Source: an uncultured Rubritalea sp.
GTDB taxonomy: Bacteria > Verrucomicrobiota > Verrucomicrobiia > Verrucomicrobiales > Akkermansiaceae
NCBI GenBank assembly: GCA_937981665.1
Contig: CALJOJ010000010.1
Span: 1 to 50,588 of the forward strand
Reading direction: 5' to 3'
Length of the DNA: 50,588 bases
Shown here: positions 1 to 50,588 of the stretch, piece by piece
How the letters are laid out: the number at the start of each line of letters is the position of its first letter
Position numbering within the stretch: position 1 is the stretch's first letter
The notes under the pieces: generated by a model
Databases searched by the model: none
Told to the model about the DNA's origin: nothing
Seen by the model: the letters and a program-made list of their open reading frames with translations, nothing else
Program-made: the position numbers and the translations under genes

Positions 1-1
1 G

Positions 2-160
2 GATATAATCAAGGACGGAATATGTAATATAGCATACGATAATATGGATGCATTAGAAACAGCATTAATTAGAGAATTAAAACGGTTCTGGGAGGATGGA
101 AGAAAAGCTTTTACACTTATAGGTGACGGCTACCTTCTCACGAAACTAAACGTTATTTGA
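2..160 (+). CDS. C-terminal fragment of a probable IS630-type transposase (cut by window start)
   Basis: An open frame enters from the left edge and stops with TGA at 158-160, giving 52 residues. The pattern I-K-D-G-I-C-N, then Y-D-N-M-D-A-L-E, then R-E-L-K-R-F-W and a final L-I-G-D-G-Y-L resembles the last helices of IS630/Tc1-mariner-like DDE transposases, where the sequence after the NPxE-W motif reads similarly. The catalytic DDE residues would lie outside the window, so the family call rests on the tail only. A terminal inverted repeat would be expected shortly after the stop, possibly inside the 3' end of the converging gene at 167, but I could not identify it. Alternative: any small conserved protein with a helical C-terminus. 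Confidence 0.5.
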   Translation, partial: DIIKDGICNIAYDNMDALETALIRELKRFWEDGRKAFTLIGDGYLLTKLNVI

Positions 161-166
161 AAATAT

Positions 167-652
167 TTAATTACTCGAAATTAACCCGTTAAGTCGTATG
201 ATACCTTGCATTATCTTGGTAGTAATACTGTATGCATCTATATCCGCTGCCTTTATTCTTCTAAATTGATTGACTACTACTGTAAGGACTTGCCGGCGTT
301 CGATTTTAAAATCTGCTTTCAGCAGCTGAAGAGCATTTTCAGAAATAGGCTGAGCGTTCTGCAGGTCAGTTTTGATGCGATTGAACTTAAACCCCGTCTC
401 AGTGAGTGATGGGATAGCTGCCTGTGCGGATTTGACATCAGTAATATCACCTAAAACGGCTCCGAGTTCCTCGTAAGTGGTAATCTCGTCTTGCATGATT
501 TCTTTATAGGATTTCACTACAGGTTTTTCTTTGCTGATTGAAGTATTGGTGGAGCTAGAGATGTCAGGTTTTTTATCTTCACTACATGAGTTTGATGAGA
601 GTATAAGAGCTGATGATGTGAGTGCGAGAGTGAGTTTGTTAAGAAATTTCAT
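167..652 (-). CDS. small putative lipoprotein of unknown function
   Basis: This 161-residue protein has a basic N-terminus (MKFLNK), a hydrophobic stretch to about residue 19 and a cysteine at about 23 in the context SSNSC. That is a poor but possible lipobox, so export and lipidation are likely but not certain. The mature part starts with a Ser/Thr/Lys-rich linker, followed by a mostly helical region with several Lys and Arg. I recognise no domain. It lies 29 bp downstream of acpH on the same strand and is last in the ilvB-ilvH-acpH run, but function need not be shared. Its stop is 7 bp from the stop of the transposase fragment on the other strand, so the C-terminus may have been reshaped by an insertion. 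Confidence 0.7.
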   Translation of the reverse strand: MKFLNKLTLALTSSALILSSNSCSEDKKPDISSSTNTSISKEKPVVKSYKEIMQDEITTYEELGAVLGDITDVKSAQAAIPSLTETGFKFNRIKTDLQNAQPISENALQLLKADFKIERRQVLTVVVNQFRRIKAADIDAYSITTKIMQGIIRLNGLISSN

Positions 653-681
653 AGGTTGTGATGAATGGTGCTGTATCTCTG

Positions 682-1290
682 TTATTGGAATTTGAAGCTA
701 TCTTTGAAATCTACTAAATCTTGATAGAGAGTGTGGAAGTAATTTTCAAATACAGCGTAATGTGACTTGAAGTCAATATCTGTGCTTGAGATGGGGGCTG
801 TGAATTTACCACGAGTGGCTACTCTTCTAAATGTCTCTTGAATACCAGAAATAGTGCGGTAGCGGCTGAGCCAGTTCTCTGACTGCATCATAGGGAAGAC
901 GTCTTTCAGAGTACCTAGTTGCCATTCTTGGTTATCATCAATGAGTGTATAGACGTTAGTGATGAATTCGTCTAACGGCTGATCGTGATAGGTGGACCAG
1001 TGGAGCGAAAGGAAATGGTCATAAATAATATCTAACACAATACCTGCGTAACGCTTACGCTCAGGGCTAAGTAGGGCTTTAGAAGCGAGGAAAGCAGGGT
1101 GAGTGTCTGTGAATTTATCTATCCCACGATGCAGCATAATACCATCTACAAGATCCGCGGGTAGCTGGAGACGGAGTGAAGACTCGGTGCCTTTCACGAA
1201 GTCTCCGAGTAGATTCCCTACCCGTAAAGCATTTTGGCGCAAAGCATCATCCACTGTTGGAGTGAGTGCTAAGTGCGCCAAATAATTCAT
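682..1290 (-). CDS. acpH: acyl carrier protein phosphodiesterase (AcpH family)
   Basis: AcpH removes the 4'-phosphopantetheine group from holo-ACP (EC 3.1.4.14), a cytoplasmic turnover reaction. The 202-residue length matches the family. The start MNYLAHLAL, the GNLLGDFVKG motif near residue 25, and the H-R-x-I-D-x-F-T-D-x-H-P metal-binding signature near residues 54-65 are hallmarks of the family (formerly DUF479), which has an HD-like fold. A further D-x-x-Y-D-H-F-L motif near 87-94 supplies additional candidate metal ligands. The gene follows ilvH by only 9 bp, so it is probably cotranscribed with the ilv genes, though no metabolic link is known. No Shine-Dalgarno precedes the start. Family assignment is firm; enzymatic activity is inferred. 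Confidence 0.88.
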   Translation of the reverse strand: MNYLAHLALTPTVDDALRQNALRVGNLLGDFVKGTESSLRLQLPADLVDGIMLHRGIDKFTDTHPAFLASKALLSPERKRYAGIVLDIIYDHFLSLHWSTYHDQPLDEFITNVYTLIDDNQEWQLGTLKDVFPMMQSENWLSRYRTISGIQETFRRVATRGKFTAPISSTDIDFKSHYAVFENYFHTLYQDLVDFKDSFKFQ

Positions 1291-1299
1291 ATTGAAAAT

Positions 1300-1839
1300 T
1301 TAGGTCGCTGATTCTCCTCTGGCAATCACGACTTTCCCTGTGCGGACAGTTTCTACTATCTTGAAAACCGCGAGCATGTTCACAGCTGCGTCGATTTTTC
1401 CTGGGTCACCAGTGATAATAGCAGTCATTGCCTTTGGTGCTAGGTCGAGTGTCTTCCCTCCGAAGTGCTCAATAATCTGAAGTGCTTCTGTGCGCTCCTT
1501 CGCGTCTGCCAAGAATTTAACAAGAAGCATTTCCTTAACAATAGCGTCTTTGGTGTTATGCTCTTGGCAGTGCATCACATCTATAAGTTTGGTGACTTGC
1601 TTAATGATTTGTTCTAGTCCATTTGATGAACCTGTGATGCCGATGGTCATTCTAGAATAACGGCTATCACGTGACTGGGAAACAACGAGTGAGTCGATGT
1701 TAAATCCTCGTCTAGCAAATACTTGAGTGATGCGCATGAGCACACCAGCCTTGTTATTTACATAAACTGAGAGTGTGTGATGCGCGTTGTCTACATCTGT
1801 ATTGTCTACAGGAGTATCAGTGGTGATGATTTTTGACAT
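1300..1839 (-). CDS. ilvH: acetolactate synthase small (regulatory) subunit
   Basis: This is the regulatory subunit of acetohydroxyacid synthase, which activates the large subunit and usually mediates valine feedback inhibition. At 179 residues it has the usual two parts: an N-terminal ACT domain (about residues 20-95, beginning HTLSVYVNNKAGVLMRITQVF, with the conserved ARRGFNIDSL segment) and a C-terminal ALS_ss_C domain (about 100-175). A short N-terminal extension rich in Asp/Thr precedes the ACT domain. It sits 58 bp downstream of the large subunit on the same strand, the standard ilvB-ilvH arrangement. The start lies in a TAACATG context without a Shine-Dalgarno. Alternative name ilvN. 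Confidence 0.95.
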   Translation of the reverse strand: MSKIITTDTPVDNTDVDNAHHTLSVYVNNKAGVLMRITQVFARRGFNIDSLVVSQSRDSRYSRMTIGITGSSNGLEQIIKQVTKLIDVMHCQEHNTKDAIVKEMLLVKFLADAKERTEALQIIEHFGGKTLDLAPKAMTAIITGDPGKIDAAVNMLAVFKIVETVRTGKVVIARGESAT

Positions 1840-1897
1840 GTTACGGAGATTGGTAATGTTAGAAATATTAGGTTGAGTCGCTATAATGTATCAGGGG

Positions 1898-3673
1898 CTA
1901 TGTTGATCCTGTAGGTTTAGCTAATTTATGCTTGGGTGGCTCAATGAGCATCTCCTCAAGTGATGCTCCAGCTGGGATCATCGGGAACACGTTGTCCATC
2001 TTGATACACTCTGCGTGAATGAGCACAGGACCTTCATTATACTCAAGCGCTTGCTGGACCATTCGGGACACATCAGCAGGGCGCTTGATGTTGATTCCCT
2101 TGATTCCGTATGAGGCGGCGAGCTTGATGAAATCTGGATTTCCTTCTAGATCTACTCCAGACTTACGGTCATCGAAGAAGAGCTCTTGCCACTGCCGCAC
2201 CATTCCAAGGTAGTGGTTATTTAGAACCAAGATCTTGATAGGGAGTTTATGAATAGCTGCTGTAGCTAGCTCACAAAGTGTCATCTGGAAACCTCCATCA
2301 CCTGAGATAGAGATCACCGTGCGGTCTGGCTTAGCGAATGCTGCACCGATCGCCGCAGGAAAACCAAAGCCCATCGTTCCTGCTCCGCCTGAGCTTAGCC
2401 ATGAGTGAGTGTTTACATTTTTATAAAACTGAGCAGCCCACATCTGGTGCTGGCCCACGTCTGTAGCAACGATAGCCTCGCCTTTAGTCTGGATAAAGAA
2501 CTCGTCGATAACTTGCTGCATTCTGAGTCCACCTTGTTTCTTGTAGTTAAGTGGGTATTTCTTCTTATAGCCGTCGAGTTTAGCATTCCACTCCTTGTGT
2601 TTCTTGGCAGAAATTTTAGCATTGAAGAGGTCCAGCGCTGCCTTAGCATCACCTACGATCTCTACATCCGGTGAGATCATCTTATTCATCTCAGATGGAT
2701 CGATGTCTACATGGATGATTTTAGCTCCAGCGCAGAACTTGTCTGCTTGACCGATGATGCGGTCATCAAACCTTGATCCGATGTTGATAAGTAGGTCACA
2801 TTCACAGATCGCTTTATTAGCGTATGCTGTTCCGTGCATTCCGAGCATGCCTAGTGCTAGATCATGGGTCTCAGGGATGACGCCTTTTGCTAATAGGGTG
2901 TTAGTAAGAGGGCAGTCTAGAGTGATAGCGAACTCTAGAAGCTCCTTATGAGCGCCAGAAATCATAGCACCTTGACCAGCGAGGATCAGTGGACGTTCTG
3001 CCTTAGCCATGAGGGCTACAGCTTCATCTACTTTAGCTTCATCGATGTTATACGCTAGTTCTGGCTGGTACCCAGGGAGGTCGAATTCTTCTGTATCATC
3101 TAGGTCACCAGTGAATGGTCCCTGACTGAGATCCTTAGGGATATCGATAAGAACTGGTCCTGGGCGGCCAGTGGTAGCGATGTGATATGCTTCACGAGTG
3201 ATGCGTGGAATGCTGTTCGTCTCTCTCACTAAGTAGTTATGCTTCACACAGGGAAGTGTGATGCCGAAAATATCTGCTTCTTGGAATGCATCTTTACCGA
3301 GCATCCAAGTGACTTGCTGGCCACTAATAAGGATCATCGGAACAGAATCCATCTGCGCGGTCATGAGTCCAGTGACAGTATTTCCTGCACCTGGTCCAGA
3401 AGTAACTAGCACTACAGCGGGCTTACCAGTAGCTCTTCCATATCCGTCAGCCATGTGACATGCACCTTGCTCGTGTCGGCTAAGGACGAATTTAATGTTG
3501 GACTCGACAGTCTCTAATGCATCGAAAATAGGTAAAGCCGCTCCGCCAGAGTAGCCGAAGATAATTTCAATCCCGAGGTCAGCGAGAGTTTTTATCAGTG
3601 CTTGTGCACCGTCTAGTGATTCAGTAGTCATTTCGTTTGAAAATGTTGATTTCTGAGTTAAATGTAGCGTCAT
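1898..3673 (-). CDS. ilvB: acetolactate synthase large (catalytic) subunit
   Basis: This is the catalytic subunit of acetohydroxyacid synthase (EC 2.2.1.6), condensing two pyruvates, or pyruvate and 2-oxobutyrate, in valine, leucine and isoleucine synthesis. The 591-residue protein has an N-terminal TPP-binding pyrimidine domain containing the catalytic Glu in [16 protein letters not shown], a central domain (about 210-345), and a C-terminal pyrophosphate domain with the GDGGFQM...[13 protein letters not shown] thiamine diphosphate/Mg signature. An internal Met (MTTESLDG) 14 residues in is an equally plausible start, because family members usually begin close to that point. No attenuator or leader peptide is obvious upstream. 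It is the first gene of the ilvB-ilvH-acpH run. Confidence 0.96.
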
Positions 3674-3962
3674 TATTTAAAAAGTAAACCAAAAACAGCT
3701 TGATTTTGCGCAAGATTCATTTTCTCGGGCTGATGAGGTAGTGAAAATAGGTTTTTTGCGGCTAATATTTAGGTGTTGGTGAATATTTAACCTCAAAAAC
3801 AAGACTTGTGGGGCTATGGTTGAATATTGATGATTGTTAGGAAATTTAAACTGACATCGTATAGCGTGTATGTATTATTTGCCTATTGATAGTAAGGTCT
3901 ATGATGCGATGTACGTACATAGATTTGACAGTGATAAAGACTACTTCAAAAAAATATAATTT

Positions 3963-4994
3963 ATGAAACTAAGAGAAATTAAAATCAGCCTCTGTGCACT
4001 AGGTGTATACGCTTGTGGAATAAGTGCCTCTGCTGCTCAGAATGACCACTTAATCTTCAAGGCTGAAGGTGAGGCGAATGGTAAGCACATAGTACTCCTA
4101 GCAGGTGATGAAGAATACCGTTCCGAGGAATCCATGCCAATGATGGCACAGATTTTATCAAAACAAGGCTTCGACTGCACGGTCTTATTCTCGATGGACA
4201 AGAAGAATGAATTTGTGGATCCTAAGAACCAGAAGAGCCTCTCTCACTCAGTAGCTCTTGACTCCGCAGACGCCATCGTAATGTGTTTACGCTTCAGAAA
4301 CTGGAATGACAAAGATTTTGGTAAATTCAATGCTGCGTTCGAACGTGGAGTTCCTGTGATAGCATTAAGAACATCTACTCACGCGTTCAAGACTAACGTT
4401 GATAGCAAGTTCGCTAAATACTCATTCAGAGCGAAGGCTGATACTGGCTGGGAAGGAGGCTTCGGTCGTCAGGTCCTCGGTGAGAGCTGGGTAAATCATC
4501 ACGGCAGGCATAAGGTACAGGCTACTCGTACATATATTGAAAAGGGTGCTGAGGAAAACCCGATTCTTAATGGTGTCGGTGAAATTTTCTGCACAACAGA
4601 CACCTATGGAGCTAATCCACTAGCTCCATCTAGTATCTTACTGCGCGGTGAGGTTACCGAGTCATTTGATCCCACGTCTAAGGCAGTAGAAGGCAAGAAT
4701 GATCCCATGCAGCCAGTCGCGTGGACACGTGAGTACAAGCATGCATCAGGTAAGGTGAATAAGATACTCACCACAACAATGGGAGCAGCAACTGATCTAG
4801 CAGATGAAAATTTACGTCGTCTTGTAGTCAACGGTGTCTACTGGGGACTCGATATGAAAATACCAGCAAAAGCCGACGTCACGATCAAAGGTGAGTTCAA
4901 GCCAACATTCTACGGCTTGGGTAAATTTAAAAGTAAAGCGACAGCTCAAGATTTCCTTATAAAGGCCGCGGGCACGAAAAAAATCAAAAATTAA
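3963..4994 (+). CDS. secreted ThuA-domain protein
   Basis: The protein has a cleavable-looking signal peptide (basic MKLREIK, hydrophobic core, ASAAQ cleavage region at about 23-26) and is therefore probably exported. From about residue 37 to 300 it matches the ThuA-like (trehalose utilization) fold, a glutamine-amidotransferase-like domain common in Planctomycetes and Verrucomicrobia: KHIVLLAGDEEYRSEES, an F-E-R-G-V-P-V-I-A-L-R-T strand, a GWEGGFGRQVLGE-x-W-x-x-H-H-G-R-H segment and a late RLVVNGVYWGL motif. The biochemical role of these proteins is unsettled; a sugar-related function is often proposed. The reading frame ends just after a seven-A run, and an open +1 frame continues downstream (see the tail at 4996), so this stop may result from an indel. 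Confidence 0.85.
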   Translation: MKLREIKISLCALGVYACGISASAAQNDHLIFKAEGEANGKHIVLLAGDEEYRSEESMPMMAQILSKQGFDCTVLFSMDKKNEFVDPKNQKSLSHSVALDSADAIVMCLRFRNWNDKDFGKFNAAFERGVPVIALRTSTHAFKTNVDSKFAKYSFRAKADTGWEGGFGRQVLGESWVNHHGRHKVQATRTYIEKGAEENPILNGVGEIFCTTDTYGANPLAPSSILLRGEVTESFDPTSKAVEGKNDPMQPVAWTREYKHASGKVNKILTTTMGAATDLADENLRRLVVNGVYWGLDMKIPAKADVTIKGEFKPTFYGLGKFKSKATAQDFLIKAAGTKKIKN

Positions 4995-4995
4995 A

Positions 4996-5274
4996 GCCGA
5001 CAGAATAAAATTTATTACAGTAGCTAATCAGAATGCTACTGTAGGAAAGCCGCTAGCATATCTTAATGTCGCCAAGAATAGCTGTATTGCTTTCTTCGTT
5101 GGTGGAAGTCATCAGCAGGTCTAAGGATCATTTCTGTCTTTTGATAAAAAGCCAGTCGATGAATGGTCAAAAGATGCACTGAATTACGGTAAAGCAATTC
5201 ATAGAGATAAAAGCTTCAAGGAGCCTAAGGTAGTTGTTAACGTTACCAAATTCCTGAAAAACCTACTTCACTAA
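4996..5274 (+). pseudogene. decayed coding tail behind the ThuA gene (frameshift plus in-frame stop)
   Basis: A frame open over 92 codons, apart from a single TAA at 5122-5124, runs from 4996 to the TAA at 5272-5274. It is in the +1 frame relative to the ThuA gene, and the two frames join across the seven-A run at 4977-4983: dropping one A there would fuse them. The conceptual product has normal-looking segments such as KFITVANQNATVGKPLAYL before the internal stop and KPVDEWSKDALNYGKAI after it. I cannot assign a domain. The most likely reading is a former C-terminal extension, or a separate downstream gene, now broken. A 9-bp inverted repeat (5016-5024 with 5035-5043) falls inside it and lacks a U-tract. 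Confidence 0.6.
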
Positions 5275-5286
5275 TGTAAATGACAC

Positions 5287-6675
5287 TTAGAATTTTTTTC
5301 TAAGATGGCTAGGAAGGATATTTAGCTGATCACGGTATTTAGCGATGGTTCTTCGTGCTACTTTCAGTCCTTTTTCATTGAGCAAATCTTCAATCGCTTT
5401 GTCCGAAAAGGGTTTTGATGGAGGCTCTTCATTGACGATGTCTTGAATGGTTTCCTTGATACTGGTGTTAGAAACCTGAGCACCGTCTTTTGATTGAAAG
5501 CCTGATGTGAAAAATGTTCTTAGCTCAATGATGCCGTGTGGAGTTAGAGCAAACTTTCCAGCGACTGCGCGAGAAATCGTGGCTGGGTGTGCTTCAATCG
5601 TCGCAGCTAGATCATTCATGGTGAGTGGTTTTAGCGCTGACAGACCTGACACGAGGAAGGCTGCTTGCTGCTTTATGATCTGCTCTGAGATTCTGAGTAA
5701 CGTATGCTGGCGTTGTGAGATAGCCGTGATAATCTCTTTGCCGTCTTTGATCTGTTGTCTTAGATAGGAGCGAGTTTTATTCTCTTCAGAACTAGCTAAC
5801 ATTTCTTTGTACACATGACTAATAGTAATAGAAGGGATGTGTTCATTCGTAAGAACAGCTTGCCAGTTTCCCTCATCATCGAGGATGAATTTCACATCTG
5901 GTATGATATAAGGATTAGAAGTCGGGTCATACTTAGCTCCTGGATCTGGGGTGAGGGTGGTAATGACAGTGGCAGCTTCTACGACACTCTCGACCGATAG
6001 TCTTAAAATCCTAGCTATCTGCGGGAGCTTCTTCTGAGCTAGTTCAGGAAGGTGGTCTTCCACTATTTTGTACTCGGTAGAGCCGAGTAGATCCCGATGC
6101 TTTAGCTGGATGAGCAAGCTTTCTCTAAGGTCGTGAGCTCCGACTCCTGCTGGCTCTAAATGCTGAATTTTTACCAATGCTTTCTCTAATAGCTTAAGTG
6201 AGTACTTACTAGTTATCGAGATCTCATCGATCGGCTGATCAAGAAAGCCTCGATCATTTATATTAGAAATAATTTCATAGCAAGCGAGTCTGAGCTCTTC
6301 ACTGATGTCCTCATACTTTACTTGCTCGGTTAGATGCTGCTGAAGTGAGTGTGGAGCAACGATGGAATCATAGATATAATCTAGCGTTTCCTGACTAGGT
6401 CCAGGTGTAGAGCTCTTGGTCGTGATATATTCGTCTCGGGCGTGATCGTCTAGATCTGAGATTGTTTCACTATCATGCTCAGCATCTTCAGGTTTGACAT
6501 CAGCCAGCTCCTCCTCATTGGTTGTGATTTCGATCGCTGGATTAGTGAGCGCGATTTGCTGGATGAGCTGGGAAAGCTCTAGTGAGTTAGACTGCAAAAT
6601 CTCTAAGCTCTGCCGCATCTTAGGCGACAGTGTCTGCTGCTGGGATAAATTCTGAACAAGTCCTACATCTGGCAT
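5287..6675 (-). CDS. rpoN: RNA polymerase sigma-54 factor
   Basis: Sigma-54 directs RNA polymerase to -24/-12 promoters that need AAA+ enhancer-binding activators. The 462-residue protein has the Gln/Leu-rich region I (LSQQQTLSPKMRQSLEILQ), an acidic region II (about 50-100), the core-binding domain, the helix-turn-helix region and the RpoN box ARRTIAKYRD at about 440-449. The C-terminus ends in the usual short basic tail. In many proteobacteria rpoN follows lptB and precedes hpf; here hpf and lptB lie nearby on the same strand but rnpB separates them from rpoN. No sigma-54 activator gene is in the window. Confidence 0.95.
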   Translation of the reverse strand: MPDVGLVQNLSQQQTLSPKMRQSLEILQSNSLELSQLIQQIALTNPAIEITTNEEELADVKPEDAEHDSETISDLDDHARDEYITTKSSTPGPSQETLDYIYDSIVAPHSLQQHLTEQVKYEDISEELRLACYEIISNINDRGFLDQPIDEISITSKYSLKLLEKALVKIQHLEPAGVGAHDLRESLLIQLKHRDLLGSTEYKIVEDHLPELAQKKLPQIARILRLSVESVVEAATVITTLTPDPGAKYDPTSNPYIIPDVKFILDDEGNWQAVLTNEHIPSITISHVYKEMLASSEENKTRSYLRQQIKDGKEIITAISQRQHTLLRISEQIIKQQAAFLVSGLSALKPLTMNDLAATIEAHPATISRAVAGKFALTPHGIIELRTFFTSGFQSKDGAQVSNTSIKETIQDIVNEEPPSKPFSDKAIEDLLNEKGLKVARRTIAKYRDQLNILPSHLRKKF

Positions 6676-6808
6676 ATACTAGAGGTTAATAGACTCGGAA
6701 ACTTATTAAGTCTAGCAATATTTGTGCCATGTTCGATCCTTTGTTTTAGTTTAGGATAAATGAAGTAAAATGAGTTGCATCTTATAGATTGCCGTCTAAG
6801 TTGCAGAT

Positions 6809-7214
6809 CCATCGCTCTCCGGGTGATCGCTACATGGCTGTTTTCAGTGCATGTAGAGGAAAGTCCGGACACCGTAGGGAAACGTGCCTCGTGAAGAACG
6901 AGGGATATTAGATCATTAAGATCTAGTAGACGGACAGTGCAGCAGAAATTAAACCGCCAGGTTTTTCGGAATCAGGTAAGGGTGAAATGGTGAGGTAAGA
7001 GCTCACCGGCTGAAGGGTAACTAACAGTGCTAATGTAAACCCCACGTGGTGCAAGACATAACAGAGGAAGGGTTCCCGCCCGACTAGAATCCTCGGGTAT
7101 TAGTCGCATGATTATCTTCGGATAACACCTACTCTCACGAGCGGGAAGACAAATGGTCACCTATCTTTGGTTAATAGCCAGAGTGGACAGAATCCGGCTT
7201 ACAGGAGAGCGCTG
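6809..7214 (+). ncRNA. rnpB: RNase P RNA (bacterial type A)
   Basis: This is the catalytic RNA of ribonuclease P, which matures tRNA 5' ends. The ends pair through CGCTCTCC (6813-6820) and GGAGAGCG (7204-7211) to form P1. The diagnostic conserved blocks are present: GAGGAAAGTCCGGACACC at about 6849-6866, an ACAGTGCAGCAGAAA segment near 6936, and ACAGAATCCGGCTTAC near 7189-7204. Total length is about 405 nt. It is transcribed divergently from rpoN and points towards hpf, from which a shared hairpin terminator separates it. The exact 5' and 3' ends are uncertain by a few bases. Confidence 0.96.
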
Positions 7215-7280
7215 GGCTTTTCCTATTACGGGGAATTATAGTTGTTAGGTTTCCTATCGCGATAGGGTTTTAAATCAACA

Positions 7281-7314
7281 AAAAAGACATCGCAATCAAG
7301 TGCGATGTCTTTTG
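7281..7314. terminator. bidirectional intrinsic terminator between rnpB and hpf
   Basis: A perfect stem pairs AAAAGACATCGCA (7282-7294) with TGCGATGTCTTTT (7301-7313) around a 6-nt loop. The A and T runs flanking it make it usable from both strands: for rnpB on the plus strand and for hpf on the minus strand. An upstream inverted repeat (CCTATCGCGATAGG, about 7252-7265) followed by TTTT may assist rnpB termination. Confidence 0.85.
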
Positions 7315-7344
7315 TTAGATTAGATCTTTAGATGTGGTTATCTC

Positions 7345-7929
7345 TTATGGCTCAATGATGGCATAGTCTCCGTCTGAGCGTCTGTAGAGGATCTGGAGTA
7401 CACCACGGCGTTCGTTAGTGTAAACCATGAATGGTCTATCTGATAGCTCGAGTTCTAAGATGGCCTCCTCTTTTTTTAGGGTCTTCATTGTCTGGCTCTC
7501 ACGGTGGATGATGAGCGGTTCTGGATCTACCTCAGCATCTTCCGGGTGAGTATCTAGGATATTGGAAGAAAAGACTTTTTCATCGAGATGCTTGATGCTT
7601 TGTTCAGGCTTTATTTTGTTACGCTTGAGTATGCGCGTCTTATGCTTACGCATTCTGCGAGCTATCTTTGAGATTGTTTCATCGATAGCTGCGTACATAT
7701 CTTTCCCTTCGGTTGAGGCATCGATTACGATATGATTTGCGCAGAACAGAATGATTTCAGCGATATGACGGTTTTTCTGCACGTCTAGGACGGCTCTGGC
7801 TTCGATGATTTTGGGGAAATCTAGGTGAAGTGTACTTATTTTCTTTTGTACGAACTCTCGGATAGAGTCTGTGACTTTTTCGTGACGAACTATGATGGTT
7901 ACTTCTGGATTTGCATTACTTGTTTGCAT
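7345..7929 (-). CDS. hpf: long-form ribosome hibernation promoting factor
   Basis: Long HPF dimerises 70S ribosomes into inactive 100S particles in stationary phase. At 194 residues this is the long form. The N-terminal S30AE/YfiA domain (about residues 8-110) shows the two-strand, basic-helix pattern ending KIARRMRKHKTRILKRNK, and a linker leads to the C-terminal dimerisation domain (about 137-194) with the signature RPFMVYTNERRG and D-G-x-Y-A-I-I-E-P. It lies 80 bp downstream of lptB on the same strand. A weak purine tract (GAAAGG) precedes the ATG, one of few SD-like sequences here. Confidence 0.94.
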   Translation of the reverse strand: MQTSNANPEVTIIVRHEKVTDSIREFVQKKISTLHLDFPKIIEARAVLDVQKNRHIAEIILFCANHIVIDASTEGKDMYAAIDETISKIARRMRKHKTRILKRNKIKPEQSIKHLDEKVFSSNILDTHPEDAEVDPEPLIIHRESQTMKTLKKEEAILELELSDRPFMVYTNERRGVLQILYRRSDGDYAIIEP

Positions 7930-8009
7930 TATTTACCTTTCGTTTGTTGTTACGTTGCTCTCACCGGCTCTTCCAGTGAAGCGGAAATCTGTCTGAACAT
8001 GTCTACTCC

Positions 8010-8831
8010 TTATAGGACAAAATCTTCTCCGAGATAGTGTTTCTTGGCTAATGGGTCATTAGCTACATCATGAGCTGAACCATCAAGGATTACCTTACCA
8101 TCGTCCATTACGTATGCATGGTCAACAATTTTCAACGTTTCTCTGACATGATGATCAGTGATAAGGATGGAAAGACCGTCTTCATCTCTGAGTTCTCTAA
8201 CAATAGTGTGGATGTCTTCGACAGCTTTTGGGTCCACACCAGCGAAAGGCTCATCGAGCATGAGTAACTTAGGGTTAGTGCATAAACAGCGAGCGATGCT
8301 GAGACGTCGCTTCTCACCACCAGATAGCTGAAGAGCGTCTGAGTCTCGTAGCTTTGTGATTCGGAAGCGCTCCATAAGTTTATCCGCCTTTTCGATGCGT
8401 TGTTTTTTATTGATGCTTTTTTGTGTCTCTAACACCGCGAGAAGGTTGTCTTTAACGGTGAGTTTACGGAAAATAGATTCTTCCTGAGGTAGGTAACCCA
8501 TACCTAGGCGTGCCCGCTTATGCATGGGTAGTTGGGTAATATCATTTCCTTTGAAATTCACAACACCTGCATTCGGTGGTACTAGACCAGCTATCATGTA
8601 GAATGTAGTGGTCTTTCCTGCACCATTAGGTCCAAGTAGACCAACGATCTCTCCATCACCTACGGTGATACTGACACCACCAACTACGTCTCTACCACCG
8701 TAGGTTTTTACTAATCCGTTAGAGTCTAGCAAGGTATTAGCAGTTAGTGTTCTAGGAGACGGACTTTGTTCAGCTATTGTATTGTCTGCTGATTCTGAAG
8801 TTGGTGTGTTATGAGTGCTTGCCGTTGGCAT
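8010..8831 (-). CDS. lptB: LPS export ABC transporter ATP-binding protein
   Basis: LptB is the cytoplasmic ATPase of the LptB2FG complex that extracts lipopolysaccharide from the inner membrane. The 273-residue protein carries Walker A GLLGPNGAGKTTT, the Q-loop LPQEES, the ABC signature LSGGEKRRLSIARCL, Walker B LLMLDEPFAGVDP and the H-loop DHHVRET, which closely matches LptB rather than generic ATPases. An extra 35 or so residues rich in Thr/Ser/Asn precede the domain, so a later start is possible, although no better-placed Met is obvious. It lies 24 bp downstream of the LptC/LptA-like gene. Confidence 0.94.
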   Translation of the reverse strand: MPTASTHNTPTSESADNTIAEQSPSPRTLTANTLLDSNGLVKTYGGRDVVGGVSITVGDGEIVGLLGPNGAGKTTTFYMIAGLVPPNAGVVNFKGNDITQLPMHKRARLGMGYLPQEESIFRKLTVKDNLLAVLETQKSINKKQRIEKADKLMERFRITKLRDSDALQLSGGEKRRLSIARCLCTNPKLLMLDEPFAGVDPKAVEDIHTIVRELRDEDGLSILITDHHVRETLKIVDHAYVMDDGKVILDGSAHDVANDPLAKKHYLGEDFVL

Positions 8832-8855
8832 CTGTTGTATTAAAAATGGATAAGG

Positions 8856-10142
8856 TTATTTAGGCTTTTTAGCGCCCTCAGGTAGTATAAATTCGGTGGT
8901 AGTACTTACTCCAGAAGCATTCATATCTTGATCTAGCCTGATGTAGCCGTTTTTCTTGATGACTTTGAGCTGAGCTTGAGTGGTGGTCACTCGTGACATC
9001 ATTCCTCTAAGAATGATGTCACCAGTAGCTTTATTGAAGGTAAGATTTTGAGTGGTTGCAGTTACGGGATTACCTTTGTTGTCTTTAGCCTGAACGAGGA
9101 CATTTTTTGTAGCGATGATATATTTCAGATCATCGAAGAGGTCATTTGGCTTGAGTTTTGCCTTTTCTTCAGCGGATAATTTCTTAGTGTTGACTGTTTC
9201 ATTGAGAACGATCTTTAGTTCTCCGTCACAGGTAAAAGAATACTTAGGATGGGTGATTTTGACATCACCTGAGTAGACAAAGAGGCCTTGCTTAGCATCG
9301 AAGAGTAGTTGATCACTGGTGATCTTAATAAAGTCTTTACCAGTAATGGGGAATAGTTCAGCAGGCACCGGTTGATCGGCTGGGATCTTAGCTGGTTTAC
9401 CTAGTAGGTCATTAAGATTTTTGCGAATGGTTTCTATTTTTGCTTCGGCAATAGCAGTGGCTTTTAGCCTCTCTTTAGTCTGATCTAACTGCTGAATAAA
9501 TTTTTCTGTAGATGGCTGTGAGAGTTCATCTATCTTAGCCGTATCTTGCGCACTGAGCAGAGCAGGGAATGTAGCTAGAGTTGCTGCTGCTTTCACTGTT
9601 ACAATAGCGGCATTTTTCTTGATAGAAGTGGGGGCGGGTTCTAATGGAGCCTGAGAATTAATCATTGGATTGGATTCTTTAATATAGATGATGGTTTGAT
9701 TTTTGCCTAGTAAAAAACCGCAGTGTTTCTCCCAGTCGAGAACGATGCCCTGACTTGATGCTGAGAATGTATCAGCATGGAAGGTTAGGTTTTCTCGGCT
9801 AGTGATGAGGCCAGTTACTTGATTGAGGTTGACCGCATTCAGCGTGGTCTGAGTTTTGCTTTTTCCTGTTTTGTCGTAGAGTGAAATACTGACATTAGTG
9901 CCTTGGATTTCATTGTTACTGATTACTTTTAGCTGCTCGGCTGTGATGAGCGAGGCATTGGTGTAGTCAGTATTGTAACGTGGAAGTCGGATGTTTTTTA
10001 GAATGCTCCCTTCGGGTAAAATTTCCAGAGCAGGGAGACGACTGTGCTTTTTTTTGATCGTTAAATTTTTCTCTACTATTCCGGCTTCATCTGCAGAGAT
10101 CAGACCAGTGATTAGAAGAGATATGGTGAGATGACGATACAT
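8856..10142 (-). CDS. periplasmic LPS-transport protein with LptC-like and LptA-like parts
   Basis: The N-terminus (MYRHLTISLLITGLISA) is a signal peptide or signal anchor. Residues about 45-155 (from ILKNIRLPRYN through LITAEQLKV, then repeated beta-strand patterns) resemble LptC/DUF1239-type beta-jellyroll proteins. Residues about 260-420, including ITSDQLLFDAKQGLFVYSGD and a second TTQNLTFNKATGDIILRG repeat, resemble the OstA/LptA fold. An Ala-rich and charged, possibly coiled, linker joins them. At 428 residues it is about twice the length of either protein alone. Its position between kdsA and lptB supports a role in bridging LPS across the periplasm. Domain boundaries are read by eye; it could instead be a single elongated OstA-type protein. 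Confidence 0.7.
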   Translation of the reverse strand: MYRHLTISLLITGLISADEAGIVEKNLTIKKKHSRLPALEILPEGSILKNIRLPRYNTDYTNASLITAEQLKVISNNEIQGTNVSISLYDKTGKSKTQTTLNAVNLNQVTGLITSRENLTFHADTFSASSQGIVLDWEKHCGFLLGKNQTIIYIKESNPMINSQAPLEPAPTSIKKNAAIVTVKAAATLATFPALLSAQDTAKIDELSQPSTEKFIQQLDQTKERLKATAIAEAKIETIRKNLNDLLGKPAKIPADQPVPAELFPITGKDFIKITSDQLLFDAKQGLFVYSGDVKITHPKYSFTCDGELKIVLNETVNTKKLSAEEKAKLKPNDLFDDLKYIIATKNVLVQAKDNKGNPVTATTQNLTFNKATGDIILRGMMSRVTTTQAQLKVIKKNGYIRLDQDMNASGVSTTTEFILPEGAKKPK

Positions 10143-10193
10143 TCTGAATGTCAGTATGGTATGGGCTGTATTGTGATGTGCGGTATGGTTTCT

Positions 10194-10976
10194 CTATTCA
10201 CCGTGAGCTGCATGATGGACAGCGATGAGTTTCTTGAGGACGGCTTCTATCTCTGTTAGTGGGATCTGGTTTGGTCCGTCTGATAGCGCTTTAGATGGAT
10301 CTGAGTGAGTCTCCATAAACACTCCGTCTACACCTGTAGCTACTGCTGCACGGGCTAGAACAGGAGCGAGAATGCCGTCACCACCTGTAGAACCGCCAAG
10401 TCCGCCAGGACGCTGGACTGAATGGGTAGCATCAAAGATGACTTTGATGCCCTCATCGCGCATCCAGTAGAGTGAACGCATGTCGGTAACGAGGTTATTG
10501 TATCCGAAGCTAGTTCCACGTTCTGTGATGTAGAATTCGTCACAGTTAAATGACTGGAGTTTTTTAGCAATGTTTACCACATCCCAAGGTGCTAGGAATT
10601 GACCTTTTTTTACGTTCACTGTGCGACCAGTGACGGCGCATGCTTCAATGAGATCAGTCTGGCGGCAAAGAAATGCTGGAATCTGAAGCAGATCGATGTG
10701 TCCGGCTGCGATCTTTGCTTCATGAGGGTGGTGGATATCAGTAGTGACTGGGATTCCTAGTTCATTGGATATTTCACCAAGTATACGGCATCCTTCTTGT
10801 ACTCCAGGTCCACGGAATGCATCACCTGAGGTACGGTTTGCTTTGTCGTATGACGCCTTGAAGTACCACTTAATGCCGAGTTTGTCAGCAATTGGCTTAA
10901 TAGCGCGAGCCATTTCCCATGCGAAGTCTTCGCTCTCGAGGCCACAGGGACCGAGTATAAAGAATGGTTGATTCAT
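10194..10976 (-). CDS. kdsA: 2-dehydro-3-deoxyphosphooctonate aldolase (KDO-8-P synthase)
   Basis: KdsA condenses phosphoenolpyruvate with D-arabinose 5-phosphate to give KDO-8-phosphate (EC 2.5.1.55), the committed step to the LPS inner-core sugar. The 260-residue length is normal. Recognisable motifs are the start LGPCGLES, FKASYDKANRTS, the GVPVTTDIHH-like strand (GIPVTTDIHHPHE), DLLQIPAFLCRQTDL, VKKGQFLAPW and IFDATHSVQRPGG, ending with the METHSDPSKALSDGPNQIPL signature. It is the upstream neighbour of the lpt genes, consistent with an envelope-biogenesis cluster. No Shine-Dalgarno precedes the start. Confidence 0.96.
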   Translation of the reverse strand: MNQPFFILGPCGLESEDFAWEMARAIKPIADKLGIKWYFKASYDKANRTSGDAFRGPGVQEGCRILGEISNELGIPVTTDIHHPHEAKIAAGHIDLLQIPAFLCRQTDLIEACAVTGRTVNVKKGQFLAPWDVVNIAKKLQSFNCDEFYITERGTSFGYNNLVTDMRSLYWMRDEGIKVIFDATHSVQRPGGLGGSTGGDGILAPVLARAAVATGVDGVFMETHSDPSKALSDGPNQIPLTEIEAVLKKLIAVHHAAHGE

Positions 10977-11033
10977 GATAATGATTAAAAATATATGTTA
11001 GATAGGTAGTGAGTATGTGGGCACTGAAGACGG

Positions 11034-11300
11034 TTACCCGAGGTCTTCTGCTTCTTTGTAGAGGTTCTTGAGGTTCTCGATTGCTTTTTTAAGAAGCGCG
11101 TCTTCTGAAGCTGAAAGATTGTCTTTTGTTTTGTCAACAAGCATTTCTAGTGAGTCGATGACGCTTTGTGCAGCAATGAGGTTTACGGATTTTTCACCAG
11201 TGGCTGGGTGAGGGAGCTGACCTAAAAAGAGGCCTGCATTTTGAGCTTGGAGTAGAACAAAATTATTGAATCTAGTATCTTCTGGTGGTGTTGATGACAT
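11034..11300 (-). CDS. DUF1844 family protein
   Basis: This 88-residue protein has the DUF1844 pattern: F-x-x-F-V-L-L-Q-A-Q-N-A-x-L-F-L-G, then N-L-I-A-A-Q-S-V-I-D-S-L-E-M-L, then a helical end in which a Leu/Lys/Glu heptad suggests a coiled coil. The family is common in Verrucomicrobia, Planctomycetes and Acidobacteria and has no established function. It is 57 bp upstream of kdsA on the same strand and may be cotranscribed. The start is in a TAACATG context, as for ilvH and ribH. Confidence 0.82.
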   Translation of the reverse strand: MSSTPPEDTRFNNFVLLQAQNAGLFLGQLPHPATGEKSVNLIAAQSVIDSLEMLVDKTKDNLSASEDALLKKAIENLKNLYKEAEDLG

Positions 11301-11424
11301 GTTACAGCGATTGTAGCGAGAAATCTGTAATGAGCAAACTCGAAGTTCTAGAATAGTGACATGTCTTTTAAGACAAAGTTACCTCTTGGCTATTTGTTAA
11401 TTTTAGTGAATGCTATGCCCATCT

Positions 11425-12963
11425 ATGAGTAATCCATTTAGAGAAGATTTAGTATCCCGCGCAAGGCCTGAAGCCTGTTCAGTTGTTATCTTTGGAGCTA
11501 CCGGTGATTTAACGCACAGAAAACTGATTCCAGCACTTTATAATTTAGCCATTGATGGTGAACTGCCTACAGGTGTAAAGATTATTGGTTTTGCTAGGCG
11601 AGAGAAGTCTGATGATGTCTATAGAGAAGGATTAAGAGAGCTGAACGAAGAAGTTTCTCGCAATGGTCATGATCCTGAAATCTGGAAGGATTTCGAGAAC
11701 TCGATTGAATACCATCAAAGTGAATTTCAAGATGAAGACGGATATAAAAGACTCGCAGAGCGCTTAGAGGCGATTGACGCTGAGCGTGGAGGCAAGGGGA
11801 ATCGTTTGTTCTACGTGGCAAGTGCGCCAGAATATTTTGATGATATTTTAATCAACCTTAAGAAGGCTGGGCTCAATGAGTCAGTCGATGGCTGCTGGTC
11901 ACGTGTTATCGTGGAGAAGCCATTCGGTACTGATCTTGCGAGTGCTCAGCATTTAAACCAAGTGGTGAATCAGACTTTTGAGGAAAAAGATACGTATCGA
12001 ATAGATCACTATCTTGGTAAAGAGACAGCGCAGAATATCATGGTGTTGAGATTTGCGAATGCTATTTTTGAGCCACTTTGGAACAACCGTTATATCGAGC
12101 AGATTCAGATCACATGTTCAGAGCACCTAGGTATGGAAGGTGGTCGTGGAGGATACTATGATAATGCTGGAGCTCTAAGAGATATGGTGCAGAACCACTT
12201 GTTACAGCTACTCAGTCTTGTAGCAATGGAGCCACCAACTGATCTCAGTGCTGATGGTGTGAGAGATGAGAAAGTAAAGGTGATACGTTCACTACGTCAG
12301 TGGGATACGCCAGAGCTTGTCTCGGAGAACGTCGTGCGTGGTCAGTACACAGCTGGTCATGTACACGGTAAGAGTGTGGTAGGATATACTGAAGAAGACA
12401 GAGTAGACCCAGAGTCAATGACTGAAACTTATGTGGCACTTCGCTGCATGGTAGATACTTGGCGCTGGAGCGGTGTTCCTTTCTACATCAGAATGGGTAA
12501 GCGACTTCCTAAGAAAGCTACTGAAATCTCTGTGCATTTCAAAGCACCGCCTAACGTACTATTCAACGCTTCACATAGCGAGGCTGATGAGGGGAATGTC
12601 CTAGTAATAAGAATACAGCCTGACGAGGGCATCTCTTTACGAATGGTTTCTAAGCTTCCTGGCACATCATTAAGGTTAGAGCCTGTGAAAATGGATTTCC
12701 AATACTCTACGAGCTTCGGAAAAGGAAGCCCAGAAGCATACGAGCGACTTTTACTAGATGCTATGGCAGGCGATGCTACTCTCTTTGCACGTCGTGACGA
12801 GGTGGAGGAAGCTTGGAAATTTATTGATCACATCCACAATGGCTGGAAACACAATAATGAGAGCGCCACTCCAGAAATGGCTGAGTTTGTAGCCGGATCA
12901 TGGGGTCCTGAAGAAGCTGATAATCTATTGGTAAAAGATGGAAACACTTGGCGCAGACTGTAA
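11425..12963 (+). CDS. zwf: glucose-6-phosphate 1-dehydrogenase
   Basis: This enzyme oxidises glucose 6-phosphate to 6-phosphogluconolactone with NADP reduction (EC 1.1.1.49/1.1.1.363), the first step of the oxidative pentose phosphate pathway. The nucleotide-binding motif FGATGDLTHRKL is near the N-terminus and the active-site signature RIDHYLGKE lies at about residue 190; both are intact, and the C-terminal half matches the G6PDH substrate domain. The length, about 512 residues, is standard. I prefer the ATG at 11425 (MSNPFRED); an in-frame ATG at 11410 would add five residues. It is followed at 26 bp by opcA, forming a zwf-opcA pair. Confidence 0.96.
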   Translation: MSNPFREDLVSRARPEACSVVIFGATGDLTHRKLIPALYNLAIDGELPTGVKIIGFARREKSDDVYREGLRELNEEVSRNGHDPEIWKDFENSIEYHQSEFQDEDGYKRLAERLEAIDAERGGKGNRLFYVASAPEYFDDILINLKKAGLNESVDGCWSRVIVEKPFGTDLASAQHLNQVVNQTFEEKDTYRIDHYLGKETAQNIMVLRFANAIFEPLWNNRYIEQIQITCSEHLGMEGGRGGYYDNAGALRDMVQNHLLQLLSLVAMEPPTDLSADGVRDEKVKVIRSLRQWDTPELVSENVVRGQYTAGHVHGKSVVGYTEEDRVDPESMTETYVALRCMVDTWRWSGVPFYIRMGKRLPKKATEISVHFKAPPNVLFNASHSEADEGNVLVIRIQPDEGISLRMVSKLPGTSLRLEPVKMDFQYSTSFGKGSPEAYERLLLDAMAGDATLFARRDEVEEAWKFIDHIHNGWKHNNESATPEMAEFVAGSWGPEEADNLLVKDGNTWRRL

Positions 12964-12989
12964 TCTACTCCTATAATAAATAGATAATC

Positions 12990-14057
12990 ATGGTAGAAGA
13001 TAAAGAGCTAATGTTAGGCAAGAGAGTTCCTGTTGAGAAGATCGAGTCTGAGCTTCATCTCTTATGGGCCGCTGATGAAGCGCGTACCAATGCGTCATTG
13101 ATGAACTTAGCAGTTTATTCAGAATGTGAAAGCGCCTTGGTAGATAACGCGGCAATAGTCAGAGAGATCACGCGTGAGCATGCATGCCGTGCTTTACTTA
13201 TCGCTCTAGATAAGAAATCTGAAGAGCCTTCTGTTAGTTCATGGGTTACCGCGAATTGTCACCTTGCTCATGGTCAGAAGTCCGTCTGCTGTGAGCAGAT
13301 AGCGTTTTCTCTAACTGGACATTCTCGTGGTAGATTTAGAAATACTATTTTTGCACATGTTCAGAGTGACTTACCACTTATCTTCTGGTGGCAAGGGAAC
13401 TTGAGCCCGATATTCAATGAGAGCCTTTACCGTCGTATTGATCGGTTTGTGATCGATAGCTCTAGCTGGGATAATCCTGTAGAGCAGTTTGATCAGGCAT
13501 GTGAAGCAGTAGACAAAGTGAATCTTGTAGTCCAGGATTTATCATGGACCAGAACGTATCATTTTAGGTTAGCAGTTGCGGCATTATTTGATGATCCTAC
13601 ATTATTAAAATTCCAAGACAAGGTGGAGCAGGTGAAGCTGGTTGTTCATCCAGATAACTTAATTTCTGGTCTGCAGCTTATTGCATGGTTTGCGACGATG
13701 GCAGGTTGGGAACGCTCGCAAGATTTGATTTCTGATAAGGATGATGTGGGGAGTTATAGATTTTCTAGCAAGTCAGGAAACTTAGTGGATGTAGAAATCA
13801 CTACTGATGAGCAAAGTGCGGCGATTGGCACATTAGAAGTTAAGTCTGGAGAGACGGTTGTTAGTATCACTCGAGAAGCTGGTGGTAAGTACCTTCGCCA
13901 GCAACTCAAGAATGGTGCACATGAAATCGATGTCCACGGTCTTGCTGATAGTGACTCTATGGCTGATCTTGTGACTGATCAACTATCTCGTGGCGGTAAA
14001 AATTCCCTTTTTAAGAGAGTGTTACCAATGTTTATGGAATTACTGAAAAGTAAGTAG
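12990..14057 (+). CDS. opcA: OpcA-like glucose-6-phosphate dehydrogenase assembly/activator protein
   Basis: OpcA proteins activate or assist oligomerisation of glucose-6-phosphate dehydrogenase and are best known from cyanobacteria and actinobacteria. The 355-residue sequence follows zwf directly and shows the family's two-domain pattern: a segment with SVCCEQI and SDLPLIFWWQG (the typical DLP-x-x-x-W-W motif) near residues 105-135, and a C-terminal domain after about residue 210 with LQLIAWFATMAGW. The linkage to zwf supports the assignment strongly. The stop is 10 bp from the stop of the converging methyltransferase gene, with no separate terminator visible. Confidence 0.87.
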   Translation: MVEDKELMLGKRVPVEKIESELHLLWAADEARTNASLMNLAVYSECESALVDNAAIVREITREHACRALLIALDKKSEEPSVSSWVTANCHLAHGQKSVCCEQIAFSLTGHSRGRFRNTIFAHVQSDLPLIFWWQGNLSPIFNESLYRRIDRFVIDSSSWDNPVEQFDQACEAVDKVNLVVQDLSWTRTYHFRLAVAALFDDPTLLKFQDKVEQVKLVVHPDNLISGLQLIAWFATMAGWERSQDLISDKDDVGSYRFSSKSGNLVDVEITTDEQSAAIGTLEVKSGETVVSITREAGGKYLRQQLKNGAHEIDVHGLADSDSMADLVTDQLSRGGKNSLFKRVLPMFMELLKSK

Positions 14058-14067
14058 CAGGGGTTTC

Positions 14068-15060
14068 TTAGTCTCTTTGCTGGAGTAGCACTTTGAACGC
14101 AGTGCCTGCTCCGGCGGGATGGATCAAGAACTGATCTTCTGGGCTATCGCTCGCATGTTGCTTCAGAAACTCAGCTTGGTTCGTAAGTGAGACTTTAGTG
14201 AGGTTTTCATGTTCTCCCCATTTAATGAGGTCGCTGAAATTCACATCCGTCGTGATATCCTGTTTTCCCGGATATTGATAGACTGCATTACCTATTATAC
14301 GTTGATGATGCGCGTATGCTCTCAGTGTCCCAGAGGGCATTCTGTAGTAGATATCTGGATGAATATCACCGTAATCGATGGTTAACATCTGTCCGTTTTT
14401 CCAATGAGGCAACCAGCTGGTGAGCCATTCCCGATATGACTGGTGGATTTCTATACGTTGATCTTGCCAAGAGTTGATCGTCTTGAATCCGGTTGACTCG
14501 GGTAGCGTATGTTCAATTGTTTTAAATATTTCTATACCATCTTGAATATAAAGTTCCTGCCAATCAAACACACCTTTTGAACTCTTTAATTGTCTAAAGA
14601 CACGAACAGGAAATGCATCAACGAGTTCATTAGAGAAAATGAAGGCAACGCCATTACAGCTATTTAATGCTGATTTCATCTCAGTGTGCCAAGTGACTTT
14701 TTTACTGAGATAGGGGAGTCCTTGCTGTTTCTTAGTGAGCGGAGCAGAGCTGTCAACGAGATGATAGCTGAGCTTCCAGCGCTTAAGAACGGGAAATGAC
14801 TTGATCACTGAACTAGCTAACGATCCATCACCGCCGCCTATTTCAATTAGATTGAGCGGGGTGTTATGTTTTTTTTGCCAATCTAATGCCGTGTGAGCTA
14901 TGGCTTTTCCGAGTACGTCACTTAAGGTAGCTGTAGTAGAAAAGTCTCCAGTAGCACCAACAGTATTTATAGTACGAGCGTAGTAGCCTGTCTCGGGATC
15001 ATGCAAGGCACGCTGCATGAAGTCATCAAAGCGACATACAGGCTGATCCTCTTTTGGCAT
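14068..15060 (-). CDS. MidA/NDUFAF7-like SAM-dependent methyltransferase
   Basis: The N-terminal pattern F-D-D-F-M-Q-R-A-L-H-D-P-E-T-G-Y-Y (residues about 11-27) followed by a GDFSTTATLS segment and the SAM-binding motif LIEIGGGDGSL (about 69-79) is characteristic of the DUF185/MidA family. Its mitochondrial member NDUFAF7 methylates an arginine in complex I; bacterial substrates are mostly unknown. A later FSNELVDAFPVRVFR segment matches the family's conserved E-x-x-D-A-x-P motif. The 330-residue length is slightly below the usual 350-390. It lies 16 bp downstream of the acyl ligase gene on the same strand. Confidence 0.84.
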   Translation of the reverse strand: MPKEDQPVCRFDDFMQRALHDPETGYYARTINTVGATGDFSTTATLSDVLGKAIAHTALDWQKKHNTPLNLIEIGGGDGSLASSVIKSFPVLKRWKLSYHLVDSSAPLTKKQQGLPYLSKKVTWHTEMKSALNSCNGVAFIFSNELVDAFPVRVFRQLKSSKGVFDWQELYIQDGIEIFKTIEHTLPESTGFKTINSWQDQRIEIHQSYREWLTSWLPHWKNGQMLTIDYGDIHPDIYYRMPSGTLRAYAHHQRIIGNAVYQYPGKQDITTDVNFSDLIKWGEHENLTKVSLTNQAEFLKQHASDSPEDQFLIHPAGAGTAFKVLLQQRD

Positions 15061-15076
15061 GGATTTTCGAAACTTA

Positions 15077-17224
15077 TTAGATGATGCTTGAAACGAGTTC
15101 CTGACAGCCTCTGATGTCTAATTTACCAGAGGCTAAAATAGGTATAGAATCTACAGGGAGGATTTCTTTCGGGCACCAGAGTGATGGGATCTTGGCGTCG
15201 AGCAACTTATATCTGAGGTCGATAACTGCTTGTGAAGTTGTCTGAGGATCCGTAACACAAGAGAGCAAAAGAATAGCTTCGCCTTTCTTGTCATCAGGCA
15301 CACCAACTACTGCTACTTTACGTTCTGATTCATCGTCTAGGTCGAGCACTTCAATGATTGTAGCTTCGAGTAATTCATGAGGAACCATTTCACCACCAAT
15401 TTTAGAAAATCTTGATGTTCTTCCTTCGATATGTAGGAAACCTTCGCTGTCAACTCTGCCTACATCACCAGTATTAAACCACTTACCGTTGAAGACTTCA
15501 TCAGTCTTCTCTTCGTTATTAAGATAGCCTGGAAAGATGTTAGCACCTTTAAGCCAAATGATTCCCTGTTGATCGATATCACAGTCTTCGTTATTTGCCG
15601 CATTGGTGATTTTTACTGCAACACCAGGAACAAACTGCCCAACTGATCCCGACTTATCCGCTACGATATCTGGCTCAGGTGCCTGATTTACTTTATTGAC
15701 TATGTTAAAGTTTGTAGCCGGAGATGTCTCTGTTAGACCATATCCTTCAAGTGGGGTAATGCCAAATTTCTTACTAAATGACTCAGCAAGTGAGTTAGGG
15801 AGTTTTTCAGCCCCTGTTACTACAAGCTTCACTGATCTGAGTTGCTCAGGATTTACTCTGCGCATATAACCTCTGAGGAATGTGGGCGTAGAGAGAAGGA
15901 ATTTTACTTCATTTTTCTCAATGAGCTCAGCGAGGCGCTTGGTGTCAAGTGGGCTCGGGTAGGATACAATTTTAATCCCCTGAATGATAGGGAACCATAG
16001 TGTAGCTGTGCACCCGAATGAGTGGAAAAGTGGCAGGCATCCGAGTAGTGATGAATCATTATCATTAAGCCCAAGTCTTGCGCTGAACTGGCAGACATTT
16101 GCTAATAAATTACGGTGGGTGAGAGGGACACCTTTTGGATCACCGGATGATCCTGAAGTAAATAGAAGAACTGCTTCTTTGTCACCGCCTTCCTTTTCGA
16201 TATTAGCCAACTTGGCGATCACGTCAACGGGAAGGAACTTAGCCCCAATAACCCAACGTTTTATCTGCTTCTTCAATGTAGGTAGAATACGCTCTATGTG
16301 GATGAGATCTCTAACTGGAGGCCATGGGAAATCTGCCATTTTACGAACAAATGGATCAGCGGTGATAAATTTATCTAGGTCTGCTTGCTTGATCGATGAT
16401 TTGATAGCGGAGTGACTCGCTGTGAAATTAATATTTACCGGAATCTTACCAGCGAAGATAACGGCTAGATTAGCAATGAGCCCACCAGTTCCAGGTGGCA
16501 GGAGAATTCCTATACGTTTTTTTCTAGTCTGTTCTTTTAGGTGCTTAGCGAGAGCTAGTGAGATGCCGAGAATGACACCATACTTTCGCTCTTGGTCATT
16601 TGTACCATCTACGATTTTAACATTCGAGTTTAGCTTGAGGCCCTTAAGGAGGTTGAAACCGAGTGATTCTTCTAAGAATGGTCGTTGATTAAAGGCTTCT
16701 GAAATTCCGTGAAGATTTGCTTGCTGCCATTTGGCTAGATTCATCTCAGCTACTGGTAGAAGTGGCATGAAATTAAAGTACGAGCCGTTTATTGCAGGTG
16801 CTGTTTTTAGGCAGGTTTCCTCTGGGTTGTGAACTGCAAGAGGTGTTACTGGAATCCCGAGAGAGAAAAGGGCTTGGAGAGTATTTGTAGCAATGTGTGA
16901 CGCTGATCCCTGAAGAGCATTAACTTTTCCCGGTAGAAAAATAGTAACGCCATTATTTCCCATATCTTGGAGTAATTGACGTCCAACTCTCTCCAAATCT
17001 CTGTCATTCACAGAAAATGAAATTGCCTCTGCATCTTTCTCTGCCAGGTAGTTTTCAGTCGCATTAGGAAGAACAGCTGATTCTTCGCACAGCCAGATGA
17101 TCTCTTTGTGTGAAAGTTTCTGATGCAGGGCGACGAGTTCTTGGTGATTAAGTCTACCTGGGATAATGATAGCAGGCTTATCAGGCATGTTCTCGGCACC
17201 TAGAAAGATGAAGTTTTTACTCAT
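15077..17224 (-). CDS. Aas-like acyl-ACP/acyl-CoA ligase with divergent N-terminal domain
   Basis: Residues about 185-715 form an AMP-dependent synthetase domain: P-loop LLFTSGSSGDPKGVPLTHRN, GYGLTETSPATN, and the hinge/Asp region WFNTGDVGRVDSEGFLHIEGR with the later SKIGGEMVPHELLE, closest to the ligase half of Aas (2-acyl-GPE acyltransferase/acyl-ACP synthetase). The first 180 or so residues have an acyltransferase-like alternation (MPDKPAIIIPGRLNHQELVAL; FLPGKVNALQGS), but the catalytic H-x4-D is not evident, so this half is probably degenerate or has changed role. Activation of free fatty acids for phospholipid synthesis or repair is the likely function. It is followed at 16 bp by the MidA-like gene. 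Confidence 0.78.
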   Translation of the reverse strand: MSKNFIFLGAENMPDKPAIIIPGRLNHQELVALHQKLSHKEIIWLCEESAVLPNATENYLAEKDAEAISFSVNDRDLERVGRQLLQDMGNNGVTIFLPGKVNALQGSASHIATNTLQALFSLGIPVTPLAVHNPEETCLKTAPAINGSYFNFMPLLPVAEMNLAKWQQANLHGISEAFNQRPFLEESLGFNLLKGLKLNSNVKIVDGTNDQERKYGVILGISLALAKHLKEQTRKKRIGILLPPGTGGLIANLAVIFAGKIPVNINFTASHSAIKSSIKQADLDKFITADPFVRKMADFPWPPVRDLIHIERILPTLKKQIKRWVIGAKFLPVDVIAKLANIEKEGGDKEAVLLFTSGSSGDPKGVPLTHRNLLANVCQFSARLGLNDNDSSLLGCLPLFHSFGCTATLWFPIIQGIKIVSYPSPLDTKRLAELIEKNEVKFLLSTPTFLRGYMRRVNPEQLRSVKLVVTGAEKLPNSLAESFSKKFGITPLEGYGLTETSPATNFNIVNKVNQAPEPDIVADKSGSVGQFVPGVAVKITNAANNEDCDIDQQGIIWLKGANIFPGYLNNEEKTDEVFNGKWFNTGDVGRVDSEGFLHIEGRTSRFSKIGGEMVPHELLEATIIEVLDLDDESERKVAVVGVPDDKKGEAILLLSCVTDPQTTSQAVIDLRYKLLDAKIPSLWCPKEILPVDSIPILASGKLDIRGCQELVSSII

Positions 17225-17263
17225 GGTTTAATTTGGCTTAGCGGGGGGGATAAAGCAATAGAA

Positions 17264-18151
17264 TTAGCTTTTTGTTTTAGCTATTTTATCAAGGATTCCG
17301 TTGATGAATTTAGAAGAGTCCGTAGACCCGAATTTCTGAGACATCTCAATGGCTTCGTTGATAGAGACTGGAGCGGGTATTTCCTGATCAAATAAGATCT
17401 CAGCAATACCTAATCTGAGTATTGCTCTGTCCACTGGGTCAATTCGCTCAGGGACGTAGTTCTCTACTACAGCTTTGATAGTCTTGTCTATTTTCTCCTT
17501 ATTGTTGATCACTAGGTCGACTTTTTGGTCTACAGAGATACGCATATTTTGCATTTTTTCTGCGGTGGAAATGAGGTGAGCCACATCTGAGCGTTCAGGG
17601 AAGAGTGTAGGGTTTTTCACCATGTTGATACGATCAGAGACACGCTGAAGCGCATTAATACTGGCGCTGACAGACTCGGCTTTCTTTTTCAACTGAGGGT
17701 AGTCTGCAAGCTGAGTATTCCAGAGAATACGTTGTTCAGTTAGTGTGTTATTAAGTAGATAAAGCTGATTAAGGCCATCTGTTAAGTCTGACTGTATTTC
17801 CTCAACCTGTGGCTTAAAGATCCGAGCTAAGCTATCGATGAGTGATTGCCATTTGTTCTCGCTTTTGACGATGGCAGCTAAGGCTCTGCCTAATTTCTTG
17901 GCGTCAGGGTCAGCTGTGATAAGGGCTTCAAGGGCAGGAGCTTGTTCTACAAGTTTTACGTAGCGCTTCTGTCTACCTTGGTTGAGGTGGAGGACGGATT
18001 TAACAGAAGCCTTTGTAAGCTTCGAAAAGTCTGATTCAAGAAGTAGTTCCCAAAATGCATCAGCTGCTTGATCTGCTGGTGCTCCTGATTCTAGATCATT
18101 ACAATAGAGGAACTGCACTGTGGCTTCTCGGATTTCTCTGCGGCTAGACAT
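17264..18151 (-). CDS. nusB: transcription antitermination factor NusB with a large internal insertion
   Basis: NusB binds boxA RNA with S10 (NusE) in rRNA antitermination. The N-terminus (RREIREATVQFLYCNDL) and the last 90 or so residues (IDKTIKAVVENYVPERIDPVDRAI onward, with LRLGIAEILFDQEIPAPVSINEAIEMSQKFG and KFINGILDKIA) match the NusB fold well. Canonical NusB is about 140 residues; this protein has 295, with about 160 extra between roughly residues 45 and 205, predicted mostly helical and possibly coiled coil. The downstream position after ribH, 2 bp away, is the classical ribH-nusB pairing and supports the call. Confidence 0.88.
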   Translation of the reverse strand: MSSRREIREATVQFLYCNDLESGAPADQAADAFWELLLESDFSKLTKASVKSVLHLNQGRQKRYVKLVEQAPALEALITADPDAKKLGRALAAIVKSENKWQSLIDSLARIFKPQVEEIQSDLTDGLNQLYLLNNTLTEQRILWNTQLADYPQLKKKAESVSASINALQRVSDRINMVKNPTLFPERSDVAHLISTAEKMQNMRISVDQKVDLVINNKEKIDKTIKAVVENYVPERIDPVDRAILRLGIAEILFDQEIPAPVSINEAIEMSQKFGSTDSSKFINGILDKIAKTKS

Positions 18152-18153
18152 GA

Positions 18154-18669
18154 TTATTTCTTTATGAACCCCATGTGTTTTTTAGTCTTTTTCTGAGTCA
18201 TTGCTTGGAAAAGCTCTATCATTGAGTGTGCAGCGCGAGCTGCTTCTACACCGCGATTCAGTTTAGCTGCCATGCATCGAGCGTATGCCTGCTTTTCGTT
18301 ATCTACTAAGAGTACTTCATGGATGATTGGCTTTTTATGTCGGATCGCCATTTCCTGAAGGCTAGCTGTGACTGATTCAGCGACCATTCCACCGTGATTG
18401 GTTTGACCTTGGATGATGACTCCTAGAGTGATCACTGCGTCTGGTGGTGTCTCACTCCCTAGTAGTAATTCACATGCTACCGGTATTTCAAATGCACCTG
18501 GTACTCTTGCTACGTCTAACTTCGTGTTCGGAAGAATTACTGCCAGTTCTTTTTGGGCATTATCAACAAGAGCTTGCGTGTATTGCTCGTTGTATAGTGA
18601 AGCGACTATAGCAATACGCATTTTCTGCATAGGCGCTGATCTCGGTCTGGCTGGTAGTGCTGATGACAT
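18154..18669 (-). CDS. ribH: 6,7-dimethyl-8-ribityllumazine synthase
   Basis: RibH makes the direct precursor of riboflavin (EC 2.5.1.78). The core from RIAIVASLYNEQYTQALVDNA through V-P-G-A-F-E-I-P (substrate-binding), VITLGVIIQGQTNHGGMVAESV and a family-typical stretch with the conserved Arg of NRGVEAARAA is intact. In many RibH proteins the motif after GVI reads RG-x-T-x-H; here it is QGQTNH. I chose the ATG at 18669 (MSSALPAR, TAACATG context); an in-frame ATG at 18708 would add 13 residues. NusB follows directly. Confidence 0.93.
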   Translation of the reverse strand: MSSALPARPRSAPMQKMRIAIVASLYNEQYTQALVDNAQKELAVILPNTKLDVARVPGAFEIPVACELLLGSETPPDAVITLGVIIQGQTNHGGMVAESVTASLQEMAIRHKKPIIHEVLLVDNEKQAYARCMAAKLNRGVEAARAAHSMIELFQAMTQKKTKKHMGFIKK

Positions 18670-18942
18670 GTTATTTATATGTGTGGATTTATATAAAAAG
18701 TCAATCATGCATCAGTGATCTGCGTAAAAAAGATAGGCGCGAGAGCTCCTCTCTATTTGAGGATAAACTACCCTTAGTTTTGTTCCATACTCAAGAGGGA
18801 TCTATTGTTGCCTTCCATCATGACTAAGGATAGATATCTAGTATGATGAGTGGAGAATATATCTTGGTGGAGATTAGAATTTCATCCTTATAAGTGTGTG
18901 AGTGAAATTCATTAATTATGATGGATGACTTGGCTAGAAAGT

Positions 18943-18970
18943 AAAAATCCCAGGAAATCCTGGGATTTAA
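18943..18970 (-). terminator. intrinsic terminator downstream of sdhB
   Basis: A perfect 10-bp stem, AAATCCCAGG (18945-18954) with CCTGGGATTT (18959-18968), has a 4-nt loop. Read on the minus strand it is followed by TTAC after a T run, and lies 40 bp past the sdhB stop. A-runs on the other side might also allow use in the opposite direction. Confidence 0.8.
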
Positions 18971-19007
18971 AAAAACGATAACTTATTTAGGTTTTATAAT
19001 GGCTGAC

Positions 19008-19769
19008 TTAAGCGAGTGCTTCTTTAGCGGCTGCTAGGGCGAAGTCTCTATTCAACTTAGCGATGTTATCTGCGCTAATTTCCTTAGGGCAGACAGCCTC
19101 ACATTCATAGTGATTAGTACAGTTACCAAAGCCTTCTGCATCCATCTGTCTGACTAGAGCAAGTGTTCGCTTATTTTTCTCAGGCTGACCTTGTGGGAGT
19201 TTATTAAGATGAGCTGCCTTAGCTGACACGAAGAGCATAGAGCTTCCATTTTTACAAGCTGCCACACAGGCACCGCAACCAATACAAGCGGCTGCATCGA
19301 ATGCTTCGTCAGCAAGCTTCTTGTTGATAGGCATAGAGTTAGCATCTGGGGCTGATCCAGTACGAACATCGATGTAACCACCAGCCTGCATGATGCGATC
19401 AAATGCGCTACGATCTACAATAAGGTCTTTGACGACAGGGAATGCCTTAGCTCTGAACGGCTCGATCCAGATAGTTTCACCATCATTAAATTTACGCATG
19501 TGGAGTTGGCAAGTTGTAATGCCAGTCTCCTTACTGTGAGGCACACCATTAATAGTGAGAGAGCACATTCCACAGATTCCTTCACGACAATCGTGGTCAA
19601 AATGAATAGGATCATCTCCGTCATTAATGATTCTCTCATTAACGATGTCTAGCATCTCAAGAAATGAGGCCTCCTGTGGGATGCCATTTGCTTCGTATGT
19701 TACGATGGTACCTTTGTCATTCTCGTTGGATTGACGCCAGACTTTAAGAGTTAAATTGAGATTAGCCAT
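19008..19769 (-). CDS. sdhB: succinate dehydrogenase/fumarate reductase iron-sulfur subunit
   Basis: SdhB passes electrons from the flavoprotein to quinone through three iron-sulfur clusters (complex II). The 253-residue protein has the [2Fe-2S] motif CREGICGMC with a downstream partner Cys (about 60-90), then the [4Fe-4S]/[3Fe-4S] motifs [11 protein letters not shown] and [16 protein letters not shown] near the C-terminus. Its features (WRQ-start, [10 protein letters not shown]) match the Bacteroidota/PVC-type enzyme whose membrane anchor is a single cytochrome b subunit. Unusually, no sdhA or sdhC gene is next to it: the gene ends in its own terminator and its upstream neighbour is divergent. 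Confidence 0.94.
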
Positions 19770-19918
19770 ATAATGTATATTTGATAGCGTTATCTAGCAC
19801 GGATGAGAGTCTCTGAAAAGATGAATTGTGCTTTTTTATTTGGTGATTCATCTATGAGTGATTTTCATGCATCTTAGTAAAATCAGACTTGCATATATTG
19901 TCTTCCTGACTATGAATT

Positions 19919-21397
19919 TTGGTCGTGCGTAATTTCATATTAAACCCTGCTTATACTGAAGATGACTTGGGCATTCCTGTCCCTAATGATAAACATGCCG
20001 TTACGATGTGTCTGCCAACATGGGCTTCCGTGATTGGCTATGAAGAAGCAAGAGACAAGGTAATGTCTAAACTTCAGTCTGGTTACCCTCGCTTCGTTTT
20101 AAATCCTGCCGTCCAGAGATTGTTCAGGAAATCTGAAAAGGCTGTAGCTAATGAAGGTGAAAAGGTGATTGTTTTTCCATCTAGGGATGTAGCCCAGAGA
20201 GCATTACGCTATATAGAAAGTAAAACGGGGGTAGCTCTCAGAATTGCTAGTTATGATGGGCTTCAGGTTCTCATCATGCCGGAAGAGCTATACGCGATAG
20301 GGATGGAGTACTGGAGATTCTCTGGTGAAGTTGTTTCTAGTAGACAGGCTCTTGATGTTTTAGATGAAGGCGGACTATGGGAATATAATAATGATGACCT
20401 GTTACGCAGATTAGAGTGTTTTGGTGGCTACGATGAAGGGGATGTCTACCTCTATGAGAGCGGGATGTCTGCAGCATTTGCTGTGCACAGAAAGTTACGT
20501 GAGTTGACACCTAGTAAGAAGTCACTTCAGCTAGACTTTCCATACGTAGATATTCTTAAAATTCAAAACCACTTCGGTGCTGGCGCAGTATTTTTACCTG
20601 TCTCAGAAGGTGAGTTATTCGATGAAGCTCTGAAGCGGATAAGAGATGGTGAATTCTCATCTGTCTTCTGTGAGGCTCCTAGTAATCCACTAATGCGAGT
20701 GACAGATCTTGCAAAAATCCGAGCTGCTTGTGATGATGGGAATGTCCCACTAGTGATCGACGACACGGTTTGTAGTAATTTTAATGTAGATGTGAAACCG
20801 TATGCTGATGTGGTGACTTCTAGCCTAACAAAATGGGTAGCGGGGAATGGCAAGGTGATGGCTGGAGCAGTCCAGCTGGTGAAGTCATCTAAGTTCTACG
20901 GCGAGTTAAAGGATTTTTTTGATAATGAATGTGGTGAGAGCCATTCTCGACTATATGCTCAAGATGCCGCGATTCTAGACGAAGGCTCTAAGGACTTTTT
21001 GGAGCGCATGGGGCAGATCAATATTACTTCAGCTGGAGTTGTTAGTTACTTACTGACTCATGAGGTCGTGGATGAGGTTTGGTATCCATCGCTTAATACG
21101 AAAGAGCTTTATGATAAGGTGATGACTGAGCGGGGTGGCTATGGTGGACTCATTTCTTTCACCCTGAAAAATGAAAAGAAGTCAGCTAAGTTCTTTGATT
21201 CCTTAAGAATAACTAAAGGTCCAAGCTTCGGGATGAATTTCTCATTGGCATGTCCATATACGCTGTTAGCGCATTATGATGAGCTAGAATGGGCTAAAAA
21301 CTGTGGTGTCTCAAACAATCTAATCAGGCTATCAGTAGGCAATGAGAGTCTTAGTGATCTGATTAATCGTTTTGATGAGGCATTTGCTGCACTTTAA
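19919..21397 (+). CDS. cystathionine gamma-synthase-like PLP-dependent enzyme
   Basis: This is a Cys/Met-metabolism PLP enzyme of 492 residues, about 100 more than canonical MetB/MetC. An N-terminal segment (about 1-120, beginning IPVPNDKHAVTMCLPTW and continuing GYPRFVLNP) precedes the fold-type I core. PLP-site features are the FCEAPSNPLMRVTDL segment, the Asp of PLVIDDTVCSNF and the lysine in SSLTKWVAGNGKVMAGA; the end SNLIRLSVGNESLSDL matches the family C-terminus. The start is TTG at 19919 or GTG at 19925; the conserved N-terminal segment begins before the first internal ATG, so a non-ATG start is likely. The exact reaction (gamma-synthase or lyase) is not decidable from sequence. Confidence 0.82.
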   Translation: MVVRNFILNPAYTEDDLGIPVPNDKHAVTMCLPTWASVIGYEEARDKVMSKLQSGYPRFVLNPAVQRLFRKSEKAVANEGEKVIVFPSRDVAQRALRYIESKTGVALRIASYDGLQVLIMPEELYAIGMEYWRFSGEVVSSRQALDVLDEGGLWEYNNDDLLRRLECFGGYDEGDVYLYESGMSAAFAVHRKLRELTPSKKSLQLDFPYVDILKIQNHFGAGAVFLPVSEGELFDEALKRIRDGEFSSVFCEAPSNPLMRVTDLAKIRAACDDGNVPLVIDDTVCSNFNVDVKPYADVVTSSLTKWVAGNGKVMAGAVQLVKSSKFYGELKDFFDNECGESHSRLYAQDAAILDEGSKDFLERMGQINITSAGVVSYLLTHEVVDEVWYPSLNTKELYDKVMTERGGYGGLISFTLKNEKKSAKFFDSLRITKGPSFGMNFSLACPYTLLAHYDELEWAKNCGVSNNLIRLSVGNESLSDLINRFDEAFAAL

Positions 21398-21478
21398 ATG
21401 AATTCTGGTACTAAGCCAATATCTGTTCTTGATATTCGGGGCTGTAGCTGGCTAGATAAAATCATTAATAATTAAACT

Positions 21479-22189
21479 ATGGGAAGAGCATTTGAAATAA
21501 GAAGAGGCGCGAAGGAAAAACGGTGGGATAAGATGTCAAAGCTGTTTCCAAAGTTAGCAACAGCCATCACAATGGCAGCAAAAGAAGGAGGAGATGATCC
21601 AGAGTCTAATGCTAAATTACGTGGTGCTATTGCTACTGCTAAAAACGAGAATATGCCTAAGGATAATATTTCTAAGGCTATAGAACGTGCTACAGCGAAA
21701 GACATCGCGAGCTTTGCTGAGATTAACTATGAGGGTAAAGGTCCGCATGGTGTTCTTCTCTGGGTAGAGTGCGCTACCGATAACAATACTCGTACATTCT
21801 CAAACATTAGAACTATTTTCAATAAATCTGGTGGTAGTCTCATGAATAGTGGGGGGCTAGAATTTATGTTCACACGTAAGTCAGTCATTGCATTTAAAAA
21901 GACTGAGAGCTTAGACCTTGATGATGTTGAGCTATCACTTATCGATCATGGTCTTGAGGAACTCGATGCAGATGGTGATGAAGTAGTAGCCTACGGTGAG
22001 TTCACCAGCTTTGGAACTCTCTCAAAGGCTTGTGATGACATGGGCTTGGAGGTAACAAAGTCAGGCCTAGAACGTATCCCTAATAACACTGCAGAATTTA
22101 CAGATACACAGATCGACGAGATCGTAGAAATGATCGATAAACTGGAAGATGATGCTGACGTGCTGTCAGTATACACAAACATCAGCTAG
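21479..22189 (+). CDS. YebC/PmpR family regulatory or translation-associated protein
   Basis: The 236-residue length and the start GRAFEIRR-G-AKEKRWDKMSKLF, the NAKLRGAIATAKNENMPKDNISKAIERA segment and the G-P-H-G-V-L-L-W-V-E-C-A-T-D-N-x-x-R-T block are classical YebC/PmpR features. Members were described as transcription regulators, and some newer work assigns them a role in relieving ribosome stalling on proline stretches. The gene begins 81 bp after the PLP enzyme and is followed at 18 bp by the AI-2E family gene. Confidence 0.93.
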   Translation: MGRAFEIRRGAKEKRWDKMSKLFPKLATAITMAAKEGGDDPESNAKLRGAIATAKNENMPKDNISKAIERATAKDIASFAEINYEGKGPHGVLLWVECATDNNTRTFSNIRTIFNKSGGSLMNSGGLEFMFTRKSVIAFKKTESLDLDDVELSLIDHGLEELDADGDEVVAYGEFTSFGTLSKACDDMGLEVTKSGLERIPNNTAEFTDTQIDEIVEMIDKLEDDADVLSVYTNIS

Positions 22190-22207
22190 TTGATGTGAAC
22201 AGATAAA

Positions 22208-23605
22208 ATGAAAACCACTTCAAGTAAAGTCACAGAATCAACTTCAAAGCCTAGACAGTCTGCAGAAGGGTCAAAGATCATTTTGATCCTTGCCTCACTC
22301 GTGATTGTCATTGGTGGCATGAAGTATGCTGCTGACTTTATCTTGCCTATTCTCTTAGCATTCTTCATCGCTACCATCAGTTTCCCTATCACAAGTTGGC
22401 TTAGAGAGCATAAAGTCCCTAGAGTGCTCGCTGTTCTTATCACGGTAATTGTGGACTTCGCATTCCTCACAGGTGTGGTATTTCTTGGTATCGTTTTGAT
22501 TACAGAGTTCCAAAGTAAGTGGGAGTCCAAATACAAACTTCTCACTGAACAGCGCACTGACCAACTTATTGAGTTCACCTCAGAATATTACGATAAGTGG
22601 GGCCTGCTAACTGGTGAAGCTGCATCTGAACCTGTGGAAACAGACCCTGAAGCGCCAGAACCAGATGATGTAAATACGAATGATTCTACAGCTCCAAATA
22701 ATGCTAGTAATGGTGAATCAATAGCCAGCGCTGCTACTGCGATGACTGACGCATCTCTAGCTGGCGCAGAAGAAGAAGTCAACAACTCGGAAGTGATCAG
22801 CTCAATAGAAAGCTCACCTGTAATCGAATCCGGAGAGGGACTTAAAGCTCTTGGCGAAGTCTTTAAAGACACACTAAGTAGTGAAAATATTTTGGATTGG
22901 ATTCGAAATGCATTGAATCAATTACTTGCAATTATTGCTAGATCGTTTGTCGTTATATTGCTCACTGTCTTTATGCTGAGTGAGGCGCGTATGTTCGGCA
23001 GAAGATTCAATGCTATCTGTGATGCTCAGGGACCGAACTTGCAGAGAATGCTAAGTGCAACACGCGATATCCAAAAGTACCTTGGTATCAAGACGCTTAT
23101 TAGCATGGCGACTGGTTTACTAGCTGGTATTCTTTGTTGGCAAATGGGTCTAGAATTTGCCCTGCTGTGGGGAATATTAGCCTTCGCTTTAAATTTTATC
23201 CCAGCTGTTGGTTCAGTAATAGCTGGAATTCCACCTGTGCTATTATCGCTTTTAAATAATGGAAGTATTCCCGATGCTGCGATTATCGGTGGCGGATATT
23301 TACTTATTAATGGCGTCCTTGGGAACTTTCTTGAGCCTACTCTACTCGGGAGACGTTTTGGTATATCCACAGTGGTTGTCCTGCTCTCCGTTATCTTTTG
23401 GGGATGGGTTTGGGGACCAATCGGGATGTTGATGGCTGTCCCTCTTACTATGCTTCTTAAGGTAGCTATGGATAATAGCTCTGACTTCCGCTGGGTTGCT
23501 GTCGCCATCAGTAAGGAAACCAAAGATACAGAGGCTGAAAATGAAATTATCCTTAAAAAGGCTGTGGAAGCTAAAGTTCAAGCTCTTAATGAAGAGAGAA
23601 ACTAA
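22208..23605 (+). CDS. AI-2E transporter family membrane protein with acidic insertion
   Basis: This is an integral membrane protein of the AI-2E/PerM/YdiK family, with about seven or eight predicted helices: the first near residues 20-45, another near 70-98, then several from about 240 to 440. The diagnostic features are the F-A-L-N-F-I-P-A-V-G-S-V-I-A-G-I-P-P segment and a late GILMAVPL-like GMLMAVPLTMLLKVAMD. Substrates of most members are unknown and quorum-signal export is shown for few. Residues about 138-215 form a low-complexity Asp/Glu/Ser/Ala-rich insertion in the large soluble loop. It follows yebC by 18 bp. Confidence 0.85.
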   Translation: MKTTSSKVTESTSKPRQSAEGSKIILILASLVIVIGGMKYAADFILPILLAFFIATISFPITSWLREHKVPRVLAVLITVIVDFAFLTGVVFLGIVLITEFQSKWESKYKLLTEQRTDQLIEFTSEYYDKWGLLTGEAASEPVETDPEAPEPDDVNTNDSTAPNNASNGESIASAATAMTDASLAGAEEEVNNSEVISSIESSPVIESGEGLKALGEVFKDTLSSENILDWIRNALNQLLAIIARSFVVILLTVFMLSEARMFGRRFNAICDAQGPNLQRMLSATRDIQKYLGIKTLISMATGLLAGILCWQMGLEFALLWGILAFALNFIPAVGSVIAGIPPVLLSLLNNGSIPDAAIIGGGYLLINGVLGNFLEPTLLGRRFGISTVVVLLSVIFWGWVWGPIGMLMAVPLTMLLKVAMDNSSDFRWVAVAISKETKDTEAENEIILKKAVEAKVQALNEERN

Positions 23606-23650
23606 TCATCCTTCTTTTACTAAATTTTAAGCCTCATTGAAAATATAATT

Positions 23651-24619
23651 ATGAATACTCTTGAAGAAATAGCGAATACTATCAAGCAATATGACCGTTT
23701 CATTATCCTCAGTCACATCAGACCAGATGGAGATGCTATTGGCTCCACTATTGCTATCGGCTCCACATTGGAAGCGATGGGGAAGACAGTCACTTATGTG
23801 AATGAAGATGGCGTTCCTGATAACTTAGCGTTTTTACCTGGTTCAGATAAAGTTTCCCAAGCTACTGGCGAAGTGTTAGATATAGAGGTAGCGATCGCAG
23901 TTGACTGTGCTAACAAGCCTAGATTAGGTGATAAATCTCTCGCTATGGCTGGGAAAGCTAGCTTGTGGATCAATATCGATCACCACAAGTCAAACCCATC
24001 ATACGGGGACTTAAATCATGTGGATTCTACTTCACCAGCAACGGGTCAGATTTTATATAATCTAATCACTGAGAATGATCTACCATTTACAGACGAAGCA
24101 AGAGATTCAATTTATGTTGCAGTATCTACTGACACGGGTTCATTCCAGTACTCAGGCACTACGGCTGCTACTTATGAAATGGCTGCAGATCTTGTTAGGC
24201 GCGGAGTTGATACAGGTAAAATCAATGAGCTCACTTATGATAGTTTTCCATATAGAAGAATAGCACTCACTCGTGAACTTCTCAATACTCTTGAGCTCTC
24301 TGCTGAAGGCGCGGTTGCAGATTGGCAGCTACTTAAATCAGTAAAAAGTGAACTTAATCTTAAGGCTGAAGATAGTGAAGATCTTATCGATATGATTCGC
24401 AGTATTGAGGGAGTATGTGTCGCTCTCTTCTTCGAAGAGCTCGTTGAGACTGATGCGATCCGTGTGAGCATCCGCTCTAAGGTTGGCTCAATAGACGCTT
24501 GTGAAGTCGCTCAGATCTTTGGTGGCGGTGGCCACGCTAAGGCAGCTGGCATTAGAATGGATGGCCCTATAGAGAGAGCTCGTGAAGCAGTGATTGCCGA
24601 GGTAATCAAGCATCTTTAA
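23651..24619 (+). CDS. nrnA: DHH-family oligoribonuclease / pAp phosphatase
   Basis: NrnA-type proteins degrade nanoRNAs and dephosphorylate 3'-phosphoadenosine 5'-phosphate. The 322-residue protein has the DHH-domain motifs: HIRPDGDAIGS near residues 21-31, AVDCANKPRLG, the Asp-His-His triplet in INIDHHKSN, and STDTGSFQYSGTT; the DHHA1 domain ends in the RNA-binding motif GGGGHAKAAGIRM. It is followed at 10 bp by truB, a pairing frequent in bacteria where both lie beside rbfA/infB, although those genes are absent here. Confidence 0.92.
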   Translation: MNTLEEIANTIKQYDRFIILSHIRPDGDAIGSTIAIGSTLEAMGKTVTYVNEDGVPDNLAFLPGSDKVSQATGEVLDIEVAIAVDCANKPRLGDKSLAMAGKASLWINIDHHKSNPSYGDLNHVDSTSPATGQILYNLITENDLPFTDEARDSIYVAVSTDTGSFQYSGTTAATYEMAADLVRRGVDTGKINELTYDSFPYRRIALTRELLNTLELSAEGAVADWQLLKSVKSELNLKAEDSEDLIDMIRSIEGVCVALFFEELVETDAIRVSIRSKVGSIDACEVAQIFGGGGHAKAAGIRMDGPIERAREAVIAEVIKHL

Positions 24620-24629
24620 TAATCTCATT

Positions 24630-25376
24630 ATGCAGTCAAAACATCCACACCCAGATACTTTACCCAGTGGTGTCCTCGTGATTGATAAAGCGCAGAATAT
24701 GACATCTCATGATGTTGTAGCGATTGCTCGCGGGGCTTTGAAGATTAAAAAAATTGGTCATTGTGGTACATTAGATCCCATGGCGACTGGTGTTCTTATG
24801 CTTCTTATTAATAGAGCTACGAAACTACAAGATAAGCTAATGGCTGAGAATAAGGTGTATGAGGGCACACTAACTCTAGGAGTGACCACTGACTCTCAGG
24901 ACGCCGATGGTGATGTAGTGGAAGAGAAAATAGTACCTGATTTTAGTGATGCAGATATCAAACAAGCATTCGATAGTTTTCTTGGTGATTTTGAGCAGAT
25001 TCCACCTATGGTCTCCGCGATTAAGAAGGATGGAGTTCGCCTCTACAAGCTTGCTAGACAAGGCAAAGTAGTTGAGCGAGCACCACGGGCAGTAACAGTT
25101 AGCGCAAATGAAATCCACTCAGTAGATCTACCTTGTGTTAATTTCACAGTATACTGTACTAAAGGTTTTTACGTGAGAACTTACGCTTATGATATAGGTG
25201 ATCAACTTGGTTGTGGAGCGCACCTTTCAGAACTCAGAAGGACTCAATCAGGTAATTTTGACCTTCGTAATGCTATCCCAGCAATGGACTTAAAGACGAT
25301 GGGTAGAGACGCTATTCTCGAAAGATTAATTCCACTCGAAAAGCTTCCTGAGATTATTAACGGCTCAAATAGTTAG
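24630..25376 (+). CDS. truB: tRNA pseudouridine-55 synthase
   Basis: TruB converts U55 of tRNA T-loops to pseudouridine (EC 5.4.99.25). The N-terminal SGVLVIDKAQNMTSHDVV, the catalytic-Asp motif GHCGTLDPMATGVLML (about residues 46-61), the later IPPMVSAIK-x-x-G-x-R-L-Y and the G-F-Y-V-R-T-Y-A-Y-D-I-G block are all present. At 248 residues it lacks the C-terminal PUA domain of longer homologues. It is likely translated from the same mRNA as nrnA. Confidence 0.95.
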   Translation: MQSKHPHPDTLPSGVLVIDKAQNMTSHDVVAIARGALKIKKIGHCGTLDPMATGVLMLLINRATKLQDKLMAENKVYEGTLTLGVTTDSQDADGDVVEEKIVPDFSDADIKQAFDSFLGDFEQIPPMVSAIKKDGVRLYKLARQGKVVERAPRAVTVSANEIHSVDLPCVNFTVYCTKGFYVRTYAYDIGDQLGCGAHLSELRRTQSGNFDLRNAIPAMDLKTMGRDAILERLIPLEKLPEIINGSNS

Positions 25377-25405
25377 CCTGTTAACATAAAACTAGAACAG
25401 GTGTC

Positions 25406-25942
25406 CTACAAGAAGACTGGCTTTGAATCGGGGAGGTGTACTTCACTTGGAGGACCCGGGAAGTTTTCTTCGTAGAATTTATTTTTTACATCTCTGGTAT
25501 GATCTGACATGTTTTCAGCGATGACCTCTTGGCAGTCTTCACAGATCATGATTGGCAGAGGTCCTGGTATAAGGTGCGTGCCTACAAAAAGGCCAGAATA
25601 TGTATAGCTTTTGCAGTCACACATTTTTTTACTACACGTGAAGCATTCTTTGATTTGCAACATCGCATCAGCTTGAGTCTGATGCTCTTTTTGCTCGTTG
25701 ATATCTGTGTTATCAAAAAGGAAATCATAGATCGCTTCCTTGGATTCAGAGGAGATTTGACCATCAAGAACTTCTTTGCATTTATCACAGAGAGCAAACT
25801 CCATAACGCACTCACCATTAGAAAAGCATTTTTGAATCATGTACATTTGTGCGGAGTCGAGTAACTCGCATCCACAATCACAACAGTTTTTGAATGTTTC
25901 ACTTGTCTCTAATGAATGAAACTCTTCTGGGATATTAGCCAT
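25406..25942 (-). CDS. cysteine-rich, probably zinc-binding protein of unknown function
   Basis: The 178-residue protein carries two similar halves, each with paired cysteines: a CCDCGC cluster near residue 20 with C-D-K-C near 52, and C-F-T-C near 97 with CDCK near 106 and C-E-D-C near 136. The spacing suggests two zinc-ribbon or treble-clef modules made by duplication, each opened by one Cys pair and closed by a C-x-x-C followed by an acidic helix. The C-terminus is acidic and Pro-rich. No signal peptide or membrane segment is visible. It lies 18 bp downstream of xthA and may be cotranscribed. I do not recognise the family. Confidence 0.75.
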   Translation of the reverse strand: MANIPEEFHSLETSETFKNCCDCGCELLDSAQMYMIQKCFSNGECVMEFALCDKCKEVLDGQISSESKEAIYDFLFDNTDINEQKEHQTQADAMLQIKECFTCSKKMCDCKSYTYSGLFVGTHLIPGPLPIMICEDCQEVIAENMSDHTRDVKNKFYEENFPGPPSEVHLPDSKPVFL

Positions 25943-25960
25943 GTTAAAATACTTTAATGA

Positions 25961-26716
25961 TTATAGCTCTATTGCTACCGGGCAATGATCAGATCCTAGC
26001 ACTTCCGGAAGTATCCAAGCGTTCTTGAGTGACTCAGTAAGTGAATTAGAAACACAGAAGTAGTCAATACGCCACCCTACGTTTCTAGCTCGTGCGCCAG
26101 CTCGGTAACTCCACCAGCTGTATGCTTCGGTTGTTTCTGGCTGAAAATGTCTAAACGTGTCAGTGAAGTTAGCAGCGATGATATTGTCGAATGATTCGCG
26201 CTCTTGTGGCGAAAACCCTGGATTCTTATGATTTCCCTTGGGGCGGGCTAGATCTATTTCTTGATGAGCTACGTTAAGGTCACCACAGAAAATCACTGGT
26301 TTAGAATCCTCAAGGTTTTTTACATAAGCAAGAAAATCACGATCCCATCTCAGACGATAATCTAATCTAGCTAATCCATTCTGTGCATTCGGCGTATAAA
26401 CGGTGACCAGGAAATAATCTGGGTATTCCGCGGTGATGACGCGACCTTCTTTATCGTGCTCCTCGATGTTAATACCATTTACAACGTTGATAGGCTTTTC
26501 CTTAGTAAGGATTAGAGTGCCTGAATAACCTGGCTTCTCAGCAGAGTTCCAGTACTGATGGTAACCAGCAAATTCTAAGGGGAGTTCCACTTGTTCAGGT
26601 TTAGCCTTAGTTTCCTGAAGGCAGAGGATATCTGGTCTCTCTGTAGCGAACCATTCAGCGAAGTCTTTTTTAAGAACAGCTCTAATGCCATTCACATTCC
26701 ATGAAATAAGTTTCAT
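25961..26716 (-). CDS. xthA: exodeoxyribonuclease III (AP endonuclease)
   Basis: This is a Mg-dependent 3'-5' exonuclease and apurinic-site endonuclease in base-excision repair (EC 3.1.11.2). The 251-residue protein shows all exonuclease III motifs: [12 protein letters not shown], the metal-binding Glu in [14 protein letters not shown], the [15 protein letters not shown] block, an S-W-W-S-Y-R motif, WRIDYF and the terminal [10 protein letters not shown]. It belongs to the plant/bacterial ExoA-type lineage judging by length. It lies 12 bp downstream of a membrane-protein gene. Confidence 0.95.
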
Positions 26717-26728
26717 TATCGTTTTTAT

Positions 26729-27493
26729 CTAGAGTTTGAAAGTTGGTAATGGTGCACTCATATTGAGTTTTTTTGGGGCCTTGAAATTGAATTTTTCTGC
26801 ATCTCTTGGCGGTGTCCACGGGGACTCGTAAACAAGCGGAATCACAGTGAAGCTCATGATATGATCATTATCATCACGAAGAATCCTCTGAACGAAGAGG
26901 ACTGATGAGAAAAACGGATTTTTATTAATCTCTAATAAGTCTCCTTTAATAATATCGTCCGCAGCACTCGCTGGCGCGTTAGGCAGAATGATCTCTATCC
27001 ACACAGGAAATGGCTGAGGATCAGTATATTCACTAGCTCTATGCATGGCTTCAGCTTTAATCACTATCCCGTTTTGAAACCGATCATCCTCATTGAGTAC
27101 ACGTGTTTTAATCACACGGAAATCTCCGCAGATATATGTATTCAGTGTTTGTTGCTTGTAGTTAGTGACGTAGTTCTTGAGTAGTTGCTTGTTGAGCAGG
27201 TCAAGTTCTTGAGAACTAAGTGAACCAAACTTGGAATATAAATTTTCAATATTAGCAATGTCGCCACCTGGAGGTGCAAGCGCACTAAATTCTTTAATTG
27301 GTTCCAAGCGCTTGATACTATCGAGCATCTTGTAGTTTAGTGCTTCATGGGGGTTAGCAAAAATGGGCGGGATTTTCATCCAACTAAATGCAACAAGGCA
27401 AAAGCACATCAGTAAAGTAAGCGTCCACCAAAAGTAGGAGGGCTTGCGCTCCACTATACGGGTGACCCAGGTTTCCTGTTTCTTCTTTTTCAA
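26729..27493 (-). CDS. membrane-anchored protein of unknown function
   Basis: A Lys-rich N-terminus (MKKKKQE) and one hydrophobic segment at about residues 20-42 suggest a single-pass protein with the remaining 210 residues outside the cytoplasm, or a bitopic anchor. The exported part has no cysteine pairs or recognisable enzyme motif; it contains an acidic helical region (about 55-110) followed by beta-rich sequence with a VWIEIILPNAP stretch. I do not recognise the family. Gene order suggests cotranscription with xthA, 12 bp downstream. Confidence 0.72.
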   Translation of the reverse strand: MKKKKQETWVTRIVERKPSYFWWTLTLLMCFCLVAFSWMKIPPIFANPHEALNYKMLDSIKRLEPIKEFSALAPPGGDIANIENLYSKFGSLSSQELDLLNKQLLKNYVTNYKQQTLNTYICGDFRVIKTRVLNEDDRFQNGIVIKAEAMHRASEYTDPQPFPVWIEIILPNAPASAADDIIKGDLLEINKNPFFSSVLFVQRILRDDNDHIMSFTVIPLVYESPWTPPRDAEKFNFKAPKKLNMSAPLPTFKL

Positions 27494-27542
27494 AATTAGG
27501 AATTAGAGATAAATAAAAAAATCAGTTCAGAGCATTAGCAGA

Positions 27543-27908
27543 TTACTTACACTCATTTGCAGGATCGTAAGTACCTTCTTCGCCTTTAGCCTCAAATGAA
27601 GTACCGCACCCGCATGACCTTGTTGCATTCGGATTACGTATCTTAAAGCCTGAATCAGTGAGTCCATATTCGTAATAAACTTCACAGCCTCTGAGGTAAT
27701 CGAAACTATCTGGAGAAAGATAGACTTTTGCTCCATTTTTCTCGATAACTTGATCGTCGACTTGCGCGGCTTCTACCTGCATCACATACTGCATCCCAGC
27801 ACAACCGCCTTTGGAGACTGAGAGTCTGAGCCCCATTCCACTCCCATCAGCTTTATTGAGAATGATGTTATTGAGTTCCTTTGCTGCGTTATCTGTAAGT
27901 GTTACCAT
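27543..27908 (-). CDS. A-type iron-sulfur carrier protein (IscA/ErpA/HesB)
   Basis: A-type carriers deliver Fe-S clusters to apoproteins. The 121-residue sequence has the three invariant cysteines: one in SKGGCAGMQY (about residue 35) and two in the C-terminal CGCGTSF motif. The VSKGGCAG, ESVD-like DQVIEKNGAKVYLSPDSFDYLRG and NPNATRSCGCG blocks are typical. It cannot be separated into IscA, SufA or ErpA from sequence; no other isc or suf gene is nearby. A SD-like AAAGGA lies 7 nt upstream of the ATG. Confidence 0.92.
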   Translation of the reverse strand: MVTLTDNAAKELNNIILNKADGSGMGLRLSVSKGGCAGMQYVMQVEAAQVDDQVIEKNGAKVYLSPDSFDYLRGCEVYYEYGLTDSGFKIRNPNATRSCGCGTSFEAKGEEGTYDPANECK

Positions 27909-28047
27909 TGAGTTATCCTTTGTTATGAGTAATCTAATGTCTAAATCAGTGATGCGCTAGTTTAAATGATACCACTTTAAAAAAAGATTCTCTATGAGAA
28001 AATAGTCGCCAGATTGCCCGTCGTGCTTTACCTAATGATTTGTACCC

Positions 28048-29031
28048 ATGATTGAGCATTATTTATACATTTTAGCTGGCTTCGTAGCATTATTTTATGG
28101 TGCAGAATTTCTAGTAAAAGGCGCGTCAGAGATCTCACTGAAGTTCGGAGTCTCGCCACTCGTAGTCGGCCTAACAGTGGTAGCCTTTGGCACCAGTGCT
28201 CCAGAACTGTTAGTTTGCCTAGATGCGAATGCGAATGGAAGCCCAGATCAAGCATTCGGAACTATCATCGGATCCAATATCTGTAACATAGCGCTCATCT
28301 TGGGTGTGGGGGCATTGATCCGACCTATTAAAATCCATCGTCAGATCATCCGCCGTGAGGTTCCTATTTTATTAGTCGCTAGTATTGTTTTTGTTCTTAT
28401 GTTGATCGATAGAGAGATAGCTCTCTGGGAGGGTAGCGCACTATTCGCAGGAGTGATGATTTATGTGATTTCTAGCCTTCGTATGTCTAAAGGAGAGATC
28501 ACCGTAGATGATGCCCTTGAAATGACTCCAGAAGAGATTGAAAAAGCAAAAAACTCAGGAGCATCTGCCATGCTAATGAGTGTTGTGGCTATTATAGCGG
28601 GCTTAGCGATGCTTAAATACGGTTCAGGTTGGTTGGTCGAGCACGGATCGGTTGTTGCTTCATCATTAGGTGTTTCAGAGGCTATTATCGGTCTCATTTT
28701 GTTAGCCTTTGGTACATCATTGCCAGAGCTCGCGACATCTATTGTCGCATCTAGAAAAGGAGAAGGAGATATCATCACGGGGAATGCAGTTGGCTCATGT
28801 ATTTTCAATATACTCGCGGTAATTGGTATCACCGCTATGGTGATGCCTCTGGCTGCTGAAAATATCAACTGGATGGATATGGGAGTGATGTTAGCTATTA
28901 TTGCGATGGTTCTCCCAATGATGTGGAGCAGGGGAAGACTCAGCAAGATAGAGGGAGTAGTCCTACTCACGTTCTACTTTGGGTATACCATCACGCGCTT
29001 TATGATAGATAAAGATATGCTTTCACTATAA
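28048..29031 (+). CDS. calcium/sodium antiporter family protein (CaCA, YrbG-like)
   Basis: This is a cation/Ca2+ exchanger-type inner-membrane protein of 327 residues with about ten helices. The two alpha repeats that form the ion path are explicit: VVAFGTSAPELLVCL followed by G-S-N-I-C-N-I-A-L-I-L-G in the first half, and LLAFGTSLPELATSI followed by G-S-C-I-F-N-I-L-A-V in the second. A charged loop (about 155-175) separates the halves, as in YrbG. The ion specificity (Ca2+, K+ or Na+) cannot be told from sequence. It is a single gene, with divergent or convergent neighbours. Confidence 0.92.
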   Translation: MIEHYLYILAGFVALFYGAEFLVKGASEISLKFGVSPLVVGLTVVAFGTSAPELLVCLDANANGSPDQAFGTIIGSNICNIALILGVGALIRPIKIHRQIIRREVPILLVASIVFVLMLIDREIALWEGSALFAGVMIYVISSLRMSKGEITVDDALEMTPEEIEKAKNSGASAMLMSVVAIIAGLAMLKYGSGWLVEHGSVVASSLGVSEAIIGLILLAFGTSLPELATSIVASRKGEGDIITGNAVGSCIFNILAVIGITAMVMPLAAENINWMDMGVMLAIIAMVLPMMWSRGRLSKIEGVVLLTFYFGYTITRFMIDKDMLSL

Positions 29032-29220
29032 CTCGTGTTGCCTCATTGAAGCGGACGCCAAAAAAAATCTAGTCTTGCCGAGAATAGCTCCCGTTGCCTC
29101 ATAAATCAGGACATTCTACGCCCACCATGGCTATGAGTGAAACAAGCATAGAAGAACATACTGAAAAAATGTGTGAGCGATGTTACTAGCTTGAAGCTTG
29201 ATCAAGTCTCTAATACTCAG

Positions 29221-29250
29221 AAGAACTCTAAATGATTAGATCTAGAGTTC
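29221..29250. terminator. hairpin between the antiporter gene and the AP2-like gene
   Basis: A 9-bp perfect stem pairs AGAACTCTA (29221-29229) with TAGAGTTCT (29242-29250) around a 12-nt loop. It lies between two converging genes and may terminate either, although neither side shows a strong U-tract. The rest of the 253-nt gap holds no gene that I can support. Confidence 0.35.
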
Positions 29251-29284
29251 TGTATATAAAATGATTTTAGATGTTATTTAAGAA

Positions 29285-29545
29285 CTATGCGTTTTTAAGG
29301 AGTTTCTTGGCTTTGTTTTGAGTAGTCTGACTGAGTTTACCGTTTACTCTTCTTGAATTGTCTAACAGTTCAGCTAGGTCTACTCTTGCTGTTTCAGCCG
29401 CTTTGAGAGCTTTACGTTCACCACCATACTCCTTATCTGAAAAATATTTTGTGAATGTAGTACCGCTACGACTGAGGCATAATCTCCATCCCTGAAAAGC
29501 TGTAGTCTCGTATGTAAAACGTGTTAGATTTTTTTTAGATTTCAT
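29285..29545 (-). CDS. small AP2-like domain protein
   Basis: The 86-residue protein reads as one AP2/ERF-type DNA-binding fold: F-Q-G-W-R-L-C-L-S-R-S-G-T-T-F-T-K-Y-F-S-D-K-E-Y-G-G, with the last six residues starting the A-L-K-A-A helix. This three-strand-plus-helix arrangement is also found in bacterial and phage AP2-HNH homing endonucleases, but here there is no HNH domain and only a short basic tail follows (LSQTTQNKAKKLLKNA). It is a stand-alone gene flanked by hairpin-containing spacers. Function is unknown: a small DNA-binding regulator or a relict of a mobile endonuclease are both possible. Confidence 0.65.
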   Translation of the reverse strand: MKSKKNLTRFTYETTAFQGWRLCLSRSGTTFTKYFSDKEYGGERKALKAAETARVDLAELLDNSRRVNGKLSQTTQNKAKKLLKNA

Positions 29546-29652
29546 AATATAAGTGAATGTTATTAACGATTAATAACTTAATCACAATCTATCGTCAACA
29601 GAAACCTATTAGTATTTTTATTAATAATAAAAGTTTTAATAGTTTAGAAACA

Positions 29653-31083
29653 TTAAACCTCTTCTAACTGCTGAGCCACCTGAAGGATAACTTCTTCACC
29701 GAGCTCTGGCCCTAGTATCTGAAGCCCCACTGGGAGTTTCTCCTCAGAATGTTCATCGGCAGAAACTTTGCCCACGGAAACGGAGATTCCAGGTATGCCT
29801 GCTAGGTTAGCAGCGATGGTGCAGATGTCTTCAAGGTACTCCTTAAGCGGGTCATCACTATTCTCCCCATGCTTCGGTGCAGCATGGGGGCAGACTGGTG
29901 TAAGAATAGCATCCACATGCTCAAATGCATCAGTGAAGTCTTTGCGGATAAGAGTACGAACCTTTTGCGCTTTATTGTAATACTTGTGATCGTATCCAGA
30001 AGATAGGGCGTATGTACCTAGAATGATTCTACGCTTCACCTCTGAGCCGAAGCCTGCTGAGCGCGAGTCTTTGTAGAGATCAATGAGATTACCATTCTGT
30101 TCAGCACGGTTTCCGTAACGAATCCCATCAAAACGTGATAAATTAGATGATGCTTCTGCTGGAGCAATAATGTAATAAGTAGCTACTGCATACTCAGTGT
30201 GTGGGAGTGAAATATCTACTATCTCTGCACCCGCAGCTTTGAGTTGATCGATGGCTGCTTTGACTTTTTCACGGACATTTGCATCCATTCCATCAGTAAA
30301 ATATTCTTTCGGGATACCTAGCTTGAGTCCAGCTACACCTTTATTTAGATTTGCTGTGAAATCAATTGGTTCGACATCTAGTGATGTACTGTCCATCTCA
30401 TCCACACCACTGATCGCATTGAGAAGTAGAGCTGCATCAGCTACTGACTTCGTGCATGGTCCGATCTGATCTAATGAAGAAGCAAATGCTACGAGTCCGT
30501 ATCGTGAAACACGTCCGTAGGATGGCTTGAGCCCAACAATACCACAGTGAGAAGCAGGTTGCCTGATAGAGCCACCAGTGTCAGAACCTAGTGTAGCGAT
30601 CGCCATATTAGCCGCTACTGCTGCAGCAGAACCACCAGATGAACCACCTGGTACGCGGTCCAGGTCGTGTGGATTATTAGTACGCTTAATAGAGGAATTT
30701 CCAGTGGTAGACCCCATGGCGAATTCATCCATATTAAGTCTTCCTAACGGTATCGCTCCAGCTGCCTTGAGCTTTGTGATCACCGTAGCATCATATGGCG
30801 CAATGTAGGAATCTGCTAGGAACTGAGATGCACAGGTGAGTGGCTCACCGAGAGTATTTATGTTATCTTTAATACCGATTGGGATTCCACCCAGCGGGAG
30901 AGAGAGGTCAGCATTAGCTGCCATTTCTCTGGCTTTATCAAAGTCGTAACTCAGGTACGCATTAATCTCAGAATCATTCGCGAGAATGGCTTTCTCGATA
31001 TCGTCAATGATCTGAACAGGAGTGATCTCGCCAGCGGTAAGCTGTGTACGGAGTGCTGTAATAGAAAGTGAAGCTAGGCTCAT
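29653..31083 (-). CDS. gatA: Asp-tRNA(Asn)/Glu-tRNA(Gln) amidotransferase subunit A
   Basis: GatA is the amidase subunit of GatCAB, which converts mischarged Glu-tRNA(Gln) and/or Asp-tRNA(Asn) to the correct aminoacyl-tRNA (EC 6.3.5.-). The catalytic Ser-cisSer-Lys triad is visible: Lys in GIPIGIKDNIN, the first Ser in GSDTGGSIRQPAS and a Gly/Ser-rich GGSSGGSAAAVAA. Length (476) is normal. GatC is 30 bp upstream on the same strand; gatB is not in the window. Use of the amidotransferase pathway is normal for this group of bacteria. Confidence 0.96.
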   Translation of the reverse strand: MSLASLSITALRTQLTAGEITPVQIIDDIEKAILANDSEINAYLSYDFDKAREMAANADLSLPLGGIPIGIKDNINTLGEPLTCASQFLADSYIAPYDATVITKLKAAGAIPLGRLNMDEFAMGSTTGNSSIKRTNNPHDLDRVPGGSSGGSAAAVAANMAIATLGSDTGGSIRQPASHCGIVGLKPSYGRVSRYGLVAFASSLDQIGPCTKSVADAALLLNAISGVDEMDSTSLDVEPIDFTANLNKGVAGLKLGIPKEYFTDGMDANVREKVKAAIDQLKAAGAEIVDISLPHTEYAVATYYIIAPAEASSNLSRFDGIRYGNRAEQNGNLIDLYKDSRSAGFGSEVKRRIILGTYALSSGYDHKYYNKAQKVRTLIRKDFTDAFEHVDAILTPVCPHAAPKHGENSDDPLKEYLEDICTIAANLAGIPGISVSVGKVSADEHSEEKLPVGLQILGPELGEEVILQVAQQLEEV

Positions 31084-31113
31084 AGTAGTTGGAAATGGTT
31101 GATGCTAGAAAAA

Positions 31114-31407
31114 TTAGAGTTCTTCGATGACTTTAGGAACCTTGAGCTGATCATTACTCACACTAGGTGCGATGTTTAGGAAAGCATCGCGTTCTAAACT
31201 TGGCTTAGTGACATCCTCGCGGACACGGTCAAATACCGGTGAAGCGTGTGCTGTTGGCTCGATGCCATCAATATCCAGTTCCTCCAGCTTATTAATATAG
31301 CCAAGGATATCTTCGATTTGTCTCTGGAAGGTTATGGATTCTTCTTCAGTGAGATTTAGACGGGCTAAGTTTGCCAGATAATTTACATCGATATGATCTT
31401 TAGACAT
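31114..31407 (-). CDS. gatC: Asp-tRNA(Asn)/Glu-tRNA(Gln) amidotransferase subunit C
   Basis: This is the small stabilising subunit of GatCAB. At 97 residues, with VNYLANLARLNLTEEE near the N-terminus, the helical hairpin ILGYINKLEELDIDGIEPTAH and the R-E-D-V-T-K-P motif, it matches the family throughout. It is the first gene of a gatC-gatA operon. No Shine-Dalgarno precedes the ATG at 31407. Confidence 0.94.
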   Translation of the reverse strand: MSKDHIDVNYLANLARLNLTEEESITFQRQIEDILGYINKLEELDIDGIEPTAHASPVFDRVREDVTKPSLERDAFLNIAPSVSNDQLKVPKVIEEL

Positions 31408-31555
31408 GATGTGTGCAGTGAAATATCATTTACCCAACTAGGGAAGTGTAAAACACTAAAATATGGAGAAAAATGATTTATAGAACTTGGATTGATTTGA
31501 TTTTTCTACTGAGAACCATCAATGCCAGTTAGAATTTAAACACGAAATGCATTTA

Positions 31556-31775
31556 GGGAACTTCTGAAAACTCCCGATATTGCTAATTTTGTTATTAGAT
31601 TTGAAAGTTTGCTAGCAAAGCTTGTATCTTGAAAATACGACCCTTCGGGCAAAAGCATAAACCTACGTATAGCTGTGTTCCATATTTGAAAGAGATACTT
31701 ATCCCTTTCAAATATGCGTCTTGCTCTACTTGTTTTATTCTTTTGCTTTAAGATCGCTAGCTTCCAGAAGTCCCC
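31556..31775. mobile_element. candidate MITE (about 220 bp) with terminal inverted repeats
   Basis: The gene-free stretch 31408-31776 holds a segment bounded by GGGAACTTCTG (31556-31566) and, as an inverted copy, CAGAAGTCCCC (31765-31775); the repeats agree at 10 of 11 positions. Each end is bordered by TTTA (31552-31555 and 31776-31779), a possible target duplication of 4 bp. Inside there is a perfect 12-bp stem, CATATTTGAAAG (31681-31692) with CTTTCAAATATG (31705-31716), and no reading frame of note. The right end lies just at the stop of the HIT gene. A match to other copies in the genome is needed to confirm it. Confidence 0.45.
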
Positions 31776-31776
31776 T

Positions 31777-32190
31777 TTACTTAGGGTGGAGACTTTTCTT
31801 AAATGCCTCTTGAATTTTTAGTACATCGACCTCAAGATACGGTTTCTTTTCCTTGCAGCCCCAGACTACACCTGGCCATGCTAGGTCGTTTTCGAATCGA
31901 GCTATGATGTGAATATGGAGCTGGCGTACAATGTTACCAATAGCTCCTACATTGACTTTATCTGGCTGGGAATACTGATCCACGAACCCCGAAACCTGGC
32001 GGATAGTGGTGGATACTGATACGTAATCCTCATCACTGAGTTGATGAATCTCAGTGATAGTTTCATCCACCTCTGGGATAATAACGAACCATGGAAAAAT
32101 AGCATTATCTTTTAACAAGATCCTACAGATTCCCAGCATGCCAAAGTCATGACCTCCTTTGGCGAGACGTTCGTTGAGCTTGAATGACAT
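31777..32190 (-). CDS. HIT-domain protein
   Basis: This is a histidine-triad-superfamily protein, a nucleotidyl hydrolase or transferase type, of 137 residues from my chosen start. The HIT motif reads R-Q-L-H-I-H-I-I, so Q replaces the first His of the H-x-H-x-H triad, the form typical of this bacterial subgroup whose catalytic His is retained. Upstream blocks F-P-W-F-V-I-I-P-E-V and QLSDEDY also fit. I start at the ATG at 32190 (MSFKLNERLAKGG), the family-typical N-terminus; an ATG at 32232 would add 14 residues. The 3' end abuts the candidate MITE. Confidence 0.85.
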   Translation of the reverse strand: MSFKLNERLAKGGHDFGMLGICRILLKDNAIFPWFVIIPEVDETITEIHQLSDEDYVSVSTTIRQVSGFVDQYSQPDKVNVGAIGNIVRQLHIHIIARFENDLAWPGVVWGCKEKKPYLEVDVLKIQEAFKKSLHPK

Positions 32191-32253
32191 AAAAAGTATA
32201 TAGTTTAAGGTGTTCTTAGAGTCTCCAGTCATGCAACCGCAATAGGGGAAATA

Positions 32254-32287
32254 ATTAAGGACTTACGAATTATCGTAAGCCCTTAAT
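32254..32287 (-). terminator. hairpin terminator between tRNA-Val and the HIT gene
   Basis: A 15-bp stem (32254-32268 with 32273-32287) with one mismatch on the plus strand, which becomes a G-U wobble on the minus strand, encloses a 4-nt loop. It starts 13 bp beyond the encoded CCA end of the tRNA in its direction of transcription. The U-tract is short (TATTT), but the stem is strong. Confidence 0.7.
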
Positions 32288-32299
32288 ATTGGAAAATGA

Positions 32300-32375
32300 T
32301 GGTGCAAGATACTGGACTTGAACCAGTGACCTTTACCATGTCAAGGTACTGCTCTACCAACTGAGCTAATCCTGC
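32300..32375 (-). tRNA. tRNA-Val (anticodon GAC)
   Basis: The cloverleaf folds cleanly on the minus strand. The acceptor stem GCAGGAT pairs with ATCTTGC, including one G-U. The D arm is GCTC/GAGC, the anticodon loop TTGACAT gives anticodon GAC (Val, codons GUC/GUU), and the T arm is ACTGG-TTCAAGT-CCAGT. The first base pair of the anticodon stem is mismatched (G-A). The 3' CCA is encoded (32300-32302). Length is 76 nt including CCA. A 15-bp terminator hairpin follows. Confidence 0.95.
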
Positions 32376-32563
32376 ACTTATATTGATGACAGTGTTACCT
32401 GTCAGCGGTTGGAAGCTAGTATTCATTATGTATTGTTGCAATCTTTTTTTACTAGTTTTAGCCATTCATTGAATAAGCTCTGATGAGTTTCATCTATCAA
32501 AGCTCTATGAGTGATTGACATAGATAGAGTTCTTTTAGATGTAGGACTCCAGAATTTCCAACG

Positions 32564-32599
32564 TAAAAAAAGCGCAGGCGAATCGATCACCTGCGCTTA
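32564..32599 (-). terminator. intrinsic terminator downstream of serA
   Basis: Read on the minus strand, GCGCAGG pairs with CCTGCGC (plus-strand positions about 32572-32578 and 32590-32596) around an 11-nt loop, followed by a run of seven U. It lies 28 bp past the serA stop and is a clear Rho-independent terminator. Confidence 0.85.
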
Positions 32600-32627
32600 G
32601 TTATAAAATTGAATACTGTCTATAGCT

Positions 32628-34232
32628 CTAGACTTCGATTACTTTCACATCGATGATTCCTGTGAATCCTGCGAGTTCACCCATTACATTTTCACATGGT
32701 GTGGAGTCGAGTTCGATCACTGTGAGAGCATTACCTTCTGACTTGTTACGAGCGAGTGAGAGGTTAGCGATGTTTATATCATGCTTGCCTAGGATTGAAC
32801 CTACGTGACCTACAACTCCTGGAGAGTCGTCGTTCTTTACGATGAGGAACTTACCTTTGATGTTGATATCAACAAAGAGCTTATCGATCTCTACAATGCG
32901 CGCTGACTTACCAATGATTGTTCCTGCAAGGCGGTACTTTTCGTCACCCTTGATGAGTTCCACGATGATGAGTTCAGAGTATTCTGTAGAAGCATTGATA
33001 GTGGACTCAGATAGATTGAGTCCTAGTTCTTTAGCTACTGCTGTAGAGTTAACAATGTTTACCTGACCGTCAGGACGAGCTGCCTCTAGGTAGCCGGTGA
33101 GAGCTGTGCGTGAGATGAGTGCCGTATCCTTCTCAGCGATACCGCCATGGTATGAAATGCGAAGTTGATCTGGGTTCACTGGTCCTAGTTTAGCAAGGAA
33201 CTTACCTAGTGAAGATGATAGGTCAAGATAGTGACCTACTTCTTCAAGAGCAGCTGCATCGAGTGATGGCATATTGATCGCATTAATGATCTCACCAGTA
33301 GTGAGAAAATCTCTTACTTGCTCAGCTACCTGGATTCCTACATTTTCCTGAGCTTCATTCGTAGAAGCTCCGAGGTGTGGAGTGAAAGCGGTGTGCTTAC
33401 CAAGTGAGAAGAGGGGGTGATCTGCAGCTGGTGGCTCTACTTCGTATACGTCTAGTCCACAACCAGCGATGTGACCAGCGTCGATCGCTGCTTTAAGAGC
33501 TACTTCGTCGATAAGTCCACCACGCGCACAGTTCACTACGATAGCTCCTTTATTCATTAGAGCAAGGCGCTCAGCATTGAGAATGTGTTTGGTGTCATCA
33601 GTGAGAGGCACATGAAGCGTGACAACATCTGCACCTGTAAGGGCTGCTGCTGGTGTTTCAGCTAGTTCCACCTTAAGCTGCTCAGCGCGAGCAGGGGTGA
33701 GGAATGGGTCAAATGCAACAACAGTCATGTTGAAAGCTTGTGCACGCTTAGCGAACTCAGAACCAATGCGGCCCATACCGATCACAGCAAGACGCTTCTC
33801 ATTGATTTCGATCCCTTTGAAGGCTTTTCTTGCAGCAGGGAAGTCACCAGTGATTACACCGTTATGACCGTGAGCGATGTTACGCGCTGTTGAGAGCATG
33901 AGTGTGAACGCTAGCTCAGCAGTAGAAATAGTGTTACCAGTAGGAGTGTTCATTACGATCACGCCGTGGTCAGTAGCTGCATCGCGGTCGATGTTGTCGA
34001 CGCCCACGCCAGCTCTGCCGATGACTTTGAGATTTGTAGCAGCAGCAAGAACTTCACGAGTTACTTTAGTTTGAGAACGGACAACAAGGCCGTCATATTC
34101 TCCAATGATGGCGATGAGTTCTTCAGGGCTAAGGCCTGTTTTGAAATCGGCTGTTAGATCAGGATGCGCGTTTATTGCGTCTACTCCTTTTTCGGAGATT
34201 GGATCGGATACGAGGATGCGTTTTGCAGTCAT
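32628..34232 (-). CDS. serA: D-3-phosphoglycerate dehydrogenase
   Basis: SerA catalyses the first step of serine synthesis (EC 1.1.1.95). The 534-residue protein is the long type: a catalytic domain (residues about 1-100 and 285-315), a NAD-binding Rossmann domain with [13 protein letters not shown] and the catalytic His in [10 protein letters not shown], an intervening domain (about 320-450) and a C-terminal ACT domain (about 455-530; [20 protein letters not shown]) for serine feedback. The closing [20 protein letters not shown] is typical. The gene ends in a strong terminator and is divergent from the DUF2071 gene. Confidence 0.96.
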
Positions 34233-34323
34233 GCTGTGCGTATAAGCTTATATATAGATTATGTCAAAGCCATCATGTGAAATTTTTCACAAGCTCATCT
34301 ACTATTTTATTTACAATATCAAT

Positions 34324-34343
34324 CTTTCAGTATTTACTGAAAG
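34324..34343. promoter_or_regulatory. perfect palindrome upstream of the DUF2071 gene (possible operator)
   Basis: CTTTCAGTA (34324-34332) and TACTGAAAG (34335-34343) form a 9-bp perfect inverted repeat with a 2-bp spacer, 14 bp before the ATG at 34358, in the spacer between divergently transcribed serA and the DUF2071 gene. A second, shorter inverted repeat (GTGAAA-TT-TTTCAC) lies about 45 bp to the left. The symmetry fits a dimeric repressor site or an mRNA hairpin. I recognise no known regulator consensus. Confidence 0.35.
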
Positions 34344-34357
34344 TATAGATTCAAATC

Positions 34358-35074
34358 ATGAAAATAAAATTAATTAAAACATGTTGGCAGGATCTGATAA
34401 TGGCCACCTATGAGATTGACGCAGAAGCTATACAGGAATACGTTCCCGCTGGATTTGAGATAGATCTATTTCAAGGTAAAGCATTAGCTACTGTAGTAGC
34501 TTTTCGCTTTAAAGACACGAGATTGATCGGAGTGAAAATGCCATTTTATCGTGATTTCCCAGAGATAAATATACGAATTTATGTGAAGGGAGTACACGAC
34601 GGCGAGATGCGCAGAGGAGTGGTTTTTATCAAGGAAATCACCCCTAATCGTATTCCTGCATTAATAGCCAGAACACTGTTCCGTGAAAACTTCCATGTTC
34701 AGCCCGTAGAAGTCACTCGTTATGGGGAGTCTGCCTGCCTAAAGATTAATTACCAATGGGGTGACGGGAATAATCTTGGAGGAGAGATCAAAGAACAATT
34801 AAGAGATTGGCAAGATGGTACAGAAGAAGCATTCATTGGCGATAATTTTTGGGCTTTTAAGAAAGTGGGAGATAAAGCTTATGCGTTCCGGGTAGATCAT
34901 CAGCCTTGGAAAACAGCACCGCTAGAGAACACCAACATCAAGATAGACTTAAAGACTCTCAATGGTGATGAAATAGCCAATGCAATCTATCGCCACGGAA
35001 ATCAACCTAGAAACGTCACCTTTATAGATGGTAACACTGTTGAGCTAGGTTTACCTCAGAGAATTCATGCTTGA
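34358..35074 (+). CDS. DUF2071 (YqjF-like) protein
   Basis: The 238-residue protein begins with the family pattern TCWQDLIMATYEID...VPAGFEIDLFQGKALATVVAF and contains F-P-E-I-N-I-R-I-Y-V and R-G-V-V-F-I-K-E-I-T, as in DUF2071/YqjF proteins, which are thought to share a fold with acetoacetate decarboxylases. No enzymatic activity is established. It has no signal peptide or membrane helix. A palindrome (34324) sits directly upstream and a weak terminator follows it, so it is probably a single-gene unit. Confidence 0.82.
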   Translation: MKIKLIKTCWQDLIMATYEIDAEAIQEYVPAGFEIDLFQGKALATVVAFRFKDTRLIGVKMPFYRDFPEINIRIYVKGVHDGEMRRGVVFIKEITPNRIPALIARTLFRENFHVQPVEVTRYGESACLKINYQWGDGNNLGGEIKEQLRDWQDGTEEAFIGDNFWAFKKVGDKAYAFRVDHQPWKTAPLENTNIKIDLKTLNGDEIANAIYRHGNQPRNVTFIDGNTVELGLPQRIHA

Positions 35075-35143
35075 TAAGATCATTTCACTACTTTTTCACC
35101 TGCTAGTTGCTGGAGGTTGCCTTAAGTTTTATTACACAAGCTT

Positions 35144-35170
35144 CCTCATTCATTTGAGGTCACCTTTTTT
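35144..35170 (+). terminator. weak intrinsic terminator after the DUF2071 gene
   Basis: CCTCA (35144-35148) pairs with TGAGG (35155-35159), followed after 5 bp by a run of six T (about 35165-35170). The stem is short, so efficiency is doubtful. It separates the DUF2071 gene from the metal-transport operon. Confidence 0.4.
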
Positions 35171-35179
35171 GCCTCCTTA

Positions 35180-35207
35180 AGAAAACTTAGCCAAGGCTAA
35201 GTTTTCT
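35180..35207 (+). promoter_or_regulatory. MntR-box-like operator of the metal-transport operon
   Basis: A perfect inverted repeat of 13 bp per arm, AGAAAACTTAGCC (35180-35192) and its complement at 35195-35207, surrounds an AA spacer. Its 22-bp core (AAACTTAGCC-AA-GGCTAAGTTT) differs from the E. coli MntR box, as I remember it (AAACATAGC-AAA-GGCTATGTTT), at three positions only. It lies next to the -35 hexamer of the promoter below, where a bound repressor would block polymerase. A manganese-responsive DtxR/MntR-type regulator is the natural reader; Zur or Fur are less likely by sequence. Confidence 0.75.
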
Positions 35208-35208
35208 G

Positions 35209-35237
35209 TTGACACTTTACCAATCCAGCGCTATGTG
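35209..35237 (+). promoter_or_regulatory. sigma-70 promoter of the metal-transport operon
   Basis: TTGACA (35209-35214, consensus -35) and TATGTG (35232-35237, -10-like) are separated by exactly 17 bp. The predicted start of transcription, about 7 nt after the -10, falls on or next to the ATG at 35244, so the mRNA may be leaderless. The operator at 35180-35207 touches the -35. Confidence 0.6.
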
Positions 35238-35243
35238 CATGAC

Positions 35244-36197
35244 ATGAAGAGTTTTATATTCCGTATAACAACAATATTTTTAGCTGTGTTTCTCCTCACA
35301 AACTGTAGTGAAAAAACCGTCTGGAGATCTACTGAGCCATTTGAGACTGGCGGCAAGCTACGTGTGACTGCTACTACTACGATGATTCAAGATCTCGTGC
35401 ACATCATCGGTGGTGAAGATGTAGAAATTTACGGGATGATGGCTGACGGTATTGACCCGCATAGCTATACACAGCGCGCTTCTGATGTCACAGCGATGAC
35501 TACTGCTGACCTCATTTTCTATAATGGTCTCCACCTTGAGGCTACTCTTCAGAGGAAATTAGAAAACCTCGAAAATGCGCATGCTGTCACGAAGAAACTC
35601 AATCAAGATGCGCTCATCCAGCCGTCTGAAGAGAATACGAAGTATGCAGATCCTCACGTATGGGGCGACCCTCTACTATGGGCTAAAACAATTACAGTGG
35701 TAGTTGATGTTCTTAGTAAGAAAGACCCAGCTAACGAATCCAGATACAGCTCTCGTGGGGCAGCCTATCGTGAAGAGCTAGCAGCTCTGAATACCTGGGT
35801 GAAATCTCGTATTGGAGAGATCCCTGCGGAGCAACGTTATTTAGTCACGAGTCATGATGCATTTATGTACTTTTCTAAAGCATTCGACATTGAGGTGCGC
35901 GCCATCAATGGTCTAGCTCCTGGTGATAAGGGTGGGCCTAAGAAAGTAGCTGAACTAGTAGATTTTATTAAAGAAAAGGAAATCAAAATGATCTTCCCTG
36001 AAAGCGCGGCTAATCGTAAAGGAGTCAAAGCAATCGCGCAAGATGCAGGCACTACTGTTTCGGAGCACGAGCTTTTTGCGGATGCTTGTGGTAAACGTGG
36101 TGACATGGAGACTGCTCATGGTGAAACTTACGATATAGGGACTTATATTGGCATGATTAAGCACAACGTAAATCTGGTAGTTGATGGACTTAAATAA
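35244..36197 (+). CDS. manganese/zinc ABC transporter substrate-binding lipoprotein
   Basis: This is a cluster A-I (TroA/ZnuA/MntA-like) metal-binding lipoprotein. The signal peptide ends in a lipobox LLTNC, giving a lipidated Cys at about residue 22. Metal-ligand motifs are visible: D-P-H-S-Y (first His), Y-N-G-L-H-L-E, D-P-H-V-W (second His), S-H-D-A-F-x-Y-F and A-I-N-G-L-A-P-G-D-K. The short linker without a His-rich loop favours Mn rather than Zn, consistent with the MntR-like operator upstream. I prefer the ATG at 35244; an in-frame GTG at 35235 would overlap the -10. It is first in a four-gene operon. Confidence 0.9.
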   Translation: MKSFIFRITTIFLAVFLLTNCSEKTVWRSTEPFETGGKLRVTATTTMIQDLVHIIGGEDVEIYGMMADGIDPHSYTQRASDVTAMTTADLIFYNGLHLEATLQRKLENLENAHAVTKKLNQDALIQPSEENTKYADPHVWGDPLLWAKTITVVVDVLSKKDPANESRYSSRGAAYREELAALNTWVKSRIGEIPAEQRYLVTSHDAFMYFSKAFDIEVRAINGLAPGDKGGPKKVAELVDFIKEKEIKMIFPESAANRKGVKAIAQDAGTTVSEHELFADACGKRGDMETAHGETYDIGTYIGMIKHNVNLVVDGLK

Positions 36198-36224
36198 CCT
36201 AAATGACACCCACAGTAATCTGCT

Positions 36225-36995
36225 ATGATCGCTCTAGAAACTCATGACCTAACTGTTACTTATCATAAGCGACCTGTTCTTTATGGAGTAGATGTCGAAG
36301 TAGAAGAGGGTAGTCTTGTGGGGATTATCGGTCCTAACGGAGCTGGGAAATCTTCGCTCATTAAGTCTATTATGGGAGTAATCCCAACTTCAGGCGGCTG
36401 GACGAAAGTTTTTGGCAAGCCTATCCAAGAGAATCTTCATCGTGTCGGTTATGTACCCCAGCGAGAGAGTGTTGACTGGGACTTCCCGGTTACCGTGATG
36501 GATGTAGCACTCATGGGCACCTATGGTAAACTTGGGCTATTCCGCAGAGCTGGTAAAAAGGAGAAATTCATCGCCTCCGAGGCTCTCGATAAAGTAGGTA
36601 TGCTTCCTTATGCAAAACGTCAGATAGGAAATTTATCTGGCGGTCAGCAGCAACGCGTTTTTTTAGCTCGTGCAATAGCGCAGGATAGCGATTTATATTT
36701 CATGGATGAGCCTTTCACTGGTGTGGATGCTGCTACCGAGGCTACTATCATCACTCTTTTAAAAGAAATGCGTGAGAAGGGGAAGACTGTTCTCGTAGTG
36801 CATCATGATCTTCAAACTGCGCGAGATTACTTTGACCATCTGCTGTTATTGAATATGCGCCTTGTTGCCTATGGAAAGACAGAAGACACGTACACGACTG
36901 AGCTCCTGCAGAAGACGTATGGAGGTAGACTTACTATTCTCGATGAAGTGGCTGGTCAGGCTGCTAATCTCCCTGAAGCTAGTCATTATCAATAA
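36225..36995 (+). CDS. manganese/zinc ABC transporter ATP-binding protein
   Basis: This ATPase of the TroB/MntB type powers the uptake system. In its 256 residues it carries Walker A GPNGAGKSSLIK, a Q-loop VPQRESVDWDFP (the WDFP extension is typical of Mn/Zn importers), signature LSGGQQQRVFLARA, Walker B LYFMDEPFTGVD and the H-loop VVHHDL. It lies 27 bp downstream of the binding protein and 6 bp upstream of the first permease. Confidence 0.94.
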   Translation: MIALETHDLTVTYHKRPVLYGVDVEVEEGSLVGIIGPNGAGKSSLIKSIMGVIPTSGGWTKVFGKPIQENLHRVGYVPQRESVDWDFPVTVMDVALMGTYGKLGLFRRAGKKEKFIASEALDKVGMLPYAKRQIGNLSGGQQQRVFLARAIAQDSDLYFMDEPFTGVDAATEATIITLLKEMREKGKTVLVVHHDLQTARDYFDHLLLLNMRLVAYGKTEDTYTTELLQKTYGGRLTILDEVAGQAANLPEASHYQ

Positions 36996-37001
36996 CCCGT
37001 A

Positions 37002-38330
37002 ATGAGCCTAGATCTATTTCACTACCTCGCATTGACGCTCGGGCAGAAGGCTCCGATTGCAGCTATTTGTGTAGGTTTCTGCTGTGGATTGTTAGGTTGT
37101 TTTGTAGTTGTCAGACGTGTAGCACTCGTTGGCGATGCTATTTCTCACGCGGTATTTCCCGGAGTAGTAGCAGGCTTTATCTGGTCACCAGATCGTAACC
37201 CGTGGATGATTTTTCTCTGTGCTTTAGTAGCTGGGTTATTTGGCGTCGTTGTTGTTCGAGCTATTGTTAGTAGTACACGGCTGAAGTCAGATGCTGCGCT
37301 AGGTATTGTTTTAGCATCATTCTTTGCCTTTGGGGTGTTTTGGAATTCGACTCAACAGCTAGCTGGAGTAAAGGGCTATTTATTTGGTGATTTGACTACT
37401 ATTGCTGATGGTGATCTATGGATGATGACAGGAGCTACAGCTGCTGTAACGACGTTGATTTTTATTTTCCTAAGACCATTCCGTGTGCTTAGTTTTGATG
37501 AGGGGTTCGCGATCGGTTTAGGGTATCCTGTTAGATTTTTAAATGCGCTATTCTTTGGTCTATTAGCCTTCGCTGTTGTCGTGGCGATGCAGGCAGTAGG
37601 GGTGATTCTTGTATCCGCGATGCTTATCACTCCAGCAGCCACAGCGTACTTACTCACGGATAGAATCCAGAAGATGATGGGGCTATCTGTCTTGATTGGA
37701 GTGTTTGCAGCAGTCGGTGGCTGGTGGATTTCAGGCCTTGATAATAGACTTCAAACGGGTCCGGTAATTACTTTACTCGCTTCATTTATCTTTGCTCTTA
37801 TTTACCTATTCGCACCTAGGCACGGTGTGCTAGCTAAGTTTCTCCGCCACGCAGGAAGAAAATCCAGGGTGCATCGTGAGAACACATTGAAGTCGATTTA
37901 CCGTATTCTCGAAGGTGAAGGGTTTAAAGTGGCTGGAGTTGGCGTCGAGCAGCTCGCAGAAGTACGCAAGCTATCTATAGAAGATGTCCTCAAGGATGGC
38001 AAAGATCTGGTAGATAATGATGAGGCGACATGGGAGGAAGGGAAGACTGCTATTTACCTTACTTCCCCTGGCTGGAGAAGAGCGACTGAAATTGTCAGAA
38101 ACCACCGACTTTGGGAATTATATCTAACAGATCAGGCGGACTACGCCGCTGATCATGTGCATGATGATGCAGAAAAAATAGAGCACGTACTTGGTGCAGA
38201 TACGGTTCGTAAGCTAGAGCGTGATCTTAACTTCCCTGAATTCGACCCACACGGAAAACCAATCCCAAGTCTAGAGGCTACTCTGACGATGGAAAAAACC
38301 ATAGGAAAGCAGGAGGGCACTGGCTACTAA
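37002..38330 (+). CDS. manganese/zinc ABC transporter permease fused to a DtxR/MntR-like domain
   Basis: Residues about 1-275 are an ABC-3 permease with about eight helices, including L-V-G-D-A-I-S-H-A-V-F-P-G. From about 288 to 430 a DtxR/MntR-type region follows: a winged helix, then the dimerisation/metal domain ending in D-P-H-G-K-P-I-P (415-422). Aligned by eye, ligands His368 (MntR His77), Glu391 (Glu99), Glu394 (Glu102) and His395 (His103) are kept, while the helix-1 ligands Asp8 and Glu11 become Asn294 and Lys297. The segment in the place of the recognition helix (SIEDVLKDGKDLVDND) is acidic, so DNA binding looks unlikely. Fused permeases of this kind are annotated in Bacteroidota and PVC genomes; their mechanism is not settled. 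Sensing cytoplasmic metal to gate uptake is an attractive inference. Confidence 0.9.
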   Translation: MSLDLFHYLALTLGQKAPIAAICVGFCCGLLGCFVVVRRVALVGDAISHAVFPGVVAGFIWSPDRNPWMIFLCALVAGLFGVVVVRAIVSSTRLKSDAALGIVLASFFAFGVFWNSTQQLAGVKGYLFGDLTTIADGDLWMMTGATAAVTTLIFIFLRPFRVLSFDEGFAIGLGYPVRFLNALFFGLLAFAVVVAMQAVGVILVSAMLITPAATAYLLTDRIQKMMGLSVLIGVFAAVGGWWISGLDNRLQTGPVITLLASFIFALIYLFAPRHGVLAKFLRHAGRKSRVHRENTLKSIYRILEGEGFKVAGVGVEQLAEVRKLSIEDVLKDGKDLVDNDEATWEEGKTAIYLTSPGWRRATEIVRNHRLWELYLTDQADYAADHVHDDAEKIEHVLGADTVRKLERDLNFPEFDPHGKPIPSLEATLTMEKTIGKQEGTGY

Positions 38331-38331
38331 T

Positions 38332-39252
38332 ATGGAACTTGCAATGCTTAGCTGGAACCCTTGGGGGTGGATGATGATGATGTGCTTTTTTGTGGCGCTT
38401 CCTTGTGCGCTTCTGGGTGTTTACCTCATCCTGCGTAGAATGTCGCTAGTGGGTGATGCTATTTCACACAGTGCCTTGCCTGGTATTGTGGTTGCATTTG
38501 CCTTTGTGGGAGATCTTTCTTCACCATGGCTACTCGTTGGGGCTGCTGTTGCAGGTGTCTTAGTCACAGTCTTGATTGAACAGATTCATCGGCGGACTAG
38601 AATCAAGCAAGACTCAGCAATTGGTATCGCCTTCACTTCATTATTTGCTCTCGGCTTGGTGCTCATTCGTTTCCTTGTTGGAGATAAAGTTCACCTTGAC
38701 CAAGACTGCGTTTTAGAAGGGGATGTTTCACATGTCGCGTATGCGAAGATCGTTTCCATGTTCGGTGCTGATGTTCCCGATGCACTGATTCCCGCTGGTA
38801 TTGTGGCTATTGCTACCGTCATTTTAATCACTGTGTTTTATCGGACACTTACCTTGAGTTCCTTTGATTCTGGATTAGCCGCATCATTTGGTTATAAGCC
38901 AGGTGTAGTACATTACGCATTAATGGCGGTCTTGTCTGTTGTGGTGGTGGCTGCGTTTGAGGCAGTGGGAGCTATTCTGGTGATCGCTCTTTTGATCTTA
39001 CCTGGAGCAACAGCGTATCTCTGTACTCATCGACTGAAACTAATGCTGGTCTTATCTGCAGTTCACGCACTGATTTCATCGATCGCGGGGATTTACATCA
39101 GTGTTTATTTCAATGGCAAGGAATCCGCTGGTGTAGTGATCGCCGGTACGCTATTATTCCTTTTGGCATGGCTCGTCGGACCTGTTGATGGAGTCATGGT
39201 GAAGGCTGTCCAGCGAAGAAAAAACACGCTCGATAAATCCGAGCTTGAATAG
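38332..39252 (+). CDS. manganese/zinc ABC transporter second permease
   Basis: This is an ABC-3 family permease of 306 residues, similar in layout to the first permease's N-terminal part but without the DtxR-like tail. The G-D-A-I-S-H-S-A-L-P-G motif, about eight hydrophobic segments and the glycine-rich IVIALLILPGATAYL helix near the C-terminus fit TroD-type subunits. The two permeases presumably form a heterodimer. The gene starts one base after the previous stop. A strong Shine-Dalgarno for the next gene overlaps its stop codon. Confidence 0.92.
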   Translation: MELAMLSWNPWGWMMMMCFFVALPCALLGVYLILRRMSLVGDAISHSALPGIVVAFAFVGDLSSPWLLVGAAVAGVLVTVLIEQIHRRTRIKQDSAIGIAFTSLFALGLVLIRFLVGDKVHLDQDCVLEGDVSHVAYAKIVSMFGADVPDALIPAGIVAIATVILITVFYRTLTLSSFDSGLAASFGYKPGVVHYALMAVLSVVVVAAFEAVGAILVIALLILPGATAYLCTHRLKLMLVLSAVHALISSIAGIYISVYFNGKESAGVVIAGTLLFLLAWLVGPVDGVMVKAVQRRKNTLDKSELE

Positions 39253-39258
39253 GAGGTG
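39251..39258 (+). promoter_or_regulatory. strong Shine-Dalgarno of the MmcQ-like gene
   Basis: AGGAGGTG at 39251-39258 lies 9 nt (from the end of AGGAGG) before the ATG at 39266 and overlaps the TAG stop of the second permease gene. Most other starts in the window have no such sequence, so this one is exceptional and fixes the start of the next gene. Confidence 0.8.
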
Positions 39259-39265
39259 AGTAAAT

Positions 39266-39631
39266 ATGAATTTAGAACAAGTAATCAAGTTGTGCATGAC
39301 CTATCCGGAAGTGGAAGAGACCACTCCGTTCACTCCTGATGTTCTCGTCTATAAAGTCTGTGGTAAAATGTTCGCCGCTACGAATCCCGATGATTTCCCT
39401 GCAAGGGTAAACCTCAAGTGTGATCCAGAATGGGCAGAAGAGCTACGAGGTGAGCACGCAGCCGTCCTACCAGGTTATCACATGAATAAGAAACACTGGA
39501 ATACCATTACCCTTGATGACTCATTAGCAAGTGAGCTGATAGAACAGCTCGTCCATCATTCATTAAGACTAGTCGTTCAAAGTCTCAAAAAAGCGGATCG
39601 TGAACGACTGTTAAATCTGCTAGATAAATAG
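39266..39631 (+). CDS. MmcQ/YjbR family protein
   Basis: This 121-residue protein of the MmcQ/YjbR superfamily (cytidine-repressor-like double-wing fold) opens with the typical helix L-C-M-T-Y-P-E-V-E-E-T-T-P-F and continues V-Y-K-V-C-G-K-M-F-A, a Lys/Cys strand L-K-C-D-P and the GYHMNKKHWNTI block. The molecular function is not established, although a DNA-binding role has been proposed. It starts 14 bp after the permease stop with a strong Shine-Dalgarno and may be cotranscribed with the operon, yet no metal-related role is suggested by the sequence. Confidence 0.85.
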   Translation: MNLEQVIKLCMTYPEVEETTPFTPDVLVYKVCGKMFAATNPDDFPARVNLKCDPEWAEELRGEHAAVLPGYHMNKKHWNTITLDDSLASELIEQLVHHSLRLVVQSLKKADRERLLNLLDK

Positions 39632-39644
39632 CAAAAGTGGTAAT

Positions 39645-39652
39645 AAGGAGGA
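39645..39652 (+). promoter_or_regulatory. second strong Shine-Dalgarno-like sequence ahead of a 28-codon frame
   Basis: AAGGAGGA at 39645-39652 lies 13 nt upstream of an ATG (39666) opening a 28-codon frame that ends with TGA at 39750-39752, 38 bp before the RpiB-GlyA gene. The peptide (starting MLATFTYHL) matches nothing that I recognise. It may be a short leader peptide or chance. Confidence 0.25.
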
Positions 39653-39790
39653 ATTCAAAAAAACTATGTTGGCAACGTTCACTTATCACCTAAATATAAG
39701 GGCTCTGATAAATAGCCATATTTTCTCCTATCCTACATTGTTTGGCGTTTGACTATTTAGCACGAGCATGGCATAGGAATTGCACAGATT

Positions 39791-41464
39791 ATGAGTGACT
39801 CAACATTACGTGTAGCATTAGGTGCCGACCATGGCGGCGTTCAACTTAAAGATAAGATTGCTAAATATCTAGCAGAGTTAGGTCACGAAGTGACTGACTA
39901 CGGAACCAATAGCACGGATTCTGTGGATTACGCAGATTATGCTAATGCCGTTTCTGAGGAAGTAGCGAATGGTTCATTCTGCAAAGGGATTCTCGTCTGC
40001 ACTTCTGGTGTTGGCGTATGTATGTCAGCGAATCGCTTCGTGGGTGTACGCGCAGTAAATGTGCGTACAGCATGTGAAGCTAAGACTTCCCGTGAGCATA
40101 ATGATTCTAATATTCTTTGCCTCGGCGAGAAGAATGTAGTTGATGCTGATGTGAAAGAAATCGTTGATGCTTTTCTTACTACAGAATTTGAAGGTGGTAG
40201 ACACGAGGCTAGACTACTTAAGTCCTCAGGTAGCGCGCTTGCTCAGGCTGACCCTGAAATTTTTGCAGCTGTGAGCGCTGAAGGTAAAAGACAGCGCAGC
40301 CACATTGAGCTGATTGCTTCAGAGAATTTCACGAGTCCGGCTGTGATGGAAGCTCAGGGAAGTCTACTTACTAATAAGTATGCTGAAGGCTATCCTGGTC
40401 GCCGTTGGTACGGTGGTTGTGAGCATGTGGATGTTGCTGAGCAGATCGCTATCGACAGGCTAAAAGAACTTTTCGGCGCTGATCACGCCAACGTTCAAGC
40501 ACACTCAGGATCACAGGCAAATACGGCTGTATATTTCTCAGTGTTGAAGCCGGGTGATAAAATTTTGACAATGGATCTAGCTCACGGTGGTCACTTGACT
40601 CACGGTCATAAGGCAAACTTCTCAGGTAAGTTTTACGAAGTGACTCACTACGGTGTGGCTGAAGAAGACATGCGTATTGATTACGATGCTCTTGAGAAGG
40701 TAGCTATCGAGCTCAAGCCAGCGCTTATCACTACAGGAGCAAGTGCTTATCCACGTGAGATTGATTTCGAGCGAATGGGACAGATTGCTAGAAAAGTGGG
40801 TGCGTATCTCTTTGTGGACATGGCACACATCGCAGGTCTTGTAGCAGCTGGCGTTCATCCCACACCAGTGCCGCACGCAGATTTCGTGACTTCCACAACA
40901 CATAAGTCTCTGCGCGGGCCACGTGGTGGAATTATTCTTTGTAAGGCTGAGCACGCTAAGAAGATAGATTCTACAGTGTTTCCAGGGATCCAAGGTGGAC
41001 CACTTATGCACGTAATTGCAGCTAAGGCAGTTTGCTTCGGTGAGGCGCTCAAGCCTAGCTTTAAAGAATACTCACTTCAGGTGGTGAAGAATGCGCAAGC
41101 TATGGCCGCGCGTCTCGCTAAGCATGGATATAGCATTGTTTCCGGTGGTACTGATAACCATCTCATGCTTGTAGATCTCAGACCAAATGGCATGGATGGT
41201 GCAATAGCATCTGACGCACTCGATAAGGTAGGAATCACAATCAATAAAAATTCAATCCCATTCGATACAGCTGGGCCATTCAAGCCAAGTGGAATTCGTC
41301 TAGGAACTCCAGCAGTAACAACTCGCGGAATGAAAGAAGCCGATGTGGAGAGAGTTGCTGATCTGATTCACGCAGCACTTGAGAACCGTGAAGACGATGC
41401 AAAGCTCGCAGAAATCCAATCGGAAGTATTCTCATTCAATAGAGCATTTCCGTTACCTAAGTAA
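39791..41464 (+). CDS. fused ribose-5-phosphate isomerase B / serine hydroxymethyltransferase
   Basis: One 557-residue reading frame joins two enzymes. Residues 1-142 are RpiB (EC 5.3.1.6): [12 protein letters not shown], the catalytic Cys70 in [14 protein letters not shown] and His103 in REHNDSNIL. Residues about 150-557 are SHMT, GlyA (EC 2.1.2.1): [25 protein letters not shown], the PLP lysine Lys372 in [14 protein letters not shown] and [13 protein letters not shown] near the end. A short Ala/Ser linker separates them and there is no internal stop or Met-rich restart region. Both active sites appear intact. The enzymes link pentose phosphate and one-carbon metabolism; rpiB and glyA are near each other in some Firmicutes, which fits a fusion of neighbours. 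Confidence 0.93.
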
Positions 41465-41492
41465 TCGGTAGAGAACTCTAGAAATTTTTTAT

Positions 41493-41532
41493 AAACCATG
41501 AGCATGCTGAATAAGTGGCTAATGGTTTTTTT
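41493..41532 (+). terminator. weak terminator in the gap after the RpiB-GlyA gene
   Basis: AAACCAT (41493-41499) pairs with ATGGTTT (41522-41528) around a 22-nt loop, followed by a T run through 41532. The 335-nt gap to scpB also holds an 11-bp tandem duplication (CATACGCACTC at 41588-41598 and 41599-41609). I see no gene or clear promoter in it. Confidence 0.4.
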
Positions 41533-41799
41533 CAATAAAACGGATTGAGAAGAAATCATACAATCATCGGAGGATAGGGAAGCACTTCATACGCACTCCA
41601 TACGCACTCATTACTTGAAACGACGCATTACATATATTGTGCGAACTTATTGGAAGGTTGAATATATGAGACATCTGAACGTATCTGCCTGTATAATAGC
41701 TGAATCTCTATGGTTTTATCAATAGCAGCTAAATACATGGCGTATTTAAGAATCATCAAGCTTGCATTGTGAACCGTGGAAATTTAATGTGACCGCGAT

Positions 41800-42576
41800 A
41801 TGGATTTACCAGCAATCATTGAAGCCGTCCTCGTGGCATCTGAAGAACCTTTACCAAGTGCGGAACTTGCACGACTTATTAGAGCTCGCGTGGCTGAAGC
41901 TGAAGAAGCTCTTCAAGTCGAACTCGAAGAATCTGTGGCTAAGGCTAAGGATAAGAAAAACAAACCCCAAGATGCTCCAGAAACCTCTCAGCAATCTGAA
42001 TCTCCAAAGACTTTACCCGTATGGCTGTCTGAGCTGGCTTCGACTTCTACCAATCAAGTGATCACAGCCATTGCTGAGCTTAATCAGAGCTATCTATCAA
42101 ATGGGCGCTCATTTTCTATCATTGAGCGTGCTAAAGGTTGGAAAATATTCACCAACCCTGAATACGCTGATTTTGTACGTCAATTATTCCCAGGTCAAAA
42201 ACCTCAACGTTTAAGTGGCCCAGCAATGGAAACTCTAGCAATTATTGCGTATCGTCAGCCTATTACTAAGGCAGCTATGGAGGCCGTCCGTGGAGTCTCT
42301 TGTGACGGGATGTTACAGAAACTTTTAGATCGTGAGCTCATCTGCATTGGTGGTCGCGCCGAGTTACCTGGACGCCCATTATTATACGAAACTACAGGAT
42401 TGTTCTTCGAGTATTTCGGCATAAAAAATATCAATGATTTGCCAAATTCAGCCGAGCTGAGAGCAGCTAAACTACCTGAACCTGAGCCAGAGACCACCAC
42501 AGAATCAGACGATAAAGGCAATGATTCTGATGAAGGCACTCCGCCTCAGAATGAGTTTGAAAACCTGGGGAAATAA
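41800..42576 (+). CDS. scpB: segregation and condensation protein B
   Basis: ScpB dimerises and, with ScpA, forms the non-SMC part of the bacterial condensin that compacts and segregates chromosomes. The tandem winged-helix core is evident: IIEAVLVASEEPLPSAELAR at the N-terminus and the family-diagnostic LSGPAMETLAIIAYRQPITKAAMEAVRGVSCDGML with the later R-A-E-L-P-G-R-P-L-L-Y-E-T-T-G-L-F-F-E-Y-F-G-I. A charged insertion (about residues 45-65) and an acidic C-terminal tail (from about 220) are the usual variable regions. scpA is not in the window. Confidence 0.93.
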   Translation: MDLPAIIEAVLVASEEPLPSAELARLIRARVAEAEEALQVELEESVAKAKDKKNKPQDAPETSQQSESPKTLPVWLSELASTSTNQVITAIAELNQSYLSNGRSFSIIERAKGWKIFTNPEYADFVRQLFPGQKPQRLSGPAMETLAIIAYRQPITKAAMEAVRGVSCDGMLQKLLDRELICIGGRAELPGRPLLYETTGLFFEYFGIKNINDLPNSAELRAAKLPEPEPETTTESDDKGNDSDEGTPPQNEFENLGK

Positions 42577-42633
42577 CACAATAATAAAAACTTTATTCAT
42601 TTATTTTAAATAACTTATATACATATTTACGTA

Positions 42634-43704
42634 ATGCCACTAAACGATATACGCAAGCAGATCGATGCGATTGACAAGCAACTTTTAGACCTTTTATCAC
42701 AACGTGTTGACTGTGTACACACGGTTGGTGAAATTAAGAAAAAGGAGGGGCTTCAGATCTATGCTCCAGAACGAGAAGAGTTACTTCTTCAGAAAGCCGT
42801 GGCTATGGCTGAGGGTAAGATACCAGAGAAGTCTGTGCGTGCTATTTATCGGGAGATTATGTCCTGCGCATTAGCGCTCGAGGACGATCTTAAGATTGCA
42901 TATCTCGGGCCAGCTGGCACGTGGACGCATCAAGCCGCAATTAAGAAATTTGGGCACTCTGTAGAATATTCCTCTCAGGCGAACTTTGCTGAAGTATTTG
43001 ACCAAGTAGCTCGCCGCAAAGCTGACTACGGAGTCGTTCCTATTGAGAATTCCACTGAAGGTGCGGTTTCACACACACTTGATCTATTTGTGGATTCTTC
43101 ACTCAAGATTTGCGCCCAGATTTTATTACGTATTGAAAATGGTCTTATGGCATGCATTCCACGCGAAGAGATCAAGACGCTTTATTCACACCCGCAGGTA
43201 TTTGGCCAGTGTCGTAACTGGATACTCAAGCATTTCCCTGAAGCCGACCTCGTGGAGGTTTCATCCACAACAAAAGCAGCATCACTGGCTAAGAAATATG
43301 CGGCCGATGGCGCGGCGGCTATGGGCGGACCACTTGCAGCAGAAATGCACGGTCTGACTATGCTTGATGAATGCATCCAAGACCGAGCTACAAACACTAC
43401 TCGATTCTTAGTGATTGGCGAGAAACCTTGCCCACCAACTGGCAAGGATCGGACCTCTATTCTATTCAGCACTAAGGATCAACCCGGTTCACTGGTTAAA
43501 GTCTTACAGATTTTTGACTCCATCGGTGTCAACATGTCTAAAATTGAATCTCGTCCGTCAAAGCAACAGGACTGGGAGTATAATTTCTACGTGGATCTCT
43601 CCGGCCATAGTGAAGACGAAAAAATAGCGATCGGCATCGAAAAGCTAACTAAGTACTGCTCTATGGTGAAGATCCTTGGCAGCTATCCAGACATATCAGA
43701 ATAG
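42634..43704 (+). CDS. pheA: bifunctional chorismate mutase / prephenate dehydratase
   Basis: PheA converts chorismate to phenylpyruvate in phenylalanine synthesis. The 356-residue protein has a chorismate mutase domain (about 1-85; DIRKQIDAIDKQLLDLLSQR), a prephenate dehydratase domain (about 88-270; starting YLGPAGTWTHQAA, with VPIENSTEGAVSHTLDLF and the Thr-containing TNTTRFLVIG) and a C-terminal ACT domain (about 280-350) with the E-S-R-P effector motif in KIESRPSK. All parts are intact, so phenylalanine feedback is likely. No leader peptide or attenuator is evident. Confidence 0.95.
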   Translation: MPLNDIRKQIDAIDKQLLDLLSQRVDCVHTVGEIKKKEGLQIYAPEREELLLQKAVAMAEGKIPEKSVRAIYREIMSCALALEDDLKIAYLGPAGTWTHQAAIKKFGHSVEYSSQANFAEVFDQVARRKADYGVVPIENSTEGAVSHTLDLFVDSSLKICAQILLRIENGLMACIPREEIKTLYSHPQVFGQCRNWILKHFPEADLVEVSSTTKAASLAKKYAADGAAAMGGPLAAEMHGLTMLDECIQDRATNTTRFLVIGEKPCPPTGKDRTSILFSTKDQPGSLVKVLQIFDSIGVNMSKIESRPSKQQDWEYNFYVDLSGHSEDEKIAIGIEKLTKYCSMVKILGSYPDISE

Positions 43705-43754
43705 AGGAAAAAAGGGGGGGCTGATTTTGGTGCTACCCCCTGCTGTTTCAGGAT

Positions 43755-45251
43755 TTACTCCCCCTCTTCTGACAGCTCTAAAATTCCGTCTTCTTTAAGC
43801 TCTTCATCTTTAAAGCTGATTAACTTTTTGATGATGGGCTTTACTTTTTGCCAATGGTCACTGCGGTTATGACGCATCATTAGGTTACTTAGTTGACCGT
43901 CAAAATAGAGGTCGCAATAACCACGATCAGCAGTGTCTAAGCTTTCGAAAAACTGATACTCCTTTTTTTCGATCTTAATTGCTTTGGTTCCACGGTACAC
44001 ACGATTAAAAAAACGACTAGAACGCTCATGAGTGATAATCCTTATCACCCCGTAACTATAGAGATTTTTTTGAATTGCTCCATTACCGATGATTGAAACA
44101 TCATAACCAAGTGCTTCGACTAAGGGCACGTGCAGAAGACCTCGGTTTAGGTCTCCAGTGAATCTAACCGTGTCGAATTCTGCGCGTTTGTGAGTTTTCT
44201 GATCTTCAGAAATAGTCACACCATCGGCACTGGCTTGAATAATTCCGCGCCAGCTATAGGGAGCTTTTAGGCTTCCGCTGAGACTTATATTTGCTTGAGC
44301 TGAAAGAGCTTTTAAACTCCAGTGATAATTGGGCTGGTTGATCTTTGTATTGATCGCTTGCTTCGGAGCTGTTAAATTAAAGCTAAATGGAGTCCCCGGA
44401 TTACTGATGCTGCAACGAACGTTCCATTGGTAACTAACTCCAAACTGCTTCCCTGATAGATTTTCAGCGCTGAGCTGCTTTCCATCCCAGTGAATCCTTT
44501 GAGAGTATTTATTTTCGTGGAATTGATAACTAACTTCTCCGTCGGTTGGTTTACCAGAAATAGGGAGCCGCAATTTAATTCCGTCTACTTGGTCAATAAT
44601 CGTTTTACCATCACGAAGTGTGAACTTCAGGTCATCGACTAATATCCATTTGTTAGGTATCTCAACTACTACCTTAGGTTCGGCATCTTTAGGTGCTGAG
44701 TTATCCTTAGTTTGATTTTTAGTTTCAGCTTTTTGCTTTTTGTTCGTTTCTGACACAGGATTCTTAAGGGGCTCTGTGGATTTTTTTCCTAGTTCAACTT
44801 GCTTATTGTTGAGCGTAGCTGGAGGTTTATTTACGGGAGTACTCAACTTCGACTGCTGCTCTATGAGCCATTTTAAATCTAGATCTAAGTGAACTCCCTG
44901 AATCGTGATTTCTTCCAGTTCCACATCTCCTTTAAATAAGGTTGTCCATGATGGATCTGTCTTTATAGAAACAAGAGAGAGCCCCCCTTCTCCTAATTTA
45001 GTTTTGAGATCATAAGCATTCACCTTACCAAAGGGAATCCAAGAGATATTTCCTATCTCCCATTCGTTTTGAATTGGAAATCTCGACTGAAGTTGGCTTG
45101 TTATTTTATTTTTAAACCAACTGGTATTGATGATAATGAGTGAGATTAAGTAAGCGAGAAGGAACAACAAAACAAAAAACACCAAGATCTTCCGCCAGTT
45201 AAAGGGCGATTTAGGATTCTTGGTGTTCTTAAATTGGTTAGACTCGCTCAC
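43755..45251 (-). CDS. membrane-anchored AsmA-like protein of unknown function
   Basis: A cytoplasmic N-terminus (about 1-20), a single transmembrane segment at about 22-46 and a long periplasmic region define this 498-residue protein. The part from about 60 (WEIGNISWIPFGKVNAYDLK, then LEEITIQGVHLDLDLKWL) has the repeated beta pattern of AsmA-like envelope proteins. A Lys/Thr/Asn-rich low-complexity linker (about 130-180) follows, then more beta sequence to the acidic C-terminus. AsmA-like proteins are thought to move or organise lipids between membranes; that role is only an inference here. It lies 20 bp downstream of a secreted-protein gene. Confidence 0.65.
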   Translation of the reverse strand: MSESNQFKNTKNPKSPFNWRKILVFFVLLFLLAYLISLIIINTSWFKNKITSQLQSRFPIQNEWEIGNISWIPFGKVNAYDLKTKLGEGGLSLVSIKTDPSWTTLFKGDVELEEITIQGVHLDLDLKWLIEQQSKLSTPVNKPPATLNNKQVELGKKSTEPLKNPVSETNKKQKAETKNQTKDNSAPKDAEPKVVVEIPNKWILVDDLKFTLRDGKTIIDQVDGIKLRLPISGKPTDGEVSYQFHENKYSQRIHWDGKQLSAENLSGKQFGVSYQWNVRCSISNPGTPFSFNLTAPKQAINTKINQPNYHWSLKALSAQANISLSGSLKAPYSWRGIIQASADGVTISEDQKTHKRAEFDTVRFTGDLNRGLLHVPLVEALGYDVSIIGNGAIQKNLYSYGVIRIITHERSSRFFNRVYRGTKAIKIEKKEYQFFESLDTADRGYCDLYFDGQLSNLMMRHNRSDHWQKVKPIIKKLISFKDEELKEDGILELSEEGE

Positions 45252-45271
45252 TGAGAGGTTTATGTCAGATA

Positions 45272-45997
45272 CTATTTTTTCACTTTGTTAGGAACAAATC
45301 TGATGATGATGAGGTTATCAGCAAGTAGTGAACCGCGAGATGAGACCTCTTGTAGTGAATGAACTAGAATACCATATCGCTTGTCTCCAGTTCTTCCTAA
45401 AGCTAGGTTCTCCTTAGTCTTAACCATCGAGCCGTCTTTAAAATAACGCCACTCATGACCATTCCATTCACCATAAACGCTATTTTTAGGTGATTTAATA
45501 TCATCGATTTTAACTAAAGTTCCATTCATTGACTTAAATGAATCGTCTTTAGCTATATATGAAAGAGCAGAAAATGGAGTGGTGACTCCTTTTCGCTTAG
45601 CGAAAACATTGATAGTCCACTCGCCATCAGAGTTCTCTGTGAGCATGAGGCTGACTTCCCCACCTTCCACACGCTTGAATTTTCTCTGGTCGTATAGCTT
45701 GCTGTATTTCTCATGATCTTCTTTTGAGAATCCGAGTTTAGCATCGTAAGGGAGAAGTAGTGTTTCCGCTCCTGCTTTTTCTTGATGTTTCTTAAACCAC
45801 TCTGGATCTTTCGCTTCTGCTTTAGCGAGAAGCGCTCGGTACTCCATAAATTCACCAGGCATGTCTACCTTAACGATTTCACCACGCACCTCCTTATTAG
45901 CGTCAAAGAAATTAGTAAGCTTAGCAGGAGGCTCAGCAGCTGCGAGAAGTGTGGTCATACTGGCGAAAGCTAGGATAACTGACTTGAATGATTTCAT
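45272..45997 (-). CDS. secreted protein of unknown function
   Basis: A standard signal peptide (MKSFKSVILAFASMTTLLAAA, cleaved near AEPP) precedes about 220 residues without cysteines or a recognised domain. The mature protein is rich in Lys and Glu and contains a helical section around 40-110 and beta-like sequence later (ISFTVIP-type alternation is absent; GEWTINVFAKRKG is the clearest strand pair). I do not recognise the family. It is first in a two-gene minus-strand run with the AsmA-like gene. Confidence 0.7.
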   Translation of the reverse strand: MKSFKSVILAFASMTTLLAAAEPPAKLTNFFDANKEVRGEIVKVDMPGEFMEYRALLAKAEAKDPEWFKKHQEKAGAETLLLPYDAKLGFSKEDHEKYSKLYDQRKFKRVEGGEVSLMLTENSDGEWTINVFAKRKGVTTPFSALSYIAKDDSFKSMNGTLVKIDDIKSPKNSVYGEWNGHEWRYFKDGSMVKTKENLALGRTGDKRYGILVHSLQEVSSRGSLLADNLIIIRFVPNKVKK

Positions 45998-46092
45998 GTG
46001 ATAATAATAGGGATAAGTGATTTATAAAAAAGGTTCAATACTGATCGGCAAGTTAGCCTAGTCACATTGAACCTCATTGATATATATTTTAA

Positions 46093-46599
46093 TTAACTGA
46101 TGGCTTTATTCCAGTCAGCAATACGATCCGCCTGTGCTGCGAAGAGGTCATCAGTACTATCTAAGATGGTAATACTATCGATAGTGTCTCCACCGCTGAT
46201 ATTATTCACTACGTCCATACCTTCAGTGACTGCACCGAAAACTGTGTGCTTCCCATCAAGATGTGGAGTAGGTACGTGGGTAACGAAGAACTGTGAACCA
46301 TTAGTATTCGGTCCTGCATTTGCCATAGACAGGATGCCTGATCTATCATGCTTGAGATGTGGCTTGCACTCACACTCAAACTTGTAACCTGGTCCACCCA
46401 TACCTGAGCCAGTAGGGTCACCGCCCTGGATCATGAAGTCTGGAATTACGCGGTGAAACTTTAGCCCATCATAGAAACCTTTTGAAGCTAAGTTAAGGAA
46501 GCTTGCACATGTTACCTGTGTGTCATTTGCATACATTGTGATAGAAAGTTCACCCTTGGATGTCTGCATGTTGATTTTAATATCTGAAATATCGCTCAT
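46093..46599 (-). CDS. cyclophilin-type peptidyl-prolyl cis-trans isomerase
   Basis: The enzyme accelerates proline isomerisation in folding proteins (EC 5.2.1.8). Key cyclophilin residues are present in [19 protein letters not shown] (catalytic Arg), [19 protein letters not shown] and [18 protein letters not shown]. The protein has 168 residues, no signal peptide and the insertion typical of short bacterial PpiB-type proteins, so it is cytoplasmic. It is divergent from the rpmI-rplT genes. Confidence 0.94.
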
Positions 46600-46723
46600 A
46601 TGCCTGTAAAGAACACGTTTAAGGGCTAGTTCACAACTTAAATTTATGAAAAAATGATTAATCTCTATTTAATAACCATATTTTTCTTGATAATTAGTAT
46701 TAAAGCTCTAGTTTCCGCCTTCG

Positions 46724-46933
46724 ATGGCCAGAAAATCAGGTAAAGCCAAGACACGTAAGTCAGTAGCTAAACGTTTCAAAGTAACTGGTACTGGTAAACT
46801 ACTCCGCCGCAAGCAAGGCAAACGCCACCTTCTCCAAAAGAAGAGTTCAAAGCGTAAGCGTTCCCTCGGGAAAGCATGTCTTGCTTCTAAAGCAGATACT
46901 CCAAGAATTAAGGAATCACTTCCTTTTCACTAG
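46724..46933 (+). CDS. rpmI: 50S ribosomal protein L35
   Basis: L35 is a small 23S rRNA-binding protein. The basic 69-residue sequence shows KSGKAKTRKSVAKRFKVTGTGKLLRRKQGKRHLLQKKSS-type features: the K-T-R-K-S-x-x-K-R-F-K-V-T-G-T-G block and the H-L-L-Q-K-K-S motif. The gene is upstream of rplT as usual, but infC, normally the first gene of this operon, is not here: a divergent cyclophilin gene occupies that side. Confidence 0.95.
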   Translation: MARKSGKAKTRKSVAKRFKVTGTGKLLRRKQGKRHLLQKKSSKRKRSLGKACLASKADTPRIKESLPFH

Positions 46934-47103
46934 GAACACAGTTTACTAATGCAGTAACTAGAAACGTTTGGTAACCATATTGACCAAGCACCCCTACTCG
47001 CAATTCGAGTAGACTCTACACAGCCTTTTCAGCTCAGCTGGAATATTACAGACGAGACTGTGGGAGATAGGATTAAAACAGTCTGTTAAAGAAAAATAGA
47101 ACA
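46934..47103 (+). promoter_or_regulatory. structured rpmI-rplT spacer, possible L20 autoregulatory leader
   Basis: The 170-nt spacer is long for this pair. It holds the hairpin CTACTCG (46995-47001) with CGAGTAG, and further down two competing pairings of ACAGAC and GACTGT with a later ACAGTCTGT (about 47050-47090), ending 12 nt or so before the rplT ATG. In other bacteria L20 represses its operon by binding mRNA that mimics its 23S site. Whether this spacer does so here is an inference. Confidence 0.35.
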
Positions 47104-47475
47104 ATGCCAAGAGCAACAAACAGTCCGGCATCACGCGCCCGCCGCAAGAGAATTCTTCTCCGTGCAAAAGGCTTCCGTGGTTTCCGTTCAAAGCTATACC
47201 GCTACGCAAAAGACGCTGTTATTAAAGCACGTCAGTACGAGTACCGTGACCGCAAAAAGCGTAAGGGACAATTCCGCCGCCTATGGATTCAGCGTATTTC
47301 CGCTGCCTCTCGTGCACAGGATATCACTTACTCTCGTTTCATGGAAGGCGTGAAAGCAGCTAAAATAGATGTAGATCGTAAGATCCTTGCTGACCTCGCG
47401 GTCAACGACATCACTGCATTCAACGTTATCGTGCAACTTGCAAAAGATGCGCTTGCTGCTAAGCACGCAGCGTAA
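47104..47475 (+). CDS. rplT: 50S ribosomal protein L20
   Basis: L20 is an early assembly protein of the large subunit and in many bacteria the translational repressor of its own operon. The 123-residue sequence has the long basic N-terminal arm (NSPASRARRKRILLRAKGF), the G-F-R-G-F-R-S-K-L-Y motif, YRDRKKRKGQFRRLWIQRI and the globular C-terminal end. It is followed by a strong intrinsic terminator. Confidence 0.96.
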   Translation: MPRATNSPASRARRKRILLRAKGFRGFRSKLYRYAKDAVIKARQYEYRDRKKRKGQFRRLWIQRISAASRAQDITYSRFMEGVKAAKIDVDRKILADLAVNDITAFNVIVQLAKDALAAKHAA

Positions 47476-47510
47476 TCCATCCAGTCTTTAATTAGACTAC
47501 ACGAATACTT

Positions 47511-47556
47511 AAAAAACAGCCGTCAGAAGAGATTTTGGCGGCTGTTTTATTTTTGT
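47511..47556 (+). terminator. intrinsic terminator of rpmI-rplT
   Basis: AAAACAGCCG (47513-47522) pairs with CGGCTGTTTT (47539-47548), followed by ATTTTT. It lies about 36 nt after the rplT stop and is well formed. Confidence 0.85.
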
Positions 47557-47661
47557 CATCATTCCGGGCTTTTAAAATATTAAAGAGATCTGTATTTTTT
47601 TTCGTGCCAAGCTCCTCATAATATTGTCTCTAGTTGGGATAACATTTTTCACTTAATAAAT

Positions 47662-48744
47662 ATGGCCACAAAACACTTTTACGATCACGTCGATGTATAT
47701 CTCAACCTAGCTGTTGAACATGACGCTTCAGACATTCATCTTACTACTGGAGCTGCTCCTACGTGGAGAAGACACGGTAAGCTACAACCTATATGGCAAG
47801 ATGCCGAACTCCTCACCGCTGAGGAAATGGACATCTTAGTGGACTCCTTTCTTGATGATAAAGGACACAAGGCACTCGCCGAACGAGGTGATGCTGACTA
47901 CGCACACGAAAACGAGAAGGCAAGATTCCGAGCTTCAGTCGTTAGACATAGACTCGGTAAAGGCATTGTCTTCCGTATTATTAATACCGAGATCCGCACC
48001 ATGGATGATCTTAAGCTTCCAAAGGAATTCCTCACACCCCTCACTCGTTATCACAATGGTCTCATTCTAGTGACTGGCTCTGTAGGCTCTGGTAAGTCTA
48101 CGACTATGGCAGCGATGCTAGACTTTATTAATAAAGACAGAGAAGATCATATCCTGACGCTGGAAGACCCGGTAGAATTTGTACATAAGTCACAAGGTTG
48201 TCACCTCACCCAGCGTGAAATCGGTGAACACTCAGAATCATTCCCTAGAGCACTTCGCGCGGCACTCCGTGAGGATCCAGATGTCATTGTGGTGGGTGAA
48301 ATGCGAAACCTCGAAACTATTCAGCTTGCTATCACTGCGGCGGAGACTGGTCACCTTGTACTAGGAACTCTGCACACTGGTAATGCACCACGTACACTAG
48401 ATCGTATTCTTGATGTGTTCCCTATTGAGCAACGAGATCAGATCCGCGTCATGGTGGCAGAGTCACTTCGAGGCATTATCTCTCAACAGCTCCTCCCCAC
48501 TGCAGATGGCAAAGGCCGCTGCTTAGCTTTAGAAATTCTTGTAAACACCCCAGCGGTGGGAGCAACGATTCGTGATGGTAAAACCTACATGCTTCCAGGC
48601 ATCATGCAGACTGGTAAAAATATAGGAATGACTACGATGGATGACTCGCTTAGAGAGCTATATATCGAAGGAAAAGCCTCTGCAGAAGAAGTGCTAAGAC
48701 GCTCTGAAGACAAAGTCATCATGAGAGAATTCCTCCAATCATAA
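47662..48744 (+). CDS. PilT/PilU family type IV pilus ATPase (first copy)
   Basis: PilT-type ATPases disassemble type IV pili during retraction (twitching, DNA uptake). The 360-residue protein has the N-terminal DIHLTTG segment, Walker A near residues 138-147, the Asp box (DPVEFVH), Walker B with the Glu (DVIVVGEMRNLETI), and the His box (GHLVLGTLHTGNAP). The first Walker A position is unusual: GSVGSGKST instead of the usual GPTGSGKST. It is followed at 32 bp by a second paralogue. No other pilus gene is in the window. Confidence 0.9.
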   Translation: MATKHFYDHVDVYLNLAVEHDASDIHLTTGAAPTWRRHGKLQPIWQDAELLTAEEMDILVDSFLDDKGHKALAERGDADYAHENEKARFRASVVRHRLGKGIVFRIINTEIRTMDDLKLPKEFLTPLTRYHNGLILVTGSVGSGKSTTMAAMLDFINKDREDHILTLEDPVEFVHKSQGCHLTQREIGEHSESFPRALRAALREDPDVIVVGEMRNLETIQLAITAAETGHLVLGTLHTGNAPRTLDRILDVFPIEQRDQIRVMVAESLRGIISQQLLPTADGKGRCLALEILVNTPAVGATIRDGKTYMLPGIMQTGKNIGMTTMDDSLRELYIEGKASAEEVLRRSEDKVIMREFLQS

Positions 48745-48776
48745 TTTTAACACATTCATTTATTTAATTTATTATC

Positions 48777-49874
48777 ATGGCTAACAGCTTAGACAGACTA
48801 TTTCAGATCCTCATCGACCAAGGCGGTTCAGACTTACACCTTACTGAGGGCTACCCACCTAAACTACGTGTTCACGGTGGTGTGCGCGCGATTGAAAATG
48901 AGCCCGTTCTGGACACAGAAACAATCAACGATTATCTATCCGGTATTTGTGATCCGGATAGCTATGAGATATTCCTTAAGGACGGAGACCTCGACTTCGC
49001 TTATGAAATGAATGAACAATCACGCTTTCGTTGTAATTACCTTAAGCAGCAGTTCGGCCTAGGTGCGGTATTCCGTCTCATCCCTACTAAGATTGCGACT
49101 CTTGAAGAACTTGGTATTCCTCCTGTGGTCAAGCGCTTCGCAGAGATTCGCTCTGGCCTAGTGCTAGTGACTGGCCCTACTGGATCTGGTAAATCTACCA
49201 CTCTCGCCGCGATTATTGACTACATCAATGAGAATTACAATAAGCACATCATCACTGTTGAGGAGCCTATCGAATTCGTACATAACAACAAGCAATGCGT
49301 GATCACACAGCGTGAAGTTCCTACGAACTGTGCATCATTTGCTGATGGTCTTCGAGCTTCCCTACGTGAAGATGCAGAGATAGTTCTCGTAGGTGAGATG
49401 CGTGACTTGGAAACAATAGCACTCGCGCTTACATCTGCTGAGACAGGCATGCTTGTATTCGGCACTCTCCACACAAACAATGCGGTGAAGACAATTGACC
49501 GTGTGATTGATGTATTCCCATCTGATCAGCAATCACAAGTTCGCACCATGCTTTCAGTATCGATAAAAGGTGTCCTAGCGCAGCTACTCATGAAGCGCAG
49601 TGATAAAGAAGGAAGAATTGCTGTAAATGAGATCATGTTCTCTACTCCTGCTGTTTCAGCGATTATTCGTGAGGGCAAGACACAGAAGCTTAACGACGTG
49701 ATCACCCAAGGAGCTGAGCAAGGAATGCAATTCATGGATGAATCCATCTGGGCATTACTACAAAAAGGAATCGTGAGCCCACAAGAAGCCTATCTTAAAG
49801 CGATTGATAAGAGTAGATTCAAGAATTTCCTCCCTGCAGAAGATGCTGGCTTAGCCAATTCATCAGGTGCTTAA
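48777..49874 (+). CDS. PilT/PilU family type IV pilus ATPase (second copy)
   Basis: This 365-residue paralogue of the preceding gene starts with a SDLHLTEG block and carries the consensus Walker A GPTGSGKSTT at about residues 132-141, Asp box EEPIEFVH, Walker B with AEIVLVGEMRDLETI and the His box GMLVFGTLHTNNAVKT. The consensus Walker A makes this the more PilT-like of the two, the first perhaps the PilU-like partner, but that split cannot be proven. A Gly/Ser-rich short tail ends the protein. Confidence 0.9.
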   Translation: MANSLDRLFQILIDQGGSDLHLTEGYPPKLRVHGGVRAIENEPVLDTETINDYLSGICDPDSYEIFLKDGDLDFAYEMNEQSRFRCNYLKQQFGLGAVFRLIPTKIATLEELGIPPVVKRFAEIRSGLVLVTGPTGSGKSTTLAAIIDYINENYNKHIITVEEPIEFVHNNKQCVITQREVPTNCASFADGLRASLREDAEIVLVGEMRDLETIALALTSAETGMLVFGTLHTNNAVKTIDRVIDVFPSDQQSQVRTMLSVSIKGVLAQLLMKRSDKEGRIAVNEIMFSTPAVSAIIREGKTQKLNDVITQGAEQGMQFMDESIWALLQKGIVSPQEAYLKAIDKSRFKNFLPAEDAGLANSSGA

Positions 49875-49940
49875 TCTCACTATATATCTAGATATAAACT
49901 TTGCCAAATTGGTAAAGTTTACACCTAGAAAACATATTTC

Positions 49941-49973
49941 ATAAGGCACTCAGTCATGGACCCGGTGCCTTTA
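49941..49973 (+). terminator. probable terminator after the PilT pair
   Basis: AAGGCAC (49943-49949) pairs with GTGCCTT (49965-49971), followed by an A/T-rich stretch with a short T run. A second hairpin lies just upstream (AAACTTTGCC with GGTAAAGTTT, about 49898-49922, one G-U). Either could end the pil transcript; neither has a long U-tract. Confidence 0.5.
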
Positions 49974-50060
49974 TTATGTTAGATCTAGATGGATTTACCT
50001 AAGACATCTTAAGAATAGTTAACTTAAGTTAAAAAAAAGACGATAATTACCCGAATCCCC

Positions 50061-50088
50061 TTGACCTTTTAGAAAGTTGCTGTATTCA
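50061..50088 (+). promoter_or_regulatory. putative sigma-70 promoter of rpmB
   Basis: TTGACC (50061-50066) and TATTCA (50083-50088) are 16 bp apart, about 35 bp before the rpmB ATG. Both hexamers are near consensus and nothing else upstream of the gene looks better. Confidence 0.45.
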
Positions 50089-50124
50089 TGCGCCCCACAA
50101 CTAACAACAAAAAATTTTATAGAT

Positions 50125-50391
50125 ATGGCAAGAGTATGTAGCATTAGAGGTTCCAAGGTTCGCGTAGGACGCAAGATTCACCGTTCAGGTCTTGCTAAGA
50201 AAAAAGGTGGTATTGGACGCCACGTAACTAAGACAGTGAAGCGTAAGGTGACACCAAACCTTCACGTCAAAAACATTTTCGTTCCTGAACTAGGTCGCAC
50301 TGTTAAAGTGAAACTTAGTGCTAAGGCACTAAAGACAATCAACAAGAACGGCGCATACGTCACCCTTAAGAAAGCTGGCATCATTAAGTAA
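50125..50391 (+). CDS. rpmB: 50S ribosomal protein L28
   Basis: L28 is a zinc-independent 23S rRNA-binding protein. The 88-residue sequence begins MARVCSIRGSKVRVGRKIHRSG and has RHVTKTVKRKVTPNL, then a V-K-V-K-L-S-A-K-A-L-K-T-I segment, as expected. The ATG at 50125 is chosen because L28 proteins start M-A-x-x-C; an upstream in-frame ATG at 50077 would add 16 unrelated residues. The two-Cys zinc form is not evident: only one Cys is present. It is a single gene with its own promoter and terminator. Confidence 0.95.
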   Translation: MARVCSIRGSKVRVGRKIHRSGLAKKKGGIGRHVTKTVKRKVTPNLHVKNIFVPELGRTVKVKLSAKALKTINKNGAYVTLKKAGIIK

Positions 50392-50422
50392 GCCAACTTC
50401 ACTGATTGTAATCAACAATTTT

Positions 50423-50456
50423 AAAAGCGTAGCTTCTCACGAAGCTACGCTTTTTT
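50423..50456 (+). terminator. strong intrinsic terminator of rpmB
   Basis: AAAAGCGTAGCTTC (50423-50436) pairs perfectly with GAAGCTACGCTTTT (50441-50454) around TCAC, with T6 at 50451-50456. The intron-like sequence begins within 3 nt of the T run. Confidence 0.9.
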
Positions 50457-50458
50457 GT

Positions 50459-50588
50459 GTGTGCCCGGCAGGGCACACTGACTTGGGGGTTAAAGTCCCC
50501 TGTGGGCTCGGCAGAGAGAACCACTAGCAGACAGCAAGGTTAAGATCGTGAGATCTTGGCTGAAGGAAGCTGATAAGCAAACCATTGC
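50459..50588 (+). mobile_element. 5' end of a probable group II intron (domain I), cut by window end
   Basis: The sequence starts with the GTGYG intron consensus (GTGTG, 50459-50463) and runs through a 5' stem GTGTGCCC/GGGCACAC (50459-50466, 50471-50478). Next comes the domain I block GGGGG-TTAAA-GTCCCC, and further on GCAAGGTT, a GATC-GTGA-GATC hairpin, and GGCTGAAGGAAGCTGATAAG with GCAAACC, a run that is highly conserved in bacterial group II introns. The 5' boundary could also be 50457. It directly abuts the rpmB terminator. The intron-encoded reverse transcriptase and domains V/VI would lie outside the window. Confidence 0.8.

Follow-up and report, generated by a model that had tools for sequence, protein, structure and literature searches.

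An importer operon with a tailed permease

The window, a stretch of 50,588 nucleotides, belongs to a Rubritalea genome of 2.7 Mb (107 contigs, 93% complete). Positions 35235-39252 contain four genes on the forward strand that together encode an importer of the troABCD/ytgABCD type, in the order binding protein, ATPase, permease and permease. The first gene codes for a substrate-binding lipoprotein of the ZnuA/TroA type (35235-36197; PF01297, 2.1e-68); its listed start is a GTG at 35235, and an ATG at 35244 is a possible start as well. It is followed by the gene for the ATPase subunit (36225-36995; PF00005), for which the best NCBIfam model was of the MntA type, with a score under its cut-off. 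The third gene (37002-38330) is a single open frame of 442 amino acids, in which an ABC-3 metal permease (PF00950) is fused to a DtxR-like tail (PF02742). The last gene encodes the second permease subunit, which is tail-less (38332-39252; PF00950 without PF02742). Upstream of the operon, at 35180-35207, a palindrome with 13-base arms around AA was recognized by eye and is a candidate operator; no second site for its 20-base core was detected in the genome with up to three mismatches.

The permease domain covers residues 15-269 of the fused protein (37044-37808) and scored 216 bits against a family cut-off of 20.1 (PF00950, 7e-64). The best Foldseek matches of this domain are chains of the manganese permease PsaBC (7kyp and 7kyo, 36-39% identity); with up to 290 residues, the chains of that structure are too short to include a tail. 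In the AF2 model, residues 276-305 (37827-37916) are predicted to form one continuous helix, in which a basic linker runs into helix 1 of the tail with Asn294 and Lys297 (block pLDDT 82-92). The winged-helix part of the tail (residues 293-353; 37878-38060) was delimited by AF2 secondary structure, as was the predicted recognition-like helix within it (residues 326-338; 37977-38015). The tail ends with the metal-binding and dimerisation domain (residues 354-422; 38061-38267), which scored 86 bits against a cut-off of 27 (PF02742, 1.6e-24). Between the PF00950 and PF02742 matches, where the DNA-binding domain of DtxR is expected, no Pfam match was obtained at E≤0.1. The Pfam scan of the tail showed neither PF01325 nor FeoA, and the FeoA/SH3 domain, which supplies further ligands, is absent.

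For the full protein, AF2 computed from 46 sequences a model (mean pLDDT 85.1, pTM 0.71) in which the permease resembles PsaBC and the tail resembles DtxR. A model of the tail by itself (pLDDT 88.6) matched DR2539 with cadmium at 1.8 Å over 137 columns with 31% identity. The DtxR-like fold of the tail is expected from homology, and the models, which are monomers without metal, match apo and metal-bound entries alike. The fold and the basic linker suggest that the tail is located on the cytoplasmic side.

A fusion of a permease with a DtxR domain is itself already known from YtgCR of Chlamydia. According to its published description, YtgCR of Chlamydia trachomatis (CT069) consists of permease C and a C-terminal DtxR-like domain whose key metal residues are reported to be conserved, and the YtgCR-type operon order (substrate-binding protein, ATPase, permease with tail, permease) is also that of the window. 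The comparison with YtgCR is based on this published description. The permease part of Chlamydia YtgC is described to contain a regulatory WWW motif; in the window permease a Trp-Trp pair is encoded at 37722-37727. Another single frame of the window, located downstream of the operon (39791-41464, forward strand, 557 amino acids), joins ribose-5-phosphate isomerase B (PF02502, residues 8-142) to serine hydroxymethyltransferase (PF00464, residues 150-526); neither part was present in the other loci, which were fetched with short flanks.

Distribution of the fusion in Verrucomicrobiota

When genomes were scanned with short peptides from the window protein, an approach biased toward near relatives of this protein, 68 loci were obtained from Verrucomicrobiota in the broad sense, one of them from Kiritimatiellia. 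The nearest relatives of the window protein were found in uncultured Verrucomicrobiales and in Rubritalea. The fusion is kept in 67 of the 68 loci; the remaining locus, L068, has no intact fused frame and was dropped, and L001 is a repeat of the window. With one open frame, both Pfam domains and this conservation, the original prediction of a metal ABC permease with a DtxR/MntR-like tail was confirmed. When 383 genomes were drawn evenly from the phylum, a tail of the window type was detected in 16 of them at E≤1e-30; the two with the weakest matches (G309 and G251) carry divergent tails. The tail-less second permease is the next gene in 57 of the 65 loci with at least 900 bp of downstream sequence, and in the other eight it was not found by the same rule. 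A search of plasmids yielded no match over 80% of the query, so the tailed permease was not seen there, and it was not found on viral contigs either.

For residue counts, identical tails were removed, leaving 76 F1, 12 F2 and 2 F3 tails and 79 stand-alone entries. Tails were assigned to F1 when they scored more than 120 bits on a profile built from the same loci, and the unity of this group is thus partly given by construction. The N-terminal columns of the F2 tails align poorly. One sequence counted as stand-alone (S_L096, 1-390) is a tail cut by the start of its locus just before a permease. Some genes were entered twice under different locus names; of the 52 rows of long stand-alone repressors, 50 are distinct.

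The residues of the metal site are of the TroR type

Asn294, Lys297, His368, Glu391, Glu394 and His395 are located where the original prediction had placed them. In the alignment of the fused proteins, His368, Trp371, Glu372, His387, Glu391, Glu394, His395, Asp415 and His417 are each present in 67 of the 67 rows that align at these positions, while Asn294 was found in 66 and Lys297 in 67 of 68 aligned rows, L068 being among the 68. Apart from the tail, PF02742 is matched once more in the genome of the window, by a stand-alone MntR (L002, 154 amino acids) that is encoded on another contig and has ligands of the Bacillus subtilis type. Equivalents of His77, Glu99, Glu102 and His103 of B. subtilis MntR and of this MntR are present in the tail; unlike both, it has Asn and Lys in place of Asp8 and Glu11, and PF01325 is undetectable. 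The view that only half of the metal ligands are kept is therefore adequate when B. subtilis MntR is the reference (four of six ligands kept), but not when the tail is compared with repressors of the TroR/SloR/DR2539 type.

In the paper on Treponema denticola TroR, both TroRs are described to have Asn at the place of DtxR Met10 and MntR Asp8 and Glu at the place of Cys102, and the DR2539 paper reports that Glu11 is replaced by Lys in the Deinococcus protein. SloR, ScaR and a PDB relative, 6o5c, contain Asp-Tyr-Leu-Lys at the place of Asn294 and Lys297. Asn is thus found in TroR and Lys in DR2539 and SloR/ScaR, and the Glu/Glu/His core is shared. Measured against the published description, the residues of a TroR-type primary site (Asn/Glu/Glu/His) are present in the tail as Asn294, Glu391, Glu394 and His395. 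Glu and His of the secondary site, a PHG motif and the DtxR-like fold are also common to the tail and these proteins. Glu372 and His387 align with the ancillary-site residues Glu83 and His98 of DtxR, and Glu372, Asp415 and His417 with Glu80, Cys123 and His125 of the secondary site of ScaR. Unlike the tail, repressors of the TroR/DR2539/SloR type are free, DNA-binding proteins, and several of them contain a FeoA/SH3 domain. The Asn294/Lys297 pattern, which had seemed undescribed, therefore matches a known site.

The same pair had been taken as a sign of a lost repressor, and the repressors of the phylum contradict this. Asn is present at this position in 32 of the 52 rows of long stand-alone repressors and Lys in 50 of the 52; all 32 rows with Asn contain the recognition-helix motif. 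The whole string of 11 ligand residues of the window tail is common to 31 of the 52 rows. A dead or a novel metal site as the meaning of Asn and Lys was ruled out by these stand-alone repressors together with the published TroR and DR2539. Asp8 and Glu11 of the binuclear site of B. subtilis MntR are thus not kept in the window tail, and Glu at position 297 is present in none of 91 fused tails, the window included.

The tails lack the signature of DNA binding

To compare the DNA-binding part, sets of 46 fused proteins (out of 69, window and L068 counted) and of 46 stand-alone relatives (out of 84 listed frames) were used, both hand-picked for spread. PF02742 was matched by all 46 fused proteins, and PF01325 by none of them at E≤0.01; in the control set all 46 stand-alone relatives matched PF01325. 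A recognition core of the [TS]x[TS]xM type is present in 77 of the 79 stand-alone entries versus none of the 76 F1, 12 F2 and 2 F3 tails. Thus, a fused homologue with a recognition helix of the repressor type did not appear among 90 tails.

Pairwise identities were compared between 47 non-redundant F1 tails and 38 long stand-alone repressors, for which the overall identity is 0.49 in both groups. The recognition helix (0.25 in F1 versus 0.52 in the long repressors) and the wing (0.27 versus 0.51) are variable in the fused tails. Helix 1 is more conserved in F1 (0.69 versus 0.48), and so are the two parts of the metal core (0.75 and 0.74 versus 0.58 and 0.58). Little difference was found for helix 2 (0.36 versus 0.41) and for the DPHG stretch (0.70 versus 0.71). 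Eight short stand-alone repressors showed an overall identity of 0.40 and an identity of 0.42 in the recognition helix.

An acidic recognition helix had been predicted from the window sequence, where its net charge is indeed -4; this charge is private to the genome. The eight nearest relatives have net charges of -1 to +3, and the mean of 72 F1 tails is -0.75 (range -4 to 3), which rules out acidity as a family feature. Judged from the sequences, the general trait is the lost sequence conservation of this helix rather than its charge. Arg322, beside the old recognition helix, is present in 71 of 76 F1 tails, and Leu or Met occupies this position in 73 of 79 stand-alone entries; because of its location, another kind of DNA binding by the tail may remain.

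These data bear on the main alternative, in which the tail would be cleaved off the permease and would act as a soluble, metal-dependent repressor of its own operon. The operon order (A, B, C-R, D) and the fusion are the same as in ytgABCD of Chlamydia, for which cleavage and iron-dependent repression are reported, and the metal-site residues are conserved in the verrucomicrobial tails. YtgR is reported to be released by cleavage and to repress ytgABCD and trpBA; in contrast, the verrucomicrobial tails lack the DNA-binding signature (PF01325 in the 46 and the recognition motif in the 90 tested), have a variable helix and occur beside stand-alone repressors. The linker is moreover predicted as one continuous helix. 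YtgR is described as the only known iron-dependent regulator of Chlamydia, whereas a stand-alone repressor was found in each of the 16 sampled genomes with the fusion (see below). We therefore regard a cleaved repressor of this kind as unlikely.

Stand-alone repressors and candidate operators

All 16 sampled genomes with a tail, including the two with divergent tails, encode a stand-alone PF01325 protein of 149-254 amino acids that scores over the family cut-off. Altogether, 25 PF01325 matches were obtained in these genomes, none of them on the fused gene. Within the window no stand-alone repressor gene is present. Among the 56 loci with at least 2.5 kb of upstream sequence, 22 contain such a gene, which in 21 of the 22 is located upstream on the opposite strand; none was found in the fetched stretch of the other 34.

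Palindromes of the form TTAG-N6-CTAA, to which counting was limited, were found in 11 of 71 upstream regions, and seven of the 11 are located about 1.69-1.83 kb before the permease frame. By chance, 0.0055 would be expected per 1300 bases, a figure obtained by shuffling, base by base, the leading 1300 bases of 40 loci rather than the counted regions. In nine of 13 loci with a long stand-alone repressor, the best palindrome identified by eye is a different one, ACTTTGATTAATCAAAGT or close to it; it is exact in L055, L056, L058 and L059. Palindromes near ACTTTGATTAATCAAAGT lie 5' of the operon and beside long stand-alone repressors in L047, L050, L054-L059 and L065. A third form, TGTTTTA-N4-TAAAACA, was recognized by eye in ten other loci (L024, L026, L028, L034, L036-L040 and L053); the fetched stretch of these loci is without a repressor. 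Candidate operators thus vary in sequence while the type of tail is constant, and the user of these palindromes is probably the stand-alone repressor.

The presence of repressors in the same genomes allows another explanation, according to which the dimerisation domain of the tail would pair with the stand-alone repressor, and the tail would hold this repressor at the membrane or release it, coupling the state of transport to transcription. This would agree with the strong conservation of the metal and dimerisation domain, with repressors in all 16 sampled genomes, with their genes lying within the locus in 22 of 56 cases, and with the single tail per transporter in most F1 loci, which leaves a partner free. 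However, the stand-alone partners are of two types, short and long, and the tail type is the same with both. We consider such a tethered partner quite unlikely.

Lineage of the tails and relatives at FeoB and NRAMP

A maximum likelihood tree of 153 tails (unrooted) grouped all 72 fused tails together with the cut tail of L096 in one clade (UFBoot 99). Support for F1 on its own was weak (UFBoot 61), and twelve FeoB-linked tails were grouped with UFBoot 100. Trp371 is present in all 76 F1, all 12 F2 and both F3 tails, versus two of 79 stand-alone entries, one of which is the cut tail of L096. Among 17 other entries it occurs in three, an NRAMP fusion and two FeoB-linked proteins. Trp371 and Arg322 as marks of the fused tails would suit a contact with the transporter.

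Six loci (L107, L108, L109, L111, L120 and L140) encode an importer in which each of the two permeases is tailed. In all six, Asp replaces His387 and Glu391 in the tail of the first permease, and the tail of the second keeps His and Glu. L111 contains a short permease frame with a tail (387 amino acids).

Twelve distinct proteins combine a DtxR metal domain with two FeoA stretches (loci L101-L106, L112, L125, L133-L135 and L137, with L104 being the same gene as L088). PF01325 was detected at E≤0.01 in none of them, and neither was the recognition motif. In all 12 distinct loci the gene is located directly before FeoB on the same strand, in the place of feoA. The reverse strand of L115 (500-2800) encodes a frame of 767 amino acids that joins a DtxR metal domain and two FeoA stretches to NRAMP. 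The NRAMP part, searched with a query without the DtxR module, is carried by 63 of 383 genomes; the fusion to DtxR was seen in L115 only. DtxR frames of 316-390 amino acids had been considered as further permease fusions, and those fetched were, with the exception of the short tailed permease frame of L111, either DtxR-2xFeoA proteins before FeoB or repressors. The long frames of L110, L111, L119 and L140 are repressors with a normal motif, of which those of L110 and L119 are also located before a FeoB.

DtxR-FeoA architectures are already noted in InterPro. By its description, MntR of Porphyromonas gingivalis has a DtxR metal domain and twin FeoA domains like the FeoB-linked relatives, and it is presented as a predicted transcriptional repressor. 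Since such proteins are known, the architecture alone is no proof of transporter control. At the level of titles and the beginnings of abstracts, the literature searched contained no description of the verrucomicrobial fusion, of a tail that keeps its metal site but has lost the DNA-reading signature while a dedicated repressor is present, or of a DtxR module on FeoB or NRAMP.

A further alternative is that the tail takes over metal from the exit of the permease, or stabilizes the complex, without regulation. The conserved metal-site residues and the position of the tail behind the final membrane helix of a permease resembling PsaBC are compatible with such a role, which would leave unexplained both the whole winged-helix fold with its conserved helix 1 and the occurrence of this kind of module next to FeoB and on NRAMP. 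A metal acceptor or assembly part therefore seems rather improbable to us.

A probable sensor on the importer

Of the readings considered, we favour, with moderate confidence and on the basis of sequence, that the tail is a cis-acting cytoplasmic sensor of manganese or iron on the importer, most likely exerting feedback inhibition. This reading is preferred because PF01325 and the recognition motif are absent from the fused tails family-wide, because each of the 16 sampled genomes that contain the fusion encodes a stand-alone repressor, and because relatives without the signature adjoin FeoB and in one case sit on NRAMP. The original prediction had likewise proposed a metal sensor on the transporter instead of a repressor; its conclusion is thus favoured, although two of its premises, the Asn/Lys pair and the acidity, failed.

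In such a mechanism, a sensor domain of the TroR/DtxR type would remain joined to the first permease at its cytoplasmic end and would have given up DNA reading. When cytoplasmic metal is sufficient, it would bridge the second domain (His368, Glu372, His387, Glu391, Glu394, His395, Asp415 and His417) and the helix with Asn294. Helix 1 of the tail is predicted to extend directly from the linker that follows the last membrane helix, and metal binding could therefore move the linker and damp transport. The sequences document the fusion itself, a conserved metal core without the DNA-binding signature, the co-resident repressors of the 16 sampled genomes and the operator-like palindrome of the window; metal would probably occupy the tail, and a negative direction of control is what the proposed mechanism would imply.

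MetNI and ModBC importers contain a C-terminal sensor on the ATPase, with a fold unrelated to that of the tail. The proposed mode would resemble theirs as a cytoplasmic substrate sensor on an ABC importer acting by trans-inhibition; unlike theirs, the sensor of the window is located on the permease and is derived from a repressor.

Several observations count against a sensor in cis. Since most F1 transporters have a single tail, two tails cannot pair within a transporter in the manner of the usual DtxR dimer. YtgCR is reported to be cleaved and to repress transcription, and a stand-alone repressor is absent from the window and from the fetched stretch of 34 of the 56 loci. In addition, the literature search returned no transport or metal-binding experiment on verrucomicrobial members.

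More tentatively, a wider reading of the sequences is possible, in which the DtxR module serves Verrucomicrobiota as a plug-in post-translational metal sensor on three unrelated kinds of importer, ABC, FeoB and NRAMP. The ABC variants would carry the tail on one or both permeases, and the FeoB version would take the place of feoA. Where both permeases are tailed, the metal sites of their tails have become different, and the sensor may therefore be a heterodimer within a single transporter.

For manganese and iron uptake in bacteria, transcriptional repression is the usual explanation. If the favoured reading is true, a repressor domain borne by the importer, with the metal site kept and DNA reading dropped, would act as a direct feedback valve and illustrate a route from a gene regulator to an allosteric part of a transporter. 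In the Chlamydia papers considered, the fusion is treated as the source of the cleaved repressor, and the share of the permease part in uptake is left open; the role of the uncleaved fusion in transport would then become a testable question in Chlamydia.
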